From contig JAIQFS010000006.1 in the NCBI GenBank assembly GCA_020073145.1, positions 62,001 through 126,000 on the forward strand: a stretch of DNA of 64,000 nt. Reading direction: 5' to 3'. This document shows positions 1 to 64,000 of the stretch, piece after piece; the stretch's first letter is position 1, and every line of letters starts with the position of its first letter. The notes below the pieces were generated by a model that made no database searches, was not told where the DNA came from, and saw only the letters and a program-made list of their open reading frames with translations. A program made the position numbers and the translations under genes. Origin of the DNA: Terriglobia bacterium (GTDB lineage: Bacteria; Acidobacteriota; Terriglobia; Bryobacterales; Bryobacteraceae).

Positions 1-236
1 GAATTCTGCGCCTCGCCATCATCCTGAGTTCGGTGAGCATTCTGTTTGTCGGCGTCACCGTATTTTCGCTATTCGCGGGGCAAGTGCTCGGAGTGCGAGC
101 CGACACGGTCTCGGTGCCATGCTTCGCCTTTTGCCTGATCGCCCTGATCGGCTCGCTCTATTTCTTCATCCGCGACGTCGGGATTTCGCTCACGGCGCTC
201 GAACTGGAAATTGCTCACTACGTAAAACAAAACTGA
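1..236 (+). CDS. DUF2721-like membrane protein, C-terminal part
   Basis: The reading frame is open through the left edge (codons in phase with base 3), so the true start lies outside the window; the GTG at 33 is only an internal candidate. The visible part has two hydrophobic segments separated by a short polar stretch and ends with FFIRDVGISLTALELEI, the kind of tail seen in DUF2721 membrane proteins. The family has no firm function. The assignment rests on this tail alone. Confidence 0.6.
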   Translation, partial: ILRLAIILSSVSILFVGVTVFSLFAGQVLGVRADTVSVPCFAFCLIALIGSLYFFIRDVGISLTALELEIAHYVKQN

Positions 237-268
237 CCCCACCGCCGGCCATCGGGTAGAATCAAAGG

Positions 269-706
269 GTGCCCTACCCTGAACAGTTCATTGCTCCCAT
301 GCGGGCGGACCTCACCCGATTTGGAGTCGAAGAGGCCCGGACTCCGGCCGAGGTGGACCGGCTCCTGGGACCGGACAGCGGCACTGTCCTGATGGTGGTG
401 AACTCCATCTGCGGGTGCGCCGCGGGAAGGGCACGGCCCGCCATTGGGATGGCCTTGCAGCATTCGGTTCGGCCCTCGAAGGTGGCGACCGTGTTCGCCG
501 GCGGAGACGGAGCGGCCGTAGCCCATCTGCGCGCCCTGCTGTCCGCTTATCCGCCGTCCTCGCCCTCGATGGCCCTTTTCCAGAACGGCAAGCCCGTCCA
601 CATGTTGCACCGCAGCGACATCGAGCGGCGCGAACCGGCGGAGATTGCGGAATTGTTGAGGGGCGCCTTCGACCGCTACTGCGCCGCGAACGCATCGGCG
701 CAGTGA
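269..706 (+). CDS. BrxA/BrxB family bacilliredoxin
   Basis: The 145-residue protein has the BrxA/BrxB (formerly DUF1094, YphP/YqiW) thioredoxin-like pattern: VVNSICGCAAGRARPA with a CGC active site near residues 48-50, then the FAGGDGAAVAHLR and SPSMALFQNGKPVHMLHR blocks. In Firmicutes these proteins remove bacillithiol from S-bacillithiolated proteins; whether this organism makes bacillithiol cannot be seen here. Length is normal for the family. The start is GTG with a weak AAAGG-like upstream sequence. It lies alone between a membrane protein gene and a STAS gene. Confidence 0.88.
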   Translation: MPYPEQFIAPMRADLTRFGVEEARTPAEVDRLLGPDSGTVLMVVNSICGCAAGRARPAIGMALQHSVRPSKVATVFAGGDGAAVAHLRALLSAYPPSSPSMALFQNGKPVHMLHRSDIERREPAEIAELLRGAFDRYCAANASAQ

Positions 707-772
707 CTCGCGACCCGTCCCGTTACCGCATCTGTAACGGAACTGAAACCTCCGTTTGCTAGACTCTCGCAA

Positions 773-1129
773 ATGGACCCCCTCGAAATCCGCAGTGACG
801 AGAGTTTAAGCGGCTCCCGCACGTTGTTCTTGAAAGGCCCTGTGACCCTCGGGAACATCTTTGAATTCCAGGACCTCGTCCGCCAGGTGCAGGCCAAGTC
901 CTTGATCATCGTGCTCGATGAAGTTTCGTACATGGATTCGGCGGGGCTCGGAGCCATCCTGGGCGCCTATGCCTCGTGCCAGCGCCATGGGCGCCAGTTC
1001 GGCCTGGCAAACGTTTCGCCGCGGGTCCGTACCGTCCTCCAAGTCGCCGAGGTCGATACGCTCATTCCCTGGTATGACACCTTCGAGGCAGCCAGATTGC
1101 ACCTCGCCTCCCAGGCGGAGAGCGCGTAG
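773..1129 (+). CDS. STAS-domain protein, anti-sigma-factor-antagonist type
   Basis: A single STAS domain fills the 118 residues. The segment DEVSYMDSAGLGAILGAY carries the conserved DSAGLG motif, whose Ser is the phosphorylation site in SpoIIAA/RsbV-like proteins. Such proteins sequester anti-sigma factors when unphosphorylated. No partner kinase or sigma factor gene lies next to it, so the target is unknown. Start ATG at 773; no strong Shine-Dalgarno sequence is visible. Confidence 0.85.
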   Translation: MDPLEIRSDESLSGSRTLFLKGPVTLGNIFEFQDLVRQVQAKSLIIVLDEVSYMDSAGLGAILGAYASCQRHGRQFGLANVSPRVRTVLQVAEVDTLIPWYDTFEAARLHLASQAESA

Positions 1130-1233
1130 TGGTGTGCGAGGCTGCGCAGGCTTACCAGGAGTGTCAGGGAAGAATGACCCTTCGGCGTGCTTTGGTGGTT
1201 TGATAAGTTCATTGGTTTCAGAGACGAACGCAG

Positions 1234-1575
1234 ATGGTTATGGGATTGCTCAAGGTAGGCCGAGGCCTTATGCAAGCATCTGCGGAATTCCTGGACTGCA
1301 ACAACCTGGCGCCTGGTTCGTTCGTGGACGTGGAGACCAAGAGCCGCCGCTACCATATCGAATGCCTGGGCGGGAATTCGGTCCGCATCTCCGGTCATCC
1401 GCAGTATTGCCCGCTTCCCGTGTTCGCCCACTTGGAAGGCTCGATCAATGGCGACGGCCTGCTCGACACCGGCCTCATTGAGCGCGGCATGCGTTTGTTG
1501 TTTGTCGTAGAGGACCGAGTCCCGGTCACCACTTCGAAAATCCTGCACGTGCACTGCGAATCCAGGCGGGATTAA
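1234..1575 (+). CDS. conserved-looking hypothetical protein
   Basis: The 113-residue soluble protein is not recognised. It has alternating hydrophobic strands, for example RRYHIECLGGNSVRISGHP and GMRLLFVVEDRVPVTTSKIL, suggesting a small beta-rich domain, and no signal peptide or membrane segment. Two ATG codons (1234, 1240) are possible starts. It follows the STAS gene by about 100 bp on the same strand, so co-transcription is possible. It could be a small regulatory domain, but no function can be given. Confidence 0.6.
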   Translation: MVMGLLKVGRGLMQASAEFLDCNNLAPGSFVDVETKSRRYHIECLGGNSVRISGHPQYCPLPVFAHLEGSINGDGLLDTGLIERGMRLLFVVEDRVPVTTSKILHVHCESRRD

Positions 1576-1759
1576 TCAGGCCGTCCAATCGACAGCAACT
1601 TCCAGGCCGCCACCGCTCAGAGTCTTGCGAGTTTGACCCTTAACGAAAGACCACTCCTATGAATTCCCCGAATTCCGGGTTGTGCGAAAGTGAACTTCCA
1701 GACCGGTCAAGATTCCGAGAGGGAGAGTTTCGGGGGACGGAGCTCCGACGCGCGCCCGG

Positions 1760-2788
1760 TCAGCGTTTCTCACGCCACGGCGCCGTGAAGATGTTGAATT
1801 CATACGGCGTCTTGGCGTCTTTGTCCGAGGCGAAGACGATGGTCTTGCCGTCGGGGGAGAACTCGGGGAAGGCGGTGAAGCCGCCGAATTTCGTCACTTG
1901 CTCCAGGCCAGTGCCGTCTACGTTGATGAGATACAGCTCGAATTTGCGGCTGTCGCATTCGTGCTTGTTGGAGGCGAACAGAATCCGCTTGCCATCCGGC
2001 GTGAACGTCGGGGCGAAGCTGGCGCAGTTGAAATTCGTGATCTGCCTGGCGTGGCTGCCGTCGGCGTCGGCCACCATCAACTCCATCTTCATAGGGGCGG
2101 TCAGGTTCTCGGCCAGCAACGATTTGTACTTGTCCATGTCGGCCGGGGTCTTGGGGTAATTCGAACGCCAGACCAATTTCTTGCCGTCGCGGGAAAAGAC
2201 CGGGCCGCCGTCATAGCCGCTGGTTTTCGTGAGCTGCTTCTTGTTCGAACCATCGGGGCGCATGGTCCAGAGGTCCAGATCGCCCGAAGCCAGCGAGGTG
2301 TAGACGATTTGCCCGCTCTGGAAATTCACCGTGCCTTCGGCATCGTAGCCGGGGGTATCGGTGAGGCGCTTTTCGATCTTGCCGTCATCGGTGGCCAGGA
2401 AAATGTCGTAGCCGGGAAAGACGCCCCAGACGTAGCCTTTGCTGCGATCGGGAGGAGCGGGACAGGCATCGCCCGCCAAATGCGTCGAGGCGTAGATGAT
2501 GTGCTTGTTGTCGGGCAGGAAGTAGCCGCAGGTGGTGCGGCCTTTGCCGGTGGAAACCAGGTGCTGGTCCGAGCCATCGGCGTTCATGACGAAGATCTGG
2601 TCGCACGAATAGGGCTCGCGCGTGGTTTGAAAGATGATGCGCTTGCCATCGGGCGCCCAGTAGGCCTCGGCGTTCTCGCCTCCCTGGGTGAGTTGGCGCA
2701 GTTCGCCCACGGAAACCGATTGCGCGGTAGCCAGGCTGGCGGCGGCCAGGGCGGCCGCGGCCACAGTGACGAAAATCGTCTTCTTCAT
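1760..2788 (-). CDS. TolB-like WD40/PD40 beta-propeller protein, exported
   Basis: A Sec signal peptide (residues 1-22, ending near ATAQS) is followed by repeated PD40 blades with the signature SPDGKxIxF, seen as WAPDGKRIIFQT, FSRDGKKLVWRS, FTPDGKRILFAS and FSPDGKTIVFAS. At 342 residues this is a propeller alone, without the N-terminal domain of true TolB. It probably works in the periplasm as a binding scaffold. Its ATG overlaps the stop of the sigma-54 activator gene upstream (ATGA), so the two are probably translationally coupled. Confidence 0.8.
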   Translation of the reverse strand: MKKTIFVTVAAAALAAASLATAQSVSVGELRQLTQGGENAEAYWAPDGKRIIFQTTREPYSCDQIFVMNADGSDQHLVSTGKGRTTCGYFLPDNKHIIYASTHLAGDACPAPPDRSKGYVWGVFPGYDIFLATDDGKIEKRLTDTPGYDAEGTVNFQSGQIVYTSLASGDLDLWTMRPDGSNKKQLTKTSGYDGGPVFSRDGKKLVWRSNYPKTPADMDKYKSLLAENLTAPMKMELMVADADGSHARQITNFNCASFAPTFTPDGKRILFASNKHECDSRKFELYLINVDGTGLEQVTKFGGFTAFPEFSPDGKTIVFASDKDAKTPYEFNIFTAPWREKR

Positions 2789-4128
2789 CGCAAATTGAAC
2801 TTCTTCATCTTATAGCGCAGGGTGTCGCGCGTGATGCGCAGCAGGCGCGCGGCTTGCGTCTGGTTGCCGTTGGTCTTTTCCAGTGCGCGGGAGAGCAAGC
2901 TGCGCTCGTTGTCTTCGAGCGAAAGGCCGTCGCTAGGCATCTCGGCGCCCAGATCCACGGAGATCGAACTACCCCCATCCGGATGGGAGATCGAGATGGG
3001 CAGGCTGGCCGCGGTGATGTGCCCCGTTTCTTCCAAAATCATGGCGCGCTCGATGGCGTTGCGCAGTTCGCGCACATTGCCCGGCCAGGCATGAGAAACC
3101 AGCAGCTTGGCCGCGGGGTCGGTTACCCCCTCGATGTTGCGCTTGAACTTACGGTTGTAGTGTTCGATGAAGAAGCGGGTGAGCGGCAGGATATCGTCGG
3201 CTCGGTCGCGCAGGGGCGGAATCAGGATCTGGATGACGTTGAGGCGGAAATACAGGTCCTGGCGAAAGGCCCCTTCCTTGACTGCCTCGCGCAGATTCTT
3301 GTTGGTGGCGGCGACCACGCGCAGGTCGAGCTTGATGTCCTTGAGACCGCCCAAGCGCCGAAAGGTCTGGTCTTCGAGCACGCGCAGGAGCTTGGCCTGC
3401 AGCATCAGGGGAATCTCACCGATTTCATCCAGGAAGAGGGTACCTTTGTCGGCCAACTCGAAAATGCCGCGCTTCTGGGCACGGGCGTCGGTAAAAGCAC
3501 CCTTTTCGTACCCGAATAGTTCGCTCTCCAACAGCGTTTCCGGTATGGCCGCGCAGTTGATGGCGATGAACGGCTCGGCCTGCCGCAGGCTCTGGTAATG
3601 CAGAGTTTTGGCGACCAGATCTTTGCCGGTTCCGTTTTCGCCTTCGAGCAGGATGGTCGTGGCCTCGCTGGCGGCGACGCGGCGCACGAAGTTCATCACC
3701 TCGCGCATGGGCCCGGATTCGCCGATCACCTCGCGCTTTTGGGGAGCGGCTTCCTCGGTGATGTCTTTAATGGTGGCGACCACGCCCGCAAGCTGGCCGT
3801 CGTCGCCGAACATCTGGGTGGTCCGCATTACCACCAGGCGCTCCATGCCGTTCCCTGTATTCAGCCGGACGGTGCTTTGGGGAGACGCGGCGGCATGATT
3901 CAAACCCACCAATACGCCGCAACCCGGCTCACAGACCGTACATTTGAAGATTTCCTGGCAGTGCTTGCCGAGCATTTCTTCGGAGGACATGCCGAAGAGC
4001 TTCTCCGCCGAGCGGTTGACGCCCGTGATGGTGAACTCGGGATCGTACAGGACCAGCGCATCAGAGAGCTGGTCGAAGACCGATTCCAAGACGCTCGCGT
4101 TTTGCCAACCCGGAGTGAGCTTCGACAT
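2785..4128 (-). CDS. PAS-domain sigma-54-dependent activator (NtrC family)
   Basis: 447 residues in three parts. An N-terminal PAS domain (about 10-130) contains CTVCEPGCG, a Cys cluster that could hold a redox or metal ligand. A central AAA+ domain (about 133-365) has Walker A GENGTGKD, the sigma-54-contacting loop as GAFTDA instead of the usual GAFTGA, and Walker [12 protein letters not shown]-terminal Fis-type helix-turn-helix (about 405-447) ends in [12 protein letters not shown]. There is no receiver domain, so the signal is probably sensed by PAS. It is divergent from a cytochrome operon that has a -24/-12 promoter and is its likely regulator. Confidence 0.93.
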
Positions 4129-4147
4129 GATCGAGACCGTGTTTTCA

Positions 4148-4156
4148 AGTATAACA
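4148..4156 (-). promoter_or_regulatory. extended -10 element for the sigma-54 activator gene
   Basis: Read on the minus strand this is TGTTATACT, which fits an extended -10 (TGnTATAaT). It lies about 20 bp upstream of the ATG at 4128. No good -35 box is seen, as is common for extended -10 promoters. Prediction by pattern only. Confidence 0.4.
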
Positions 4157-4181
4157 GTCCTCTTTGGGTTAATTGGCTCAG

Positions 4182-4199
4182 CCCCTGCGTTTGCGGGGG
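4182..4199. repeat. inverted repeat between divergent activator and cytochrome genes
   Basis: CCCCTGC-GTTT-GCGGGGG is a 7-bp dyad with one G-T mismatch and a four-base centre. It lies about 65 bp upstream of the -24 box at 4264. It could be an activator-binding site, although such sites usually sit somewhat further upstream. Confidence 0.3.
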
Positions 4200-4263
4200 A
4201 ATTGACGCCAGCCAGCTCCCCGCGGCGGCTCCGAACCTACTGGAACCAGAGGGACTAAGCAGG

Positions 4264-4279
4264 TGGTAATGCAATTGCT
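4264..4279 (+). promoter_or_regulatory. sigma-54 (-24/-12) promoter of the cytochrome operon
   Basis: TGGTAATGCAATTGCT matches the -24/-12 consensus TGGCAC-N5-TTGCW at the key positions, with GG and GC separated by exactly 10 bases. Counting from GC, transcription would begin near 4290, immediately before the GGAGG ribosome site at 4291-4295 and the ATG at 4300, giving a very short leader. The adjacent divergent gene encodes a sigma-54 activator, which supports the call. Confidence 0.65.
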
Positions 4280-4299
4280 AAATCTCCAGCGGAGGCTTC

Positions 4300-4518
4300 A
4301 TGGCACGGCTGAAAATCATCATCCCGGCGGTCATTTTACTAAGCGGTTTCCTGGTTTGCTCGACGGCCTCGTACGGCAAGGCTGAATACACCAAGGCCAC
4401 CAAGAAGGGCTGCGTCTACTGCCACGTGGACGCTCAGAAGGCTCCCAAGGATCTGAAAGAACCAGGCAAGTATTACCAGGAACACAAAACCCTGGACGGC
4501 TACAAAGAGGCTAAGTAG
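4300..4518 (+). CDS. small mono-heme c-type cytochrome
   Basis: The 72-residue preprotein has an N-terminal signal peptide (about residues 1-27) and one CXXCH haem site (KKGCVYCHVDAQ). No clear Met axial ligand is visible, so bis-His ligation or an unusual ligand is possible. A perfect GGAGG lies 5 bases before the ATG. It is the first gene of the cytochrome operon and probably a periplasmic electron shuttle for the larger proteins encoded downstream. Confidence 0.8.
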   Translation: MARLKIIIPAVILLSGFLVCSTASYGKAEYTKATKKGCVYCHVDAQKAPKDLKEPGKYYQEHKTLDGYKEAK

Positions 4519-4548
4519 CGCCGGGGTTGTTGGGGAGTGGAGAGGTCC

Positions 4549-4983
4549 ATGATGCGAACGGTTCAGCTTGTGATCGCTGACGCCGTCTACGCGGCGGCGC
4601 TGCGGGACGCGTTATCTCACAGCGGCCCGTGGCACGTCGAATTCGTGGATCGCCCGAACCTGGAACGCCCCGGCGTTCTGGTTCTAGACGAACCAGCCTT
4701 TGAGCGACTGGCTCTCCCCCTCGCCCGCCCAGAGCGAGTGGTGCTCATCATCCGCCAGGACCCCGACCTGTTGGCCCAGGCCTGGGACGCTGGGATCGTG
4801 TCGGTGGTTTCGCGGGTCGACACCCTCCCTACAGTGCTGCTGGCGATTATGGCGGCCGCCTTGCGGGCCGCTCAAGCCCACGAGACCGTAACCAGCGACA
4901 TTTCCCCCAGTGCCTCTATTATTCCTGCGCAAATAACCCCACAAAGTCCGATTTCCAGACCCAGACGTTGCAGAACACCATAG
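4549..4983 (+). CDS. degenerate receiver-like protein
   Basis: About 144 residues. The first 110 look like a response-regulator receiver fold: strand VQLVIAD, strand GVLVLDE, strand RVVLIIRQ, then WDAGIVSVVSRVDTLPTVLL, which resembles the alpha4-beta5-alpha5 face of LuxR/NarL-type receivers. The conserved Thr/Ser after strand 4 and the Lys after strand 5 are not present, so phosphorylation is doubtful. No DNA-binding domain follows; the tail is Ser/Pro-rich. ATG codons at 4549 and 4552 follow an AGAGG site and are preferred over the GTG at 4537. It sits inside the cytochrome operon. Confidence 0.55.
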   Translation: MMRTVQLVIADAVYAAALRDALSHSGPWHVEFVDRPNLERPGVLVLDEPAFERLALPLARPERVVLIIRQDPDLLAQAWDAGIVSVVSRVDTLPTVLLAIMAAALRAAQAHETVTSDISPSASIIPAQITPQSPISRPRRCRTP

Positions 4984-5053
4984 TTTGGCGTGTCTTGGCG
5001 CGCGGTGCGCTTGGACCACGGCGTGCAAGAATCCTTACTCAGAATCGAGGTGC

Positions 5054-5338
5054 ATGATGAACATCAACTTCACTCCCTTCGCGATCCTGTGGGCCGTCTT
5101 GGCTTTGGTGGTGCTGGTGATGGCCGGCTATCGCAAGATGGTGAGCGGGCACGAGGATGAGACGCTCCACCTGACGAACCCGTCGGAATCCGCGCACCAG
5201 GTCTCCATTGCCGATAAACTGGAACACATCGACAAATGGGGCAAGCTGCTCACCATCGTCGTGGTGGCCTACGGCTTCGTCCTGGCGCTCGCCTACACCT
5301 ATCAGACGTGGGTTCAAGCCAGCACCCTGGTGAGGTAA
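5054..5338 (+). CDS. small two-helix membrane protein of the cytochrome operon
   Basis: The protein has 93-94 residues with two predicted membrane helices, FAILWAVLALVVLVMAGY and LLTIVVVAYGFVLALAYTY, separated by a polar loop containing several His residues. Start at ATG 5054 or 5057 after CGAGG; an upstream in-frame GTG has no ribosome site. It ends 5 bases before the next ATG, so it is tightly coupled to the large cytochrome gene. It may be a small subunit or assembly partner; no named family is recognised. Confidence 0.65.
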   Translation: MMNINFTPFAILWAVLALVVLVMAGYRKMVSGHEDETLHLTNPSESAHQVSIADKLEHIDKWGKLLTIVVVAYGFVLALAYTYQTWVQASTLVR

Positions 5339-5343
5339 ATCCC

Positions 5344-7083
5344 ATGGCGAGCCGGGCACTGCCGCGCCTCTCGCTCGGTTTCGCCCTCGTTGTTGTTTTC
5401 TTGGGGGCGCCGGTCCTGAGTCTGGGTGCCGACGCTCCAGGAGTGGACTGTGTCTCCTGCCACGAGCAGGGACAGAAACTGCAGAAGAGCGCGCACGCCG
5501 CGCTGACCTGCGACACGTGCCACGACGGGCACGACAAATTTCCCCATCCCGACAACATCCCCAAACCCCAATGCACCACCTGTCACCAGGACCAGGCTGG
5601 AGAATATGCCAGCGGCGTCCATGGCCAGGCCCGCAAGAACGGGAATGAGGGCGCGCCGGACTGCGCGATGTGCCACGGCAGCGCCCACGAACTGCTTCCG
5701 CCCAAATCGCAGGCGTTTCGCTCGGCGGTGCCGGATACCTGCGGGCTGTGCCACGGCGATGTGGTCACGCGATTCCGCGCCAGCGTGCACGGTCAGGCAC
5801 TGGCGCGCGGCATCACGCAGGCGCCGCTATGCACCGATTGTCACGGCGAGCACAACATCCTCAAGCACACCAACCAGGCTTCGCCGGTCAACAGCGCCAA
5901 CATCCGGGATACCTGCGGCAGTTGCCACGGCGACGTGCTGCTGACGCGGAAATTCGGGTTGCCCGCCGACCGCCTGGTGAGCTTCGATTCCTCGTTCCAC
6001 GGCCTGGCCGCCAAGGCGGGCTCCCAGACCGTAGCCAACTGCGCCAGTTGCCACGGCGTCCACAACATTCTGCCGTCGTCAGACGCCAAATCTACCGTCA
6101 ATGCCAAGAACCTACCGACGACCTGCGGCAAGTGCCACCCGGGCGCCGGGACGCGCTTCGCCATCAGCCAGGTGCACTTGACCCAAGGACGCGCGGAACC
6201 GGCCGGGGTGCGCTGGGTACGCGAGTTCTACCTGCTGGTCATTCCCGTGACCCTGGGGCTGATGCTCGTCCACAACGCCGGTGACTGGATTCGCAAACTG
6301 GTCCGGGCACGCTTCAACGCCAGTTCCAGCCGCGCCGAAACGCGGCCGGGGCCTCGCGAGCTGCGGATGCTGCCGTTCGAACGCGTGCTGCACGCCGTAT
6401 TGGCCGTCTCCTTCATCGTGCTGGCCTGGACCGGCTTTGCCCTGAAGTATCCGGACCAGTGGTGGGCGCGGCCGCTGCTCCTGATGGAAGGAGCGCGGTC
6501 GGTGCGCAGCCTGATTCATCGCACGGCGGCGGTATTCTTCCTGATCACCGCGATGGCGCACGGAATCTCCTTGCTTGTCAGCCGCCGGTTGCGCCAACAC
6601 TGGAAGGCGATGCTGCCGAACCGGAACGACGCTCGCGAAGGCATCGCCGGCTTGGCCTACAATCTGGGGCTCGGCTCCGTGCCGCCGGCCCGCTCCTCCC
6701 ACAGCTACATGGAGAAGGCCGAGTATTGGGCCCTGATCTGGGGCACGGTGGTGATGGCGGCCACCGGCTTGCTGCTCTGGGCCAATAATCTGGCGCTGCA
6801 ATTGCTCCCCAAACTCTGGCTGGATGTCGCCACTTCCATTCACTTCTATGAAGCGATTCTCGCCGCGGCCGCCATTGTCATTTGGCATTTCTACTCCACC
6901 ATCTTCGATCCCGAGGTCTACCCGTTGGATACCGCCTTCCTGACTGGCTTTAGCGTGAAGAAACCGCCTGCCCACACCCCCATCAACCATCCGGTGAGCG
7001 AGCCCTCCGCGCCGCCGAAGGCGGCCGTGCCGAAAGATCCGGATACCGAGCAACCACAGGAAGCGCCGACTGCGGGAGACTAG
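5344..7083 (+). CDS. nine-heme c / cytochrome b fusion, CbcL-like architecture
   Basis: 579 residues. After a signal peptide there are nine CXXCH motifs (CVSCH, CDTCH, CTTCH, CAMCH, CGLCH, CTDCH, CGSCH, CASCH, CGKCH) in the first 300 residues. The second half has about five membrane helices with paired His in the pattern of cytochrome b561/HydC/FdnI subunits (FERVLHAVLAV, LIHRTAAVFFL, SIHFYEAILA, IVIWHFYSTI). This arrangement matches Geobacter CbcL, an inner-membrane quinol oxidase used in metal reduction. ATG 5344 follows GAGGT. The C-terminal 40 residues are Pro-rich. Direction of electron flow and acceptor are inferred, not shown. Confidence 0.88.
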   Translation: MASRALPRLSLGFALVVVFLGAPVLSLGADAPGVDCVSCHEQGQKLQKSAHAALTCDTCHDGHDKFPHPDNIPKPQCTTCHQDQAGEYASGVHGQARKNGNEGAPDCAMCHGSAHELLPPKSQAFRSAVPDTCGLCHGDVVTRFRASVHGQALARGITQAPLCTDCHGEHNILKHTNQASPVNSANIRDTCGSCHGDVLLTRKFGLPADRLVSFDSSFHGLAAKAGSQTVANCASCHGVHNILPSSDAKSTVNAKNLPTTCGKCHPGAGTRFAISQVHLTQGRAEPAGVRWVREFYLLVIPVTLGLMLVHNAGDWIRKLVRARFNASSSRAETRPGPRELRMLPFERVLHAVLAVSFIVLAWTGFALKYPDQWWARPLLLMEGARSVRSLIHRTAAVFFLITAMAHGISLLVSRRLRQHWKAMLPNRNDAREGIAGLAYNLGLGSVPPARSSHSYMEKAEYWALIWGTVVMAATGLLLWANNLALQLLPKLWLDVATSIHFYEAILAAAAIVIWHFYSTIFDPEVYPLDTAFLTGFSVKKPPAHTPINHPVSEPSAPPKAAVPKDPDTEQPQEAPTAGD

Positions 7084-7090
7084 TAGGGAA

Positions 7091-8530
7091 ATGACGCCCA
7101 ACACGCCGAACCGGCTTGGCCCCAAGTGGCTGTCACCGGTCATCCATCTGTGTAACAACTGGATCAGCCTGACGGGGGTGGTGATCGTTACCACGGCCTC
7201 AATCTTCTGGTTGTTCTTGCTGCCGACCACCTTGAGCGGAGGAACGCAGAGTCCGTACATCGGCATTCTCGCCTTCCTGACCATCCCGGTGCCATTCTTT
7301 GGCGGGCTGCTGCTGATCCCGCTCGGCATGTGGCTGCAGCGTCGGCGTGAAGGGCGCACTGCAGTCTATCCGCCGGATTTCCCGTTCCTCGCCTGGAGCA
7401 ATCCCGAACTCCGCAGACTGGTCTACTTCATCGGAGCCACAACTGTGATCAATGTGGTGGTGGCGAGCCAGCTCACCTACGGCGCCATCAACTATATGGA
7501 CTCGGTGACGTTTTGTGGGCAGACCTGCCACAACGTGATGCAGCCCGAGTTCACGGCGTACCAGAACTCGCCGCATGCGCGGGTGGAATGCGTGAAGTGT
7601 CACATCGGACCGGGGGCGTCTTGGTTCGTGCGCAGCAAGCTTTCGGGAGTGGGCCAAGTCTTCGCGGTGGCGTTCAACACCTACCCGAGGCCGATTCCGA
7701 CTCCCGTTGAGAATCTGCGGCCCGCGCGGGAGACCTGCGAATCGTGCCACTGGCCGCAGAAGTACGGTGAAGACCGGTTGCAGGTGATTCCAACCTACGC
7801 CTCCGACGAAAGCAACACGCGAACCGAGACCGTGCTCCTCGTCAAGATCGGCGGCGGGAACCACGGCATCGGCATTCACGGAACCCACTTGGGCCCCGGC
7901 GTGACCATCCGGTACGCGCACTCCGATCAGGCCCGGCAACAAATCCCCTGGGTTGAATACAACGGCCCCATGGGCAAGACCGTCTACGCCACGCCGGATG
8001 CCAAGATCGCGGGTCTACCCGTGCGCGTGATGGACTGTCTGGATTGCCACAACCGGCCGACCCACACCTACGAACTACCCGAGCGGGGCCTCGACACCGC
8101 CATGAACACGGGTCTCATTTCGCCAACCCTGCCATTCGCCAAGAAAGAGGCGCTGGAAATCCTCAAGGCAAGTTACGCTTCCCGCGCCGAGGCCGGGCTG
8201 CGCATCCCTGCTGCCTTCGAGAAGTATTATCAGGACCGTTACCCGGCCGTCTGGGAACAGCGGAAGTCCGACGTCACCGCGTCCGCGCTGCAAGTGCTGG
8301 CGCTCTGGAACCGCAACATCTTTCCGGATATGAAAGTCACGTGGGGCAGCTATCCCAATGATCTCGGCCACACGGATTTTCCGGGCTGCTTCCGGTGCCA
8401 CGATGGCAGCCACGCAAGCCAGGACGGCAAGTCCATTACCCAGGACTGCAACGCCTGCCACAACCTGCTGGCGGCGGACGAGAAGTCGCCAAAGGTGCTG
8501 GGCGATCTGGGAATCGGGGACCCCAAGTAG
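7091..8530 (+). CDS. NapC/NirT-type membrane-anchored six-heme cytochrome c
   Basis: 479 residues with three N-terminal membrane helices and a periplasmic haem domain. Haem sites are CGQTCH (a CXXXCH form), CVKCH, CESCH, CLDCH, CFRCH and CNACH. The block around QTCHNVMQPEFTAYQNSPHA is typical of NapC/NirT quinol-oxidising cytochromes. It begins 7 bases after the b/c fusion gene. Together the two proteins could form alternative or linked routes from menaquinol to periplasmic acceptors. No outer-membrane porin-cytochrome partner is encoded in the window. Confidence 0.9.
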   Translation: MTPNTPNRLGPKWLSPVIHLCNNWISLTGVVIVTTASIFWLFLLPTTLSGGTQSPYIGILAFLTIPVPFFGGLLLIPLGMWLQRRREGRTAVYPPDFPFLAWSNPELRRLVYFIGATTVINVVVASQLTYGAINYMDSVTFCGQTCHNVMQPEFTAYQNSPHARVECVKCHIGPGASWFVRSKLSGVGQVFAVAFNTYPRPIPTPVENLRPARETCESCHWPQKYGEDRLQVIPTYASDESNTRTETVLLVKIGGGNHGIGIHGTHLGPGVTIRYAHSDQARQQIPWVEYNGPMGKTVYATPDAKIAGLPVRVMDCLDCHNRPTHTYELPERGLDTAMNTGLISPTLPFAKKEALEILKASYASRAEAGLRIPAAFEKYYQDRYPAVWEQRKSDVTASALQVLALWNRNIFPDMKVTWGSYPNDLGHTDFPGCFRCHDGSHASQDGKSITQDCNACHNLLAADEKSPKVLGDLGIGDPK

Positions 8531-8740
8531 GGGCCGCAGTCCATCATCTGCTGGAATCCCGGCGTCTCTGGGGCACGGGGCTGGACTGGGTCGACGGCCA
8601 CATTCTTGCGTCGGCGAAGTTGTCCGGCCCGGGAATGGCGCCGACCGCGCCCGGAACGCCGGGCTGGGCGGATCGAGATCCACTACCGTCGAAAGGAGCC
8701 GCTCTCCGGCTAGAGGCGGCCGCGGCTATCATGGGGAGGC

Positions 8741-9535
8741 GTGCACGAGATCCTCAGACGATTGCCTGCCGGCGCTTGGGTGCTTGATCTCGGGAGCCGC
8801 ACCGGTAGCTTCGCCGCTGAGGCGTGGGCCTGCATCACCATTTGTCTGGATGCCGAGGTGCCGGGCGCGCATCCCCGCCGTTTCGTGGCCGCGCGCGCGG
8901 AGGCGCTGCCGTTTCGCGACCGGCAGTTCGCCGCGGTCATCTCCAACCACAGCCTCGAACATTTCGAGGCCCTGGGGCCCTCTCTCGACGAGATCGGCCG
9001 GGTACTCGACGCGAACGGATTCCTGTTCGTCGCGGTGCCCGATTCATCCACGCTGACGGACCGGATCTACCGCTGGCTCGCCCGCGGCGGCGGGCATGTC
9101 AACAGCTTCACATCCGCCGAGGGACTGGCCCGGCTGGTGAGTGAGAAGACGGGGCTGCCCCATGCGGGCACGCGCGTTCTTTGTACCTCGCTGTCCTTTC
9201 TGAATCGCGCCAACCTTCCGGGGCGGCCCCCCAGGCGGTTCCTGCTGTTCGGGGGCGGCTCCGAGCGCGTGCTGCGAATGTTGACTTATGGCTTCCGTAA
9301 ACTGGACCGCCTCATCCACACCCGAACCTGCGTGTATGGATGGGCCTGCTATTTCGGGTCGGGGGTTAGTGTCGAGACGGAGACGTGGACCAATGTCTGC
9401 GTGCGGTGCGGGTCGGCGCATCCCGCTTCGTGGCTGGAGGAGGAAGGCCGCGTGAAGCGTCGGAGCTACTTCTGCCCGCAATGCGGAACCAAGAACTACT
9501 TCACGAACGACGACGAATACGGGTTTCTCCGATGA
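8741..9535 (+). CDS. class I SAM-dependent methyltransferase with C-terminal zinc-ribbon
   Basis: The N-terminal 110 residues are a Methyltransf_11-type Rossmann domain: motif I WVLDLGSRTGSFA, then ARAEALPFRDRQFAAVISNH and the post-motif RVLDANGFLFVAVPD. The last 60 residues have two CxxC knuckles (CVRCGSAHP and CPQCGTKN), which could bind zinc. Substrate is unknown; the fold occurs in lipid, quinone and sugar methylation. GTG start; the 210 bases upstream hold nothing recognisable. It is transcribed toward the rhodanese gene on the opposite strand. Confidence 0.75.
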   Translation: MHEILRRLPAGAWVLDLGSRTGSFAAEAWACITICLDAEVPGAHPRRFVAARAEALPFRDRQFAAVISNHSLEHFEALGPSLDEIGRVLDANGFLFVAVPDSSTLTDRIYRWLARGGGHVNSFTSAEGLARLVSEKTGLPHAGTRVLCTSLSFLNRANLPGRPPRRFLLFGGGSERVLRMLTYGFRKLDRLIHTRTCVYGWACYFGSGVSVETETWTNVCVRCGSAHPASWLEEEGRVKRRSYFCPQCGTKNYFTNDDEYGFLR

Positions 9536-9562
9536 AACCTCGGTACCCGTGTCGGCGCCCCG

Positions 9563-9931
9563 TTACTTTTCCAGCGGGAGTCCCGATTCCTTGAGCGCGC
9601 GCCAGCCGCCGTCCAGTGAAATGGCCGCGGTGTATCCCATCTTCTGAAGGTTGTCCGCCACCAGCGCCGAGCGGTATCCGCCGCCGCAATATAGAATCAG
9701 TTTGGCGGACTTGTCCGGCACCTTGGTCTCGATTTCACGCTCGATGATCCCTTTGCTCAGGTGCAGCGCGCCCTTGACGTGAGCGGCGGTCCATTCACTT
9801 TCCTCGCGAGTGTCCACCAGGACATGAGGCTCGGCGGCAGCCACCATCTTCTTGTAGCCTTCGATATCGATTTCCTGGACGCGCGATTTGGCGTCGTTGA
9901 CGAGTTTGAGAAATCCCGGATTGTGAGCCAT
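9563..9931 (-). CDS. single-domain rhodanese
   Basis: 122 residues, one rhodanese domain: VLVDTREESEWTAAHVKGA, then the active-site loop LYCGGGYRS with Cys82, and SLDGGWRALKESGLP at the end. Such proteins carry persulfide sulfur. It begins 6 bases after the murA stop and closes a murQ-murA-rhodanese transcription unit, though no metabolic link to the wall genes is obvious. Confidence 0.9.
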   Translation of the reverse strand: MAHNPGFLKLVNDAKSRVQEIDIEGYKKMVAAAEPHVLVDTREESEWTAAHVKGALHLSKGIIEREIETKVPDKSAKLILYCGGGYRSALVADNLQKMGYTAAISLDGGWRALKESGLPLEK

Positions 9932-9937
9932 GTTCTC

Positions 9938-11186
<1,249 letters not shown>

Positions 11187-11194
<8 letters not shown>

Positions 11195-12104
11195 GGCTTC
11201 CTCTGCAATTCTGAATGGCCTGCGAGAGGCGTCCGCCGGCTTCCGACAAATGCCGCTCGGCGTCCGCGCGGCCAAGACCGGTCTTGCCCATCAGGATGGC
11301 CAGCCCCACGCAGTCTCCGGATGCCGCCAGCAAGTCAGCAGCGCGCTGCGGCGACACGGCGGCGGCCTGCGCCACAATGCGGCGGGCCCGGTCGGCCAAC
11401 TTGGCGTTCGTGGGTTGCACGTTGACCATCAGGTTCCCGTAGACGTACCCCAACCGGATGAACGCCATGGTCGTGAGCATGTTGAGGACCAGTTTCTGGG
11501 CCGTGGCGGCTTTCATGCGAGTGGACCCAGTCACCACCTCGGGGCCGGTCAACGGCGTGATGGCGATGGCGGCGGTGCGCGCCAGTTCCGAGTCCGGAGT
11601 ACAACTGATCCCCACCGTCACCGCGCCCATTTCCCGAGCCGCGGCCACGCCGCCCAGCACGTAGGGAGTGCGCCCACTGGCCGCGATTCCTACCAGTACG
11701 TCTACCGCCGTAAAGCCTCGCGCGCGAAGGTCGTGAGCGCCCATGGCCGGATCGTCCTCGGCGGCCTCCGTGGCGCGGCCCAGTGCCGCCTCGCCTCCGG
11801 CGATGATGCCCTGCACCATTTCCTGGGGAACGCTGAACGTGGGAGGGCACTCCGAGGCATCCAGAACACCCAGGCGGCCGCTGGTTCCGGCGCCGATATA
11901 GAACAACCGGCCGCCCTTCCCGAATGCCGCCACAATCGCGTCGACGGCGCGCGCAATGGCTGGGATTTCCTTCCCCACCGCTTCCGCCACCCGCCGGTCT
12001 TCGGCATTGATGATGCGCAGCGCTTCCTCCGTGGGCAGCGCGTCGATGGCCGCTGATGCCGGGTTGGATTGTTCGGTAAGCAGTTTCTCGAGCATGGCTG
12101 CCAT
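11187..12104 (-). CDS. murQ: N-acetylmuramic acid 6-phosphate etherase MurQ
   Basis: About 305 residues with a SIS fold. The phosphosugar-binding segments GRLFYIGAGTSGRLGVLDASE and VVTGSTRMKAATAQKLVLNM are characteristic; the Ser/Thr-rich turn of the first binds the phosphate. The enzyme cleaves the lactyl ether of MurNAc-6-P to GlcNAc-6-P during wall recycling. It directly precedes murA, placing recycling and synthesis of wall sugars in one unit. Start is M1 (12104) or M4 (12095). Confidence 0.96.
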
Positions 12105-12229
12105 CTTCCAGGCTACCGCAGGCTTGATTCCGAATCGTGCGTGGCAGTTCCATCCGCGTCACCGGACAACGCTCCCCGCAACGGACGCGCGGTCTCCCCG
12201 GTCAGGCCGTTCGCGCTACAGTCAGAAGA

Positions 12230-12781
12230 GTGCGCTACTTCCTGAGCCGCGGCCACCCGCCTGTCCGTTCGATGCTTCTGGTCGAAAGCGGCTCTCGCGC
12301 GCTGTTGGAGCACGCCCTGGTTCCTCTGCGGAAAACGTGGGGTGACGAGATCGCGATCGATTTGGTCACTTGCTACAGCGGTTTTCCTGAGGGACTCCGG
12401 CAGGAGTCCACGCGAATCTACAGCGTCAATCAATATCGCGACCGCGAAGCCCGCCGCACACTGCTCCGCGAGTTGCTCCAGAACCGCTATGCGCTCGTGG
12501 GAATCGTCTGCTCGGATGAGCCCTTGATGACCAAGTGGAAATGGGCCATGGCGCTCCGCCTGCCGGCCAAGGTTTTCATTATTAACGAGAACGGGGATTA
12601 CTTCTGGCTCGATCGCGCTCATTGGAGCAACATCTGGCGGTTTGCGATCTCCCGATCCGGGCTGGCCGGCACGGGCGCCGTGCGTATGCTCACCCGGCTG
12701 ATCTCGTTTCCGTTCACGGTACTGTACCTGCTGCTCTATGCAACGACTGTTCACACACGCAGAGCCCTTCGTAAGAGTTAA
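12230..12781 (+). CDS. hypothetical protein, possible glycosyltransferase-like
   Basis: 183 residues, not firmly recognised. The pattern SMLLVESGSRALLEHALVP, then GDEIAIDLVTCYSGFPEG and KVFIINENGDYFWLDRA suggests an alpha/beta fold of the kind seen in glycosyltransferase-related or lipid-modifying proteins. A hydrophobic segment (ISFPFTVLYLLLYATT) lies near the end. GTG 12230 follows AGAAGAG. It is the first gene of a five-gene unit with 3-base gaps to the next two genes, and diverges from murQ. Confidence 0.6.
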   Translation: MRYFLSRGHPPVRSMLLVESGSRALLEHALVPLRKTWGDEIAIDLVTCYSGFPEGLRQESTRIYSVNQYRDREARRTLLRELLQNRYALVGIVCSDEPLMTKWKWAMALRLPAKVFIINENGDYFWLDRAHWSNIWRFAISRSGLAGTGAVRMLTRLISFPFTVLYLLLYATTVHTRRALRKS

Positions 12782-12784
12782 GCC

Positions 12785-13756
12785 ATGAAAATCATTCACG
12801 TGAAAGAACCCGGCGGCCCCGAAAAAATGCAGTTGGCGGACGTGCCGGTGCCGCGGCCCGGCCCCAAGCAGGCGCTGGTGCGAATGGCGGCCATCGGCGT
12901 CAATTTCATTGATGTCTATTTCCGCAAGGGCCTGTACAAAGCCGATCTGCCCATCGTTCTCGGCAACGAAGGGGCCGGCACCGTGGAAGCGGTGGGCCCG
13001 GAAGTGACTGAGGTGGCCGTCGGGGACCGCGTCGCGTGGGCCATGCACCGCGGTTCTTACGCCGAGTACCTGGCGGTGCCCGCGGCGATGCTGGTCAAGA
13101 TTCCGGGCGGGCTCGATTTCCAAACCGCGGCCGCCGCTATGCTGCAGGGCATGACCGCGCACTACTTGACCCATTCCACCTATCTGCTCAAGATCGGGGA
13201 CACCTGCCTGGTACACGCGGCGGCGGGCGGCGCGGGCGGCCTGATCGTGCAGATGGCCAAAATGCTGGGCGCGCGCGTCTTCGGAACCGTGTCCACCGCC
13301 GATAAGGCCCAAATCGCCCGCCAGGCCGGCGCCGACGAAACCATCCTGTACACCCAGCGGGATTTCGAAGCCGAAGTCAAACGCCTGACGGGCGGCCGCG
13401 GCGTGGACGTGATCTACGATTCGGTGGGGCAAACCACCTTCGACAAGAGCCTGAATTCGCTGCGGCCGCGCGGGGTGCTAGCGCTGTTCGGCCAATCGAG
13501 TGGACCCGTTCCGCCGTTCGACGCCAACATCCTGAACGGCAAGGGCTCTCTATTCCTGACCCGGCCCAGCTTGGCGCACTACCTGCTGACGCGCGACGAG
13601 CTTTTGTGGAGGGCCGGCGATGTGCTGAATTGGATCGCCTCCGGGAAGCTCAAGCTTCGGATCGATCGCACCTATCCGCTGGCGGACGCCGCCGCCGCCC
13701 ACCGCGATCTGGAAGGCCGCAAGACCGCGGGCAAACTGCTGCTCCTGCCCCAGTGA
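12785..13756 (+). CDS. NADPH:quinone oxidoreductase, zinc-independent MDR family
   Basis: 323 residues with the quinone-reductase layout of the medium-chain dehydrogenase superfamily: GroES-like domain with VLGNEGAGTVEAVG, then nucleotide-binding domain with VHAAAGGAGGLIVQMAK and KMLGARVFGTVSTADK. Catalytic zinc Cys/His ligands of alcohol dehydrogenases are lacking. It probably reduces quinones with NADPH in the cytosol. It starts 3 bases after the preceding gene and ends 3 bases before the histidine kinase gene. Confidence 0.92.
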   Translation: MKIIHVKEPGGPEKMQLADVPVPRPGPKQALVRMAAIGVNFIDVYFRKGLYKADLPIVLGNEGAGTVEAVGPEVTEVAVGDRVAWAMHRGSYAEYLAVPAAMLVKIPGGLDFQTAAAAMLQGMTAHYLTHSTYLLKIGDTCLVHAAAGGAGGLIVQMAKMLGARVFGTVSTADKAQIARQAGADETILYTQRDFEAEVKRLTGGRGVDVIYDSVGQTTFDKSLNSLRPRGVLALFGQSSGPVPPFDANILNGKGSLFLTRPSLAHYLLTRDELLWRAGDVLNWIASGKLKLRIDRTYPLADAAAAHRDLEGRKTAGKLLLLPQ

Positions 13757-13759
13757 CGC

Positions 13760-15589
13760 ATGACCCTCCAGGCCAAGCTCACGCTCGGTTCGGTGGTGCT
13801 GGCCAGCCTCATGGTGGGGCTGGTGTCGTTCGTCGAGTTGGATAACGAGATTGAGCGGCAGTTCGAAACCACTCGCGAGCGGGCCGACAATCTGAAGAGC
13901 GTGGCCACCAAACTGGTGCGCCAGTCGCTCAACCGGCAGCGGAGCTTGCCCTTGAGCGACGTTTTCAGCGACCCGGATCTCCAGAGCCTGCTGGTGGAGG
14001 TCATGACAGCTTCGCAGGCGATCGTGGAAATCGCCGTGGTCGACCCCAAGAACAAGATCCTTCTGGACAGCGACCGCGATCGCGTGGGAGTCACCGCGCC
14101 GCCCGTTCCCGATTTCGGTCCGGTGGTCAGCTCCTTCAACTGGTACCAGAAGCTGCGCGTGCTGTTGCGGAGCGGCACGCACTATTACCAATTGCCGGAG
14201 TCCAAACTGGGGCCTGACCCCCTGCTCTACGTGCGCGTCATCATCGAACCGGCTCTGATCCGCAAAGCGATCGGACCCGATCTGCAGAACACAGCCGGCG
14301 TGGCGGTGATTTCGGTTCTGGGCGCGGTGCTGGTGACGTTCCTGTTTTCGGCGGTGGCCTTCCGGCCCCTGGGGCGGATTGGCCGCATGCTCGATCTCGC
14401 GGCCAAGGGCGAATACGAGCCCGAAGAGGCGGCTCCCGGCAAGTCGGCCGGCGACGAGCTCTCGGTGATGGCCTCGAAAGTCACCTTGCTCGGTCAGCGC
14501 CTGCGCGGCGCGCAGTTTGAGGTATCGGATCTGCGCGGCAATATCGACCGCCTGCTGCAAGATCTCGAGGACGCCGTGTTCATCTTCAACCGGGAGATGC
14601 TGCTGGTGTTCGCTTCCGGCTCCGTGGAGAAATTCTTGGGCACCGCACGGTCCAGCTTGGCCGGCAAGAGCATGGCGGCAGTATTCCCGTCCTATACGAC
14701 GCTGGGACTGCTGATCGCCCAGGCGGTGGAAACCGGGCATCCGGTGCGCAACCGGCGCGTGCCCTTGCCGCCGCGTCCCGAAACCGTGTCAGGTCCGCCT
14801 GTGGTCTCGCTCTCCGTCGATATTCTGGAGGGCTCTCCCGGAACCGCCGTGACGGGCGCGGGCCTGCTGGTCCGTTTGCGCGACCCCGAAGCGCAGCGCA
14901 AGATCGGCCGCGAACTGCAGACCGCCGACCGCCTTGCTGCGATCAGCCGCGTCAGCGGCGGCGTAGCGCACGAAGTGAAGAATCCGCTGAACGCCATTCT
15001 GCTGCACGTCGAGGTGGCGCGCTCCAAGCTGGCGCGCGGCGATACCGACGTTGCCCCACAGATGGAAATCGTCTCGCGCGAGATCCTACGGCTCGACCGC
15101 GTGGTCAAGACTTTTCTCGACTTCAGCCGCCCCGTGGAGCTGCACTTCGCCGCCGTGCCGCTCAACGAGCTGGTGGCTGAAATCGTCGACCTGGCGCGGC
15201 CCCAGGCCGAATTCTCGAAGATCCGCATCAGCGTTCATCAGGACGCCGATACCGGCGAAGTGCGGGTCGACCGCGATCTGCTGAAGCAGGCTTTCCTGAA
15301 CGTGGTCGTGAATGCCATCGAGGCCATGCCGGAAGGCGGCGAACTGCGCTTCGAATCTTCCATCCGCGCGGACACGGCGGAGATTCGCATCTCGGATACC
15401 GGCCCGGGCATCGCCCCCGATCTGCGCGAGAAGATTTTCCGGTTGTACTTCAGCACCAAAAAGGAGGGCTCCGGCATCGGCCTGGCGATGACGTTTCGGA
15501 TCGTACAATTGCACGATGGTACAATCGATTTCACGAGCGAACCGGGAAGAGGCACCACCTTCTCGATCCGCCTGCCGATTGCTGTCTAA
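13760..15589 (+). CDS. membrane sensor histidine kinase, PAS-containing
   Basis: 609 residues. A first membrane helix (about 5-25), a periplasmic sensor region, a second helix AVISVLGAVLVTFLFSAVAF, a HAMP linker, a PAS domain (about 265-390), a HisKA dimerisation domain with RVSGGVAHEVKNPLNA (His404), and an HATPase domain with N-box NVVVNAIEAMPEGG, G1 ISDTGPGIAP and G2 GSGIGLAMTFRIVQ. No response-regulator gene follows, so it is an orphan here; the signal is unknown. It is in a run of closely spaced genes and ends 13 bases before a lipoprotein gene. Confidence 0.93.
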   Translation: MTLQAKLTLGSVVLASLMVGLVSFVELDNEIERQFETTRERADNLKSVATKLVRQSLNRQRSLPLSDVFSDPDLQSLLVEVMTASQAIVEIAVVDPKNKILLDSDRDRVGVTAPPVPDFGPVVSSFNWYQKLRVLLRSGTHYYQLPESKLGPDPLLYVRVIIEPALIRKAIGPDLQNTAGVAVISVLGAVLVTFLFSAVAFRPLGRIGRMLDLAAKGEYEPEEAAPGKSAGDELSVMASKVTLLGQRLRGAQFEVSDLRGNIDRLLQDLEDAVFIFNREMLLVFASGSVEKFLGTARSSLAGKSMAAVFPSYTTLGLLIAQAVETGHPVRNRRVPLPPRPETVSGPPVVSLSVDILEGSPGTAVTGAGLLVRLRDPEAQRKIGRELQTADRLAAISRVSGGVAHEVKNPLNAILLHVEVARSKLARGDTDVAPQMEIVSREILRLDRVVKTFLDFSRPVELHFAAVPLNELVAEIVDLARPQAEFSKIRISVHQDADTGEVRVDRDLLKQAFLNVVVNAIEAMPEGGELRFESSIRADTAEIRISDTGPGIAPDLREKIFRLYFSTKKEGSGIGLAMTFRIVQLHDGTIDFTSEPGRGTTFSIRLPIAV

Positions 15590-15602
15590 TGGGGAAACCA
15601 GC

Positions 15603-16232
15603 GTGAGACCAACGGCATTCATCCTGGCCGCCTCCTTGTCCTTGTTCCTGACGGGCTGCGTGCTGAGCGGCAAGCAGCAGGCCAAGAGCAAAGCAAGTGC
15701 GACGCCGGCGCCGCCCAAAACGGCAGCCGTGCCCACTCCCACGCCCGCCCCGCTGCCGGCGCTCTCCCTTCCGCAAACGCTGGCGGAATTGCCCGCTGCG
15801 CAGCCAATCAGTCCCGAGGCCCTGGCCACCACCCGGGTGACGGAACCGGTGGAGCCTCCGCGCGCGCCCAGACCTCCCCGCCGCGCCGCCGTCGCGGGTC
15901 CGCCCAAGGCGGAGCCGGCCCCGGTGCCGGTGCAGACACCGCAGGCGGCGCCGCCAGCCGAACCCGAACGCCCGCCCATTCAGGAAATCCTGCCGGCCGC
16001 GGAACTCAAGCGCCTGCAGGAATCGGCCGATAGCGTGAAGCGCGACATCCGCAAGGTGCTGGACCAGGCGGACCCGCGCAAGTTGAACGACGGTCAGCGC
16101 GCCCTGGTAGCCCGCATCCGCACGTTCGTGCAACAGTCCGACGAAGCCGAAGGGCGCGGCGAAATGCGCCTGGCTGATGCGCTGGCGGAGCGCGCGCAAG
16201 TTCTCGTCCGGGAGCTCCAAAGTGGCCGCTAA
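15603..16232 (+). CDS. Ala/Pro-rich lipoprotein
   Basis: 209 residues. The N-terminus has a hydrophobic stretch and a lipobox LFLTGC, predicting a lipid-anchored protein. A long Ala/Pro-rich linker (about 30-125) leads to a helical C-terminal region (about 130-205) rich in charged residues (AELKRLQESADSVKRDI). GTG 15603 is preferred because it puts the signal peptide at the start. It overlaps the next gene by 11 bases. Function unknown; the linker could span the periplasm or peptidoglycan. Confidence 0.75.
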   Translation: MRPTAFILAASLSLFLTGCVLSGKQQAKSKASATPAPPKTAAVPTPTPAPLPALSLPQTLAELPAAQPISPEALATTRVTEPVEPPRAPRPPRRAAVAGPPKAEPAPVPVQTPQAAPPAEPERPPIQEILPAAELKRLQESADSVKRDIRKVLDQADPRKLNDGQRALVARIRTFVQQSDEAEGRGEMRLADALAERAQVLVRELQSGR

Positions 16233-17307
16233 CGAATTCGAACGCCGCCGGCAGACCGTGGCTGCGGGCCTGGCCGAGCGCAAATTGGATGCACTGCTGG
16301 TCGCCTTTTCACCCAATCTGCGCTATCTCACCGGATTTACCGGCAGCAACGGAAACCTCCTGGTGCTGCCGGACCGCGCCATCCTGTTTACCGACCCGCG
16401 CTACCAGATCCAGGCCGGGCAGGAGGCCAGTTGCCGCATCAAGATCGCCAAGGGGCCGCTGGTTCCGGATATCGTCGCGGCCATCGAGAGCTCGCGCCTG
16501 CGGCGCATCGGCTATGAGCCGGGGCGCATGAACTGCGACCTGTTCGAGTCCCTGAACGCACGGCTGCCCATGAAGGCGTCGCTGGTGGCGGTCAGCGGAT
16601 GGATCGAACAACTGCGCACCATCAAGTCAGCCTCGGAACTGGAGCGGATCCGCCGTTCCGTCGAAACCAATTCCCGCGCCTTCGAGCAGACGGTGAAGCG
16701 GGTTCGGCCTGGAATGACGGAGCAGGATCTGGCCGCCGAACTGGAGTACCGGATGCGCCGGCTGGGCGCCGAGAAGCCCTCGTTTGAAACCATCGTCGCC
16801 GGAGGAGCGCGCGGGGCGTTGCCGCACGCCCAGCCGACGGCGGCGCCGCTCCGTCCCGGCAGCCTGGTGGTGGTCGACATGGGCGCCTTCCAGGATGGAT
16901 ACGCCAGCGACATGACCCGCATGTTGTTCCTCGGCTCTCCGACCGCCAAAGTGAAGCGCACGTACCAGGCCGTCCTCGAAGCGCAACTGGCTGCCATCGA
17001 TGCCGTGCGGTCCGGAGTTTCCACCTCCCGCGTCGATGGCGCGGCCCGGAGAGTGCTAAAAGGCTACGGACTCGACCGGGCCTTCGTGCATTCCACCGGA
17101 CACGGCCTAGGCCTGGAGATCCACGAATCGCCGCGCATCGGCAAGCGCGACCAGGGCCGCCTCGAAACCGGAATGGCGGTCACCATCGAACCCGGGGTCT
17201 ACCTCCAGGGCTTCGGCGGCATCCGGATTGAAGACACCATTGTGGTGACGCCGGCGGGCTGCCGCATCCTGACCCCCACCAGCAAAGACCTACGCGTGAT
17301 CGGCTGA
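16222..17307 (+). CDS. M24 family Xaa-Pro peptidase
   Basis: 361 residues with a creatinase-like N-terminal domain (LRYLTGFTGSNGNLLV) and a pita-bread catalytic domain. Metal ligands are visible: two Asp in VVDMGAFQDGYASDMTRM, His in HSTGHGLGLEIHE, and Glu in TIEPGVY and IRIEDT. It should cleave dipeptides or N-terminal residues before proline in the cytosol. GTG 16222 is preceded by GGAG and fits the family N-terminus. It overlaps the end of the lipoprotein gene and closes the five-gene unit. Confidence 0.93.
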   Translation: MAANEFERRRQTVAAGLAERKLDALLVAFSPNLRYLTGFTGSNGNLLVLPDRAILFTDPRYQIQAGQEASCRIKIAKGPLVPDIVAAIESSRLRRIGYEPGRMNCDLFESLNARLPMKASLVAVSGWIEQLRTIKSASELERIRRSVETNSRAFEQTVKRVRPGMTEQDLAAELEYRMRRLGAEKPSFETIVAGGARGALPHAQPTAAPLRPGSLVVVDMGAFQDGYASDMTRMLFLGSPTAKVKRTYQAVLEAQLAAIDAVRSGVSTSRVDGAARRVLKGYGLDRAFVHSTGHGLGLEIHESPRIGKRDQGRLETGMAVTIEPGVYLQGFGGIRIEDTIVVTPAGCRILTPTSKDLRVIG

Positions 17308-17364
17308 TAAACCCGGGCCGAACTGCTGACGTTCCCGAGAAGCTGTTACAATTTGCGGCTGACG

Positions 17365-19413
17365 ATGCTCGCCTACGCAGTCACCATCTTCCTTTCGGCC
17401 TTCCTGCTGTTTCAGGTGCAGCCGATCATCGCCAAAATCATCTTGCCGTGGTTCGGCGGCTCTTCGGCTGTCTGGAGCACCTGCATGCTGTTTTTCCAGT
17501 CGGCTCTGCTGCTCGGGTATTTGTATGCCCACTGGCTGCACCGGCGGCTGGCAGGCCGCAGACAAGCGGTCGTTCATATCCTCGTCCTGGCGGGCAGCCT
17601 GGCGGTCCTGCCGATTCTGCCCAATCCCGCCTGGAGGGTCGTCGCCTCAGGGAACCCGTCGCTGCGGATTCTGGCCTTGTTGGCGGTAACCGTCGGCTTG
17701 CCGTATTTTCTGCTCGCTTCCACCAGCCCGCTGCTGCAGGCCTGGTACGCGCTCACGCACCGTAGCGGCATGCCCTACCGGCTGTTCGCGCTGTCCAATC
17801 TGGCCTCGATGCTGGCCCTGCTCACCTGTCCGGTGCTGGTGGAGCCGAACCTGCCCTCGCGCACGCAAGCTCTGATCTGGTCCGGCGCGTATGCCGGTTT
17901 TGTCGTGCTTTGTGGAATCACGGCCTGGCTCTCCTCGGCCAGCCGCTCGGCAGCCGGGCCCGCGAACGTGGATGTGCCGCACGAGGCCGGCCCGGCGCCG
18001 GGACGCGCGGCTCAGATCTTGTGGGTCGCGCTCGCGGCCTGCGCCTCGGTGCTCCTCCTGGCGGTCACCACGTACCTCACCCAGGATGTCGCCGCGATTC
18101 CATTCCTTTGGATTCTGCCGCTGAGCGCCTACCTCCTGACGTTTATCCTGTGCTTCGACTCGCCCCGATTCTACCAGCGCTGGGTATTTTTGCCGCTGTC
18201 CGCCGCGGCGCTCGCCTTCATGGCCTGGCGGATCACGCCCCAGCGACCCAAAATGCTGGTCCTGCCGCAGACCGCGTTGCTGGCGTTAGCCCTGTTTGTT
18301 TGCTGCATGGTGTGTCATGGAGAACTGGTTCGCATCCGGCCTCATGCGCGACACCTCACCACCTTCTATGTCAGCGTTTCTCTTGGCGGCGCGCTGGGAG
18401 GGCTGTTCGTCGGCCTGCTCGCCCCCAGCATCTTTAGCGGGTATTACGAGTTCCCGATCGGGCTCGCGGCATTCACCGCATTGGCGGCCGCGCCCTTGTG
18501 GCGCGACTCCCAGCGGCTCAAACAGACTTCCCGGCGCATCGCCCGCGGCGCTTTAGCGGCGGCCGTCGCCGGCTACCTCATCGTTCTCGGCACGATCCTG
18601 CACAATATGGTGATTCCCTACCGCGTGGTGGCCCGCAATTTCTACGGACAACTGCGGGTCAAGGATATATCCGAAAGCCCGTCGGATCCGTACGCCTACC
18701 GCAGCCTGATCCACGGCGTCATCAATCACGGCGTGCAGATGCAGCGCGAGCCATACCGGCATCAGCCGGTCTCCTACTTCTGCCCGCAAAGCGGCATTGG
18801 CCGCGCCATGGCCGCGCTGGCCGACCCCGGCCGGCGCATCGGCATTTTGGGACTGGGTTGCGGCACCCTGGCAGCCTACGGCCGGTCTGGCGACACCATT
18901 CGCATTTATGAGATCAATCCCTTGGTGCTCCGCATCGCCCGGGGTGAATTCTCCTATCTTCGCGATACCAAGGCGCGCGTCGAGGTCGCCATGGGCGACG
19001 GCCGCCTGGTTCTCGAATCCGAGCCCAGCCAGCAGTTCGACCTGCTGGTGATGGATGCCTTTTCGGGCGACTCGGTGCCGGTCCATCTGATCACCCGCGA
19101 AGCCTTCCGCACCTATTTCCGGCACCTGAAGCCCGGGGGGATCGTCGCCGTCAACATATCGAATGCATATCTCAACCTGGAGCCCATCATGGAGCGCGCG
19201 GCCGCCGCTTTTGGCAAGGTGGCGCTGGTCTACGACTTCGATCCCGACGATGATGACAATCTCTGCTATGCCTGTTCGTGGGCGCTGATCATGGACCCGG
19301 CCACCCTTGCGGCTCACCGAAATCTGCAGCAGGACGCGAGACGGCTGAGCCCGAAGCCCAGCTTCCGCATCTGGACCGACGACTATTCCAATATGTTCGG
19401 TATCCTGCGCTGA
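17365..19413 (+). CDS. fused membrane / spermidine synthase-like protein
   Basis: About 682 residues. The first 420 contain roughly ten membrane helices beginning LAYAVTIFLSAFLLFQVQP; the soluble C-terminal 230 have a spermidine-synthase-like Rossmann fold: RRIGILGLGCGTLAAYG, IRIYEINPLVL, AMGDGRLVLES and LLVMDAFSGDSVP. The Asp-Ala-Phe-Ser segment corresponds to the catalytic-loop region of aminopropyltransferases, but true polyamine synthesis is not certain for this membrane-fused class. ATG 17365 begins at the first helix; an upstream TTG adds four residues. Confidence 0.82.
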   Translation: MLAYAVTIFLSAFLLFQVQPIIAKIILPWFGGSSAVWSTCMLFFQSALLLGYLYAHWLHRRLAGRRQAVVHILVLAGSLAVLPILPNPAWRVVASGNPSLRILALLAVTVGLPYFLLASTSPLLQAWYALTHRSGMPYRLFALSNLASMLALLTCPVLVEPNLPSRTQALIWSGAYAGFVVLCGITAWLSSASRSAAGPANVDVPHEAGPAPGRAAQILWVALAACASVLLLAVTTYLTQDVAAIPFLWILPLSAYLLTFILCFDSPRFYQRWVFLPLSAAALAFMAWRITPQRPKMLVLPQTALLALALFVCCMVCHGELVRIRPHARHLTTFYVSVSLGGALGGLFVGLLAPSIFSGYYEFPIGLAAFTALAAAPLWRDSQRLKQTSRRIARGALAAAVAGYLIVLGTILHNMVIPYRVVARNFYGQLRVKDISESPSDPYAYRSLIHGVINHGVQMQREPYRHQPVSYFCPQSGIGRAMAALADPGRRIGILGLGCGTLAAYGRSGDTIRIYEINPLVLRIARGEFSYLRDTKARVEVAMGDGRLVLESEPSQQFDLLVMDAFSGDSVPVHLITREAFRTYFRHLKPGGIVAVNISNAYLNLEPIMERAAAAFGKVALVYDFDPDDDDNLCYACSWALIMDPATLAAHRNLQQDARRLSPKPSFRIWTDDYSNMFGILR

Positions 19414-19501
19414 AGACGCCCGTCTTTCAGCCGTGCCTGTAAGGACGCGGACCCATCGCCCAACTTCGAGCCGGGCGCGTCAGGCGGCGATCTCGGCGCC
19501 T

Positions 19502-20809
19502 CTAGTCCGTGGCGATCTCGTCCTGCTTGGCGAAATACAGGCCGACGGCATGATCGATGTTGGTTTTGGTCATCCGGACAGGCCGGCCTTCGTACTCGCT
19601 GATGGCTTTCACCAGCTTGAAGATATCCATGGGATAACAGGCCCTGAGGGCTTTGGCCCCGGCGGCAAAACAGCGCTCGCGCAGGTATTCCGCGCAGCCG
19701 GCTTCGCTCGGAGCCTGCGCGTTCTGCACAACCCGCTGGAAGATCTGGTCGAAGATCTCCGCGCTGACGTTTTCCACCATCACCTTGGTCTGAATGCGGC
19801 GCAAGAACGCCTCGTCGGCGAGGTCGCGCGGATTCAGGTTGGTGGAGAAAACCACCATGAGCTCGAACGGAACCTGGAACTTCATCCCCGAAGCCAGGGT
19901 CAGATAGTCCACGCGCCGATCCAGCGGCACGATCCAGCGGTTCAGCAGTTCGCGCGGGGTGAGAACCTGGCGGCCAAAGTCGTCAATGATCAGAATGCCG
20001 TTGTTGGCCTTCATTTGGCAGGGCGAGACAAAGACTCGTGTGGTCTCGTCCAGGCGCAGTTCCAGCATGCTCGCCGAAAGCTCGCCACCTACCGTGATGC
20101 ATGGCCGCTCGCACACCACCCAGCGCGGGTCGAGCTGTTCGTCCGCAGAGGGCGCCGCGCGGTGCACCACCGGATCGTACAAGCTGATGATATGGCCATC
20201 CACTTCCACCGCATACGGAACCACCACCGTGTCCTGATAGATCCGCAAAATGCGTTCCGCGATGGAGGTCTTTCCGTTACCGGTGCCGCCGTAGAGAAAC
20301 AGGGACTGGTGTCCGATCAGCGAAGGTCCCAGTTGATCGAGCAAGCCATCGGGCAGGACCAGATCGACGAAGGCCTGGCGGAGGCTCTCGCGGCTGAGCC
20401 GCACCTGGGCCGCCTGCGCCTGCACCACCTGCTGGTATTCCTGAATGCAAACCGGCGCCGGTCCGACATACTGGCACACTTCGTTTCGCGCCGTGGCCTG
20501 GGTGCGGCCTCCCGCCGTGAGCGAGAACGAATAGTCATTCCCCACCATGCCCTTGACTTCCAGCAACTGCTGCTGCCGGAACTGATGGAACAGAGTCTCC
20601 AGTACAGGGAAGGAAAGCTTCAAGGTCTGGTGCAGGGCCGACAGCGTCCCGGAGCCGTGCAGCCAGAGGTATCGGAGAATCAGGTCGGTGACCACGGACC
20701 GCGAGATCCCCAGATCTTCCACGCGATCCGGAATGACGGGCCGGGCGTTCGTTCGGACATCCGGCGGCGGTACGGAGGTCGGGGTGACGGCAACGTTGGA
20801 AGTCATCAT
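19502..20809 (-). CDS. AAA+ ATPase with N-terminal winged-helix-like domain
   Basis: About 435 residues. Residues 25-100 (SVVTDLILRYLWLHGSGTL onward) look like a winged helix; the ATPase domain has Walker A LYGGTGNGKTSIAE, Walker B NNGILIIDDFGRQ, sensor-1-like VVFSTNLNPRDL and an arginine finger candidate in FLRRIQTKVM. Cys-containing CERPCITVGG lies between the Walker motifs. No named family could be assigned; it could be a remodelling ATPase or sensor. Start ATGATG at 20809/20806 is used; upstream codons are Gly/Pro-rich and less protein-like. Confidence 0.75.
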   Translation of the reverse strand: MMTSNVAVTPTSVPPPDVRTNARPVIPDRVEDLGISRSVVTDLILRYLWLHGSGTLSALHQTLKLSFPVLETLFHQFRQQQLLEVKGMVGNDYSFSLTAGGRTQATARNEVCQYVGPAPVCIQEYQQVVQAQAAQVRLSRESLRQAFVDLVLPDGLLDQLGPSLIGHQSLFLYGGTGNGKTSIAERILRIYQDTVVVPYAVEVDGHIISLYDPVVHRAAPSADEQLDPRWVVCERPCITVGGELSASMLELRLDETTRVFVSPCQMKANNGILIIDDFGRQVLTPRELLNRWIVPLDRRVDYLTLASGMKFQVPFELMVVFSTNLNPRDLADEAFLRRIQTKVMVENVSAEIFDQIFQRVVQNAQAPSEAGCAEYLRERCFAAGAKALRACYPMDIFKLVKAISEYEGRPVRMTKTNIDHAVGLYFAKQDEIATD

Positions 20810-21058
20810 AAGGGCGGTCTGTGGCGAGCGCCGCCCTCCGGCTCCAGGGGCGGTCGCCTCTGCACTATACAATGGAGTCCGCCGCACGACCAATACGCCA
20901 TTGGTTAACCTGCATCGGCCCTGCCAACTGGATGTAAGTACTTGCCGCCCCGAGGGTTATCCTCGCTCCCAAGCGGCCGTGTTGGGGCCAAAGCCCAGCC
21001 CTTTCCGGCCCCCCACCCATTCCCGGTCCCGGCGTCAGTACGGGGTTGATCACGAACT

Positions 21059-21898
21059 CTACAGGGAAAAAACGCTGAGGCGCGCGTCCACTTCCGATTT
21101 CACATCCTCAATTGCCCCGGCCAGCCAGGTGCCGGAGCCGCCCGGAATGAACGCCAGGAGTTCTTCGTAGGTCCAAGGTTTGTCAGGAGGAAAGACGGCG
21201 AAGCCGAGCACGTCCGCCAGCCGCCATCCGACTCGGACCAGGCTGGCCAGGCTGGAGGCCTGACTCGGTTCCTGGTGGTGGGTCGCGATGGCTTTGACAA
21301 TCACGTCCGGAAAGTTCCACTCCTCCGCCAGGAGCGCGCCCGCGGCGCAGTGGTCGATCTCGAACAGATCCCGCTCGGTCTCGATCAAGTCAAAACCACA
21401 TTCCACGGAAACTTCCAACATCCGTGTGTACTCCTCCGGGTAAGCGGACATCAGTCCCAGGCTGCCCAGGTTGTGGAGCATCCCGGCGGTGTAGGCACCA
21501 TCGCCGGCCACGTGCGCGGCCTTCGCGCCTGCCTCCGTCAGCATCGCCGTCACCAGGCTGTGGATCCAGATCTTACGGAGCGCCTCGACCCGCATGGCCG
21601 GCTTGACCATCGCATTGAGAGCGATGAGGGTCGCAATGGCCTTGACCCGGTCCAGGCCTAGCAGGCTGACGGCGTGCCGGACGGTGGCGATTTCGCGCGC
21701 CAGACCAAACAGGGCGGAATTGGCGACCCGCAGGATTTCCGCGGTGAAGGTGGGGTCCAGCTTGATGATCTCGCTGATCTGGTGTGCCGCCACGTCGTCG
21801 TTGCTGACCAGTGACAGGACACGGTTGGCGACGGCCGGAAAGGGGGGCAGTAGGCGGAGCGCCCACGGCCGCGCAGGCTTGACCAATAGTTCGGGCAT
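21059..21898 (-). CDS. HDOD domain protein
   Basis: 279 residues. An HDOD domain covers most of the protein: LLPPFPAVANRVLSLVSN, ISEIIKLDPTFTAEILRVAN, TVRHAVSLLGLDRVKAIA and MLHNLGSLGLM. HDOD domains resemble HD hydrolases but usually lack metal ligands and serve as signalling scaffolds. No GGDEF or EAL domain is fused. ATG 21898 follows GGAG at good spacing and is preferred over the upstream ATG at 21931. Confidence 0.85.
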   Translation of the reverse strand: MPELLVKPARPWALRLLPPFPAVANRVLSLVSNDDVAAHQISEIIKLDPTFTAEILRVANSALFGLAREIATVRHAVSLLGLDRVKAIATLIALNAMVKPAMRVEALRKIWIHSLVTAMLTEAGAKAAHVAGDGAYTAGMLHNLGSLGLMSAYPEEYTRMLEVSVECGFDLIETERDLFEIDHCAAGALLAEEWNFPDVIVKAIATHHQEPSQASSLASLVRVGWRLADVLGFAVFPPDKPWTYEELLAFIPGGSGTWLAGAIEDVKSEVDARLSVFSL

Positions 21899-22138
21899 CG
21901 ATTCACTCCATACTCGGCAGCCCGGCAGCAAGCTCGGCGCAAGCCAGCCAGGGCCACTCTCGTTCCTATGCCCCCATCGGCAGACCGCAGCTTTAGGTTT
22001 AGAGGGCGCAAGATCGAGATTCGCAGCGGCTCGAAAACCGCTCCGGCGCGTCAGTAGGTTGTGAGCGCGGCTCGGGTCCGGCGGACGCCGATCCCGCCGG
22101 AGTCGTTGATCCCCATTCGACGGTAAGGCGCCTGTTCG

Positions 22139-22474
22139 TTACCGGCCGGTGGCGGCGCTCCTGGCGCGCCGCAGAACCGCTTCGGTCTCACGCAAAAGGT
22201 CCTTGCTGTGCTCCTGTAAGGCGCGATACTTCCCCGACAGCTCGTGGGATGCATCCTCCACCAGTTCGCCGCTCCGCTCGTACAGATCCTCGCACGTCTC
22301 GACCAGTTCCTTACCTGCGTCGATCAGGTAATCCGCGACTTCTTCCCCCTTGCGGGCGAGTCTCCGGCGAGTGCGCGCGCCGGACGCAGGCGCCAGCAGC
22401 AGCGCGGCCGTCGCGCCAATCGCGGCGCCCAACAGAAAGGAGGCCGCGCGGTCTCCGCCTCTTGCATCGCTCAT
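22139..22474 (-). CDS. YtxH-domain small membrane protein
   Basis: 111 residues. A single N-terminal membrane helix with the glycine/alanine pattern FLLGAAIGATAALLLAPASG, followed by GARTRRRL, is the YtxH signature (PF12732). The rest is a charged amphipathic helix, probably a coiled coil. Members are often stress-induced; mechanism unknown. Stands alone between the HDOD gene and a gene-poor stretch. Confidence 0.78.
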   Translation of the reverse strand: MSDARGGDRAASFLLGAAIGATAALLLAPASGARTRRRLARKGEEVADYLIDAGKELVETCEDLYERSGELVEDASHELSGKYRALQEHSKDLLRETEAVLRRARSAATGR

Positions 22475-22915
22475 ATTCTCTCCTTAAGCCTCATCGAAAA
22501 CGATTTCCCCTCTGAGCTTAACGCGTTTTCGCCCCTGCGGATCGATGGCGCTCTAGCCGACTCCGACGCCCGGTGTTTGGGGGACAAGCCCGTTTGCTGG
22601 CAGTCCGACCAACCCAGGGTCCACACGATTCCCCCAACCCTGAACCTGAGTTGGTCGGGGGCAGGCCAGAACTCCTGATCTTGGGAATTTAGAGCCCGCC
22701 AAGGCCCGAGCAACCGCTCGGATCGGGCGGCCAGCTTTCGGATTTCCGACAACTCACCAGAAATCATTGGTTTCAGGCGGGGTCCCTCCAGCAGGTGGAT
22801 CGTCCTCAATCCGAGTATATTGATGAAGAGCGATACGGCGTAGAATCAGGATGGGAACCAGGCAGAATCACGAGTCCAGTTGAGCGCTCAGACGAAAACG
22901 AGAGGGCAACGCAAA
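22475..22915. other. gene-poor stretch with a nested hairpin
   Basis: No convincing gene. A minus-strand frame of 112 codons (22809 to 22471) ends with an ATGA overlap on the YtxH gene but has no family-like motif and poor codon character; I give it little weight. At 22605-22658 there is a nested dyad: outer CCGACCAAC/GTTGGTCGG and inner CAGGGT/ACCCTG, without a T-run. The AT-richer end near 22805-22850 could hold the promoter of the CapA-like gene. Confidence 0.4.
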
Positions 22916-24166
22916 ATGGCATCGATGTGGAAGACTGGCCGGTTTTTGGCGCTAACAGCGCGCCTCGCCGTTCTTTTCGCAATCGGGTGCATGATGGGCT
23001 CAGCGCAAAAGCGCCCGCCGTCGGTTCCCATCACGATCACCCTGGCGGGGCAGTCGATGATCCGGTCGGATATCCGCGCGACCGCACCGGCGGCGGTACC
23101 GGTGATCCAGGGGCTGCTGAAGGGCGATGTGGTGTTCACCAACTTTGAAGCCGCAGTCGCCGAAAACGGCGAGACGGTCCACGAGGGTAGGGGGTTTCTT
23201 GCTCCCCCTGAAGCGCTCGATGCGCTGACCACTTTTGGTTTTAACGTGTTGTCGCTATCGGGCAACCATGCCTTCGATCTGAAAGTGACCGGCATTCAGA
23301 ACACGATCCGGGAGGCGGACAGCCGGAAGATCGTTCACGCAGGAACTGGCAACAACCTAGCCCAAGCGGCAGCGCCGGGTTATCTGCGCACTCCGAAGGG
23401 TACGATTGCCCTGATCGCGAGCGCGTCAGGCCTGATTACGCCGGGAGCAAGCGCCACGGCCGACCGGCCGGGCGTGAATGAACTCCGCGTCGAAGCGGGA
23501 GACAAGGAAAATGAAGCGACGGTTGATTTACCCGGCGCGCCCGCAAACACCCCGAATCCAGTGGATTCGCAGAGGATCCTTCAGAGCATTCGCGACGCCC
23601 GCGAGCATGCAGACCTCGTGATCGTGTACCAACATAACCACGTTTTCGGCAATCGATCGTTCGCGACGATTTTCACGGAAGGGATGCAGGAACGCCTCGC
23701 CCCGAATGATTGGCTCAAAAAGTGGACCCATGCGGAGGTGGATGCGGGTGCGGACATCGTCGTGATGCATGGCGCGCCGCTGCTGCATGGGGTGGAGATC
23801 TATCGCGGCAAACCCATCTTTTACGATCTGGGCAACTTCATCTACAACGTGCCGCCGACGCTAACGTACATCGACGAACCGATGAATTGGGAGAGCGCGG
23901 TCGCGTACGTCCAGTTTCAGGGGAAGAACCTGCGCTCGATTTCCTTCCGGCCGATCGCGCTGAACAATGTGGGCGAGGGCCAGCCCGATATTCACAACGA
24001 GTACGCCAACAACCAGTTCCTCGATACCCGCGGCTTGCCCTCCCCGGTGACGGGTGCGAGAGCGGGTTACATTCTCCAGCGCCTAGCCGACGCGTCCAAG
24101 CCCTTGGGCACCACGGTTGAAATCGTGGGCGAAGCGGCGGAAATCAAGCTGAAAGCCAGAAATTAG
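22916..24166 (+). CDS. CapA/PGA-type metallophosphatase-like protein, exported
   Basis: 416 residues. A signal-peptide-like N-terminus (about 1-30) precedes a CapA fold (PF09587): ITLAGQSMIRSD, TNFEAAVAEN, LSLSGNHAFDLK, VYQHNHVFGN, VVMHGAPLLHG and IFYDLGNFIYN, where Asn-His and His residues fit metal-site positions of the calcineurin-like superfamily. In capsule operons CapA-type proteins act in poly-gamma-glutamate production, but none of the other cap genes are here. ATG 22916 follows AGAGGG; a TTG at 22880 would add 12 residues. Confidence 0.82.
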   Translation: MASMWKTGRFLALTARLAVLFAIGCMMGSAQKRPPSVPITITLAGQSMIRSDIRATAPAAVPVIQGLLKGDVVFTNFEAAVAENGETVHEGRGFLAPPEALDALTTFGFNVLSLSGNHAFDLKVTGIQNTIREADSRKIVHAGTGNNLAQAAAPGYLRTPKGTIALIASASGLITPGASATADRPGVNELRVEAGDKENEATVDLPGAPANTPNPVDSQRILQSIRDAREHADLVIVYQHNHVFGNRSFATIFTEGMQERLAPNDWLKKWTHAEVDAGADIVVMHGAPLLHGVEIYRGKPIFYDLGNFIYNVPPTLTYIDEPMNWESAVAYVQFQGKNLRSISFRPIALNNVGEGQPDIHNEYANNQFLDTRGLPSPVTGARAGYILQRLADASKPLGTTVEIVGEAAEIKLKARN

Positions 24167-24387
24167 CCCGAATCTTGCATCGGACCGGGTGGCCCAGTCT
24201 TTGATGGGTTGGGGTAGCCTTCCGATGGTAGCTGTTAACGCACCCACTCCTCCTCCAAGAGGGCAGATCCGCGAGTCGCGCGTTACACGGCCAGGGGGAA
24301 ACGTGCGACTCTGTTTCAAACAGAGTTCCTTGTGGTGGACCTGTGATGTCGGCTGCCGGGAAACGGTGGCTCTCAGGCCTGGGAGAT

Positions 24388-25095
24388 ATGGACAATTGGT
24401 TCGCATCGATTTCCACGGAAACGCAGCTTTCATCTGAGGCTGCATACGCATTGCACTCCGACGGGTTTATCGTCCTGCCAGGACCTGTGCCAGGGGCAAG
24501 TCTAGCGGAATTGGCCCATCTGTACGATGAAGCAGTATCCGGTGCGGCCCCAGATGACATAAAGATGGGCAGCACGACGACGCGAGTCAGGGACTTTGTC
24601 AACCGCGACGCGGCATTCGACGAACTGTACCTGTATCCGCCGATGCTTCAGGCATGTTGTCGCGTCATCGGACAGCCCTTCAAACTCAGCACCATGCACG
24701 CAAGGACAGTAAGACCGCGAACCCCCGCACAGCGGCTCCATGCGGACTTTCCCAGCGACGTGCGAGGATGGCCGATGGTCGGCTTCATTCTCATGATCGA
24801 CGACTTCACACCTGAGAATGGCGCGACCTGCTTCGCACTCGGCTCGCAGGGCATGGAAGCGCTACCCGCCTCATTTAGCCTGGTGCAGGCTTGTGGTCCA
24901 TCTGGCTCACTGATTGTGTTCAACGGCTCAGTGTGGCACGGACACGGTCCGAATCTTACAGACACCCCGCGACGCTCGATCCAAGGCGCTTACATTCGTC
25001 GCACCGAACCCTCGGGCGAAACCCTGCCGGCGCGAATGCGGCCGGAAACGCTAGATCGAATTGGTGCACTCGCTAGATACCTCTTGACAGTATGA
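24388..25095 (+). CDS. phytanoyl-CoA dioxygenase (PhyH)-like Fe(II)/2OG oxygenase
   Basis: About 235 residues. The Fe(II) triad is visible as HxD in QRLHADFPSD and a distal His in NGSVWHGHGPNLT; an Arg in TPRRSIQGAYIRR suits 2-oxoglutarate binding. LHSDGFIVLPGPVP is the usual PhyH N-terminal strand. Such enzymes hydroxylate lipids or secondary metabolites. ATG 24388 lies behind GGGAGAT; the ATG at 24343 adds 15 residues. It sits between the CapA-like gene and an O-methyltransferase gene, in a region that looks accessory. Confidence 0.82.
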   Translation: MDNWFASISTETQLSSEAAYALHSDGFIVLPGPVPGASLAELAHLYDEAVSGAAPDDIKMGSTTTRVRDFVNRDAAFDELYLYPPMLQACCRVIGQPFKLSTMHARTVRPRTPAQRLHADFPSDVRGWPMVGFILMIDDFTPENGATCFALGSQGMEALPASFSLVQACGPSGSLIVFNGSVWHGHGPNLTDTPRRSIQGAYIRRTEPSGETLPARMRPETLDRIGALARYLLTV

Positions 25096-25376
25096 ATCTG
25101 CCGGAAGTTCGGGCAGACGTTGGTCCTTCTCAGAATTCGACACGCTAGTTCTCGTCCTGGGCATGGTGACGGTTGTCGCCAGCCCGGACATTGGCTCGGA
25201 ACGGCGCAACCGTCTCCTGCTTTCAGATTCTGGGTTTGGCGAAGAGTCGAGGGGCCGCACAAGACCAACTCCCGTGTGCCGGGCACCGGGCAAACGCGGG
25301 ACTATGGGACCTGCAGTGCGACGGTGGTGAGCAGGACCATATACTGGTCGATGGACCTTAAGCAGTGCAGGGGAAA

Positions 25377-26405
25377 ATGATGTCCGCACACGTTCAACTA
25401 AGTGAGCTACCGCCACCGGTAGCGATGCTCCACATGATCCAGGGATTCTGGGTGTCCCGAGCGCTGTACGTCGCGGCCAAACTTGGCCTTCCCGATCTGC
25501 TGAAGGACGAACCGAAGAGCAGCCGGGATTTGGCGGAGGCTACCGGCACCCACGCGCCCTCACTCTACCGAGTGTTGCGCGCGTTGCACAGTGTTGGTGT
25601 ATTCGCAGAAGACGATCAGGGACGTTTCTTGCTAACGCCGCTTGGCGCCACACTGCGGACCGATGTCCCGGGATCGCTGCGCTACTTTGCGATCGAGGAA
25701 CTCGGAGAGAATCACTACCCCGCTTGGGAGAAAGTCCTGCACAGCGTGAAGACGGGAGAGATCGCCTTCAACCAGGTTTATGGCGCGAGCAAATGGCAGT
25801 ACATGGTAGAGCATTCCGACGAGGCTGCGATCTTTGACGCGGCCATGTCCAGTTTCAGCTCAGTGGTTGCCGCCGCGGTTGCCGCAGCTTATGATTTCTC
25901 CTCGAGCGCGACGGTCGTCGACGTCGGCGGGGGCGATGGCACTCTTCTGACCGCGATTCTCAAGAGGAACCCGGCACTCCGCGGCGTGCTTGCGGATTTG
26001 CCGCATGTGACGGAAAGAGCGCAGGGCCGGCTCCAGACGGAGGGTCTGGCGGAGCGATGCGAGACTGCCGCAGGCAGTTTCTTTGATTCGGCGCCGGCAG
26101 GCGACACCTATGTGCTGAAGTGGATCATTCACGATTGGGATGACCAGCAGTCGGCGGCGATTCTCAAGAACTGCCGGAGTGCCATGGCGGCCGGCGGCAG
26201 GGTCCTGCTGGTGGAAGCGGTAATCCATCCCGGCACGGCTGCATCCTTCAGTAAGTGCATGGACCTCAATATGCTCGTAATGACGGGCGGCCGCGAGCGG
26301 ACCGAGGCGGAATACCGCGCCTTGCTCGATTCGGCCGGTCTCCGGTTAACGCGGGTCATCCCGACCCACACGGAGATGAGCGTCATCGAAGCGGTTCAGG
26401 CTTGA
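25377..26405 (+). CDS. family-2 O-methyltransferase
   Basis: About 342 residues. N-terminal dimerisation winged helix (WVSRALYVAAKLGLPDLL, then LYRVLRALHSVGVF) and C-terminal SAM domain with motif VVDVGGGDGTLLTAIL and LKWIIHDWDDQQSAAIL, where the His-Asp region holds the catalytic base position of this family. It resembles acetylserotonin or polyketide O-methyltransferases. Natural substrate unknown. Start at ATG 25377 or 25380 after AGGGGA. The 280 bases upstream contain only a short TCTGCC/GGCAGA hairpin (25097-25117). Confidence 0.88.
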   Translation: MMSAHVQLSELPPPVAMLHMIQGFWVSRALYVAAKLGLPDLLKDEPKSSRDLAEATGTHAPSLYRVLRALHSVGVFAEDDQGRFLLTPLGATLRTDVPGSLRYFAIEELGENHYPAWEKVLHSVKTGEIAFNQVYGASKWQYMVEHSDEAAIFDAAMSSFSSVVAAAVAAAYDFSSSATVVDVGGGDGTLLTAILKRNPALRGVLADLPHVTERAQGRLQTEGLAERCETAAGSFFDSAPAGDTYVLKWIIHDWDDQQSAAILKNCRSAMAAGGRVLLVEAVIHPGTAASFSKCMDLNMLVMTGGRERTEAEYRALLDSAGLRLTRVIPTHTEMSVIEAVQA

Positions 26406-26584
26406 CGCGCCCCCCGTGGTTAAGCCGCTTTCGAAGTTCGATCAACGAGACGTTTTATGGGACGCAATCCGCACTCCATTCGGCCGCTAACCCAAATCGT
26501 CTGTCCCGGGGACGCATTGGAGCCAACCGCAGACTCCCTCCGACTTTGGGACGGCGATGCGGATCGGATCGCTCCGAAGCCAGA

Positions 26585-27160
26585 TCATGCCCGCCCCACA
26601 AACTCCCCACGCTCCGTCGACACCTTTACGTTTTCACCGGCCTTGATAAACAGTGGAACGCGGATCTCCAGACCGGTCTCCAGCTTGGCTGGCTTGGTCA
26701 CGCTGCCACTCGACGAGTCACCGCGTACCCCTGGTTCTGTTGACGCAACCTTCAGGTCAACGAACGTTGGCAACTCTAAACCGATAGGATTGCCGTTGTA
26801 CTTTAGCAATTCGACCACGGCGCCCTCGACCAGGAAGTCCAGCGCGTTCCCGATCACCTCATCCGCAAGGGTGAGGGTCTCATAGCTCTCCTGGTCCAGG
26901 AAGTGCGAACCATCGTTGTTGCTATACAGATAAGAAGCCGGGACCAACTGGAGATCCGGTTCCTTGAATTTGTCACCCGCCCGGAATGTCTTCTCAAAGA
27001 CGGCGTTCGTGAGAAGGTTGCGGATCTTCAGGCGCACCAGGGTCTGGCCGCCTCGGGCGGTCGGCGTGTTCACCTCAGCTTCCAGGCATGAGAACGGAGT
27101 GTTATCGAGCTCAAATAACGTCCTTCGCTTTACGTTAATCGCATCAATCAAGACGGCCAT
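26585..27160 (-). CDS. efp: translation elongation factor P family protein, EfpL-like loop
   Basis: 191 residues, three OB-like domains. The C-terminal half (IGLELPTFVDLKVASTEPG, ETGLEIRVPLFIKAGENVKV, STERGEFVGRA) is typical of EF-P, which helps ribosomes make proline-proline bonds. The domain I loop that normally reads PGKG, with a modified Lys or Arg, instead reads NTPTARGGQT (about residues 31-40), closely resembling YeiP/EfpL, where an unmodified Arg sits at the tip. No epmA/epmB or earP modification gene is near. The start MAVLIDAINVKRR is normal. Confidence 0.9.
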   Translation of the reverse strand: MAVLIDAINVKRRTLFELDNTPFSCLEAEVNTPTARGGQTLVRLKIRNLLTNAVFEKTFRAGDKFKEPDLQLVPASYLYSNNDGSHFLDQESYETLTLADEVIGNALDFLVEGAVVELLKYNGNPIGLELPTFVDLKVASTEPGVRGDSSSGSVTKPAKLETGLEIRVPLFIKAGENVKVSTERGEFVGRA

Positions 27161-27202
27161 TTGAACAGTTTATCGGATGCAGCCGGCAGCTTGCGGTAAA
27201 GG

Positions 27203-28348
27203 TCAGATCTTCCCGCTGAACATTGCCAGGGCGGTACGAGCGCGCTTGCGCATCATGGATTCGAAGGAAAGCCGCGGGACGTCGATGAGCTTGCGCAGTT
27301 CGGCGGCACGCAGCAAACGTTGGGCCGAGTTGGGTATGCGTGCCGCCGCACGCTCGAAACCTCCCGAGGAGGCGGTGCGCATGCCGGCGATCGCGCGGTA
27401 ATAGCCTTGCTGCCCCTGTACTTTCTGACAGCCGCCCACCAGCGCCGCCAGTACTTCGTGGCTTTCTTCGAGTTGCGCGATCACGCCCCCCCAGTCGTCC
27501 AGAAACGGGCATAGCGGCAGCAGGGTCGCCGGCGAGCGCCGGAGCGCCTTTACGGCACGCAGGGGATAGTGCCGATGGCCTTCGGCCGAGAGCCCGGTGT
27601 GTTGATACACCCGAACGGCGAGGGAGAAGCGGCCGCGCTTCGAGAGATGTTCCATGACCGGCGCAGTGAGCGGGGTGCGCTTCCAGAAACCCATGCCTTG
27701 CGTTAAATCGCCGCGATTGTGCGCCAGGGTCATCGAGAGGCGCAACAGGTCGAGTTCGGCGTCGCGTTCCGCGGCGACCTCAACAAAGACTGCCTGCTCC
27801 CGATCGATCTCGGCCTCGATGGCGGCTTGCGCTTCCTCGGAGGCAGCGGTATCGCCGAGTTCGAGCAGGCGGCCCAGGCCGCCCGCAATGGCGCTCCACT
27901 GTTCCCCGTTGTGGCCGCTCACTCCCCGGACGGCGCGAATCGAGATGCCATCTTCAGTCCAGGCGCGCGAGGCGAGGGCCAACCGCAGCATGGGTCGCAG
28001 TACATCCGGATCGCGTGATTCGCGCCAGACGATGCCGCGGATCTTGGTATCGACATCGGTGGGCACGAACGTCGCTACGGTGGCATGGTGACAGGCCAGG
28101 CAGAAGGCGAAGTAATCTTGCAACTGCTCCTCAGGGCTGAGGTTCGAGCGCAGGATGTTCTCCCAGTTGGCAAGAATGCGGAGAAAGCCGTCGGGCGAGT
28201 GGCCGAGATCGATAAGCCGGGAGGCCTCGCGGGCGGGCAGGCGCAGGGCAAGGAATGGGGCCGTGCTGCGAACCTGCGAGAGGATCGTCTCCGGGGCGAT
28301 CCACTGAGCCCAGGCGTCGCGGCGCGGCTTGATGAAAGGCGCAGACAA
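27203..28348 (-). CDS. conserved-looking hypothetical protein
   Basis: 381 residues, soluble and mostly helical, not recognised. It contains a charged segment (AIEAEIDREQAVFVEVAAE) and several Leu/Ala-rich helices. No signal peptide, membrane helix, or metal-binding motif is clear; FCLACHHATVA contains a CxxCHH-like cluster but lacks an export signal, so haem attachment is unlikely. It lies 40 bases upstream of the EF-P gene on the same strand and could be co-transcribed with it. Confidence 0.65.
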   Translation of the reverse strand: MSAPFIKPRRDAWAQWIAPETILSQVRSTAPFLALRLPAREASRLIDLGHSPDGFLRILANWENILRSNLSPEEQLQDYFAFCLACHHATVATFVPTDVDTKIRGIVWRESRDPDVLRPMLRLALASRAWTEDGISIRAVRGVSGHNGEQWSAIAGGLGRLLELGDTAASEEAQAAIEAEIDREQAVFVEVAAERDAELDLLRLSMTLAHNRGDLTQGMGFWKRTPLTAPVMEHLSKRGRFSLAVRVYQHTGLSAEGHRHYPLRAVKALRRSPATLLPLCPFLDDWGGVIAQLEESHEVLAALVGGCQKVQGQQGYYRAIAGMRTASSGGFERAAARIPNSAQRLLRAAELRKLIDVPRLSFESMMRKRARTALAMFSGKI

Positions 28349-28511
28349 TCCCCCCAGTATGACGCAGTGGCGCAGAGTGGGGACCCCGGAACCGCCAAGG
28401 GAACGGTTCGATGGGGATGCCCCGGCTCTCTGAACTATTCCGGAAGCCTGCCAAAACCACTCCAGAGCGGCGGGCGGGAAGCTGGGGTAAACTCAAAGGA
28501 GCCAAACAGTT

Positions 28512-28600
28512 GCTGGAGTGGCGGAACTGGCAGACGCACGGGACTCAAAATCCCGCATCCTTCACTGGGTATGAGGGTTCGACTCCCTCCTCCAGCACCA
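28512..28600 (+). tRNA. tRNA-Leu (anticodon CAA)
   Basis: Acceptor arms GCTGGAG and CTCCAGC pair perfectly, followed by A and an encoded CCA. The anticodon stem CGGGA/TCCCG encloses CTCAAAA, giving anticodon CAA (Leu, UUG codons). The T-arm is GAGGG-TTCGACT-CCCTC. A long variable arm, as expected for Leu, lies between 28556 and 28572. Confidence 0.97.
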
Positions 28601-29110
28601 CAACCGGGTCTGACCAGGAGTGGAGGGTTTCGCCGAGTTGTACGCGGCACGCAGGAATCGCGATGCCCAGGGTTCATACTGTTGGCGCCTGCGGTGCCTT
28701 TTCAGCAGATAACCGAGGCGCTGTTTGAATCGATCGATCAGTTCCTACGCCGGACGTGCGGCGAGGTGGTCGGCCAAACGGAGATGCTGGTCCGCGTCAA
28801 ACTGGAGCGTGGCCAGTTCCGAATGCGCCTCGGCGCGGCGGCTGGATACTCGGATTTAGGGATATTGGATTTCGAGTGCAGAGCAACCGCGCGCTGGGCT
28901 GGCCTTCTGCATTGAAGGATTGCCCCCTCGCGGCAATCGGCGTAGACTATCAGGTAGTTGGTTCGTCCTAGGGCAGTCGGCGAGTTCGCGGTTTCTCCTG
29001 GATTTGTTCTTTCGCTTCTCAACCCCGTTGTTGCATCCGCCGGCGCTCGTGTATTTCGAAATGGCCTATCACCACTCAAGTAAAACCGAAGTGACGGAGG
29101 CGTTTAGCCG
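28601..29110 (+). other. stretch without a firm gene after the tRNA
   Basis: No firm gene. A plus-strand frame reading through about 28680-28915 has protein-like character in its second half (PFQQITEALFESIDQF, then EMLVRVKLERGQFRMRLGA), but no good start or ribosome site; it might be a small gene or a remnant. The 100 bases before 29111 include AT-richer sequence that could carry the phosphorylase promoter. No repeat or attachment-site copy of the tRNA end was found. Confidence 0.35.
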
Positions 29111-31771
29111 ATGACCCAATTCGCGCGCGAGCGCGATGCCAACCACGTCCTCACCTTGGAGGAGATTGCGAATCTTGCCGCGGAGACGGGCAAGGCCGCG
29201 GAAACGCTCATGAATGTGGTCGCGCTCATCGCCCGGCGTTTTGAGACCGACGTTTGTTCGGCCTATCTGCTGGAGCCGGACCGCAACAACCTGGTTCTGG
29301 CTGCCACGCTGGGGCTAAACCCCCACTGCATCGGCACGCTTCGTCTGGGATTGCATGAAGGGCTAGCCGGCCTGGTGGCCGAACAGGTGCGCCCGGTAGC
29401 GGTCGAACAGGTGAAAAACCATCCCCGCTTCAAGTATTTCAGGGAGGCCGGAGAAGACGCCTACCAATCGTTCCTGGGAGTTCCGCTCATCGAGCGGGGC
29501 GTGCTGCAAGGCGTGCTGGTGGTGCAGACGGTCGAGGCCCGTACCTTTCACGAGGACGAGGTCCGCATGCTGGTGGAGGCCGCGGCCCAAGTTGCCCCTG
29601 TGGTTAGCGAGGCTCGCACGCTCGATCGTTTCATCGCGCCCGCCCAGGAGCGTCTCTGGTCTCTGGCTCGCAATTTGTGGTGGAGCTGGGACCATGATTC
29701 CACCAGCCTCTTCCGAGATCTCGATCCGGCACGCTGGGGCCAGATCAATCACAACCCCATTTCTCTCCTGTCGGAGCTTCCGCTGGCCCAGCTGGAACGC
29801 CGCGCCGCGGAACTGGTGCTGCACAGCCGCATCAACTACGCCTATCGCCGCCAGTACGAGTATCTGCACGCCGACCGCACATGGGGCGCCAGCCACGCCG
29901 GGATCCTCCGTCCGCGGCCCGTGGCTTATTTTTCCGCCGAGTTCGGCCTGCATGAATCGATCCCGATCTACTCAGGTGGCCTGGGCATCCTCGCGGGCGA
30001 CCACATCAAGAGCGCCTCGGACCTGGGGATTCCCCTGGTCGGAGTAGGACTGTTCTACGGTCAGGGCTACTTCCGCCAGCGCCTCGACCGCCATGGTTGG
30101 CAGCACGAAGAATACCTCGAAACCGATGTCAACCAGTTGCCCATGGAGCCGGCCATCGGCACGGACGGCGCCCCGGTGGTCGTGGCGCTCGATACCCGGA
30201 GCGGCTCTCTTCGCGCGAAGGTCTGGCGCGTGAAAGTCGGCCGCTGCGATTTGCTGCTGCTCGATTCCAACGTGGAGGGCAATGCCCCCGAAGACCGCGA
30301 GCTGACCTCGCGCCTCTACGGCGGCGACGGGCGCGTCCGCATCCGCCAGGAGCTGTTACTGGGCGTCGGCGGATACCGCGCTTTGCGGGCCATGGGGATC
30401 GCGCCTGGCGTCCTGCACCTGAATGAAGGCCACAGCGGATTCGCCGTGCTCGAAGCCATTCGCAATCGCATGCAGGAGGAGGGCGTCAGCTTTCACCAGG
30501 CGTTGCCGCGGGTTTCGCGCGAGGTGGTCTTCACCACCCACACCCCGGTTCCGGCGGGCCACGACCGTTTTCATCCCGGCCTGATCGAGGAACATCTGGG
30601 ACCGCTCCGCGAGCGCATCGGCCTCTCTCACGAGGGGCTCATGTCCCTGGGCCGCGAGAACCCCGGCAACCCGCACGAGGAATTCTGCATGACGGTGCTC
30701 GGGTTGCGTATCTCGCGCCGCGCCAATGCCGTTTCCGCGCTGCATGGCGAGGTGTCCCGCACGATGTGGACTGGCCTCTATCCCGGCCGGCCGGAGGACG
30801 AGGTGCCCATCGGCCATATCACTAACGGGGTCCACGTTCCCACCTGGCTGGCGCCGCAGATGTTCCGCCTGTACGACCGCCACCTCGGGACAGGCTGGCA
30901 CGAACACAGCGGCGTGGCCCATATCTGGGACGGTATCGAGAGCGTCGACGACGGAGAGCTTTGGGAAACGCACCTCAGCCTCAAATCGCGCCTGCTGGAT
31001 TTCGTGCGCGGCCGCGCCATCGAGCAGGCCCGGCGCCGCGAGGAGCCTCCGGAGAATCTCCAGCGGCTCGGGCGCATTCTCAGTCCGGACGCCTTGACCA
31101 TTGGGTTCGCGCGACGCTTTGCGACCTATAAGCGGGCCAATCTGCTTCTTAAGGACATCGAAGAACTGGCCTCCATGGTGAACGATCCCAAGCGCCCCGT
31201 GCAGTTCGTCTTCGCCGGCAAGGCCCATCCGCGCGACGAACCCGGCAAGCAGGTGCTGCGGCAGATCGCCGAGCTGATGCGGGATCGCCAGTTCGCCGAC
31301 AAATTCGTCTTCGTCGAGGACTACGATATCGACGTCGGACGCTATTTCGTACAGGGCGTCGATGTCTGGCTGAACAATCCCCGGCGTCCCCTGGAAGCGT
31401 CGGGAACCAGCGGCCAGAAAGTGGTTCTGAATGGCGGGCTGAACCTCTCGGTCCTGGATGGCTGGTGGGCGGAAGCGTACGATGGCCTGAACGGGTTCGC
31501 CATCGGCACGGGCCGCACTCACTCCAACATGGATGTCCACGACAGCCGCGATGGCGATGACTTGTACCGCGTATTGCGCGAGGAAGTGATTCCGCTGTAC
31601 TACCAGCGGGATCGCGACGGCCTGCCGCGCGGATGGATCCAGCGCATGAAGCGCACCATCCGCACTCTCGGCTGGCGTTTCAATGCCGACCGAATGGTGA
31701 TGGACTACACCCTGAAATGCTACGTGCCTGCGGCCGGAGGCACTTCCAGCGACATGAGTGGGACCGGGTGA
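29111..31771 (+). CDS. glgP: alpha-glucan phosphorylase with N-terminal GAF domain
   Basis: 886 residues. Residues about 15-165 are a GAF domain like that of PtsP: VVALIARRFETDVCSAYLL, GLHEGLAGLVAEQVRPVAV, FLGVPLIERGVLQGVLVV. A DUF3417-type segment (LARNLWWSWDHDS) follows, then the glycogen phosphorylase domain: PVAYFSAEFGLHESIPIYSG, GHDRFHPGLIEEHLG, and the PLP site EASGTSGQKVVLNGGLNLS with Lys770. The enzyme releases glucose-1-phosphate from glycogen or maltodextrin. The GAF domain implies allosteric control by a small ligand and is not in the usual enzyme. Confidence 0.93.
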   Translation: MTQFARERDANHVLTLEEIANLAAETGKAAETLMNVVALIARRFETDVCSAYLLEPDRNNLVLAATLGLNPHCIGTLRLGLHEGLAGLVAEQVRPVAVEQVKNHPRFKYFREAGEDAYQSFLGVPLIERGVLQGVLVVQTVEARTFHEDEVRMLVEAAAQVAPVVSEARTLDRFIAPAQERLWSLARNLWWSWDHDSTSLFRDLDPARWGQINHNPISLLSELPLAQLERRAAELVLHSRINYAYRRQYEYLHADRTWGASHAGILRPRPVAYFSAEFGLHESIPIYSGGLGILAGDHIKSASDLGIPLVGVGLFYGQGYFRQRLDRHGWQHEEYLETDVNQLPMEPAIGTDGAPVVVALDTRSGSLRAKVWRVKVGRCDLLLLDSNVEGNAPEDRELTSRLYGGDGRVRIRQELLLGVGGYRALRAMGIAPGVLHLNEGHSGFAVLEAIRNRMQEEGVSFHQALPRVSREVVFTTHTPVPAGHDRFHPGLIEEHLGPLRERIGLSHEGLMSLGRENPGNPHEEFCMTVLGLRISRRANAVSALHGEVSRTMWTGLYPGRPEDEVPIGHITNGVHVPTWLAPQMFRLYDRHLGTGWHEHSGVAHIWDGIESVDDGELWETHLSLKSRLLDFVRGRAIEQARRREEPPENLQRLGRILSPDALTIGFARRFATYKRANLLLKDIEELASMVNDPKRPVQFVFAGKAHPRDEPGKQVLRQIAELMRDRQFADKFVFVEDYDIDVGRYFVQGVDVWLNNPRRPLEASGTSGQKVVLNGGLNLSVLDGWWAEAYDGLNGFAIGTGRTHSNMDVHDSRDGDDLYRVLREEVIPLYYQRDRDGLPRGWIQRMKRTIRTLGWRFNADRMVMDYTLKCYVPAAGGTSSDMSGTG

Positions 31772-31775
31772 GATT

Positions 31776-31970
31776 CTACTTCAGATAGACGCCCAGCATG
31801 CCGAGCGCTTCCCATTCGGCCGCGGAACGCCACGGTACGCCGCCGTCCTGCGGGTGAGAGATGCAGAGATTGGCTTCGCCGTAGTGCCGTTTCAGCGCGA
31901 CCAGCCACTCGGCGTCGCTCAGGTCGCTCATCTCCACGGGCGGATAGCGCAAATTTCCCAGCCACTTCAT
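31776..31970 (-). CDS. small hypothetical protein downstream of lon
   Basis: 64 residues, Trp-rich and acidic (LSDAEWLVALKRHYGEANL, PWRSAAEWEAL), no membrane helix or signal peptide. It starts 17 bases after the lon stop and ends 5 bases before the convergent phosphorylase stop, so it probably shares the lon transcript. No known family. Confidence 0.5.
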   Translation of the reverse strand: MKWLGNLRYPPVEMSDLSDAEWLVALKRHYGEANLCISHPQDGGVPWRSAAEWEALGMLGVYLK

Positions 31971-31987
31971 CGGACTGGCACCCTTTC

Positions 31988-34381
31988 CTATTCCGGCTGC
32001 TTCGGTTCGAGCGCCAGCTCTACGACTTCTTCCATGGTTTTCACGAACCGTATCGTCATGTCGCCGATTTGTTCGGTTTTGAGGTCCTCGCGGACGTCGA
32101 CCTCGTTTTCGAACGGCAGGATCAATTCAGTGACGCCGCTGCGCTTGGCCGCCAGCACTTTTTCCTTAATGCCTCCCACCGGAAGCACCTGGCCGGTCAG
32201 GGTGATCTCCCCCGTCATCGCCAGGTTGGCGCGCACCACGCGGCCGGTCAGCATGGAGAGCAGCGCGGAGGCCATGGTGATGCCGGCCGAAGGGCCGTCC
32301 TTGGGAATTGCGCCGGCCGGCACATGGATATGGATGTCGCTGGTCTTGAACAGCTTGGGATCGATTCCACAGGAGGCTGCGTTGGCGCGAACCCAGGTGA
32401 GCGCAGCCTGCACCGATTCCTGCATCACCGGACCGAGTTGGCCCGTCATGATGAGCCCTTTGCTGCCGCCCGGCATGCGGCCGGCTTCGATGAACAAGAC
32501 GTCGCCGCCCACGGGCGTCCATGCCAGCCCCACCGCCACGCCCGGGCGCCGCGTGCGGCCTGCGACTTCCGTGTCGGTGCGGAAGCGCGGCGCCCCCCGG
32601 TCTTTCTCGATCACGTCGGGAGTCACTTCGATCTTCCGGGGCGTGCCCTCGGCGATGCGCCGGGCTTGCTTCCGGCAAATCGCCCCAATTTCGCGCTCCA
32701 GGTTGCGTACGCCCGCTTCCCGCGTGTAGCGGCGAATCAAAAAGCGCACCGATTCGTCGGTGAACGCAATACCGAGCCCGGTGTCCAGGCCGTTCTCGGT
32801 GGTCTGGCGCGGAATCAGGTAGCGAAACGCGATCATCACTTTTTCCTGCTCGGTATAGCCTTCGAGCGGAATGATCTCCATACGATCGCGCAGCGCGTCC
32901 GGCACCGGATCGAGCACGTTGGCGGTGGTGATGAACAGCACCTTGGATAGGTCGAACGGAACATCGAGGTAATTGTCGCGGAACGTGGAGTGCTGCTCCG
33001 GGTCGAGCACTTCGAGCAGCGCCGAGGCCGGATCGCCGCGGAAATCGCGCCCCAATTTGTCCACCTCATCCAGCATGAAAACCGGGTCGTTGGTCCCGGC
33101 GCGACGCAGCGCGTGGATAATCTGGCCAGGCATCGCCCCGATATAAGTGCGGCGATGGCCGCGGATCTCCGCTTCGTCGTGCATGCCTCCCATGGAGATG
33201 CGCGCGAATTTGCGTCCCAGGGCGCGCGCGATCGACTTGCCGAGCGACGTCTTCCCCACGCCCGGCGGCCCCACAAAACATAAAATCGGCCCCTTCAGCA
33301 CCGGCCGCAATTGCAACACCGCCAGGTAGTCTAGAATCCGGTCCTTCACCTTTTCGAGGTCGTAATGGTCCTGGTCCAGAATCTCCGCAGCGCGCTTCAC
33401 GTCCACCTGCGTGCCGGATGACACGTTCCACGGCAGGCTGGCCATCCATTCCAAGTAGGTGCGCGACACGCCGTATTCCGGCGATGCCGGCGAGATGCGT
33501 CCGAGCCGGTTCAACTCGCGCATCGCCTCGGTCTTGACCTCTTCGGTCATGCCGGCGGTTTCCAGCTTTTCGCGCAGTTCCTCGATGTCCCGGTTTGACT
33601 CCTCGCCCTCTCCCAGCTCTTTCTGGATGGCCTTCAATTGTTCGCGCAGGTAGAATTCACGCTGGCTTTGGGAAAGCTGCCCTTGCACTTGGGACTGGAT
33701 GCGCCCACGCAGCTCGATCATCTCCAGTTCGCGCGTCAGGTGAAGATGGATTTCGTTGAGCCGTGTCTGCGCGTCCGGCTGCTCCAGAAGGCGTTGCCGC
33801 TCGGCCGGGCTGAGGGAAGGCAGGGTTCCCGCCACCCAGTCCGCTAGCCGGCCGGCTTCCGCGATGTGTTCTGCGGTGGTGGCGAGATCGTCGGACAGGT
33901 TGGGCGAGGCCGCCACAATCTGCTGGAACAGGCCGACCACGGTTTGCTTCAGAGCTTCGATTTCCGGCGTCGGCTCGGGCTCGATGTCGGCAAGCCGCAG
34001 CACCTTGGCCTTGAGAAAGGGTTCTCGTGCCGTGAACTCCTGCGTCCGGATTCGCGATACACCCTCGCAAAATAGCAGCAGGTTCTCCCGGGGAACGCGA
34101 ATCACCTTATGGAGTACGCAGACCGTGCCGACCGCGTAGAGGTCCTCGGGGCCGGGTGTGTCGATGCGCGGATCGAGCTGCGAAACCACGGCCAGCGTCC
34201 GGTTCTCGCCTAGGGCCTGAACCAGCGCAGTGGACGCCGGCCGTCCTACCGTGATGGGCGCTAGGGCGCCGGGAAACACGACCGTGTCGCGCACCGTAAG
34301 GACCGGGATTTCCTCCAGCGGTTCCTCCTGAGGTTCGGCTGTGGCGGGGACCTGGGGCTCTTCGACGGCCATGCTACCCAC
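31988..34381 (-). CDS. lon: ATP-dependent Lon protease
   Basis: 797 residues. N-terminal substrate domain (about 20-215, EIPVLTVRDTVVFPG), helical linker, AAA+ domain with Walker A VGPPGVGKTSLGKS and FMLDEVDKLG, and C-terminal protease domain with the Ser-Lys dyad: Ser in KDGPSAGITMASA and Lys in GGIKEKVLAAKRSG. Normal length for LonA. It degrades misfolded and regulatory proteins in the cytosol. Start M1 (34381) or M4 (34372). It follows pheA closely on the same strand. Confidence 0.97.
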   Translation of the reverse strand: MGSMAVEEPQVPATAEPQEEPLEEIPVLTVRDTVVFPGALAPITVGRPASTALVQALGENRTLAVVSQLDPRIDTPGPEDLYAVGTVCVLHKVIRVPRENLLLFCEGVSRIRTQEFTAREPFLKAKVLRLADIEPEPTPEIEALKQTVVGLFQQIVAASPNLSDDLATTAEHIAEAGRLADWVAGTLPSLSPAERQRLLEQPDAQTRLNEIHLHLTRELEMIELRGRIQSQVQGQLSQSQREFYLREQLKAIQKELGEGEESNRDIEELREKLETAGMTEEVKTEAMRELNRLGRISPASPEYGVSRTYLEWMASLPWNVSSGTQVDVKRAAEILDQDHYDLEKVKDRILDYLAVLQLRPVLKGPILCFVGPPGVGKTSLGKSIARALGRKFARISMGGMHDEAEIRGHRRTYIGAMPGQIIHALRRAGTNDPVFMLDEVDKLGRDFRGDPASALLEVLDPEQHSTFRDNYLDVPFDLSKVLFITTANVLDPVPDALRDRMEIIPLEGYTEQEKVMIAFRYLIPRQTTENGLDTGLGIAFTDESVRFLIRRYTREAGVRNLEREIGAICRKQARRIAEGTPRKIEVTPDVIEKDRGAPRFRTDTEVAGRTRRPGVAVGLAWTPVGGDVLFIEAGRMPGGSKGLIMTGQLGPVMQESVQAALTWVRANAASCGIDPKLFKTSDIHIHVPAGAIPKDGPSAGITMASALLSMLTGRVVRANLAMTGEITLTGQVLPVGGIKEKVLAAKRSGVTELILPFENEVDVREDLKTEQIGDMTIRFVKTMEEVVELALEPKQPE

Positions 34382-34411
34382 AGTGTACCGTGAGGGTGGC
34401 GGCGCCCTGGA

Positions 34412-35266
34412 TTACGCGCCTTGCGGATAGGAACCCAGCACGCGCATCCAGTCGGCCAGCTCTGCCAGGTGCCGGAGCGCGTTCTGGGCCGGGGGAGAAT
34501 CCACGCGTCCTCGAAAATCGAGATAGAACAGATATTCCCACGGTTTGCCGCGCAGGGGACGCGACTCGATCTTGGCGAGGCTCAAATCCCGCAGGGCAAA
34601 CGCGGCCAGCGCGCGGAATAAAGCGCCCGGCGCATCGCGCGTGGTAAACACCAAAGAGGTCTTCCAGGGCGCGTCGGCAGCCACGGAATTGGGCAAAAGG
34701 CCCGCGTCTTTTCGCCGCCGAAGCAGGAAAAATCTTGTGAAATTCTGGCGGACATCTTCGATGGATTTTCGCAAGATACGGGCGCCATAAATCTCGGCCG
34801 CCACTCTGGAGGCGATCGCGCCGGAATCCCTAAGTCCTTCTTCTACAATCATTTTGACGCTGCCGGCGGTATCGTAAAAGGGCGTCCGCTCAATTTGCGG
34901 ATTCTGGGCGAAGAAATCGAGGCATTGATTGAGCGCCACCGGATGCGAGAAGACCCGCCGGAGGGCGGAGAATTTCACGTCTTTTCGCACGATTAAACTG
35001 TGGACGATGCGCACGCTGGTCTCCGCCACGATGGGCAGGTCGAAGTGCTGCAGGTGATCGTAATTCTCGTGGACCGACCCGGCTAACGTATTCTCGATCG
35101 GCACCACGGCGCCCGTGACTTTTCCCTCTTTGAGGCGGCGAAAGACGTCTTCAAATCGCGCGCACGGCAGGACCGCAACGTCTGGTCCGAGCAGTTTGCG
35201 GGCGGCTTCTTCGCTGAAAGCGCCGCGCTCTCCTTGAAAGGCGATCCTTTCGCGCTTTGGCTTCAC
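34412..35266 (-). CDS. pheA: prephenate dehydratase
   Basis: 284 residues: a PDT catalytic domain (IAFQGERGAFSEEAA, VVPIENTLAGSVHENYD, and NFTRFFLLRR with the catalytic Thr) followed by an ACT domain (SLVFTTRDAPGALFRALAAF, LAKIESRPLRGKPWEYLFY) that binds phenylalanine for feedback control. It makes phenylpyruvate from prephenate. GTG 35266 has a very strong GGGAGGGG site and overlaps the ubiX stop as GTGA; the longer frame upstream is low-complexity and not part of the gene. Confidence 0.95.
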   Translation of the reverse strand: MKPKRERIAFQGERGAFSEEAARKLLGPDVAVLPCARFEDVFRRLKEGKVTGAVVPIENTLAGSVHENYDHLQHFDLPIVAETSVRIVHSLIVRKDVKFSALRRVFSHPVALNQCLDFFAQNPQIERTPFYDTAGSVKMIVEEGLRDSGAIASRVAAEIYGARILRKSIEDVRQNFTRFFLLRRRKDAGLLPNSVAADAPWKTSLVFTTRDAPGALFRALAAFALRDLSLAKIESRPLRGKPWEYLFYLDFRGRVDSPPAQNALRHLAELADWMRVLGSYPQGA

Positions 35267-35823
35267 TTGGTCCCCTCCCAACGCCGCGAGTTGGCGTCCG
35301 GCAGCCCCAGCAGATCGAGTACCCGTTCCACGCTGTGATCCACGATGTCCATCACCGTCTGCGGGTGGTGATAGAAGCCTGGAATGGGGGGCGCGACGAT
35401 GGCGCCCATTTCCGCCAGAGCGGTCATGGTTCGCAAATGGCCCAGGTGCAGCGGGCTCTCCCGAACCATCAGAATCAGTTTGCGCCGCTCCTTCAGCGCC
35501 ACATCGGCCGACCGTACCAGGAGGTTCGAACTGATGCCGTGCGCAATGGCGGACATGGTGTGAATGGAACACGGAGCGATCACCATGGCATCCGTGGGAT
35601 AAGAACCACTCGCCAGACGGCAGGAAATGTCTTCCAGAGCATAAGAAAAATCGGCCAGTTGTTTCACTTCCGCGGCGGTTTTTCCGGTTTCTAAATACAG
35701 GGTTTTTTCGCCGGATCGGGTGAGAATCAGGTGGATTCTCGCCCCCTGCTGCCGCAGCCGTTCGAGCAGGCGAAGCCCGTAAATCGCCCCACTCGCACCC
35801 GAGATTCCCAACACCACCGTCAC
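35263..35823 (-). CDS. ubiX: flavin prenyltransferase UbiX
   Basis: 186 residues. FMN-binding Rossmann-like fold with the start VTVVLGISGASGAIYG and the conserved VIAPCSIHTMSAIAHG and LILMVRESPLHLGHL blocks. UbiX makes prenylated FMN for UbiD-type decarboxylases; no ubiD is in the window. GTG 35823 gives the normal family N-terminus; an earlier GTG (35844) would add a few residues. First gene of ubiX-pheA-lon, with an operator-like dyad 25 bases upstream. Confidence 0.93.
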   Translation of the reverse strand: MTVVLGISGASGAIYGLRLLERLRQQGARIHLILTRSGEKTLYLETGKTAAEVKQLADFSYALEDISCRLASGSYPTDAMVIAPCSIHTMSAIAHGISSNLLVRSADVALKERRKLILMVRESPLHLGHLRTMTALAEMGAIVAPPIPGFYHHPQTVMDIVDHSVERVLDLLGLPDANSRRWEGTK

Positions 35824-35847
35824 GGAATTTGCACCGCCTGCCACTCC

Positions 35848-35869
35848 TTTGTTCCGTTTTCGGAACAAA
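35848..35869. promoter_or_regulatory. operator-like perfect dyad between ubiX and the XRE/S24 regulator gene
   Basis: TTTGTTCCG-TTTT-CGGAACAAA is a perfect 9-bp inverted repeat with a 4-base centre. Its core recurs with one change at 36859-36874, before the peptide gene. It is 16 bases upstream of the predicted -35 of the regulator and 25 bases upstream of the ubiX start, so it could serve autoregulation and also the ubiX-pheA-lon operon. Confidence 0.6.
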
Positions 35870-35884
35870 ACCGGGTCATTTTCC

Positions 35885-35913
35885 TTGCTGCCGTTCAGCG
35901 GCGACGTTATAAT
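35885..35913 (+). promoter_or_regulatory. sigma-70-type promoter of the XRE/S24 regulator gene
   Basis: TTGCTG (35885-35890) and a perfect TATAAT (35908-35913) are separated by 17 bases. The leader to the ATG at 35972 would be about 50 bases and carries a GAGGAT ribosome site. Confidence 0.55.
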
Positions 35914-35971
35914 GCCCCTTCGCCCGCTCAAGACTTTTTCGCTGGGCCGGTAGCACAGCGAGGATCATAGC

Positions 35972-36781
35972 ATGGACCGCGCCGGAGAAAAGCTCAAACG
36001 GGTTCGCGAGCGTCTCAAGCTGACGTACCGCGATGTGGAGCAAGCCAGCCAGGATCTGGCTCGCCGTCACGCCAATGCCGAGTTTCTGGTGCCCTTGAGC
36101 CGCTTGGCCGATATCGAAAACAGCGGCAAGGTTCCCAGCGTATTCCGCCTGTACACGCTGTGCGCCATCTATCGCCTCGACTTGCAGGACGTTATGCGCT
36201 GGTATGGCGTGCCTGCCGAACAGCTGGCTACCGAGGCTTTTCGCATTGGACTTGATGAGACCCACCCGTTTCAAATCAACCTCAATCGCAGCGGGGTCGG
36301 CGCCGATCCCACGGAGAATGACTTCGACCTGAGCAAGACCACCTTCCTCAGCCAGCTGATCCGGCAGTGGGGAAGAGTCCCATTCAATTATCTCAATGGG
36401 CTAGACCTACGGAACCGGTACGGTTTAGTAGGTCTGGAAGATTGGTCCATGTATCCCATTCTTCGCCCGGGGTCGCTCGTGCTGATTGACGAGAACCGAC
36501 GCAAGATTGCGCGTGGAGGATGGACCGACGAGCACGACCGGCCCATCTATTTTCTGGAGCATCGTGGAGGATTTGCTTGCGGCTGGTGCAGCATCGAAGG
36601 GGACCGGTTGCTGATTCAACCCCACCCGGCTTCCGAGAAACAGCCGTCGCTGTTCCGGTTTCCAGAGGAGATCGATGTGGTCGGCCAAGTGATCGGAGTG
36701 GCGATGAGACTGGAATCCAATCAACGCCGCCTCGCTCGGCCGTCTGGAACCACTGCCAAACCAGTCCCTCCTGAGCGTTGA
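35972..36781 (+). CDS. XRE/S24-like transcriptional regulator
   Basis: 269 residues. The N-terminal 75 form a helix-turn-helix of the XRE type (KLKRVRERLKLTYRDVEQAS, then LSRLADIENSGKVPSVFRLY). The C-terminal 130 resemble the LexA/CI S24 fold: GLEDWSMYPILRPGSLVLID with the nucleophile-position Ser. The general-base Lys expected in a later strand is not seen; that strand is GGFACGWCSIEGDRLLIQ, with two Cys instead. It is therefore probably not self-cleaving and may sense a ligand or redox state. Shared operator-like dyads lie before it and before the next genes. Confidence 0.8.
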   Translation: MDRAGEKLKRVRERLKLTYRDVEQASQDLARRHANAEFLVPLSRLADIENSGKVPSVFRLYTLCAIYRLDLQDVMRWYGVPAEQLATEAFRIGLDETHPFQINLNRSGVGADPTENDFDLSKTTFLSQLIRQWGRVPFNYLNGLDLRNRYGLVGLEDWSMYPILRPGSLVLIDENRRKIARGGWTDEHDRPIYFLEHRGGFACGWCSIEGDRLLIQPHPASEKQPSLFRFPEEIDVVGQVIGVAMRLESNQRRLARPSGTTAKPVPPER

Positions 36782-36806
36782 GAATTCCCACACTCGACCT
36801 TCCCCT

Positions 36807-36861
36807 TAGGTCTACACCTAGGGAGGCCTCACCAACGTTCTAGCACTTCAGATCTAGGTGT
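36807..36861. repeat. TAGGT/ACCTA and ACACCTAG/CTAGGTGT inverted repeats upstream of the peptide gene
   Basis: A tight dyad TAGGT-CTAC-ACCTA lies at 36807-36820. ACACCTAG at 36814-36821 has a perfect inverted partner CTAGGTGT at 36854-36861, with centres 40 bp apart (about four helical turns). TAGGT appears again at 36911-36915. The right arm touches the operator-like dyad at 36859. Confidence 0.45.
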
Positions 36862-36874
36862 TCCGTTTTTGGAA
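36859..36874. promoter_or_regulatory. second copy of the operator-like dyad, before the peptide gene
   Basis: TGTTCCGTTTTTGGAA matches 15 of 16 bases of the site at 35850-35865. It lies 94 bases before the peptide ATG. The recurrence within 1 kb, outside coding sequence, suggests a binding site of the adjacent XRE/S24 regulator. Confidence 0.55.
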
Positions 36875-36903
36875 AATTTTCATCCGAGTTATCCCCTACT
36901 ACC

Positions 36904-36929
36904 GTACAGTTAGGTACAGTACAGTACTG
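36904..36929. repeat. GTACAGT triple repeat and CAGTACTG palindrome
   Basis: GTACAGT occurs at 36904, 36914 and 36919 (steps of 10 and 5 bases), ending in the palindrome CAGTACTG (36922-36929). The cluster is 40-60 bases before the peptide start, a usual place for a promoter or regulator site. Confidence 0.45.
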
Positions 36930-36967
36930 AAGTTAGCAGACTTCGGTTAGTAGAAAGGGTAAAACAC

Positions 36968-37087
36968 ATGAGAAGGTTAATGTTGCTAGCGGTAATGGCA
37001 ATGGCGTTTTTGGCTACGGCTAGGACTTACAGCAGCAAAGTGGATGGTCCGCTGCCCGAGTGTGACCCGTGTCCGTGGGTTCGCTAA
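36968..37087 (+). CDS. 39-residue exported peptide with a Cys pair
   Basis: A short gene ATG...TAA preceded by AGAAAGGG. The first 18-19 residues are a signal sequence (RRLMLLAVMAMAFLATA, with a plausible AxA cleavage), and the mature end is about 20 residues closing with PLPECDPCPWVR. Two Cys in CDPC could form a disulfide or be modified. Its base composition is less GC-rich than neighbouring genes. It lies between an XRE/S24 regulator and a seven-helix membrane protein on the same strand. No homolog recognised; it may be a signal, a toxin-like or an envelope peptide. Confidence 0.6.
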   Translation: MRRLMLLAVMAMAFLATARTYSSKVDGPLPECDPCPWVR

Positions 37088-37141
37088 AAGAACTACTGAA
37101 TCCTGGCGGCGCCCGGTGCTAGAATCACCAACTTGGTGGGA

Positions 37142-37927
37142 ATGGACCCGAGCGCCGCACTTGTAAGGTTTCTTGAGGGCGTACTGCTTGCGAGCTGCTG
37201 CCTGACCAGCATAAAGCTCGTGTATAGTGGCCTTTACAAGCGCTATCGAGCTTTGTTTGCATATCTGGTCTTTCGCTTTTTCTATACCGGCGCTCTACTC
37301 CTGATCTTCTCCAATCCCCGTTCGGCTGGCTACATGAAATACTGGAGCCTGACCGAACCGGTCATCTGGCTCTTCTACGTCCTGATCGTCATCGAACTAT
37401 ACTCTCTGGTATTGGAAAAACACCGAGGCCTCTATACTTTAGGACGATGGTTCCTCTACGCGGGCCTTTCTCTGTCGGTCCTGATCTCCGGCTTGTCCCT
37501 CCTCCCGCAACTGAGCGGGGGGGTGGCCCAGCGCTCGCGCCTGCTGGCGTACTACTATGCCATCGAGCGGGGCGTCGATTTCAGCCTCTTGCTGTTCCTG
37601 CTGTTGATCTTGTTATGGCTAACGAGGTATCCGGTACCCCTCAGCAGAAACGTCGTGGTGCATAGCCTGGCCTATACCATTCTGTTCCTGAGCAATACGG
37701 CCGGGCTGCTCGTCCGCGTGATCCTTGGCAAAGACCTATCTCGTTCGGTAAGCACGTTTTTCCTGGGTATCGGGGCGGCCTGCATCTTGATCTGGTTGGT
37801 TTTCCTCACGAAAAAGGGCGAAGAAGTCCGGGTCAACGTGCCCAGTTTCGGACCAGAACAGGAAAAACGGATCCTCGGCCAGTTGGAAGCCCTCAACAAT
37901 ACGTTGCTCAAGGTATCCCGGGATTAA
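37142..37927 (+). CDS. seven-helix membrane protein of unknown function
   Basis: About 261 residues with seven predicted membrane helices spread over the first 230, including LEGVLLASCCLTSIKLVYSG, TEPVIWLFYVLIVIELYSL and TFFLGIGAACILIWLVFLT. The last 30 residues (PEQEKRILGQLEALNNTLLK) form a short cytosolic amphipathic helix. No transporter, kinase or enzyme motif is seen. The start ATG 37142 follows GGTGGGA; the TTG at 37133 is an alternative. The gene begins 54 bases after the peptide gene; a receptor or sensor role is possible but only inferred. Confidence 0.75.
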   Translation: MDPSAALVRFLEGVLLASCCLTSIKLVYSGLYKRYRALFAYLVFRFFYTGALLLIFSNPRSAGYMKYWSLTEPVIWLFYVLIVIELYSLVLEKHRGLYTLGRWFLYAGLSLSVLISGLSLLPQLSGGVAQRSRLLAYYYAIERGVDFSLLLFLLLILLWLTRYPVPLSRNVVVHSLAYTILFLSNTAGLLVRVILGKDLSRSVSTFFLGIGAACILIWLVFLTKKGEEVRVNVPSFGPEQEKRILGQLEALNNTLLKVSRD

Positions 37928-37956
37928 CGGGTAATCCCCCCCCCCGGGCAACAGTA

Positions 37957-37998
37957 CTGGAATTTACTGCATTCAATTGAATTTTCGGTGAATTCCAG
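37957..37998. repeat. nested dyad upstream of the one-helix protein gene
   Basis: CTGGAATT (37957-37964) and AATTCCAG (37991-37998) form a perfect 8-bp inverted repeat around TTCAATTGAA (37972-37981), itself a palindrome with nearly the same centre. It lies directly before the start at 38002 and is AT-rich compared with the surroundings. Possible operator. Confidence 0.4.
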
Positions 37999-38001
37999 CA
38001 T

Positions 38002-38565
38002 ATGATCTCTCCTAGATCAAAAGCGTCCACTATGAATTGGATGGTCGCATTCGCCGTTCTGCTCTGTACGGCTGTTGGCGCCGGGCTTCTTTGGCTCGTG
38101 CGGCAGATCGGATCGGTCCACACGCACTTGCCGGTGACCGCCGACTGGATCGACCAGCTGGCGCTCAACCGCTACGACGCGATGACGCGGCTGTTGGACG
38201 CTCCCGACGCGCAATTCTTCCCGGCTCAGCGGGGCCCGTCGCGGCGGGTGGCTCGTCAACTGAGGCGCCAGCGCTGCTGCGTATTTTGCCAATATTTGCG
38301 CTGCCTCCAGGCCGATTTCCGGCGCGTCACCACGGCGATTCGGGTGCTCCTGGTGCAATCGCGCTACGACCGTCCGGACCTGGCCCGTGTGCTGGTCCGC
38401 CGGGAGGTCCAGTTTGCGGTGATGATGGCCGCGATTCACGTGCGCCTGTTTCTGTACCGATGGGGGTACGGCGGCGTGGACGCCACCGGGTTGGTGCAGG
38501 CCTTCGATTCGCAGCGGCTGGAATTGCGAGCCCTCATTCCGGCGGCCGCCACGCTGCGAGCCTAG
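38002..38565 (+). CDS. one-helix hypothetical protein
   Basis: Up to 187 residues. One membrane helix (WMVAFAVLLCTAVGAGLLWL) then a helical soluble part containing a Cys cluster (RRQRCCVFCQYLRCLQADF). No family recognised. Start is ATG 38002 or 38032. It follows the seven-helix gene by 74 bases with a dyad between, and ends 7 bases from the convergent SprT-like gene. Co-location with the peptide/seven-helix pair suggests shared function, not proven. Confidence 0.55.
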   Translation: MISPRSKASTMNWMVAFAVLLCTAVGAGLLWLVRQIGSVHTHLPVTADWIDQLALNRYDAMTRLLDAPDAQFFPAQRGPSRRVARQLRRQRCCVFCQYLRCLQADFRRVTTAIRVLLVQSRYDRPDLARVLVRREVQFAVMMAAIHVRLFLYRWGYGGVDATGLVQAFDSQRLELRALIPAAATLRA

Positions 38566-38572
38566 GCGCGGA

Positions 38573-39310
38573 TCAGAGGCGCTTCAGAATTTCTTTGGCC
38601 TCACGCAGGCGCGGGAATTTCTTTTCAGCCTCGCGGAACTCCCGGGTGTGCACGCGGCGCCGGGTTCCCCGGTGGTCCACCGGGTAGCGCAGGTGCAGCA
38701 TCTCGTGGAAGACGACATATTCGAGCGCCAGTTCCGGCAGATCCGGCTGATCGAAGATCCGGCTGATCACAATGGCGTTGTGAGACGGGTCGAAGTGGCC
38801 CAGCATGCTGCGCGAGGGGCGGCGGCTCCATCCCAAGTTCGGCTGTCCCAGCAGGCCGTCGAAGAACTGCCGGTTCAGCCGTTCAAACACTTCTTCCAGA
38901 TTGCAGTGTGCTCCTTGCGGCCCGGAGAGGAACTTGCGCCCGCGGACCTGGCGCACCAGATGCATCTGGCGGCGCACGTCGCGGCGATTGAGATACAGCC
39001 GGTAGCGATGCGCGTAGGCTCGCGGCACAGTCTTGCGATATAGCTTGCCGAGCAAAATGTACGCCAGCGCCTCGGTCACGGGGGCCGGCGCGCCCGCCAG
39101 CAGGTCGGAAACCCGCACGCTCAGTCGTCCGTTCTCCAGCCGGATGAAGCTATCGGCGTTGGCGAAGCGGCAGAATTCCACGTGTAGCTCCGGCAGCGGC
39201 GTGCGCGGCTTGAGCACGCGGAATACGCGCGCGTAAATCTCCTCGGGAGTTTCAAAGAAGAGAGAACTCTGCAGCCCTTCAACGGGGAACAGTGCCGGCG
39301 GATCGGCCAT
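38573..39310 (-). CDS. SprT-like zinc metalloprotease domain protein
   Basis: 245 residues. The zinc site HEMLH (His202, Glu203, His206) with the following LRYPVDHRGTRRRVHTREF block, which adds a third His, fits SprT-like/WLM metallopeptidases. The upstream HCNLEEVFERLNRQFFDG and GHFDPSHNAIVISRIFDQP match the SprT layout. Substrate unknown; family members act on DNA-protein crosslinks in eukaryotes. Divergent from fabH. Confidence 0.85.
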   Translation of the reverse strand: MADPPALFPVEGLQSSLFFETPEEIYARVFRVLKPRTPLPELHVEFCRFANADSFIRLENGRLSVRVSDLLAGAPAPVTEALAYILLGKLYRKTVPRAYAHRYRLYLNRRDVRRQMHLVRQVRGRKFLSGPQGAHCNLEEVFERLNRQFFDGLLGQPNLGWSRRPSRSMLGHFDPSHNAIVISRIFDQPDLPELALEYVVFHEMLHLRYPVDHRGTRRRVHTREFREAEKKFPRLREAKEILKRL

Positions 39311-39367
39311 CCTTTCCCCAGAGTACCGCGGATGCGTTACCCTGAGGTCTTAAAAGGAAGATTGGAA

Positions 39368-40360
39368 TTGCCTAAAGCCAAAATTAGCGCCCTCGGGTGC
39401 TACGTTCCCCCGCGTGTACTCACCAACCAAGATCTGGAGAAGATGGTCGAAACCAACGACCAGTGGATCAGGGACCGCACGGGGATTCGGGAGCGGCATA
39501 TTGCGGATCCCGGCGTTGCCACCTCGGACATGGCGATTGAAGCCGCCCGCTGCGCGCTGGCGCAGCGCGGGGTGGCTGCCACGGAGGTGAACGCGATCAT
39601 CGTGTGCACGGTAACGCCGGATATGTTCTTTCCCTCGACGGCCTGCCTGGTGCAGAACGCGCTGGGCGCGCGCGGCGCGTGGGGCTTCGATTTGGTGGCG
39701 GCCTGTTCGGGATTCGTGTACGGGCTGACCACGGCGGCTCATCTGGTGGCGGCCGGCACGCATCGCAAGGTTCTGGTGATCGGATCCGACACCATGAGCC
39801 GGATCATCGACTACACGGACCGCGCGACCTGCGTGCTCTTCGGCGATGCCGCCGGCGCCATGCTGATCGAGGCCGCCGGGGAAGGCGAAGGCAGCGCGGG
39901 ATTCATCGATTTTCTGGGAGAGGTGGACGGGTCGGGCGGGGACTTTCTGAAGATGCCGGCGGGCGGAAGCCGGCTGCCGTCGTCGCACGAGACCGTGGAG
40001 CAGCGGCTGCACTATGTCCACCAGGATGGGAGCCAGGTTTTCAAATACGCCGTGCGCAAGATGTACGAGACCTGCAGCGAGTTGCTGGAACGCAACGGTC
40101 TGACCACCAAGGACGTCGGGATCCTGATCCCCCACCAGGCCAACGGGCGCATCATCAGCGCCGCCGCCGAACGGTTGGGTCTCGGGGATCGCGTGCTGAT
40201 CAACATCGATCGCTACGGCAACACGGTCGCCGCGACCATTCCGCTGGCCACGCGCGATGCCATCCAACAAGGGCGGCTCAAGCGCGGGGATCTGGTGGTG
40301 TTCGCCGCGGTGGGCGCGGGCTACACCGTGGGCGCCAGTCTGTGGCGCTGGGCGTACTAG
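39368..40360 (+). CDS. fabH: 3-oxoacyl-ACP synthase III
   Basis: 330 residues from a TTG start that has a well-spaced AAGGAAG site; an ATG at 39332 would add 12. The catalytic triad is present: Cys in AACSGFVYGL, His in LIPHQANGRII and Asn in DRYGNTVAATIP. It starts fatty acid synthesis by condensing acetyl-CoA (or a branched acyl-CoA) with malonyl-ACP. No other fab genes adjoin it, so it may be the housekeeping or a specialised copy. Confidence 0.96.
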   Translation: MPKAKISALGCYVPPRVLTNQDLEKMVETNDQWIRDRTGIRERHIADPGVATSDMAIEAARCALAQRGVAATEVNAIIVCTVTPDMFFPSTACLVQNALGARGAWGFDLVAACSGFVYGLTTAAHLVAAGTHRKVLVIGSDTMSRIIDYTDRATCVLFGDAAGAMLIEAAGEGEGSAGFIDFLGEVDGSGGDFLKMPAGGSRLPSSHETVEQRLHYVHQDGSQVFKYAVRKMYETCSELLERNGLTTKDVGILIPHQANGRIISAAAERLGLGDRVLINIDRYGNTVAATIPLATRDAIQQGRLKRGDLVVFAAVGAGYTVGASLWRWAY

Positions 40361-40378
40361 GGGCTCCGGGGCCAGAAC

Positions 40379-41758
40379 TCAGGGAGCCATGTTGACGCGG
40401 ACGCCGACGTCTTTGCCGCGCGGCAGGTCGAGCACCAGAATGCCTCCCGGGTCGGATGTCTCTTCGAACACCTCCTCGTCGTCGACTTCCACCTGGTAGG
40501 TGCGCGCCGGCGCCAACCCCACCAGGATGAGCGCCTCTTGGGTATCTTCCAGGTGGAGACGAAGCTTGGGGGCGGCCGATCCCCAGGCGATCACCGCGCT
40601 TTCCAGGCTCAGCGGGGCGGCGGCGGCCTTGAGGTTGACGGAGAGCCGGTGGCCTTCGCGGAACAATTGAGCCGTTCCGTCGAAATAGCCGAACCAGTCG
40701 GCGGAGTCGTCCCAGTTGGACCGTACGAACAGCCGGCCGAACGTGTCGCTGTGATAGATCAGCGGAACATGCGTGAAGCTCAGACCGGGCTGATAGGGGT
40801 TGGCCCAGAGGAATTCGTAGGGCGCGCCGAACGGACCGCGCAGCATGAAATGGTCGTGCATGAGCCAGCCCTGCAGGTACTGACTTTCCTCGGCGTTGTT
40901 GTCGTAGGCCACCATCGCCAACTCGGCCGCGCGGGAGAGCGCGGCGCGCTCGAGGTCGGGTTCGCCGGACTCGGCCATGGCGCCGATGCGGAAATCGTTG
41001 TCCTCCCCCGGAAACGCGGCGGGATAGTAGCTGGCCAGGTGTTCGATGGGAAATTCCTTGAAGAATTTTCGGGCCGACTCGCGGAGATCGAGATTGGTGT
41101 TGTCGCGAATGGCGTGCAGGAGTTCCCAAAGCGGGTAGGCGTCGTCGCGCGGAACCACCTCGCGGCCGCTGGCGAGGGCGGGCGCCATCTTTCCTTCCCA
41201 CCACCCGCGAACCACGCGCTCGAGTTCGCGGTTGGGGGCTTGCGGCACGTGGTCGAACAAGGCCACCGCCGCCAACGCGCGCGAACGCACGGCGGGGATC
41301 GAGTCGTCACCAGCCGTCTGGGCCATGCCCTGCTGCAGCCGGGCGATGAGGCGGCTCCGCTGGCTTTCGGTGAGCAGTTCCTGGCACCAGTCAAACACCA
41401 ACGCGAGTTGGCGCAGATCCGTACCCGGTCCGAGAGCCCACGTCACCGCCCGGCGTCCGGAGGCCGGATCGCCCGAAACCTGATAGTAGAGGGCCTGCGC
41501 GAAGGCGCTTTCGGGCAGGGGCGCGTCCTGGCTCACGAAGGCGCCGAACTGCTGCCAGCGCGCTGTGGCGCGTTCGCGTTCCCGTCGCAGCATCCGCAGG
41601 TGCGCTGGCCGGAGAAACAGCCGTGGATGATCGGTGAAGACGGCCACCGGATCGTCAGGCGCGGCACGGGCCGGCGCAGCGCCCGCCGCGGTTTGCGAGC
41701 GAGACAGTGCCGGCATGAGCAGTACCAGCAGAATGGCCGTCGCGCCCATTCGTCCCAT
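40379..41758 (-). CDS. exported heparinase II/III-like protein
   Basis: About 459 residues. Signal peptide (TAILLVLLMPALSRSQTAAG), a helical toroid (about 40-290) with FTDHPRLFLRPAHLRMLRRE at the front, typical of heparinase II/III and alginate lyase-like proteins, and a beta-rich C-terminal half. No clear catalytic His-Tyr pair could be pinned down. Probably a periplasmic or secreted polysaccharide lyase-like protein. Start M12 (41758) or M15 (41749) gives a standard signal peptide. Confidence 0.65.
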   Translation of the reverse strand: MGRMGATAILLVLLMPALSRSQTAAGAAPARAAPDDPVAVFTDHPRLFLRPAHLRMLRRERERATARWQQFGAFVSQDAPLPESAFAQALYYQVSGDPASGRRAVTWALGPGTDLRQLALVFDWCQELLTESQRSRLIARLQQGMAQTAGDDSIPAVRSRALAAVALFDHVPQAPNRELERVVRGWWEGKMAPALASGREVVPRDDAYPLWELLHAIRDNTNLDLRESARKFFKEFPIEHLASYYPAAFPGEDNDFRIGAMAESGEPDLERAALSRAAELAMVAYDNNAEESQYLQGWLMHDHFMLRGPFGAPYEFLWANPYQPGLSFTHVPLIYHSDTFGRLFVRSNWDDSADWFGYFDGTAQLFREGHRLSVNLKAAAAPLSLESAVIAWGSAAPKLRLHLEDTQEALILVGLAPARTYQVEVDDEEVFEETSDPGGILVLDLPRGKDVGVRVNMAP

Positions 41759-41857
41759 CACTGGCCATTGTGTCATAGCGACACAGGCCACGCCCCCGGG
41801 GCCGCGGCACGACGTTCTCTATTGCACGGAATAGTTGATTCGGAAGGGCTTAGACGA

Positions 41858-41886
41858 TTGACAGGTGGAGGTCCGGTTGCTATTGG
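41858..41886 (+). promoter_or_regulatory. sigma-70-type promoter of a small RNA candidate
   Basis: A perfect TTGACA (41858-41863) and TATTGG (41881-41886) are 17 bases apart. The -35 is exact; the -10 is only partly matched. The start would be near 41893 on the plus strand, in a gap between minus-strand genes, so it does not serve a neighbouring protein gene. Confidence 0.5.
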
Positions 41887-41892
41887 TGGTGG

Positions 41893-42049
41893 TGAATTGG
41901 TGAAGTAACTTCAAACCTGCCCTCTGCTGCAACATTCAGGCGGGAGAAGAGTGAGCCGAAAGAGACAGCGTGCTTGCGGGAGCCGATGTTCGCCGTAATT
42001 GGAATTCACTGTTCTTCAGCCTTGGCGGTTGCTGCAGAGGGGCTTTTTT
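41893..42049 (+). ncRNA. candidate structured small RNA, 6S-like rod
   Basis: The predicted transcript of about 155 bases folds into a long rod. The closing stem GCCCTCTGCTGCAAC (41919-41933) pairs with GTTGCTGCAGAGGGG (42028-42042) with one mismatch, and is followed by T6 (42044-42049), forming a terminator. Inside, AGGC/GCCT, GAAGA/TCTTC and GTGA/TCAC continue the rod across internal loops. It has no protein-like frame. 6S RNA or an acidobacterial RNA family are possibilities; the region also contains a second terminator further on. Confidence 0.5.
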
Positions 42050-42207
42050 GTGAAGCGGTTTCTCGCACGATCTCTCCAGGGATCATAGGTAGCGGTCGTT
42101 GTCTGGCATTTCTGGATCGGGAGAATCAAGACGCGGACCCGGCCAGGAGTGGATGTTGAGTCGGACCAGGCGGCCCGACGCCGGATCCCGCCCACCCCCC
42201 GGGCAGG

Positions 42208-42263
42208 CCGCATCGGAGCCAGCCCCCAACGTCAGGGGGCAGGCCCGATGCGGTTTTTCTTTT
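42208..42263 (+). terminator. strong Rho-independent terminator on the plus strand
   Basis: CCGCATCGG (42208-42216) pairs perfectly with CCGATGCGG (42245-42253); inside are GCC/GGC and GCCCCC/GGGGGC with a 7-base loop. TTTTTCTTTT follows. It points rightward although both flanking protein genes are leftward, so it must end another transcript, possibly readthrough of the small RNA. Confidence 0.75.
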
Positions 42264-42294
42264 GGCCGACGCGCTTCCTGAAAATTCGTCGATT

Positions 42295-42927
42295 CTAGAA
42301 CGTGATGCCCAGCAGGACTTCGACCTGGTTCTGGTTGCTCGAAAACCCGCCGTTGGGGCTGAAGAAGTGCTGTGCGCCCCACCGGGTATAGCGGATTTCG
42401 GGCGACAGGTGAACATAGGGCGCATGTACGTCTAACCCCGCTCCCGTCACGAAACCCGTGGTGGTATTGTGGGCAGGCTGGTTCAGGTTCGCGGGTGGCA
42501 GGACCGGGACTCCGCTGACCACCGTCACCACTTGTTTGAAGCCTTGCAGCGTATCCCAGGCCACTCCGGCATCCACAAACGGCCGTACGACGGGGAATGG
42601 AAACCGGTACTTGGCCAGCAGCGGAAATTCCCACGCGCCGGTACTTCCGTGAGTCGTCAGTGTGGTGCCCGCCGGCGAAATGTTTCCTGCGCCCTGGAAG
42701 TTGTAGTGCCGGTAGAGCGCATCCACTTCAACGCCCAAGCCGAAGGGCAGGCGCAACTCCACGGTAGGGCCGACCAGATAACGATTGGTGACACTGTGGT
42801 AGTTGATCGTCGGGTCCTGGATGGTGTTCAGAAAATCGTCCAGAGGCGCACCCAGCTTGATTCCGGCGGTGAACGGCTGCGCGAAGGCGCAGACACCTCC
42901 CAATACGAATAAGAACAGTGGTCGCAT
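42295..42927 (-). CDS. outer-membrane beta-barrel protein
   Basis: 210 residues. A signal peptide ending in CAFA, then alternating strands (TVELRLPFGLGVEVDALYRH, FPVVRPFVDAGVAWD, HLSPEIRYTRWG) and a C-terminal Phe preceded by VEVLLGI, as in OmpA/OMP_b-brl-type barrels. An eight-strand barrel is likely; no enzyme motif. It lies downstream of the lptB gene on the same strand, though with a 62-base gap. Confidence 0.8.
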   Translation of the reverse strand: MRPLFLFVLGGVCAFAQPFTAGIKLGAPLDDFLNTIQDPTINYHSVTNRYLVGPTVELRLPFGLGVEVDALYRHYNFQGAGNISPAGTTLTTHGSTGAWEFPLLAKYRFPFPVVRPFVDAGVAWDTLQGFKQVVTVVSGVPVLPPANLNQPAHNTTTGFVTGAGLDVHAPYVHLSPEIRYTRWGAQHFFSPNGGFSSNQNQVEVLLGITF

Positions 42928-42989
42928 AAAGCTCCTTACGGATCAACCATTCGGACCGTTTCCTCGGCGAGGCAGGCAGCCGGAAGAAA

Positions 42990-43718
42990 TCATACCTGTA
43001 GGGTAAAGGATTCACCCAGATACACGCGTTTGACCTCGGGGTCGCGCCCCAGGGCCTCGGGACTCCCGGCGCGAAAGATGCGGCCGTTATTAATGATGTA
43101 GGCACGGTCGGTGACGACCAGGGTCTCGCGCACGTTGTGATCGGTGACCAGGATGCCGATTCCGGCGCGCTTGAGGTCGAAGATGATGCGCTGCAGCTCG
43201 AGCACTTGGATGGGGTCGATGCCGGAAAACGGTTCGTCGAGGAGCAAGAAGCTGGGGTTGATCACCAGCGACCGCGCGATTTCGACGCGGCGGCGCTCCC
43301 CGCCCGAGAGCATATAGCCCCGGCTGCGGCGTACGGTTTCGAGACCGAGCTGGCCGATCAGCCGCTCCATGGTCTCGCGCCGTTCCCGCGCGCGCACAGG
43401 CAGCGTTTCCAGGATCGCGAGCAGATTTTCTTCCACCGTCAGCTTGCGGAAAACCGACGCCTCTTGCGGAAGGTAGCTGATGCCGCGCCGCGCGCGCTGG
43501 TACATGGGGAGCTCGGTGATGTCCTGGTCGTCTATCAGAACGCGGCCGGAGTCGGGGCTGATCAGCCCGACGATCATGTAAAACGAAGTGGTCTTGCCGG
43601 CCCCGTTGGGTCCCAGCAGGCCGACCACTTCACCCCGCTGCACCGACACCGACACACCATCCACCACGCGGCGCCCGCGATAGGCCTTGGAGATTTCCCT
43701 GGTCTCGAGTTGGCTCAT
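42990..43718 (-). CDS. lptB: LPS export ABC transporter ATPase LptB
   Basis: 242 residues. Walker [17 protein letters not shown]-loop region [18 protein letters not shown], signature [15 protein letters not shown], Walker [13 protein letters not shown] and H-loop [10 protein letters not shown], the pattern specific to LptB. It powers extraction of lipopolysaccharide from the inner membrane with LptFG, which are not in the window. The gene begins 6 bases after the LptC/LptA-like gene. Confidence 0.95.
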
Positions 43719-43724
43719 GAGGGA

Positions 43725-45974
43725 CTACTTGCGGCGAATCCGGCTGGTGGCCGGCTGGTCGGAAGACCCATTCACCAGCAGCCTATCATCGTTCGCAAAG
43801 TAGGTCAATTCAGTGCCGTGCGCGTCGCCCTTCAAACTGTCGACGAGTTGCGGTTGGCCTCCGCGCAAAACCACTCTCTGTTCGTCGGGGTAATACTCGG
43901 CGTGTTCCCCCGTGCCCGTGCGGGTGCGGCCGGGCGGTCTCTGCACGATTTCGACGGTGCCTTCGGCAAACGCTTTCTGAAGCCTCGAATCGGCTTCCGT
44001 ATCCGCGAGAAACGCCCGCAGCTCGCGCGATTTGACCTGCATGCCGGGCCGGTCGAGCACTACGCCTCCGCTGTAGATGGCCACCCGGTCCTTATCGGTA
44101 TAGACCAGGTGCGCCGCATGCACCAGGATCAGCGTCGGGGCTCCCGCCTTCTTGCCCGGCCGTTCCTTGGGCTGCTCCCAGAGATTGCTAATGACGCCGC
44201 CATCGGCCACCAGCGTCTGCCTTTCCCGATCCACGTCCACCACGCGGGCCTGCAGGCGGTTGGCGCCCTGCCACAAGCTCACGTTTCCTTCGTAGTGCAG
44301 GGTCCGGTTGCGATTGGTCGACTCCATTTTGTCTGCCTGCGCTTCTAACGGTTCATCGCCAGAGAGCATGCCGGAGCTCTTCTTCGCGCTCTGTTCCGCC
44401 AGCCGGCTCGATTTCACGCTGCCTTCCGCCGTGAAGTTGCCGGTGCGCTGATCCATGCGAATGCGGTCGGCGGAGGTGGAGCCGGTTGCGTCCCAGATGC
44501 GCGCGCCAGTCTCGAGCCGCATGGTGTTATCGCTCTCATCGAGGGTGGCTTTGGCGGCGCGCGCGCGCCGGTCTCCTTCGCGATACGTGAAGTCGCCGGA
44601 CTGCTGCATGGAGGACATCCGGCTGCTGCCGGGTTCGAAGCGCGCCTCCATCTCGCGGCTGGCGGTGGTCGTCTGCGACCGGTTCCGCTTGCGTTCTTCC
44701 ACAGTGGGATCGGTCGCGGTCTTCACGTTCTTCGCGCGGAAGGATTCGATCCGGTTCTGCGGACCGTAAGAAATCGCCAGATCGCTACCGTCGAGCGTGC
44801 GGTGATGCTGGGCCGGCAGGTTGGGAAGAAACTCGATCTGGCCGGGCGTGTGCGTCGCCAGCGTTTCGATTTCCCGCCCTCCCGGCCGCATCTTGATTTC
44901 GATGTTGTCGCTGCGCAGAACGTGGGTCTCGGCGAGCTCGCGTCCAGGCATCGGCAGCGGCTTGGCGGTTACGGAACCGGGGCCATGAGTCACCACCTGC
45001 GTGAGCAGGCTCTCATTGTTCACGGGCTCGAAGCCCAGTTCCACCGAAGGCGCGGTAACGGTGGTTTCGGAACCGGCGGAGGTCGCCACCAGCCGGGCAT
45101 TGCCCTGGCCGGTGATCTGCTGGACCTCTCCATCTTCGTCGAAGGCCATCGATAGCGTGTCGGCGGCGTACTGCAGCTTGCGGTTCGGGTATTCGTCGGT
45201 GCCTTGCGCGCGGGTCGTGGTTACCTGACGGACGACGCCGTCATCCAGATGGACCATCGAGCCGTAGCCTTCCACGATGGTTTCGCCGCGGGTCAGTTTT
45301 CCCCATAGCGGCATGGAGATCTCCGACTTGGCCTCGTAATACGTGAGGTCGGCCGCCTCAATGGTCATGGGCCGCGCATGCGGTCCGATGGGCCTCCAGT
45401 GGACCTCCACGTTGGATTTCATGTGCAGTTCGCGCGTGGTGGGATCGTAGGAAGCGCCGGTGGATTGGCCGTCGCCGTAGCGGAAGGTGAACGTCGAGGG
45501 GCGGTCGGTCTCGGCCCGGCCGCCGTTGCTGTCGAAGGTCACCCCGGACGAACGAATCGAAACCAGGTTCGGCTTCGGATCCCCCTCGGTGGGTATGTCC
45601 AGGGTGATTTCCACGTCGTTCTCGGAATAGAGCCGGTGTTCGCTCGCGAAAAAGGAGGCCCCGGCACTTTTGACCAAGTTGTACGTTGTGCCGCAAGGCT
45701 TGTACAGTTTCAAGGCCACGTTCTTGAGATCGACGCGCGAGGAATCCTTCACCTGCTTGAAATCGTCGGCTTCGATGTAGGCGGTCTTGCAGCCCTTGGT
45801 ATCATGCTCGGTCCAATTCCACTGTCGGGCCGCGGAGTTCAACTCGGGCGGCAGCGCCTGGGGTTTGGGCGGAGATTGATCGTGAAGTGCCTGTTTCTGG
45901 GCTCGGTAGGTGAGGCTGACGCCGCCGACGATTGCGGCAATCGCCACCAGCAGGAGCCAGCGCGCGCCTCGCAT
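43725..45974 (-). CDS. LptC/LptA-type periplasmic LPS transport fusion
   Basis: About 749 residues. A membrane anchor ([17 protein letters not shown]) and an LptC-like periplasmic domain (about 40-230, ending [11 protein letters not shown] and [10 protein letters not shown]) lead into repeated OstA/LptA-type beta-jellyroll segments ([70 protein letters not shown]). It would form an unusually long bridge for lipopolysaccharide. Start at M13 (45974) removes non-signal residues; 46010 is the alternative. Next to lptB, which supports the role. Confidence 0.85.
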
Positions 45975-46118
45975 GGATTCAACACCACTATAACCCGGCG
46001 GGAGCGGCACCCCACGGCGATCTGGATGGCCGAATGCGGGCTAGGTCCGCCCGAGAACCCGTGCGGGTCATTGTCAAGAAGAAGAAATCCATAGTAATCA
46101 ATAACTTGTGTGTGTTTT

Positions 46119-46145
46119 TTGTCACTCTCGGACACAGTGTGCTAA
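46119..46145. promoter_or_regulatory. CIRCE-like HrcA operator upstream of groES
   Basis: TTGTCACTC-N9-GTGTGCTAA matches the CIRCE consensus TTAGCACTC-N9-GAGTGCTAA at 15 of 18 arm positions with exact spacing. It ends 89 bases before the groES ATG. It would bind the HrcA repressor; hrcA is not in the window. Confidence 0.75.
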
Positions 46146-46234
46146 TAATGATTATCGGAACCCCGGCGCGACGCCGACGGGTTTCCACCGATACCCAGAC
46201 TTTTCAAAAACTACTACAGGAGGTAGGAAGTCCC

Positions 46235-46552
46235 ATGAAGATTCGTCCGCTTTACGATCGCATTGTGGTCAAACGGATCGAGGAGAAGGAGCAGATGCAG
46301 GGCGGCCTGTACATTCCGGATACGGCCAAGGAAAAGCCCCAGGAGGGTGAAGTCGTCGCCGTGGGCAAAGGCAAGCGCCTGGAAGACGGCAAAGTGATTG
46401 CACTGGACGTGCAGCCGGGCGATCGGATTCTGTTCGGCAAGTATTCCGGCAGCGACATCAAGCTGGACAGCGAAGAGTATCTGATCATGCGTGAGGACGA
46501 GGTCCTCGGTATTCTCGAAAGCGCGCCGAAGACGGCGAAGAAAGCTTCCTAA
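46235..46552 (+). CDS. groES: co-chaperonin GroES
   Basis: 105 residues with the full GroES pattern: [15 protein letters not shown], the mobile loop [19 protein letters not shown], and [14 protein letters not shown]. It caps the GroEL chamber. An AGGAGGT site lies 10 bases before the ATG. It is the first gene of the groESL operon and is preceded by the CIRCE-like site. Confidence 0.97.
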
Positions 46553-46563
46553 GGAGTCGATAG

Positions 46564-48192
<1,629 letters not shown>

Positions 48193-48218
48193 AGAGTCAC
48201 CGCAGGACTGAAACTTGG

Positions 48219-48250
48219 GCCGCGCTCCCGAAAGGGGGCGCGGCTTTTTT
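48219..48250 (+). terminator. terminator of groESL
   Basis: GCCGCGC-TCCC-GAAA-GGGG-GCGCGGC hairpin followed by T6. It lies 27 bases after the groEL stop. Confidence 0.9.
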
Positions 48251-48309
48251 GTTGTTGCTGAGCCGTCTTGACAGGCACCCCCGATTACAACCACAATGTG
48301 AGAGTAATC

Positions 48310-48639
48310 ATGCTGGGCGAGTTCGAATACCTGTTGCTGTCGGCGAGCGCGAGGCTCGGGGAAGAGGCTTACGGCGCCTCGATTCGCTCGGAAATCGAGA
48401 ATGCTACCGGACGCCGGTGTTCGATCGGAGCGCTTTATACGACGCTCGACCGGCTGGAGTCGAAGGGCTTGATCGAGACATGGATGGGCGATCCATCCCC
48501 GCAGCGGGGCGGGCGGCCCAAACGGAAGGTGCGGGTGACGTCGGCCGGGCGGAAAGCCGCCGGCGCGTTCTTTGACGCCGTGATGCGAGTGAGCCGCGGG
48601 GCCTCCTGGGCCACCCGCCCCGCCGGAGCCCGGCCATGA
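48310..48639 (+). CDS. PadR family transcriptional regulator
   Basis: About 109 residues. Winged-helix PadR pattern: LGEFEYLLLSASARLGEEAYG, CSIGALYTTLDRLESKGLIE, and RPKRKVRVTSAGRKA. In acidobacteria such PadR genes usually precede a transporter-like gene and repress it. ATG 48310 follows GAGAG; the GTG at 48298 is an alternative. It overlaps the next gene by 4 bases (ATGA). Confidence 0.92.
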   Translation: MLGEFEYLLLSASARLGEEAYGASIRSEIENATGRRCSIGALYTTLDRLESKGLIETWMGDPSPQRGGRPKRKVRVTSAGRKAAGAFFDAVMRVSRGASWATRPAGARP

Positions 48640-49457
48640 ACCGGTTGGGCAGGTGGCTGGTGGGCCAGCTGTGCCGCACGCTCGATCGCGACGAGCGGGA
48701 CGCCGTGCTCGGGGACTTGGCGGAAACTGGGGCGGCCGCTTCGCGGGCGCTGCCCGAGGTCTGCGGCCTGGTCGTGCGGCGACACGCGTCGTATTGGCGA
48801 GACTGGCGGCCGTGGCTGGCGCTCGTGGGATTCGTCTTACCGGTCGGATGGATGCTCACCGGCGCATCGCAACGGTTGGGCAGCGGATTCGAGTATCAAC
48901 TGTGGCTCGCGCGCAATTCCGCCTTCATCGACCAGGCGATTCTGCATACGGGCGCCAGCTTCGGCCCAGGCCTGCTATTTCTGGCGTCGGGTTCGATGGT
49001 GCTGTTGGGCTGGGCGTGGGTGAGCGGCTACGTGCTGGGAGCGCTCTCGCGGCGCACCCTGGCGATTAACGGAACTCTGTTCTGCGCCGGATTGCTGATT
49101 CTGGCATGGCTGGAAGGGTTGCCCAGGTTCCACCAGACCGTCACCGGCACGGTCATTCCAGGGCAACGGGACGGTTTCGCGATGGTTCTGCAGATCGTCC
49201 TGGTTCTGCTCCCCGCGATTCTGGGGATGCGGCAGGGACTCCAGCCGGCCCCCGGCCCTCTCGTCCGAGCGCTGCTCTGGGTGTCGGCGCTTGCCGCTGC
49301 ACTGGCGCCCACCGGTTGGGCATGGCTACCGCCAGGGGCGAACTGGAGGGTCCAGCTGCTGTTGCTCCCCATTTATTGGCCGCTCACCTACTTAGTTGCG
49401 ACGGCCGCCTGGCGCAGCCGCGCCCCAAGACGGCCGGATCCGTGGGCCCGGCCCTGA
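48636..49457 (+). CDS. PadR-linked membrane protein
   Basis: 273 residues. The first 55 residues (CRTLDRDERDAVLGDLAETG) resemble the permease-prefix domain placed before acidobacterial ABC permeases. Seven or so hydrophobic segments follow, but no FtsX/MacB permease domain is visible. It is translationally coupled with the PadR gene, which probably controls it. Confidence 0.7.
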   Translation: MNRLGRWLVGQLCRTLDRDERDAVLGDLAETGAAASRALPEVCGLVVRRHASYWRDWRPWLALVGFVLPVGWMLTGASQRLGSGFEYQLWLARNSAFIDQAILHTGASFGPGLLFLASGSMVLLGWAWVSGYVLGALSRRTLAINGTLFCAGLLILAWLEGLPRFHQTVTGTVIPGQRDGFAMVLQIVLVLLPAILGMRQGLQPAPGPLVRALLWVSALAAALAPTGWAWLPPGANWRVQLLLLPIYWPLTYLVATAAWRSRAPRRPDPWARP

Positions 49458-49583
49458 CTAACGGAAGATAGCATTCCTCCGCTAATTAACCTTTAGGGAT
49501 TAGACCTGTCGATCAGAAACCCTTACGATCAGGCAGAGACCTCCAGGAGGGCCCGGCCCACACTGGCGTAAAGCGAGGCTGGA

Positions 49584-50393
49584 ATGGATTTAAGACTCAT
49601 CTTCTTTTGTACGACGATTGGAGCCCTGGTAGGCACCATCGTCGGCGTTCTTCTGATGAACCGGAAGATCCGTCTGCCCATCACCGGGGCGGACCTTGCC
49701 GCGTTGCGCGGCAAGCTGGAGACGGCGGAGTCCTCGCTGGCTACAGCCACCGCCAGCCTCGAAGGCCTGCAGAAGCAGATCGCGGAACGAGACCAGACCA
49801 TTCAGCAGAATGCGGACGAGCTGAAGAAGCAGCAGGAGCGGTTCGATCTGGCCTTGGCCAGCGCCGAGAAGGACAAGGCCCAGCGTTCCGGCGTAGAGCA
49901 GCGGTCTCAGGAGTTGAACGCGGAGATTGCCACGCTCAAGGAACTGCGCGGCGACGCGGAGCGCAAGCTGGAGGAAGCGATCAAGCTGGCCGCGGAGCAG
50001 TACGACGCCCAGAAACGGCAGATCCAGGCGCTCACCGAGCAGGTCAGCGGACTTCTCGCGGAATCAGCCGCACTGAGCCGCTTCCGGGAGCAGGAAAGCC
50101 TGCACCGAACTTCGTTGGAAGCGCAATTGAGCGGCGCGCATCAGAGGGTGGAACAACTCACCCAACAGATTTCCGAGCTGGAAAAAGAGCGGTCGCAATT
50201 CGATAATAAGCTGCAAGAAGAGCGGCTATCGGCGGCCCGGGGGATGGAACTGCTGGTAATGGCGCAGGAAAACTTCTCGCGCGTCCTCAAGCAAGTGCCG
50301 GCAAACGGCAATGGCCACGTTGTGAAAGCCGTCGCGATCAGCGAGGAAGAGCACAGCGAGATGCCGGACGGACACCCCGTCGCCGCTGATTAG
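49584..50393 (+). CDS. membrane-anchored coiled-coil protein
   Basis: 269 residues. One N-terminal membrane helix (IFFCTTIGALVGTIVGVLLM), then about 190 residues of heptad-like, Gln/Glu/Lys-rich coiled coil (LKKQQERFDLALASAEKDK). The arrangement resembles the N-terminus of RmuC but the nuclease domain is absent. Probable structural or scaffolding role; not recognised further. Flanked by gaps on both sides. Confidence 0.6.
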   Translation: MDLRLIFFCTTIGALVGTIVGVLLMNRKIRLPITGADLAALRGKLETAESSLATATASLEGLQKQIAERDQTIQQNADELKKQQERFDLALASAEKDKAQRSGVEQRSQELNAEIATLKELRGDAERKLEEAIKLAAEQYDAQKRQIQALTEQVSGLLAESAALSRFREQESLHRTSLEAQLSGAHQRVEQLTQQISELEKERSQFDNKLQEERLSAARGMELLVMAQENFSRVLKQVPANGNGHVVKAVAISEEEHSEMPDGHPVAAD

Positions 50394-50458
50394 CTTCGAC
50401 GGCTTACCTGGAAATCCTGCGGCCCGATGGGCCGCCCTACCATCCCTTCCAGGAACCT

Positions 50459-52375
50459 CTACGGCAACGCGAACACGTCGAGCGTATCGGTGGCGATGAC
50501 GGCCACGTATTGCTTGCCATTTTTGCCTTCATAGGTCATAGGGTTGGCGTTGGCGGTGCGCGCCAGCTTGGCGGCCCACAACTCCCTGCCGGTTTTGGCG
50601 TCAAAGGCGCGGAGGCGGCTGTCGTTGGTCGCTCCGATAAACACCAGGCCGCCGGCCGTGACCGTCGGCCCGGCGCTGCCCGCGCTGCCGGCGTTCTGCT
50701 TGCCCTCCGGCAACCCTTCGACCAGGCCCAGCGGCACCTGCCAGGCGATGTCGCCCGTGTTGGCGTTCACCGCGGTCAGCCGGGCCCATGGCGGTTTCTG
50801 GCACGGCCAGTTGCCGATCGTCTTCCCGTTGGCGTCGCGCACGGTGGCGCTGAAGCCATGATAGGGACCAGGGCCGTCCACGCTGGCTCGGTCGTAAACC
50901 TGCGTCGAGCCTTCCGTGCCGCGGCCGTAGTTGCCGCCGTCTTTCTTTTTCTCCACCCAACCGGTCAGCGCGCCATCGTGGCTTTGTACGAACACGTATC
51001 CGGAATTGGGATCGGTGGCGCTACCGCCCCAGTTGACGCCGCCGGTGCCGCCGGGAAACTGGATGGTGCTCTTGGGCGGCGCGCCGTCTTCATGGAACAG
51101 AAACGGAGTGAACGGTCCTTCGTTATAGAAGCCGCCGTTCTTCTCGTAGACTTCCTGGCACGCCTTGGCGTGTTCGGGAGTCGTGTCCTCGGCGGTAACC
51201 ATGTCTTCCTTCTTGAAGGTGACCCGGGCGAGCGCCGGCGGCTTCACCGGGAACGGCTGCGTGGGCGAATACCACTCGCCGGGCACGTCGCCCTTGGGCA
51301 CCGGCCGTTCTTCCACGCCGAAGACGGGCTTGCCCGTCACGCGATCGAGGATGAACATCCAGCTGGTCTTGCCGACGGCCGTCAGCGCCGGAATCTTCTT
51401 GCCGTTAACCGTGATATCGACCAGGCCGGGCGCGGGCGGCAGGTCGGAATCCCAGAGGTCATGGTGGACGGTCTGGAAAAACCACTTCAGCTTGCCGGTC
51501 TCGGCGTCCAGCGCCACCACCGAATTGCCGAACAGGTTGGCGCCCGGGCGATCGCCGCCGTAGTAGTTGGCGGCCGGCCCGCCGATGGGCAGGTAGACAA
51601 TGCCGCGCTGCTCGTCGACGGTCATGTGCCAGCCCCAGACATTGGTGCCGGAGCGGCCTTTCCAGCCCTCATCGAGCCAGGTCTCGTGCCCGGTTTCACC
51701 GGGCTGGGGCACCGAGTGAAAGTCCCATAGCTTGGCGCCGGTACGGGCGTCATAGGCGCGCGAATCGCCCGACGGGCCGATGGGCACTTCGCCGAGGGTG
51801 GCTCCGATGATGGCGATGTTCTTGTAGATCACGGGCACGCCGGTCCACGGCACCACCATGTCTACTGCACCCTCTTTGCCGAAGCCGGGGTCGACCTTGC
51901 CCGTATTGGCGTTCAGCGCAATCAAATTACGGCCGGCCGTAAACAGGATGCGCGGCGGATTGTCCTTGTCGCCCGGCCAATAGGCTACGCCGCGAGAGGT
52001 GGCCTGGCCGCGATCCAAGGTGTAGCGCCAGGTCTCCTTGCCGGTCTCCGGATCGAGCGCCACAATGCGGTTGCCGGCGGGCAGGTACATGACGCCGTGG
52101 ACTACGATGGGCGTGGCCTCGGAAGATACGCCGCCCCCGCCCGGCGCCGCGGCCGGAGTCTCGCCGCGCAGCGAGAACGACCAGGCCTGCGTCAGGTTGG
52201 CGACATTCTTGGTGTTGATTTGCGAGAGCGGCGAATAGCGGGTAGCGGCCAGATCTCGGTCGTACGCCGGCCAATCGGCGTTGGATGTTTTGCCCGACTG
52301 CCCCAGGAGTGCCAGTGCCCCTCCGCAGCCGGCCAGAATCACGATCCACGGGAGACGTGTCACTAGTTCCTCCAA
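50459..52375 (-). CDS. PQQ-dependent quinoprotein dehydrogenase
   Basis: 638 residues. Signal-anchor-like N-terminus, then an eight-bladed propeller with PQQ/Trp-docking repeats: DWPAYDRDLAATRYSPL, NRIVALDPETGKETWRYTL, NSVVALDAETGKLKWFFQ, RLRAFDAKTGRELWAAK. FQTVHHDLWDSDLPPAP is typical of the glucose/polyol dehydrogenase branch. It would oxidise a sugar or alcohol in the periplasm and pass electrons to quinone or cytochrome. No PQQ synthesis genes are present in the window. Confidence 0.9.
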   Translation of the reverse strand: MEELVTRLPWIVILAGCGGALALLGQSGKTSNADWPAYDRDLAATRYSPLSQINTKNVANLTQAWSFSLRGETPAAAPGGGGVSSEATPIVVHGVMYLPAGNRIVALDPETGKETWRYTLDRGQATSRGVAYWPGDKDNPPRILFTAGRNLIALNANTGKVDPGFGKEGAVDMVVPWTGVPVIYKNIAIIGATLGEVPIGPSGDSRAYDARTGAKLWDFHSVPQPGETGHETWLDEGWKGRSGTNVWGWHMTVDEQRGIVYLPIGGPAANYYGGDRPGANLFGNSVVALDAETGKLKWFFQTVHHDLWDSDLPPAPGLVDITVNGKKIPALTAVGKTSWMFILDRVTGKPVFGVEERPVPKGDVPGEWYSPTQPFPVKPPALARVTFKKEDMVTAEDTTPEHAKACQEVYEKNGGFYNEGPFTPFLFHEDGAPPKSTIQFPGGTGGVNWGGSATDPNSGYVFVQSHDGALTGWVEKKKDGGNYGRGTEGSTQVYDRASVDGPGPYHGFSATVRDANGKTIGNWPCQKPPWARLTAVNANTGDIAWQVPLGLVEGLPEGKQNAGSAGSAGPTVTAGGLVFIGATNDSRLRAFDAKTGRELWAAKLARTANANPMTYEGKNGKQYVAVIATDTLDVFALP

Positions 52376-52446
52376 CCAGGGAGCGCGGCGTGACCGCGCG
52401 ACTCGCTCAGTATATCAGGGTGGGCTGGAGCTTTCGAAACGTCGCG

Positions 52447-54318
52447 CTACTGTACGGCGATGAACAAACTTTGCGAACCGGCAACGCCGCCTTGTGTGAA
52501 AGTCAACGGTACGGCGGCCCCGGCGGCCACGTTGGGAACCACCAGATTGATCTGATAGAGCCCGATGTACCCCGGCACCAACCCCTGGTACAGCACGTTG
52601 GCCGGAATCCCTCCGATCGAGAACTGCGCGGGTGTGGTCAGGGTGTCGAGTTGTTGGACAATCTGACCGGCATCGATGTTGGGGGTCACCGAACCGAAGC
52701 CTACACCGAACAAAACGATGATGTCCCCAGCATGCGCGGGGCGCGAGTTGACGCCGGATACTGCGCCGGCCGGCATGACGAAGGTCGCGGTGGCGTCATT
52801 GTACTGAGCCGTGTACTGCTTGCCGGAAGCCAGCAATACGGAGGGTGCGTACAATCCCGGCTGGGTCGCATTCACCGTGACGGTAACGGGCGCGCTGGTG
52901 CCGGATGGGGTGCTCACCACCACCGGTTGCGGTCCCGGTCCGACATTCGACGGGACCTGCACGTTCACCAATCCGGCGCTGATGCCCGAGATGAAGCCGT
53001 TCTGTCCCCCCACGGTCACGGTCGTGTGGTCGAGCGAAATGGGGGCCTGGCTTCCGATGAAATCGGCCAAGGTCCAGGAGCGGGAGTCCGTGGCCAGGTT
53101 CGTGCCGTTGACTTCGATCCAGGATCCGGGAGCCACCGCGGAAAACGCGCCGAATTGGCTGGCGCTTCGGATGCTGGTAATGGAGGGCGCCGTGGTGGTC
53201 ACCGCGGGAGTCAGGACGCGGATCTCACTGTTCTGCGTGTCGGCGACATACACGTTTCCGGCGGAGTCCACCCTTAGAGCCGCGGGGAATTTGAGTTGGG
53301 CAAGAGTTGCGGGGCCGCCATCTCCGGCCGAGCCCGGCGTGCCGGTGCCGGCCACCGTATTGATGATGCCATCGGGCGTCACCACGCGAATGCGGCTATC
53401 GACGGTGTCGGCGATGTACAGATTGCCAGCCGCGTCCACGGCGATGCCCTTGGGGTGATTCAGCGAGGCTTTCGTCGCCAGCCCACCGTCGCCGGAATAG
53501 GCATTGACCCCATTGCCCGCCACAGTGGTGATGGTGCCGCCGCCGGCCGTGATCTTGCGAATGACTCCGTTGTTGCTGTCGGCGACGTAGAAGTTGCCCT
53601 GAGCGTCGATCGTCAGCCCGGTTGGATTGTTGAGTTGTGCGAAGCTGGCCGGACCTCCGTCTCCCAAATAGCCGCCGGTGCCACTACCCGCAAACGTGCT
53701 GATGGTGCCATTGGTCGCGATCTTCCGGATGATATGATTGCCGGCCTCCGCGACGTAGACATTTCCAGCCGCATCCAACGCCAGACCGATGGGATTGTTC
53801 AGGGTCGCGGTGGTGGCCGGGTTCCCATCGCCGCTATATCCCCCGGTGCCGTTGCCGGCGATCGTGGTGATGCCGCCGCCGGAGGCCACCTTCTTGACTT
53901 CGTGGTTGGCGGTGTCGGAGAAGTAGAGATTCCCGCCGCTATCCAGCGCCAGGCCGCAGGGAGTCCGGATGGCGGCTGCCGTCGCGGTGGCGCCCGAGTC
54001 GCCAGCGGTTCCCGTGCCTACCGCCGTGCTGATGTTGCCGCCCATGGCCATTTTGCGCACGCGGTAGTTTAACTGGTCGCCGATGTAAAGGTTGCCCGAA
54101 CCATCCAACAACAGGGCGCACGGGGCGTTGATCTGGGCGGCCGTGGCCGGCCCGCCGTCCCCCGCAAAGCCGCCGGTGCCGGTACCGGCCACCGTTGCAA
54201 TCGTGTAGGCCGGAACTTGAGATCGGCCGATCCCCGGGACCAACAACAAGCCGAGGCCGGCCAGCACTGCCAACATCCCTGTGTTCCGAAACGGCTCACC
54301 TGTGCCACTGATTCTCAT
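52447..54318 (-). CDS. exported six-blade NHL-type propeller with 'Solibacter' C-terminal domain
   Basis: 623 residues. After a signal peptide, six repeats of about 55 residues carry PxGLALDxxGNLYxxD (for example CGLALDSGGNLYFSDTANH, IGLALDAAGNVYVAEAGNH), forming one NHL propeller (about 30-370). The C-terminal 240 residues (GSWIEVNGTNLA, VNVQVPSNVGPGPQ, GDIIVLFGVGFGSVTP, YQINLVVPNVAAG) match the domain known as TIGR03437, abundant in Solibacter. Probably a cell-surface or secreted binding protein. Met at 54318 starts the signal peptide; upstream in-frame codons are not protein-like. Confidence 0.88.
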   Translation of the reverse strand: MRISGTGEPFRNTGMLAVLAGLGLLLVPGIGRSQVPAYTIATVAGTGTGGFAGDGGPATAAQINAPCALLLDGSGNLYIGDQLNYRVRKMAMGGNISTAVGTGTAGDSGATATAAAIRTPCGLALDSGGNLYFSDTANHEVKKVASGGGITTIAGNGTGGYSGDGNPATTATLNNPIGLALDAAGNVYVAEAGNHIIRKIATNGTISTFAGSGTGGYLGDGGPASFAQLNNPTGLTIDAQGNFYVADSNNGVIRKITAGGGTITTVAGNGVNAYSGDGGLATKASLNHPKGIAVDAAGNLYIADTVDSRIRVVTPDGIINTVAGTGTPGSAGDGGPATLAQLKFPAALRVDSAGNVYVADTQNSEIRVLTPAVTTTAPSITSIRSASQFGAFSAVAPGSWIEVNGTNLATDSRSWTLADFIGSQAPISLDHTTVTVGGQNGFISGISAGLVNVQVPSNVGPGPQPVVVSTPSGTSAPVTVTVNATQPGLYAPSVLLASGKQYTAQYNDATATFVMPAGAVSGVNSRPAHAGDIIVLFGVGFGSVTPNIDAGQIVQQLDTLTTPAQFSIGGIPANVLYQGLVPGYIGLYQINLVVPNVAAGAAVPLTFTQGGVAGSQSLFIAVQ

Positions 54319-54463
54319 GGGTCGATATTCCACCAAGGCAGATGGTATCTCACTATCGCAGAGATTCGCTAGACGGCCTCCGGGCTCCTCAGGTTTCCGT
54401 GTAAATTCCCGCGCCTCCCGGGAGCGCGTCTGTGGGATGATGGCTCCGTCGCCGCCGTTACAG

Positions 54464-55213
54464 ATGAAACCCGTTCTCGCCGCGATTCTCGGATTGGCGC
54501 CGGTGTTGCTCGGACAGGACGCCCGCCAAATCGTCCAGGAATCCCAACAGCGAGGCCAGGTTCGTTCGGAACGGTACGAAGGGCGTCTGCAGGTCTTCGA
54601 AGCCGGCAAGACCATCGCCGAGAAACGCTGGCAATACCAGCGGCTGGGCTCCTACGGCGCCAGTCAATCGGTGCTGCGGTTCACGGCGCCTCCCGAGGTG
54701 AAGGGAGTGGCACTGCTGGTGCTCAATCATCCGGATCGCGCATCGGACCAATGGATGTGGACCCCGGCCATCGGCCGAGAACGCCGCATCGCACTGCAGG
54801 ACCGTTCCACGCGCTTCTTTGGAACCGATTTCAGTTTCGAAGATCTGGAAGAGCGGGACGTGAATCAATTCGAGTACAAGCTGCTGGGCGAGGAGACGCT
54901 CGACGGTGTTCGCTGCTGGCGCATCGAGACTCGCCCGCAGAAATCGAAGACCTCGCAGTACACGTCTTCGGTGGTCTGGATCCGGCAGCCGGACTACGTT
55001 CCCGCGCAACTGGAGTCCTTCCTCAAAGACCAGGTGGTCCGCCGATTGCGCTATTCGCGCATTGAAAAGATTCAAGGCATCTGGATCGCGCGCACGCTCG
55101 AGATGACGGATCTGCGCCGCAAGAGCCGCACGGTCCTCGAACTGGACAAGTTGGAATTCGACCTTCCGATGCAGCCGGACGACTTCACAGTGCCCGCGCT
55201 GCGGAGGGAATAG
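54464..55213 (+). CDS. outer-membrane lipoprotein-sorting (LolA-like) protein
   Basis: 249 residues. Signal peptide (LAAILGLAPVLLGQDA) then a LolA/LolB-like half-barrel of the PF17131 kind: VALLVLNHPDRASDQWMWTP, RFFGTDFSFEDLEERDVNQF, VVWIRQPDYVPAQLE. Such proteins are usually paired with RND-type exporters, but none is adjacent. ATG 54464 starts the signal peptide. A terminator-like hairpin follows. Confidence 0.82.
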   Translation: MKPVLAAILGLAPVLLGQDARQIVQESQQRGQVRSERYEGRLQVFEAGKTIAEKRWQYQRLGSYGASQSVLRFTAPPEVKGVALLVLNHPDRASDQWMWTPAIGRERRIALQDRSTRFFGTDFSFEDLEERDVNQFEYKLLGEETLDGVRCWRIETRPQKSKTSQYTSSVVWIRQPDYVPAQLESFLKDQVVRRLRYSRIEKIQGIWIARTLEMTDLRRKSRTVLELDKLEFDLPMQPDDFTVPALRRE

Positions 55214-55224
55214 GGCTGCTGGCA

Positions 55225-55251
55225 GCGAGGTCATCCTCGCGGAGCGTTTTT
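55225..55251 (+). terminator. terminator-like hairpin
   Basis: GCGAGG-TCAT-CCTCGC (55225-55240) is a perfect 6-bp stem; T5 comes six bases later. It follows the LolA-like gene stop closely. The gap before the T-run makes it weaker than a standard terminator. Confidence 0.4.
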
Positions 55252-55290
55252 GGGTCACTGTGGTGTCGTCATGTAGCACAATAGCGGGTA

Positions 55291-57252
55291 GTGCCAGCGT
55301 TCTATGTTAGTTCGGTGCGCGAATTTCTGGAGCAGGCTCCGGAACACATGGTCGGCCGATTGACGACGTGTGCCAGTGAGTCCCACTTCTTCCAGCAGCT
55401 TCACACGCAGACCAGTTCTTGGCTCCAACAAACTGAGATACTGCAGAACGCTCTGCGACAGGCCGTCGCCTCGACAGAGACGGAGTCATGGAGCGTTTTG
55501 CTGGAATACCCAATTCCTCGCAGAGGTAAGAGAATCGATACTGTTCTGCTCCTGCCGGGATGCGTTCTTGTGATCGAGTTTAAGTGTGGGGCAACATCCT
55601 ACGAGCGATCCGCATTAGCTCAGGTTGAAGACTACTGCCTTGATTTGCGGGATTTTCACCGCGAATCTCGGAACCTGGTGATCGTTCCCCTGCTGGTTGC
55701 TACCGATGGCCCGCAAACCGACGTACCCACAGAGGATGATACCGACCAGGTGCGTCAGGCCTGGTGCGCAAACAAGGAAGACCTAGCTGAGAAGGTGCTG
55801 CTTTGTTCTAGCAAATGTCGTGGCGAGTCATCTCCCGAACGTGATCGGTGGAATGGAGGCGAATATCTGCCTACCCCGACCATTATCGAAGCGGCTCAGG
55901 CGTTGTACGCCGGTCACAATGTACGGGAGATCTCCCGTTGCCATGCCGGAGTAGACAACCTTACCGAGACTTCCGATGCGGTAATTCAGCTCGTTGATGA
56001 AGCTCGTGTTCAGGCGAGGAAGCTCATCTGTTTCGTTACCGGTATCCCTGGAGCCGGCAAGACTCTGGCGGGCTTGAATGTCGTCCACAACCACAGCCTT
56101 CACCAAGATGACTTGGGGGTGTTTCTTTCGGGCAACGGCCCTTTGGTGCGGGTCCTGACTGAGGCACTGGCTCGCGATCACCGGGCTCGGACGAAGTCGA
56201 CTCTCACTGAATCGAAACGACGTGTCGGGACATTCGTGCAGAACGTGCACCGCTTCATCGGCGAGTACTTTGCCCAACCCGATAGAGTGCCCGCTGATCA
56301 CGTCGTCGTATTCGACGAGGCCCAGCGTGCTTGGAATGTCGAGCAATCTCTCCGGAAGTTCAAGCGCAACTTCTCTGAGCCTCAGATCATGCTTGAAGTC
56401 ATGGACCGACATTCGGATTGGTCGGTAATCGTGGCATTGGTCGGCATGGGTCAGGAAATCAACACGGGTGAGGCGGGTCTTGGAGAGTGGGGACGTGCTC
56501 TGGTGGGACAATTCCGTCATTGGCTCGTGGCCGTTTCGCCGGAACTCCTTCTCAGGCAGGAAGATGGTCAAGGGTTGTTCCCTGCCGTGCCGGCTGAGAC
56601 TGCGATTCGCAAGGTTCCCAGCCTTCACCTTAACGTGACCCTACGATCATTCAAGGGCCAGCAGCTTTCAGAGTTTGTGAACGCTGTACTGACTCAGGAT
56701 GTTAAGCTGGCTCGCACCTTATTGCGGAATCTCGATCAGTACCCGATCGCAATGACGCGATCTCTAGAAGGAGCCCGTCAATGGCTTCGGAATCATCAAC
56801 GCGGAACACGGCGCACGGGACTCGTCGCGAGCAGCGGCGGCCGACGTCTGCTGGCCTACGGGCTCGATGTAACAACCGACCTCGATGTAGAGAATTGGTT
56901 TCTCAACTCGAAGAATGACGTTCGTTCTTCGTTTTTTCTCGAAGTGCCTGCAACGGAGTTCGGTATTCAAGGTCTCGAACTGGACTGGGCCGGCTTGTGC
57001 TGGGACGGAGACCTTGTGCCGCAACACGATGGCTGGCTGTGTCGAAAATTCCGAGGCACATCGTGGCAACAAGTTCGGGACGAACAGAGCCAGCACTACG
57101 TTATCAATAAGTACCGGGTCTTGTTGACTCGGGCTAGGGAAGGCATGGTGATCTGGGTTCCGTCCGGAAGCACACAGGACTCAACGCGAGTGCCGGAGAC
57201 TTACGACAAGATCGCGGTCTACTTGAAGTCTTGTGGTGTTCCTGAATTTTAG
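55291..57252 (+). CDS. PD-(D/E)XK nuclease / superfamily 1 helicase fusion (DUF2075 type)
   Basis: 653 residues. The N-terminal domain (about 60-190) has RIDTVLLL (Asp83) and VIEFKCG (Glu96, Lys98), a PD-(D/E)XK nuclease pattern. The helicase part (DUF2075-like) has Walker A GIPGAGKT (251-258), Walker B FDEAQ (341-345) and motif VI NKYRVLLTRAREG near 615. Similar proteins occur in defence islands. GTG start. The gene is less GC-rich than its neighbours, with no partner on the same strand, suggesting transfer as a single-gene unit. Confidence 0.82.
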   Translation: MPAFYVSSVREFLEQAPEHMVGRLTTCASESHFFQQLHTQTSSWLQQTEILQNALRQAVASTETESWSVLLEYPIPRRGKRIDTVLLLPGCVLVIEFKCGATSYERSALAQVEDYCLDLRDFHRESRNLVIVPLLVATDGPQTDVPTEDDTDQVRQAWCANKEDLAEKVLLCSSKCRGESSPERDRWNGGEYLPTPTIIEAAQALYAGHNVREISRCHAGVDNLTETSDAVIQLVDEARVQARKLICFVTGIPGAGKTLAGLNVVHNHSLHQDDLGVFLSGNGPLVRVLTEALARDHRARTKSTLTESKRRVGTFVQNVHRFIGEYFAQPDRVPADHVVVFDEAQRAWNVEQSLRKFKRNFSEPQIMLEVMDRHSDWSVIVALVGMGQEINTGEAGLGEWGRALVGQFRHWLVAVSPELLLRQEDGQGLFPAVPAETAIRKVPSLHLNVTLRSFKGQQLSEFVNAVLTQDVKLARTLLRNLDQYPIAMTRSLEGARQWLRNHQRGTRRTGLVASSGGRRLLAYGLDVTTDLDVENWFLNSKNDVRSSFFLEVPATEFGIQGLELDWAGLCWDGDLVPQHDGWLCRKFRGTSWQQVRDEQSQHYVINKYRVLLTRAREGMVIWVPSGSTQDSTRVPETYDKIAVYLKSCGVPEF

Positions 57253-57291
57253 CCGGAGAAGCCCGCAGCAGTGGGTTACTGTCCTGCTGCC

Positions 57292-58161
57292 TCAGCAATA
57301 CAGTTCGGGGACGAAGGTCTGGTCGGTAATCGGCGGACGGATGTATTTAGAGCGGTCCAGGGGCGGCAACGGAATGGGCTTGGGGGCCCGGTCCTCGTAC
57401 GGGATCAGCGAGAGCAGGTGGCGGATGACGTTGAGGCGGGCGCATTTTTTATCGTCGGCATTCACCACATACCAGGGCACGGGCTTGACGTCGGTGTGGG
57501 CAAACATCTCGTCTTTGGCGCGCGAATACTCCACCCAGCGGCGGCGCGACTCCAGGTCCATGGGGCTGATCTTCCAGCGCTTGGTGGGATCTTTCATCCG
57601 GCCCTGAAAGCGGTGTTCCTGCTCTTCGTCGCTCACTGAGAACCAGTATTTGATGAGAATGATGCCGGAGCGGACCAGCATGCGCTCGAAGCCGGGACAA
57701 CTGTGCAGGAATTCGAGATACTCCGGTTCAGTGCAGAAACCCATCACGCGCTCGACGCCGGCGCGGTTGTACCAGCTGCGGTCAAACAGCACCATCTCGC
57801 CGGCTGCGGGCAGATGGGCGACGTAGCGCTGGAAATACCACTGGGTCCGCTCGCGCTCGGTGGGGGCAGCGAGGGCCACCACGCGGCACACACGCGGATT
57901 CAGGCTTTGGGTGATGCGTTTGATGGCGCCGCCTTTGCCGGCGGCGTCGCGGCCTTCGAAGATCACGACCACCCGCAATCCCTGCAGACGAACCCATTCC
58001 TGCAGCTTGACGAGTTCCACCTGCAACCGGCCGAGCTCTTCGTCGTAGTCGCAATCCACCCCCAGCTTGTGGGCCGGTGCTCCCGTCACCAGCGACAACA
58101 CCGGCGATGCGGGTCCTTGGTCGGCGGGATTGGAGCGACTGGTTTTGGCGTGCTTTCCCAT
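57292..58161 (-). CDS. ppk2: polyphosphate kinase 2 family protein
   Basis: 289 residues. P-loop VIFEGRDAAGKGGAIKRI, lid region and Walker B MVLFDRSWYNRAGVERV match PPK2, which makes nucleoside triphosphates from polyphosphate or the reverse. Single-domain length fits class I. It lies downstream of crcB on the same strand with a 134-base gap. Confidence 0.95.
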   Translation of the reverse strand: MGKHAKTSRSNPADQGPASPVLSLVTGAPAHKLGVDCDYDEELGRLQVELVKLQEWVRLQGLRVVVIFEGRDAAGKGGAIKRITQSLNPRVCRVVALAAPTERERTQWYFQRYVAHLPAAGEMVLFDRSWYNRAGVERVMGFCTEPEYLEFLHSCPGFERMLVRSGIILIKYWFSVSDEEQEHRFQGRMKDPTKRWKISPMDLESRRRWVEYSRAKDEMFAHTDVKPVPWYVVNADDKKCARLNVIRHLLSLIPYEDRAPKPIPLPPLDRSKYIRPPITDQTFVPELYC

Positions 58162-58295
58162 GGTGGGGGGCGACTCTGAGTATTCATATCGGCAGGCGAG
58201 CGGAGGAGCTGAAGATGCTCAAGAAATCCGCGTGTCAGCCGATAAGCGGCAAGTGGGCTCTCGCGGTCTTGATGCGCGGCGGCCGCGGCGAAACG

Positions 58296-58661
58296 CTACC
58301 GTCGCGCCAGCAGCGCGCCCATCCACACCGCGGCATAGCCCAAGGCCACGCTGCCGAACACGTTCGCTATGCCGATCCAAAAGCCGCCTTCGCGGATGGC
58401 GGCAAACGTCTCCCACTCGAAACTGGAAAACGTGGTGTAGCCCCCCAGAAAGCCGATGACCAGCAGCGGCCGCCAGTAGGGACTGGCCTGCCGTTCCGTA
58501 AACAAGGTCATCAGCAGGCCGATCAGGAAAGAGCCCGTGACGTTGATGACCAGGGTGCCCACGGGGAATCGGCTGCCCAAGCGGGTCATGATGGCGGTGG
58601 AGGCCAGATAACGGGCGAGCGATCCGAGGCCGCCGCCGGCGGCGATCAGAACGTACGTCAC
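58296..58661 (-). CDS. crcB: fluoride channel CrcB/FluC
   Basis: 121 residues with four membrane helices. Conserved GGGLGSLARY, GTLVINVTGSFLIG and GFLGGYTTFSSFEWET are present; the Asn and Phe residues line the fluoride path. Functions as a dual-topology dimer that exports fluoride. GTG 58661 lies 13 bases after the Sua5 stop, so no separate fluoride riboswitch can precede it. Confidence 0.95.
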   Translation of the reverse strand: MTYVLIAAGGGLGSLARYLASTAIMTRLGSRFPVGTLVINVTGSFLIGLLMTLFTERQASPYWRPLLVIGFLGGYTTFSSFEWETFAAIREGGFWIGIANVFGSVALGYAAVWMGALLARR

Positions 58662-58674
58662 AGCGCTCCGCCGG

Positions 58675-59304
58675 CTACAGGCACTCGCCGATCTCTTTCT
58701 CGTCGATGGCCCCGGCCTTGATGAGCTTCCAGTAGGGCTCGGTGATATCGACGGTGGTGGCGCCCGCGCCCGCGCACATCCCGCCATCCATCACCAGGTC
58801 GACGCGGCCGTCCATCATCCCGAAGACTTCGATCCCGCTGCGGCAGGTGGGGTGGCCGGAAATATTGGCGCTGGTCGCGACCAGCGGCTGATTCAACAGG
58901 GCGATCAGGTCGTTGGCGATCCGCGAGCGCGACTGGCGCAGAGCCAGCCGGCCGGTGTTCCCGGTGATCTTGAGCGGGACCTTGGCGGAGGCCGGCACGA
59001 TGATGGTGAGCGGGCCGGGCCAAAAGCGGCGGGCCAGGATGAAGAACCGGTTGCTGAGCTCGCTCGCCAGCTCTTCCGCCATGACGATATCGCCAACCAG
59101 CAGCGGCAGCGAGCGATGCGCCTCGCGCCCCTTGGCGCGGAACACGCCCGCCACGGCCCCCAGGCTGAACGGATCGGCGACTAGTGTGTAGAGGGCGTCG
59201 GTGGGCAGGGCCACGACTTGGCCGCGACGCACGGCGGCGGCGGCTCGTTCCAGCACTTCGGGCTGTGGATTGTCGGGATTGACTTCTACCAGGTCGGTAG
59301 CCAT
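58675..59304 (-). CDS. tsaC: Sua5/YciO/YrdC threonylcarbamoyl-AMP synthase
   Basis: 209 residues. YrdC fold: VVALPTDALYTLVADPF, PLLVGDIVMAEELA, RFWPGPLTIIVPAS, GNTGRLALRQSRSRIA and PLVATSANISGHP. It makes the intermediate for t6A modification of tRNAs reading ANN codons. Lacks the extra Sua5 C-terminal domain. ATG 59304 is 13 bases after the upstream fusion gene. Confidence 0.92.
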   Translation of the reverse strand: MATDLVEVNPDNPQPEVLERAAAAVRRGQVVALPTDALYTLVADPFSLGAVAGVFRAKGREAHRSLPLLVGDIVMAEELASELSNRFFILARRFWPGPLTIIVPASAKVPLKITGNTGRLALRQSRSRIANDLIALLNQPLVATSANISGHPTCRSGIEVFGMMDGRVDLVMDGGMCAGAGATTVDITEPYWKLIKAGAIDEKEIGECL

Positions 59305-59317
59305 GAATTCTCTATTC

Positions 59318-61186
59318 TCAGCGCGGACCGATCGCTTCAGCAACTTCCACAGCCAACTGGTAGCGGCCAAAGGGAGCGCTCAACTGCACGCCCTGCACCA
59401 TGTGGCGGACGCGCGCCACCATTTCACGGGCGATGGCCACGCCTTCTTCGCGGGCCTTATCGCCGCTGTCGGCGGCGCGCATGCGATCGAGAAACGGAGT
59501 AGGTACGGGGACCCGCAGTTCGTTGACCATGAACTCGGCGTTGCGGTAGCTGGTGAGCGGCCAGATGCCGCAGATCACGGGAATCTTGAACGGTTCGATG
59601 CGGCGGAGGAAGGTTTCCAGCAGATTCAGATCGAAGACCGGCTGAGTGACCACGTACTCCGCGCCGGCTTCCACTTTCCATTGAAACCGGCGCAGCTCCT
59701 CTTCCATGTGCAGAGCGCCGGGATTGGCGCCGACGCCGATCAGGAAGGCCGTCTGGGAGCCCATGGGGTTGCCGCCGATGTCCAGACCACGATTCAGATT
59801 GTTGGCGATATTGACCAAGCCGATGGCATCCACATCGAAAACGGCGGTGGCGTCGGGATACGTTCCCATGCGCGGAGGATCGCCCGTGATGCAAATGAGA
59901 TTGCAAATGCCGGCGGCGTGCGCGCCCAGCAATTCGGACTGGATGCCGAGAATGTTGCGATCGCGGCAGCAGAAATGGTTCACGGCCTCGATACCGGCCT
60001 GCTGCTGGATGAGCTGGCAGGTCACTTGGGCGCTGAGGCGGGCGCTGGCCCGCGGGCCGTCGGGTACGTTGATGCAATCGATACCGGCCAGGGCGCAGAG
60101 TCGCGCGCCGGCGATTTCGCGAGAGGCATCAACGCCGCGCGGCGGAAGGATTTCGACAAAAGAGACGAATTCGTCCCGTACCAGCTTGGCGCCGAGCTTC
60201 GATTTCTTGGCCATCGGCACTGGCGCCATCGCCTGGGCCTTGGTCTGCGGTTCCCCGGCCGTCACCGTGAGCTTGGCTTGCTGCGGCTGCAGAGAGCGGG
60301 TTTCCGAGCAGATGAGCTTGATGTGCTCGGGCGTTGTGCCGCAACAGCCGCCGACAATCTTGACGCCGGCCCACAGCATGCGGCGGGCGTACTGCGCCAT
60401 ATACTCCGGGGAACACAGATAGAGGTTGCGGCCTTCCACCACCGTGGGCAGGCCGGCATTGGGCATGGCGCACAGGGGTTTGGAAGAGTACTGCACCATC
60501 TGTTCGATGGCTTCGAGCATGGCGCGCGGCCCCACCGAGCAGTTAAGCCCGAGGGCGTCCACCGGCCAGGAGTCCATTTCGCGCGTGTAGGCCTCGACGG
60601 AGGCGCCGCCGCGCAGGCGCCCGTCATCCTCAATCGTGACCTGGGCGATCAGCACGGGATCGGGTCCGCCGATTTCGCGCGCCGCTTGCACTGCCTGGCT
60701 GAGCTCGTTCAGATCGCCGAACGTCTCGAAGATGACCAGATCGATGCCCGCGCCGAAGAGGGATTCGAGCTGCTCTCGGAAAATGGCGCGCGCCTCGGCG
60801 AAGGAAGTCGGGCCCAGGGGCTCGATGCGCACGCCTAAGGGGCCCACCGCCGCGGCCACGAAGGCACGGTCCTGCGCGGCCTCCCGCGCCAGGCGCACGC
60901 CGGCTTCGTTGATGGCCTTCAGTTTTTCCGCCAGGCCGAAGCCGGCGAGGCGCGCGCGGTTCGCCCCGAACGTGTTGGCTTCGATGATGTCGGCGCCGGC
61001 TTTGACATAGTCCTGATGGATCTGGCGCACGGTGTCGGGCGCGGAGAGATTCATCTCGTCAAAACAGCGATTGATAAATGCGCCGCGGCTATAGAGCATG
61101 GTGCCGAGGGCCCCGTCGGCGACCATCACGCGCCGCGACAACTGTTCGCGGAATTCCAACGCGCGGCTGGTGGGTGCGGTCTGCAT
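59318..61186 (-). CDS. bifunctional homocysteine S-methyltransferase / methylenetetrahydrofolate reductase
   Basis: 622 residues. Residues 1-300 are a homocysteine methyltransferase barrel: MVADGALGTMLYSRG, ADIIEANTFGANRARL, and zinc Cys in LGLNCSVGP and VGGCCGTTPEHI. Residues 330-610 are a MetF-type reductase: LICITGDPPRMGTYPDATA, VVTQPVFDLNLLETFL, IPVICGIWPLTS. The fusion resembles Bacillus YitJ; it could couple folate reduction to methionine synthesis. ATG 61186 is the first Met fitting the barrel; the frame further upstream is not protein-like. Confidence 0.93.
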   Translation of the reverse strand: MQTAPTSRALEFREQLSRRVMVADGALGTMLYSRGAFINRCFDEMNLSAPDTVRQIHQDYVKAGADIIEANTFGANRARLAGFGLAEKLKAINEAGVRLAREAAQDRAFVAAAVGPLGVRIEPLGPTSFAEARAIFREQLESLFGAGIDLVIFETFGDLNELSQAVQAAREIGGPDPVLIAQVTIEDDGRLRGGASVEAYTREMDSWPVDALGLNCSVGPRAMLEAIEQMVQYSSKPLCAMPNAGLPTVVEGRNLYLCSPEYMAQYARRMLWAGVKIVGGCCGTTPEHIKLICSETRSLQPQQAKLTVTAGEPQTKAQAMAPVPMAKKSKLGAKLVRDEFVSFVEILPPRGVDASREIAGARLCALAGIDCINVPDGPRASARLSAQVTCQLIQQQAGIEAVNHFCCRDRNILGIQSELLGAHAAGICNLICITGDPPRMGTYPDATAVFDVDAIGLVNIANNLNRGLDIGGNPMGSQTAFLIGVGANPGALHMEEELRRFQWKVEAGAEYVVTQPVFDLNLLETFLRRIEPFKIPVICGIWPLTSYRNAEFMVNELRVPVPTPFLDRMRAADSGDKAREEGVAIAREMVARVRHMVQGVQLSAPFGRYQLAVEVAEAIGPR

Positions 61187-61833
61187 GGAAATGAACGGCC
61201 GGGGCTCCGATCCACTGCCCGGGATACTTGTGATTCTAGCGCCTGGAAGCCAAACCTGGGGCAAGTATGCCGTGTCGGACCGGCGCCCCACGCTTGTGAT
61301 ATACAACCCACGCGGTTCCTGGAACAAGCCGAATTCGTCCGCCATATTGGGGAGGACAACATTGTGCCCCATTCGAGGCCGCCCTGAAACGGGCCCAGCA
61401 GATCTACAGCGGTTTCTCGGGTGTGGGACAGGACGCGGCAACCGGTCTGGCCACCGCGGCCTTATAGACCGGGACCTTGGGTGCCGACCGCCGGGCCTTC
61501 GGGCGCATGGCACTATCGAAGGTAAATATGCCGCCTGTCGCCGCGAGTCTGTCAGGTTACTCCCGGAGGTATCTTCGAGGGCGCAGGGGGGAGAGTACCT
61601 CCCGTCGATGGCTAATGATGCAGGGGCTGTGTCGGGCAACGCGACAACCGGCCCCAGAGTCGGCCTCATTTGGCGCTGGCGACACAACGAGGTGATAGAC
61701 TAAGACCCTGAAGAATCAGGCGGGGAACGGGGGGGAACAACCTTTCACTAACTAAAAATATGCAGAAACAAATCTGTACGGGCCGGGTTTTCGACTGCAT
61801 AATGGCTCTCAGTAACACGCGCTCGGAGGACCT
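61187..61833. other. long intergenic region with hairpins and a decayed coding trace
   Basis: Plus-strand frames around 61310-61470 look like a decayed gene: FLEQAEFVRHIGEDNIVPH in one frame continues as FEAALKRAQQIYSGFSGVGQ in another, suggesting a frameshifted remnant. Further on are GGAGGTA/TACCTCC (61565-61571, 61596-61602), a nested hairpin GGGGC-TGTCG/CGACA-GCCCC (61623-61655), and CCTGA-AGAA-TCAGG (61707-61720). These could form the leader of the DUF1549 gene. No firm promoter was placed. Confidence 0.4.
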
Positions 61834-63825
61834 GTGAACAAGCGTCAATGGCTTTCCGTCTGGGGTGGCGTCGTGGTTCTCATTTTTTCCGGCCTGCTGG
61901 CTCTCCGGGCCGATGAGGCTGCGGCTCCAGCCGACGCCCCGGAACTACTTCCGGTAGAACATGCGGACTGCCTCTTCTTCCGGGACCAGCCGGAGCGGTT
62001 TATCGACCGGAGCGCGCGGTCGCGTTTGCGGCTCGGCCGCGATTCCCGCCTCAGTGCGACGACCGAACAAGTGACGCGCCTGCTCAGTTTTGTGGCGGCG
62101 GACGGAGGGGACATCCCCCTCACGTCAACTCAACAGACCGGATCGATCGATTCCTACATCTTCGGCGCACTCCAGACCAACAACATCACGCCCGCGTCCA
62201 AAACCACGGACTGGGAGTTCATCCGGCGCGTGACGCTCGATTTGACCGGGCGCATTCCCACCCCGGCGCGCGTGCTTGCCTTTGTGGCCGATACCACGCC
62301 AAATAAGCGGGCGAACCTGGTCAGCGAACTGCTGGCCTCGCCCCAGTGGGTCGACAAATGGACCATGTTCTATGGCGACTTGTTCCAGAACACGGCGACC
62401 AAAAGCAGCACAGGCCTGTTGCGATTTCCGCAAGGCCGCAATGCCTTCTACCAGTGGATCAGGGATTCCCTGACCGCCAATAAGCCCTACAACCAGATGG
62501 CCACGGAACTGATCGCCACGGCGGCGCCGAGCAGCTATGACGAAGGCCGCATCAACTACCTCATCGGCGGTGTCGTGACCGGAGGTCCCGTGCAGGACGT
62601 GACCGACCAAATGACCGCCAACACGTTCGACACGTTCCTGGGCATCACGCACGTCAACTGCCTTTTGTGTCACAACGGCCGCGGCCATCTGGATCAGGTG
62701 AGCCTGTGGGGCAGCCAGACCACGCGCTACCAGGCATGGCAGTTGTCGTCATTTCTATCGCACACTCAGGCTGCGCGGACGAATGTGACCGTGGGCACCA
62801 GCACTCAGTATTATTGGTCGCTGCTCGACAACACCACGGGATTCACTACCGACTACAAACTGAACACGACCACCGGTAACCGGCCGGCTCGGGTCGCTCC
62901 GTCCGGCTGCAAGTCCGGCCAGCCGTGCTTCTACGTAGCTCCGCAGTATCTCTTTAACGGCACCGTGCCGCAACCGGGAGAGACCTATCGCGCGGCGCTG
63001 GCCCGCAACATCACGGGCGATTTCCAGTTTGCGCGCGCCGCCGTGAACTATTTGTGGGCTTATTTCTTCGGGCAAGGGCTGGTCGACCCGCCCGACACGT
63101 TCGATCCGCTGCGGCTGGACCCCAACAACCCCCCGCCGGCCCCTTGGACCTTGCAGCCCAGCAATCCGGCGCTGTTGAACGCGCTGGCCCAGCACTTCAT
63201 CGACAGCGGCTATAACCTGAAATCGATCATGAGTGAGATCGCAAATTCGAACGCGTACCAGTTGTCTAGCCAGTACCCGGGGCAGTGGGATGCGTCCTGG
63301 CAGCCCTATTTCGCGCGCAAGTACGTGCGGCGATTGTGGGCCGAAGAAGTTCACGACGCGGTGGTGCAGTCGAGCGGCCTGTTGCCCAGCTACACCATCA
63401 CCGGCTTCACCGATCTGGGTTTCGCCAAGCCGAGCTACGCCATGCAACTACCCGACGTGGTGAACATGCCGCCGGGCGATATCGGCAACAACTTCCTCGA
63501 CAGTTTCCTGCGGGGCAACCGCGACGATCAGCCGCGCAAGCAGGACGGCTCGATCCTCCAGGCCTTGAACCTGATGAACAACCCGTTCGTGGAAGCGCGC
63601 CTGCAGGCCACCGGGACCGCGGCCAGCCCGCTGATTGCCGGCAACCTGACGCTCGCCAACAGCGACCTGATCAATACGCTGTACCTCAATATCCTGTCGC
63701 GCTTTCCCACCGGCGATGAAATGACCAAGGCGCAGGCGGCGATCGCTACGGGCAACCGGACCCAGGCTGTGCAGGATCTGGTCTGGTCGCTGTATAACAA
63801 AGTGGATTTCGTGTTCAATTACTGA
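61834..63825 (+). CDS. DUF1549/DUF1553 protein
   Basis: 663 residues. Signal-anchor N-terminus, then a PSCyt2-like DUF1549 domain (about 95-290: SIDSYIFGAL, FIRRVTLDLTGRIPTPARVL, QWVDKWTMFYGDLF) and a DUF1553 domain (about 380-650: RAAVNYLWAYFFGQGLVDP, SNAYQLSSQYPGQWD, DGSILQALNLMNNPFVEAR). A CLLCH motif near residue 275 may bind haem c. This family, paired with DUF1501, is common in planctomycetes and Solibacter and is thought to act in polymer degradation; role unproven. GTG start behind GGAGGA. Confidence 0.9.
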   Translation: MNKRQWLSVWGGVVVLIFSGLLALRADEAAAPADAPELLPVEHADCLFFRDQPERFIDRSARSRLRLGRDSRLSATTEQVTRLLSFVAADGGDIPLTSTQQTGSIDSYIFGALQTNNITPASKTTDWEFIRRVTLDLTGRIPTPARVLAFVADTTPNKRANLVSELLASPQWVDKWTMFYGDLFQNTATKSSTGLLRFPQGRNAFYQWIRDSLTANKPYNQMATELIATAAPSSYDEGRINYLIGGVVTGGPVQDVTDQMTANTFDTFLGITHVNCLLCHNGRGHLDQVSLWGSQTTRYQAWQLSSFLSHTQAARTNVTVGTSTQYYWSLLDNTTGFTTDYKLNTTTGNRPARVAPSGCKSGQPCFYVAPQYLFNGTVPQPGETYRAALARNITGDFQFARAAVNYLWAYFFGQGLVDPPDTFDPLRLDPNNPPPAPWTLQPSNPALLNALAQHFIDSGYNLKSIMSEIANSNAYQLSSQYPGQWDASWQPYFARKYVRRLWAEEVHDAVVQSSGLLPSYTITGFTDLGFAKPSYAMQLPDVVNMPPGDIGNNFLDSFLRGNRDDQPRKQDGSILQALNLMNNPFVEARLQATGTAASPLIAGNLTLANSDLINTLYLNILSRFPTGDEMTKAQAAIATGNRTQAVQDLVWSLYNKVDFVFNY

Positions 63826-63838
63826 CGGCAGAGGGTCC

Positions 63839-64000
63839 ATGAGCGAACAGGAAAAGATCGACCGGGTTTTGAAGAAGTACCCGTGGGATCACCAGACGTT
63901 CTTCAACCGCCCGCACTGGACTCGCCGCCAGTTTTTCCAGGTGGCGGGCGCTGGGGTCACCGGAGCCTTTCTGGCCGAGCGGTACGCCAAGGCGGCGGAG
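63839..64000 (+). CDS. DUF1501 protein, N-terminal part
   Basis: Runs off the right edge; 54 residues are visible. A twin-arginine-type signal is present: WTRRQFFQVAGAG. This start and its position 13 bases after a DUF1549/DUF1553 gene match the usual DUF1501 partner, a sulfatase-like exported protein. GTG/ATG choice: ATG 63839 follows AGAGG. Confidence 0.85.
   Translation, partial: MSEQEKIDRVLKKYPWDHQTFFNRPHWTRRQFFQVAGAGVTGAFLAERYAKAAE

Follow-up and report, generated by a model that had tools for sequence, protein, structure and literature searches.

Organization of the locus

The window, a 64,000-nucleotide stretch of a Terriglobia bacterium contig (JAIQFS010000006.1), contains a compact gene group consisting of the gene for a putative transcription regulator (REG), a short open reading frame for a peptide precursor, and genes for two predicted membrane proteins, MEM and O187, with a dyad element upstream of reg and a similar one upstream of the peptide gene (Table 1). 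The flanks of the locus are conserved, with ubiX, pheA and lon on one side and sprT and fabH on the other. REG, MEM and O187 are co-conserved at the locus with ADJ, an all-helical protein of ~150 aa encoded on the opposite strand between reg and the peptide gene in most relatives (e.g., L025:1119-1574); in the window, ADJ was not found at this usual place, between 36781 and 36858. The structural model of ADJ is all-helical (pLDDT 89), and no match was obtained for this protein in Pfam, NCBIfam, PDB sequences or PDB folds. Likewise, neither O187 nor MEM, a 7-TM-like protein with several membrane helices, matched a known family, and the 39-residue peptide gene had no family match in Pfam or NCBIfam.

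Table 1. Coordinates of the locus features in the window, and loci of the AT-hook genes in relatives
Feature	Position or locus	Strand	Description
Dyad 1	35848..35869	.	TTTGTTCCG-TTTT-CGGAACAAA; putative operator of the reg promoter, kept upstream of reg in 80/80 relatives
Site 1 (16-mer)	35850-35865		TGTTCCGTTTTCGGAA
reg promoter (predicted)	35885..35913	+	-35 TTGCTG 35885-35890; -10 TATAAT 35908-35913
REG, 269 aa	35972..36781	+	XRE HTH (about 1-90), LexA/CI-like C-domain (about 148-245), conserved CxWC
Dyad 2	36858..36877	.	GTGTTCCGTTTTTGGAAAAT; putative imperfect operator of the peptide promoter
Site 2 (16-mer)	36859-36874		TGTTCCGTTTTTGGAA
Peptide-promoter -10 (predicted)	36915..36920	+	TACAGT, 37 bp after dyad 2; no recognizable -35
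Peptide precursor, 39 aa	36968..37087	+	MRRLMLLAVMAMAFLATA-RTYSSKVDGPLPECDPCPWVR; predicted signal peptide and PxPxCxPC core
MEM, about 260 aa	37142..37927	+	polytopic membrane protein; ATG 37142 likely start, mechanical ORF from TTG 37133
O187, 187 aa	38002..38565	+	membrane-anchored; conserved downstream of MEM
AT-hook genes with paired dyads	L238, L241, L254, L257 and about 30 other loci		

The Pfam search with REG detected the HTH and a weak S24 domain and nothing else, and the closest solved relatives by sequence are the DdrO proteins, also a weak match. A model of the C-domain based on 70 homologs (mean pLDDT 84) matched the C-domains of LexA and lambda CI in the PDB (3k2z, E 6.8e-6; 1jhe, 2.1 Å over 90 columns). 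Across these homologs, position 159, that of the S24 catalytic Ser, is occupied by S in 35, T in 16, F in 7, M in 4, W in 3 and A in 3, and the S24 Lys position, assigned by eye against LexA, falls inside the conserved CxWC segment and holds Cys; the two cysteines of this segment are near-universal in the regulators (67/70 and 66/70). With Ser in just half of the homologs and the Lys position within CxWC, the C-domain appears to be a LexA fold that is not a protease, so that self-cleavage is not expected; judging from the model, it is more likely a dimerization and signal domain. Within residues 203-221 (36578-36634), an invariant His comes after the near-invariant CxWC, and the two may form a metal or redox site.

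The dyads are conserved and track the regulator

The first-pass annotation, made from the letters of the window, had reported two sites around the regulator gene that match at 15 of 16 bases, both outside coding sequence and the first a perfect 9-bp dyad. The coordinates and the identity were reproduced. The longest mechanical frame of ubiX, from a TTG start, covers site 1, and the start indicated by ubiX homologs lies downstream of it, which places both sites between genes. Dyad 1, scored as a 20-mer (35849-35868), indeed consists of two perfect 9-bp arms around a 4-base center. Dyad 2 is imperfect, with one full and one degenerate arm, and its symmetry is limited to TTCC/GGAA.

Shuffling of the window gave 0.78 expected matches at up to three mismatches vs. 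the 2 observed, which by itself does not separate the sites from chance; the question was answered by scans of the genome and of other species. Over all 6.3 Mb of the genome, sites 1 and 2 are the sole exact matches to the 16-mer, with one more at one mismatch; the motif scan that the annotation had proposed as a check thus found no widespread occurrence. The one-mismatch copy (L003; G000:C21:85245) precedes a gene for an M16-like peptidase and could be there by chance. A scan of the same genome with the degenerate motif returned fewer matches than its reversed control, the best other match being again L003 at 14 bits, so that no further sites can be claimed in this genome.

Orthologs of the regulator were identified in 100 of 151 relatives, nearly all with a dyad upstream of the start (20-bp consensus TTGTTCYGAATTCRGAACAA); overall, dyads accompany the regulator over ~150 loci. 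For a quantitative comparison we used a named set of 80 GTDB loci (Bryobacterales, Bryobacteraceae, Solibacteraceae, Terriglobia), which partially overlaps the first ortholog set, and called a dyad if it scored >15 bits within 350 bp upstream of the regulator. All 80 loci contain such a dyad, vs. none of 496 background windows taken from elsewhere in the same loci, and the comparison of sites in related genomes, also suggested at the first pass, thus came out clearly positive. At the peptide gene, 53 of 56 loci have a second dyad upstream, and 32 of 61 genomes contain exact matches to an 18-bp form of the motif (reversed control, 0/61). One genome, G018, has four further perfect dyads elsewhere (L231-L234), two of them near genes for response regulators, so that its regulon may be larger.

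The dyad stays beside the regulator at loci where ubiX was not found (L019, L020, L062, L069, L072, L046) and is unmoved relative to the regulator where ubiX lies >200 bp away (L024, L026), which indicates that site 1 follows REG rather than ubiX. The initial suggestion that lon and pheA, along with ubiX, could be under the same regulator is not borne out by this distribution. In most genomes, site 1 is 25-30 bp from ubiX, and some effect on this gene may occur. The class of recognition segment in the regulator also predicts the motif: regulators with SRL[AS][DE]IE have the dyad upstream, save two in the set (L040, L051), and paralogs with HARLIQIE do not. Given that site 1 tracks REG and that the recognition segment predicts the motif, binding of REG to its own operators is the most straightforward interpretation. 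From the sequence comparisons, the two sites are very probably conserved operators through which REG controls its own gene and that of the peptide. The original proposal of a binding site of the regulator itself, with autoregulation, most likely holds, with the dyads tracking REG, the spacing to the promoter fixed and the recognition helix predictive of the motif.

Promoter geometry points to activation

In the window, 39 bp separate the end of dyad 1 from the predicted -10 element of reg, which puts the dyad center at about -61.5 if the first base of the -10 hexamer is taken, as usual, to be at -12. This gap is 39 or 40 bp in 55 of 65 relatives in the named set, where the reg promoters also have a recognizable TTGCC-like -35 element. 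At the peptide gene, a TAnnnT hexamer follows 36 or 37 bp past the second dyad in 46 of 53 relatives. A -35 element was sought in the peptide promoters and none was recognizable, with 31 of 48 matching at only two of six positions. At both promoters, the dyad stops short of the -35 position by about 13-17 bp and does not overlap the core promoter. A location near -61.5 is the one used by class I activators, CRP among them. Thus, the position of the dyads, together with a peptide promoter that has no -35 element and in this respect resembles an activator-dependent promoter, suggests that REG probably activates, rather than represses, at both the reg and the peptide promoters, although, with a 3-bp difference in the gap from dyad to -10, they need not share one activation geometry. 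MEM is preceded by a TAGAAT-like element (window 37110-37130) that several relatives share, and the membrane protein genes may have a promoter of their own here.

Most LexA/CI-type regulators repress transcription, and an unlikely but serious alternative assumes the same operators and peptide with REG as a repressor, so that sensing of a signal by the CI-like domain would release reg and the peptide gene, and perhaps ubiX as well. This alternative is a variant of the main model, and the probabilities of the two overlap. The paired operators around the AT-hook promoter described below look repressive as well, and the short distance between site 1 and ubiX in most genomes fits this scheme, but the free core promoters of reg and the peptide gene and the missing -35 element, as if an activator were needed, argue against repression at these two genes.

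A predicted secreted peptide with a species-specific core

The signal sequence of the peptide was judged by eye, with no predictor. The orthologs are mostly 34-75 aa long, with a signal-type N-terminus, and P-x-P-x-C-x-P-C is invariant in 35 aligned orthologs, a set picked partly by the C..C pattern, so that the prolines are more telling than the cysteines. The core occurs three times within a single precursor at some loci (L013, L064, L156) and twice at others (L016, L073, L138), and elsewhere, two to five peptide genes are arranged in tandem (L032/L131, L034, L059, L060, L068, L155, L164). Tandem copies show no nonsynonymous changes in the core vs. up to 8 synonymous ones, with leaders differing at up to 20 codons; the exception, L178, which has internal repeats, differs in the spacer. 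These patterns, along with a pN/pS of 0.34 between sister species, indicate that the gene is under selection as a protein. The core is the same within a genome and different between species, the pattern expected of a pheromone, and, on the strength of these alignments, of the repeats and of the REG-type site before the gene, the peptide is fairly likely to be a cell-cell signal.

Paralogous regulators (e.g., L041, L043, L044, L057) are convergent with operons encoding MEM-like and O187-like proteins, ADJ and a small secreted-type peptide, with the likeness to MEM and O187 judged by eye from layout and sequence. These modules thus consist of the same gene set, with repeat-bearing peptides before MEM. 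For instance, the L041 peptide contains the proline-rich core ADGTDPVPPPYPLAVPGK three times, and the repeated unit of the peptide following site 2 is WADGGSPVPPFPD or SADGSPLPPFPHAKP in a further family (L050, L056). Several peptides of related modules are free of cysteine (ADGTDPVPPPYP, WADGGSPVPPFPD, SADGSPLPPFPH). Disulfide exchange between the CxPC of the peptide and the CxWC of REG was considered and rejected, given these Cys-free peptides and the near-universal CxWC of the regulators.

Bacteriocin loci, too, typically combine small, repeated secreted peptides with a neighboring membrane protein and XRE/CI-like regulator, and divergence of the core between species would fit such a role as well. 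With the REG operators as proposed, the peptide would then be antimicrobial, MEM would confer immunity or export, and REG would switch production on or off. We consider this improbable: unlike mobile bacteriocin loci, this one occupies a single conserved chromosomal place and is common across the family, the mature peptides are very short, and the same dyad is also present at a nucleoid-type gene elsewhere. A role of the peptide in the envelope, redox- or metal-related through CxPC, under REG control in response to stress and not involving communication between cells, would account for the invariance of CxPC in the Bryobacteraceae peptides and for the conserved CxWC and His of the REG C-domain. 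The peptides of related modules are Cys-free even though their regulators nearly always keep CxWC, however, which makes this role still less probable. A pheromone remains the preferred reading of the peptide.

An AT-hook gene as a probable second target

The extra dyads in relatives are often found upstream of a gene whose small product is of the AT-hook type (MDVTKILAELRQEREQIEEAI-LERLARGRGKRRGRPP-); the genes on its two sides encode an amino-acid permease and a hydrolase of the beta-lactamase fold. Such dyads were found in 35 of 50 REG-bearing genomes, a fraction that is biased because some of the AT-hook loci were found through the dyad itself; mostly, there are two dyads, 81-87 bp apart, flanking the promoter. 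In the genus to which the window belongs, these dyads have been lost and the AT-hook promoter has none (the gene in this genome is at G000:C64:66163-66351). The spacing of ~84 bp, close to eight helical turns, would most simply be explained, by analogy, by CI-like cooperative looping and repression at the AT-hook gene. The first-pass annotation was most likely right about the sites of the regulator itself, and its suggestion about lon and pheA found no support; the AT-hook target and the pheromone-like precursor lay beyond its view.

Among six genomes in which REG was not found, the AT-hook dyads are missing in four and present in two (G021, G039), where assembly gaps could be the explanation. 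Those two genomes would fit a different factor binding the dyads, with REG a mere neighbor, but such a factor is very improbable given that site 1 tracks REG, not ubiX, in 80/80 loci and that the motif is missing at regulators with a different recognition helix.

Proposed mechanism and relation to known systems

The explanation that we favor as a whole, with some but not high confidence and from sequence evidence, combines an activator loop, an exported pheromone and control of the AT-hook gene. A REG dimer would bind dyads 1 and 2 and activate both promoters, thereby autoregulating and driving expression of the small precursor gene. Export of the precursor would use Sec, and cleavage would yield an extracellular pheromone, a PxPxCxPC peptide of about 12-20 residues that is specific to the species. 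The envelope proteins MEM and O187 would read this signal, or REG would do so after re-entry of the peptide, closing a positive loop. In relatives, the dyad pair about 84 bp apart around the promoter would control the AT-hook-type gene through CI-like looping and repression. The co-variation of distances with the peptide (0.25 for MEM, 0.17 for O187 and about 0 for REG and ADJ) did not single out a receptor, the value for the housekeeping control UbiX being as high (0.32).

PlcR- and Rgg-like members of the RRNPP group carry an XRE-type HTH, and so does REG. In the RRNPP quorum-sensing systems of Bacillota (Rap, Rgg, NprR, PlcR, PrgX), a secreted propeptide is encoded near a regulator of 250-500 aa (PMC10075063, PMC11343458), and in Rap-Phr systems, the pheromone unit is repeated within one propeptide (PMC11343458). 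Similarly, the 269-aa REG is encoded near a gene for a small propeptide with a predicted export signal, in most relatives with ADJ in between, and the predicted mature peptide is repeated inside the propeptide. Unlike RRNPP regulators, REG has no tetratricopeptide (TPR) receptor domain but a LexA/CI-like C-domain, is co-conserved with two membrane proteins and one helical protein, and occurs in Acidobacteriota. With LexA and lambda CI (S24 fold), REG shares the combination of an HTH with the same C-terminal fold, dyad operators and, in the paired operators, a spacing of about whole helical turns, but it differs in the absence of the conserved catalytic Ser/Lys and in the activator-type position of the dyad at reg and the peptide gene. 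A secreted peptide together with a polytopic membrane protein is reminiscent of agr and ComD/ComE; unlike in these systems, no histidine kinase, response regulator or AgrB peptidase was recognized in the locus (REG, MEM, O187).

Our search of the open-access literature found no peptide signaling system described for Acidobacteriota, and the locus, judging from its sequence features, appears to be a peptide communication system not described before, spanning Bryobacteraceae and Solibacteraceae. We see about an even prospect that it represents a new five-gene class of peptide signaling in Bryobacterales and other Terriglobia (Acidobacteriota), composed of an XRE/LexA-like pseudo-protease regulator, a repeat-bearing secreted peptide, a 7-TM-like protein, a membrane-anchored protein and a helical partner, with paralogous copies in the same genome bearing distinct peptides and a regulon reaching a nucleoid-type AT-hook gene. 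Acidobacteriota are among the commonest soil bacteria, and, if this assignment is correct, signal sequences would be defined for many species along with a regulator of known operator, providing a test bed for a LexA-like domain in signaling rather than self-cleavage. A minor-looking pair of DNA repeats can thus reveal a whole conserved locus, including a 39-residue gene.

The genome analyzed here also contains a second, paralogous module (L039; G000:C88:8500-15653) at a contig end, past which its peptide gene would fall; this module comprises REG2, ADJ2, an O187-like and a MEM-like protein.

Follow-up and report, generated by a model that had tools for sequence, protein, structure and literature searches.

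We found that the 64,000-nt stretch of DNA analysed here (the window) contains the gene of a conserved structured RNA which, as judged from sequence comparison, represents a new regulatory-RNA family absent from Rfam and is not 6S RNA. We consider it probable that the gene stands alone, depends on sigma-54 and is controlled by a CHASE2 kinase/NtrC-type regulator circuit, with the RNA acting in trans. This reading is carried by the conservation of the RNA structure, of the promoter and of an enhancer-like repeat (UAS) upstream, by the uniqueness of that repeat in the genome of the window, and by the co-occurrence of the RNA with one regulator. In the open-access literature we found neither a paper on this RNA (Acidobacteria, Solibacter or Bryobacter) nor a description of a regulatory small RNA circuit in Acidobacteria.

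The RNA gene lies in a gap between the leftward open reading frames 40379-41791 and 42295-42927, and its features are collected in Table 1; the RNA start was placed by the spacing to the -12 element. The segment 41858-42060 folds at -81.4 kcal/mol (z = -3.2), with one of 200 shuffles equally good, and the closing stem is 99.1% paired in 84 sequences. The original prediction of a small RNA gene with a rod-like fold, a long closing stem and a T6 tract between leftward genes is borne out by the sequence, by the fold and by the conservation seen with the covariance model R1 described below. A simple promoter and terminator scan listed neither element of the RNA gene, as both fall outside its rules for -10 boxes and for loops.

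Table 1. Observed and predicted features of the RNA gene and its surroundings (positions in the window).
Feature	Position	Strand	Detail or basis
Divergent gene, 470 aa; conserved neighbour outside the RNA gene	40379-41791	-	
Enhancer-like inverted repeat (UAS) TGTGTC-ATAGC-GACACA; proposed sigma-54 activator site	41769-41785	.	
TTGACA hexamer, clade-specific	41858-41863	+	TATTGG 41881-41886 after 17 bases
Sigma-54 type promoter TGGAGGTCCGGTTGC	41866-41880	+	-24 GG 41867-41868, -12 GC 41879-41880
Small-RNA gene of roughly 158 nt, rod-shaped, terminator-ended	41892-42049	+	window sequence
Predicted 5' end with a conserved leader, GTGAATTGGTGAAGTAACTTCAAAC, largely unpaired; possible site of pairing	41892-41916	+	-12 spacing
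Structured RNA body: closing stem, middle stems, apical hairpin, terminator	41917-42050	+	R1 match, 111.9 bits
Closing stem CCCTCTG with CAGAGGG	41920-41926 with 42035-42041	+	window sequence
Apical hairpin motif CGTGCTTGCGGGAG	41969-41982	+	alignment A1
Intrinsic terminator: closing-stem 3' arm and T6 tract	42035-42049	+	T6 42044-42049

A DNA search of 61 genomes (the genome of the window and 60 relatives) returned many partial homologs as well as full-length ones with 69-85% identity, and an alignment of 26 homologs (A1) served as the basis of R1. At E <= 0.01, R1 detected the RNA in 134 of 150 Bryobacteraceae (Acidobacteriota) genomes, including 101 of the 109 of good quality, and 70 of 76 genera were positive. 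The order-level sample gave 119 positive genomes among 150, all of them Bryobacteraceae except G039 (family f2). A model rebuilt from 84 sequences (R2) was positive at E <= 1e-4 in two genomes, both Bryobacteraceae, of a phylum-wide sample of 199. The gene is single-copy in most genomes. On these sequence comparisons, the RNA marks the family Bryobacteraceae and is near-universal there; Acidobacteria are abundant in soils, and an RNA found almost throughout a large family of them has thus far stood outside Rfam.

A scan of named genomes with a pattern derived from the RNA, without regard to the promoter, found at least 119 loci, and R1 confirmed 115 of 119 among the matches listed. Of 80 titles among these, almost every one belongs to Bryobacterales, Solibacter or other Acidobacteria. 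The four loci with no R1 match (L109, L122, L138 and L144) were taken as chance hits and dropped. The promoter profile of 104 sequences does not include ten loci without an exact 3' AGAGGG, of which R1 recognises six as true members, and L048 and L092 were dropped for too short an upstream sequence. Two loci with other titles also carry the RNA (L035, titled Bordetella parapertussis, and L067, titled Planctomycetota); both bins are probably mis-titled Bryobacteraceae. On an IMG/VR contig (L151), bases 1-580 include the RNA and are 100% identical to the host locus L032, and phage genes follow past the junction (a single-strand DNA-binding protein and a weak UvsY-like match). This junction, at around position -13 of the sigma-54 promoter, reflects either chimeric assembly or a genuine phage boundary.

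As judged from the alignments, the stems of the RNA are kept by compensatory changes, the property on which the original prediction was to stand or fall. In the 84-sequence alignment, which was fitted to the model so that pair counts lean towards the model structure, 93.6% of pair cells are standard. Changes on both sides occur in 16 of 25 pairs (shuffled mean 8.3) and in 85 cells (shuffled mean 21.6), and none of 500 shuffles was as high on either count; when partners were slid by 1-3 columns, pairing fell to 32-45%. An alignment-free arm-swap test on 106 sequences gave -36.2 kcal/mol for own 5' and 3' arms versus -28.8 for swapped ones. For the middle stem alone the values were -25.4 and -19.8, with 2.6% of shuffled 3' arms better. 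The median rank of the own arm was 8 to 11 of 106, not first, because close relatives share arms. Because a plain MAFFT alignment misaligns the arms, RNAalifold run on it left the middle stem unresolved.

The leader 5' of the closing stem has a mean unpaired probability of 0.61, compared to 0.29 for the remainder (103 sequences), and its GAATTG forms informative columns in the promoter-region profile of 104 homologs. An unpaired and conserved leader suggests pairing with mRNA; binding of a protein is suggested by the apical hairpin and by a closing stem of almost constant sequence. The apical motif is invariant or nearly so in A1, whose homologs were picked by the same motif, and is variable among 20 distant, model-found members. 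A CsrA-type sponge with GGA loops, an idea that came from the apical motif, was rejected, as there is a single loop and the motif is not conserved in the distant members. A mini-ORF, ATG-AAG-TAA, occurs in the leader of some homologs and is absent from others, so a peptide is unlikely.

The promoter was profiled on 104 distinct homologs aligned at the leader GAATTG. The strong columns are GG at -24 and TGC at -14 to -12, with G at -24 in 103 of 104 homologs. A script found GG-N10-GC in 102 of the 104 (2.2% in shuffles); the two exceptions, L089 and L104, had been anchored at a wrong GAAT-like word and do contain it. With a second anchoring, GG-N10-GC was present in 114 of 117 loci among the matches listed, the other three being two truncated loci and the viral contig L151, and all 20 distant members carry it. 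A -24/-12 promoter thus stands at the right distance from the RNA for a sigma-54-dependent small RNA.

About 100 nt upstream of -24 lies the UAS, TGTGTC-N5-GACACA, which is perfect in 76 of 114 upstream regions among the matches listed. A score of at least 10 of 12 was reached in 111 of these 114, compared to 10 of 2280 shuffles, and the remaining three belong to second copies; 19 of the 20 distant members score at least 11. Four loci without a UAS (L056, L103, L130 and L197), which by coordinates and score are the second copies in G093, G091, G064 and G065, keep the fold and the -24/-12 promoter. The genome of the window has one exact site, before the RNA, and three sites with one mismatch, none with a convincing -24/-12 element; some of the three do have GG-N10-GC nearby, and a weak second target may therefore exist. 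The UAS is absent from 20 of the 22 genomes with no match to the RNA model. As for the two exceptions, the RNA gene of G166 is cut by an assembly gap, and the site in G157 looks like chance. A putative activator site, RpoN and activators, as expected of a sigma-54-dependent small RNA, are all present.

The genome of the window encodes RpoN and 20 sigma-54 activators, none of which reached an NCBIfam equivalog cut-off among the matches listed. We set these 20 against the activators of seven genomes, three with the RNA and four without it. One of the 20 alone, a candidate NtrC-type response regulator (L222:1184-2467, at about 36184-37467 of G000:C4), gave a reciprocal best hit in each of the three genomes with the RNA and was absent from three of the other four. 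It has receiver, AAA+ and Fis-type HTH domains. Directly before its gene lies that of a kinase with CHASE2, HisKA and HATPase domains, and this adjacency is kept in all nine other genomes compared. One of the 20 activators lies in the window itself (L217, 3226-3729 on the minus strand), and its profile does not follow the RNA.

Orthologs of the regulator (at least 57% identity, E < 1e-145) were surveyed in 78 genomes: 39 RNA-bearing genomes of the family selected from the R1-positive ones of the family and order samples, G039, 19 RNA-less genomes of the family, G166 and 18 from outside the family. All 40 RNA-bearing genomes have an ortholog, compared to nine of the 19 RNA-less family genomes. 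Among the nine RNA-less family genomes of good quality, seven are without it (G003, G012, G078, G096, G128, G154 and G197) and two have it (G097 and G125, both 97% complete), as do seven less complete family genomes. It also occurs with no detected RNA in G037, in G057 and in three of the 12 genomes from a different family within the order. G166 (81% complete) has no ortholog. The RNA-less genomes cluster in few genera and are not independent, so the pattern is an association, not proof. In G011 the ortholog (G011:C12:7402-8658) contains one in-frame TAG, either an assembly error or a recent loss.

The strongest competing explanation is that the RNA is driven by sigma-54 with another activator, one of the five of the 20 that are present in all seven genomes compared. 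It gains from the occurrence of the CHASE2-linked regulator in genomes where no RNA was found, and we consider it rather unlikely, since the regulator was singled out in the seven-genome comparison and its presence pattern largely held in the 78 genomes.

For the CHASE2-linked circuit, we infer transcription, regulator binding, a signal and a mode of action from sequence as follows. The CHASE2 membrane histidine kinase and its partner regulator probably respond to a signal from the envelope or from outside the cell; once phosphorylated, the regulator would bind TGTGTC-N5-GACACA about 100 bp upstream and activate RNA polymerase-sigma-54 at the -24/-12 promoter. The predicted output is an RNA of roughly 158 nt with an unpaired conserved leader, a rod-like body and a terminator, which most likely acts in trans through pairing of the leader with mRNA, protein binding via the rod, or both. 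We found no paper in the open-access literature that brings CHASE2, sigma-54 and a histidine kinase together.

The best reading of these sequence data is a two-component system with a regulatory RNA as its main output. The further step, that the CHASE2 two-component system in Bryobacteraceae has this one small RNA as its sole direct output, is conceivable, and we advance it tentatively, with somewhat more doubt than belief: the candidate UAS occurs in exact form only once in the genome, before the RNA, so the pathway would be read out by the RNA and not by a protein regulon. If true, the rare enhancer-less second copies could be diverged partners of the first, like GlmY/GlmZ, and the locus would be a case of a signalling pathway seemingly ending in a single RNA gene. 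With a promoter type, a precise candidate site and a candidate sensor in hand, the signal, the regulator, the RNA and its targets are directly testable.

Other small RNAs under sigma-54 activators include Qrr (LuxO) and CrcZ (CbrB). Their activators and site motifs differ from those of the Bryobacteraceae locus, whose RNA has no Rfam match. The closest parallel is GlmY of Enterobacteria, which the relevant passages of the source describe as a structured small RNA driven by QseE/QseF (GlrK/GlrR) with a sigma-54 response regulator, and for which they report overlapping sigma-70 and sigma-54 promoters (PMC8745638). As far as that account goes, both systems would join a two-component sigma-54 regulator (a candidate one here) to a structured RNA, and both sites have TGTC/GACA arms, whereas the spacing is N10 in the one (TGTCN10GACA) and N5 in the other. 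The Bryobacteraceae system also differs in phylum, in its CHASE2 kinase and in an RNA with no Rfam sequence match. Among the matches listed, none of the 20 activators reached the GlrR cut-off (best 383 vs 763 bits), and the GlmY/GlmZ models of Rfam had no match at the locus to E = 10. The PrsK/PrsR regulon of PEP-CTERM genes, in the part of the source drawn on here, combines a kinase/response-regulator pair with an activator site followed by a -24(GG)/-12(GC) promoter (PMC1569441). Within that description, the two-part motif and the kinase/regulator pair are common to both, but PrsK/PrsR serves many protein genes, unlike the single site before the RNA in the genome of the window. A link to PrsR and PEP-CTERM was not supported, since the PrsR cut-off was not reached (433 vs 502.6 bits).

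The original prediction had read the promoter as TTGACA and a partial -10. Both hexamers and their 17-base spacing are indeed present, but the conserved promoter is of sigma-54 type and TTGACA was found in 29 of the 104 homologs only; the -35 reading is therefore a feature of the window's clade. By analogy with glmY, the hexamer may mark an overlapping second, sigma-70 promoter in that clade. That the gene is simply a housekeeping sigma-70 small RNA, transcribed from TTGACA and an extended -10 (TGCTAnnnT), is improbable: the perfect TTGACA at the right distance from TATTGG and its recurrence in part of the homologs speak for it, whereas the -35 region holds no information across the 104 aligned homologs and GG at -24 and GC at -12 stand out.

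The resemblance to 6S RNA and the acidobacterial families named as alternatives did not hold as identities. At gathering thresholds Rfam gave nothing for the locus and no 6S match across the whole window. A permissive scan of 41700-42320 with all 4227 Rfam families to E = 10 returned no 6S (RF00013); its sole matches were two weak ones, on the opposite strand, to animal RNA families. Acido-1 and Acido-Lenti-1 matched neither the locus nor 18 homolog loci, distant ones included, and those 18 matched no Rfam family at the gathering threshold. Some bacteria have two 6S RNAs. This precedent, together with the size, the rod-like fold and the closing stem, common to both RNAs, would fit a 6S RNA or paralog that blocks RNA polymerase as an open-promoter mimic. 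We consider this very improbable, as the genome of the window has a separate 6S on another contig (L001, G000:C31:85742-85954; 49.3 bits, above the Rfam cut-off), 6S matches at E <= 0.01 occur in 45 of 61 family genomes (nine above the cut-off), R2 run against ten 6S loci of the family gave one meaningless hit only (E = 7), and the folds are without a large conserved central bubble.

The UAS also touches the divergent gene, whose product has no Pfam match and is probably secreted, as predicted from its sequence; the gene is present in 102 other loci of the 117 examined among the matches listed. Its start codon, in the region 41749-41791 on the minus strand, probably lies inside the UAS, and the corresponding AYA triplet is retained in 100 of the 115 loci that have the gene, compared to 6 of the 14 that do not. 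The arms of the UAS score at least 10 of 12 in all 14 first-copy loci that are without the gene, so the arms are under their own selection; that the repeat and the upstream conservation reflect the gene's coding start only, with no enhancer, is hardly credible on these counts, for all that the start codon and its triplet fit it. On the other side of the RNA, L040 encodes a cysteine-containing protein of about 95 aa, convergent to the RNA and 172-469 downstream of the first base of the closing stem; it has no Pfam match, and homologs occur in 45 other loci of the 117 among the matches listed.
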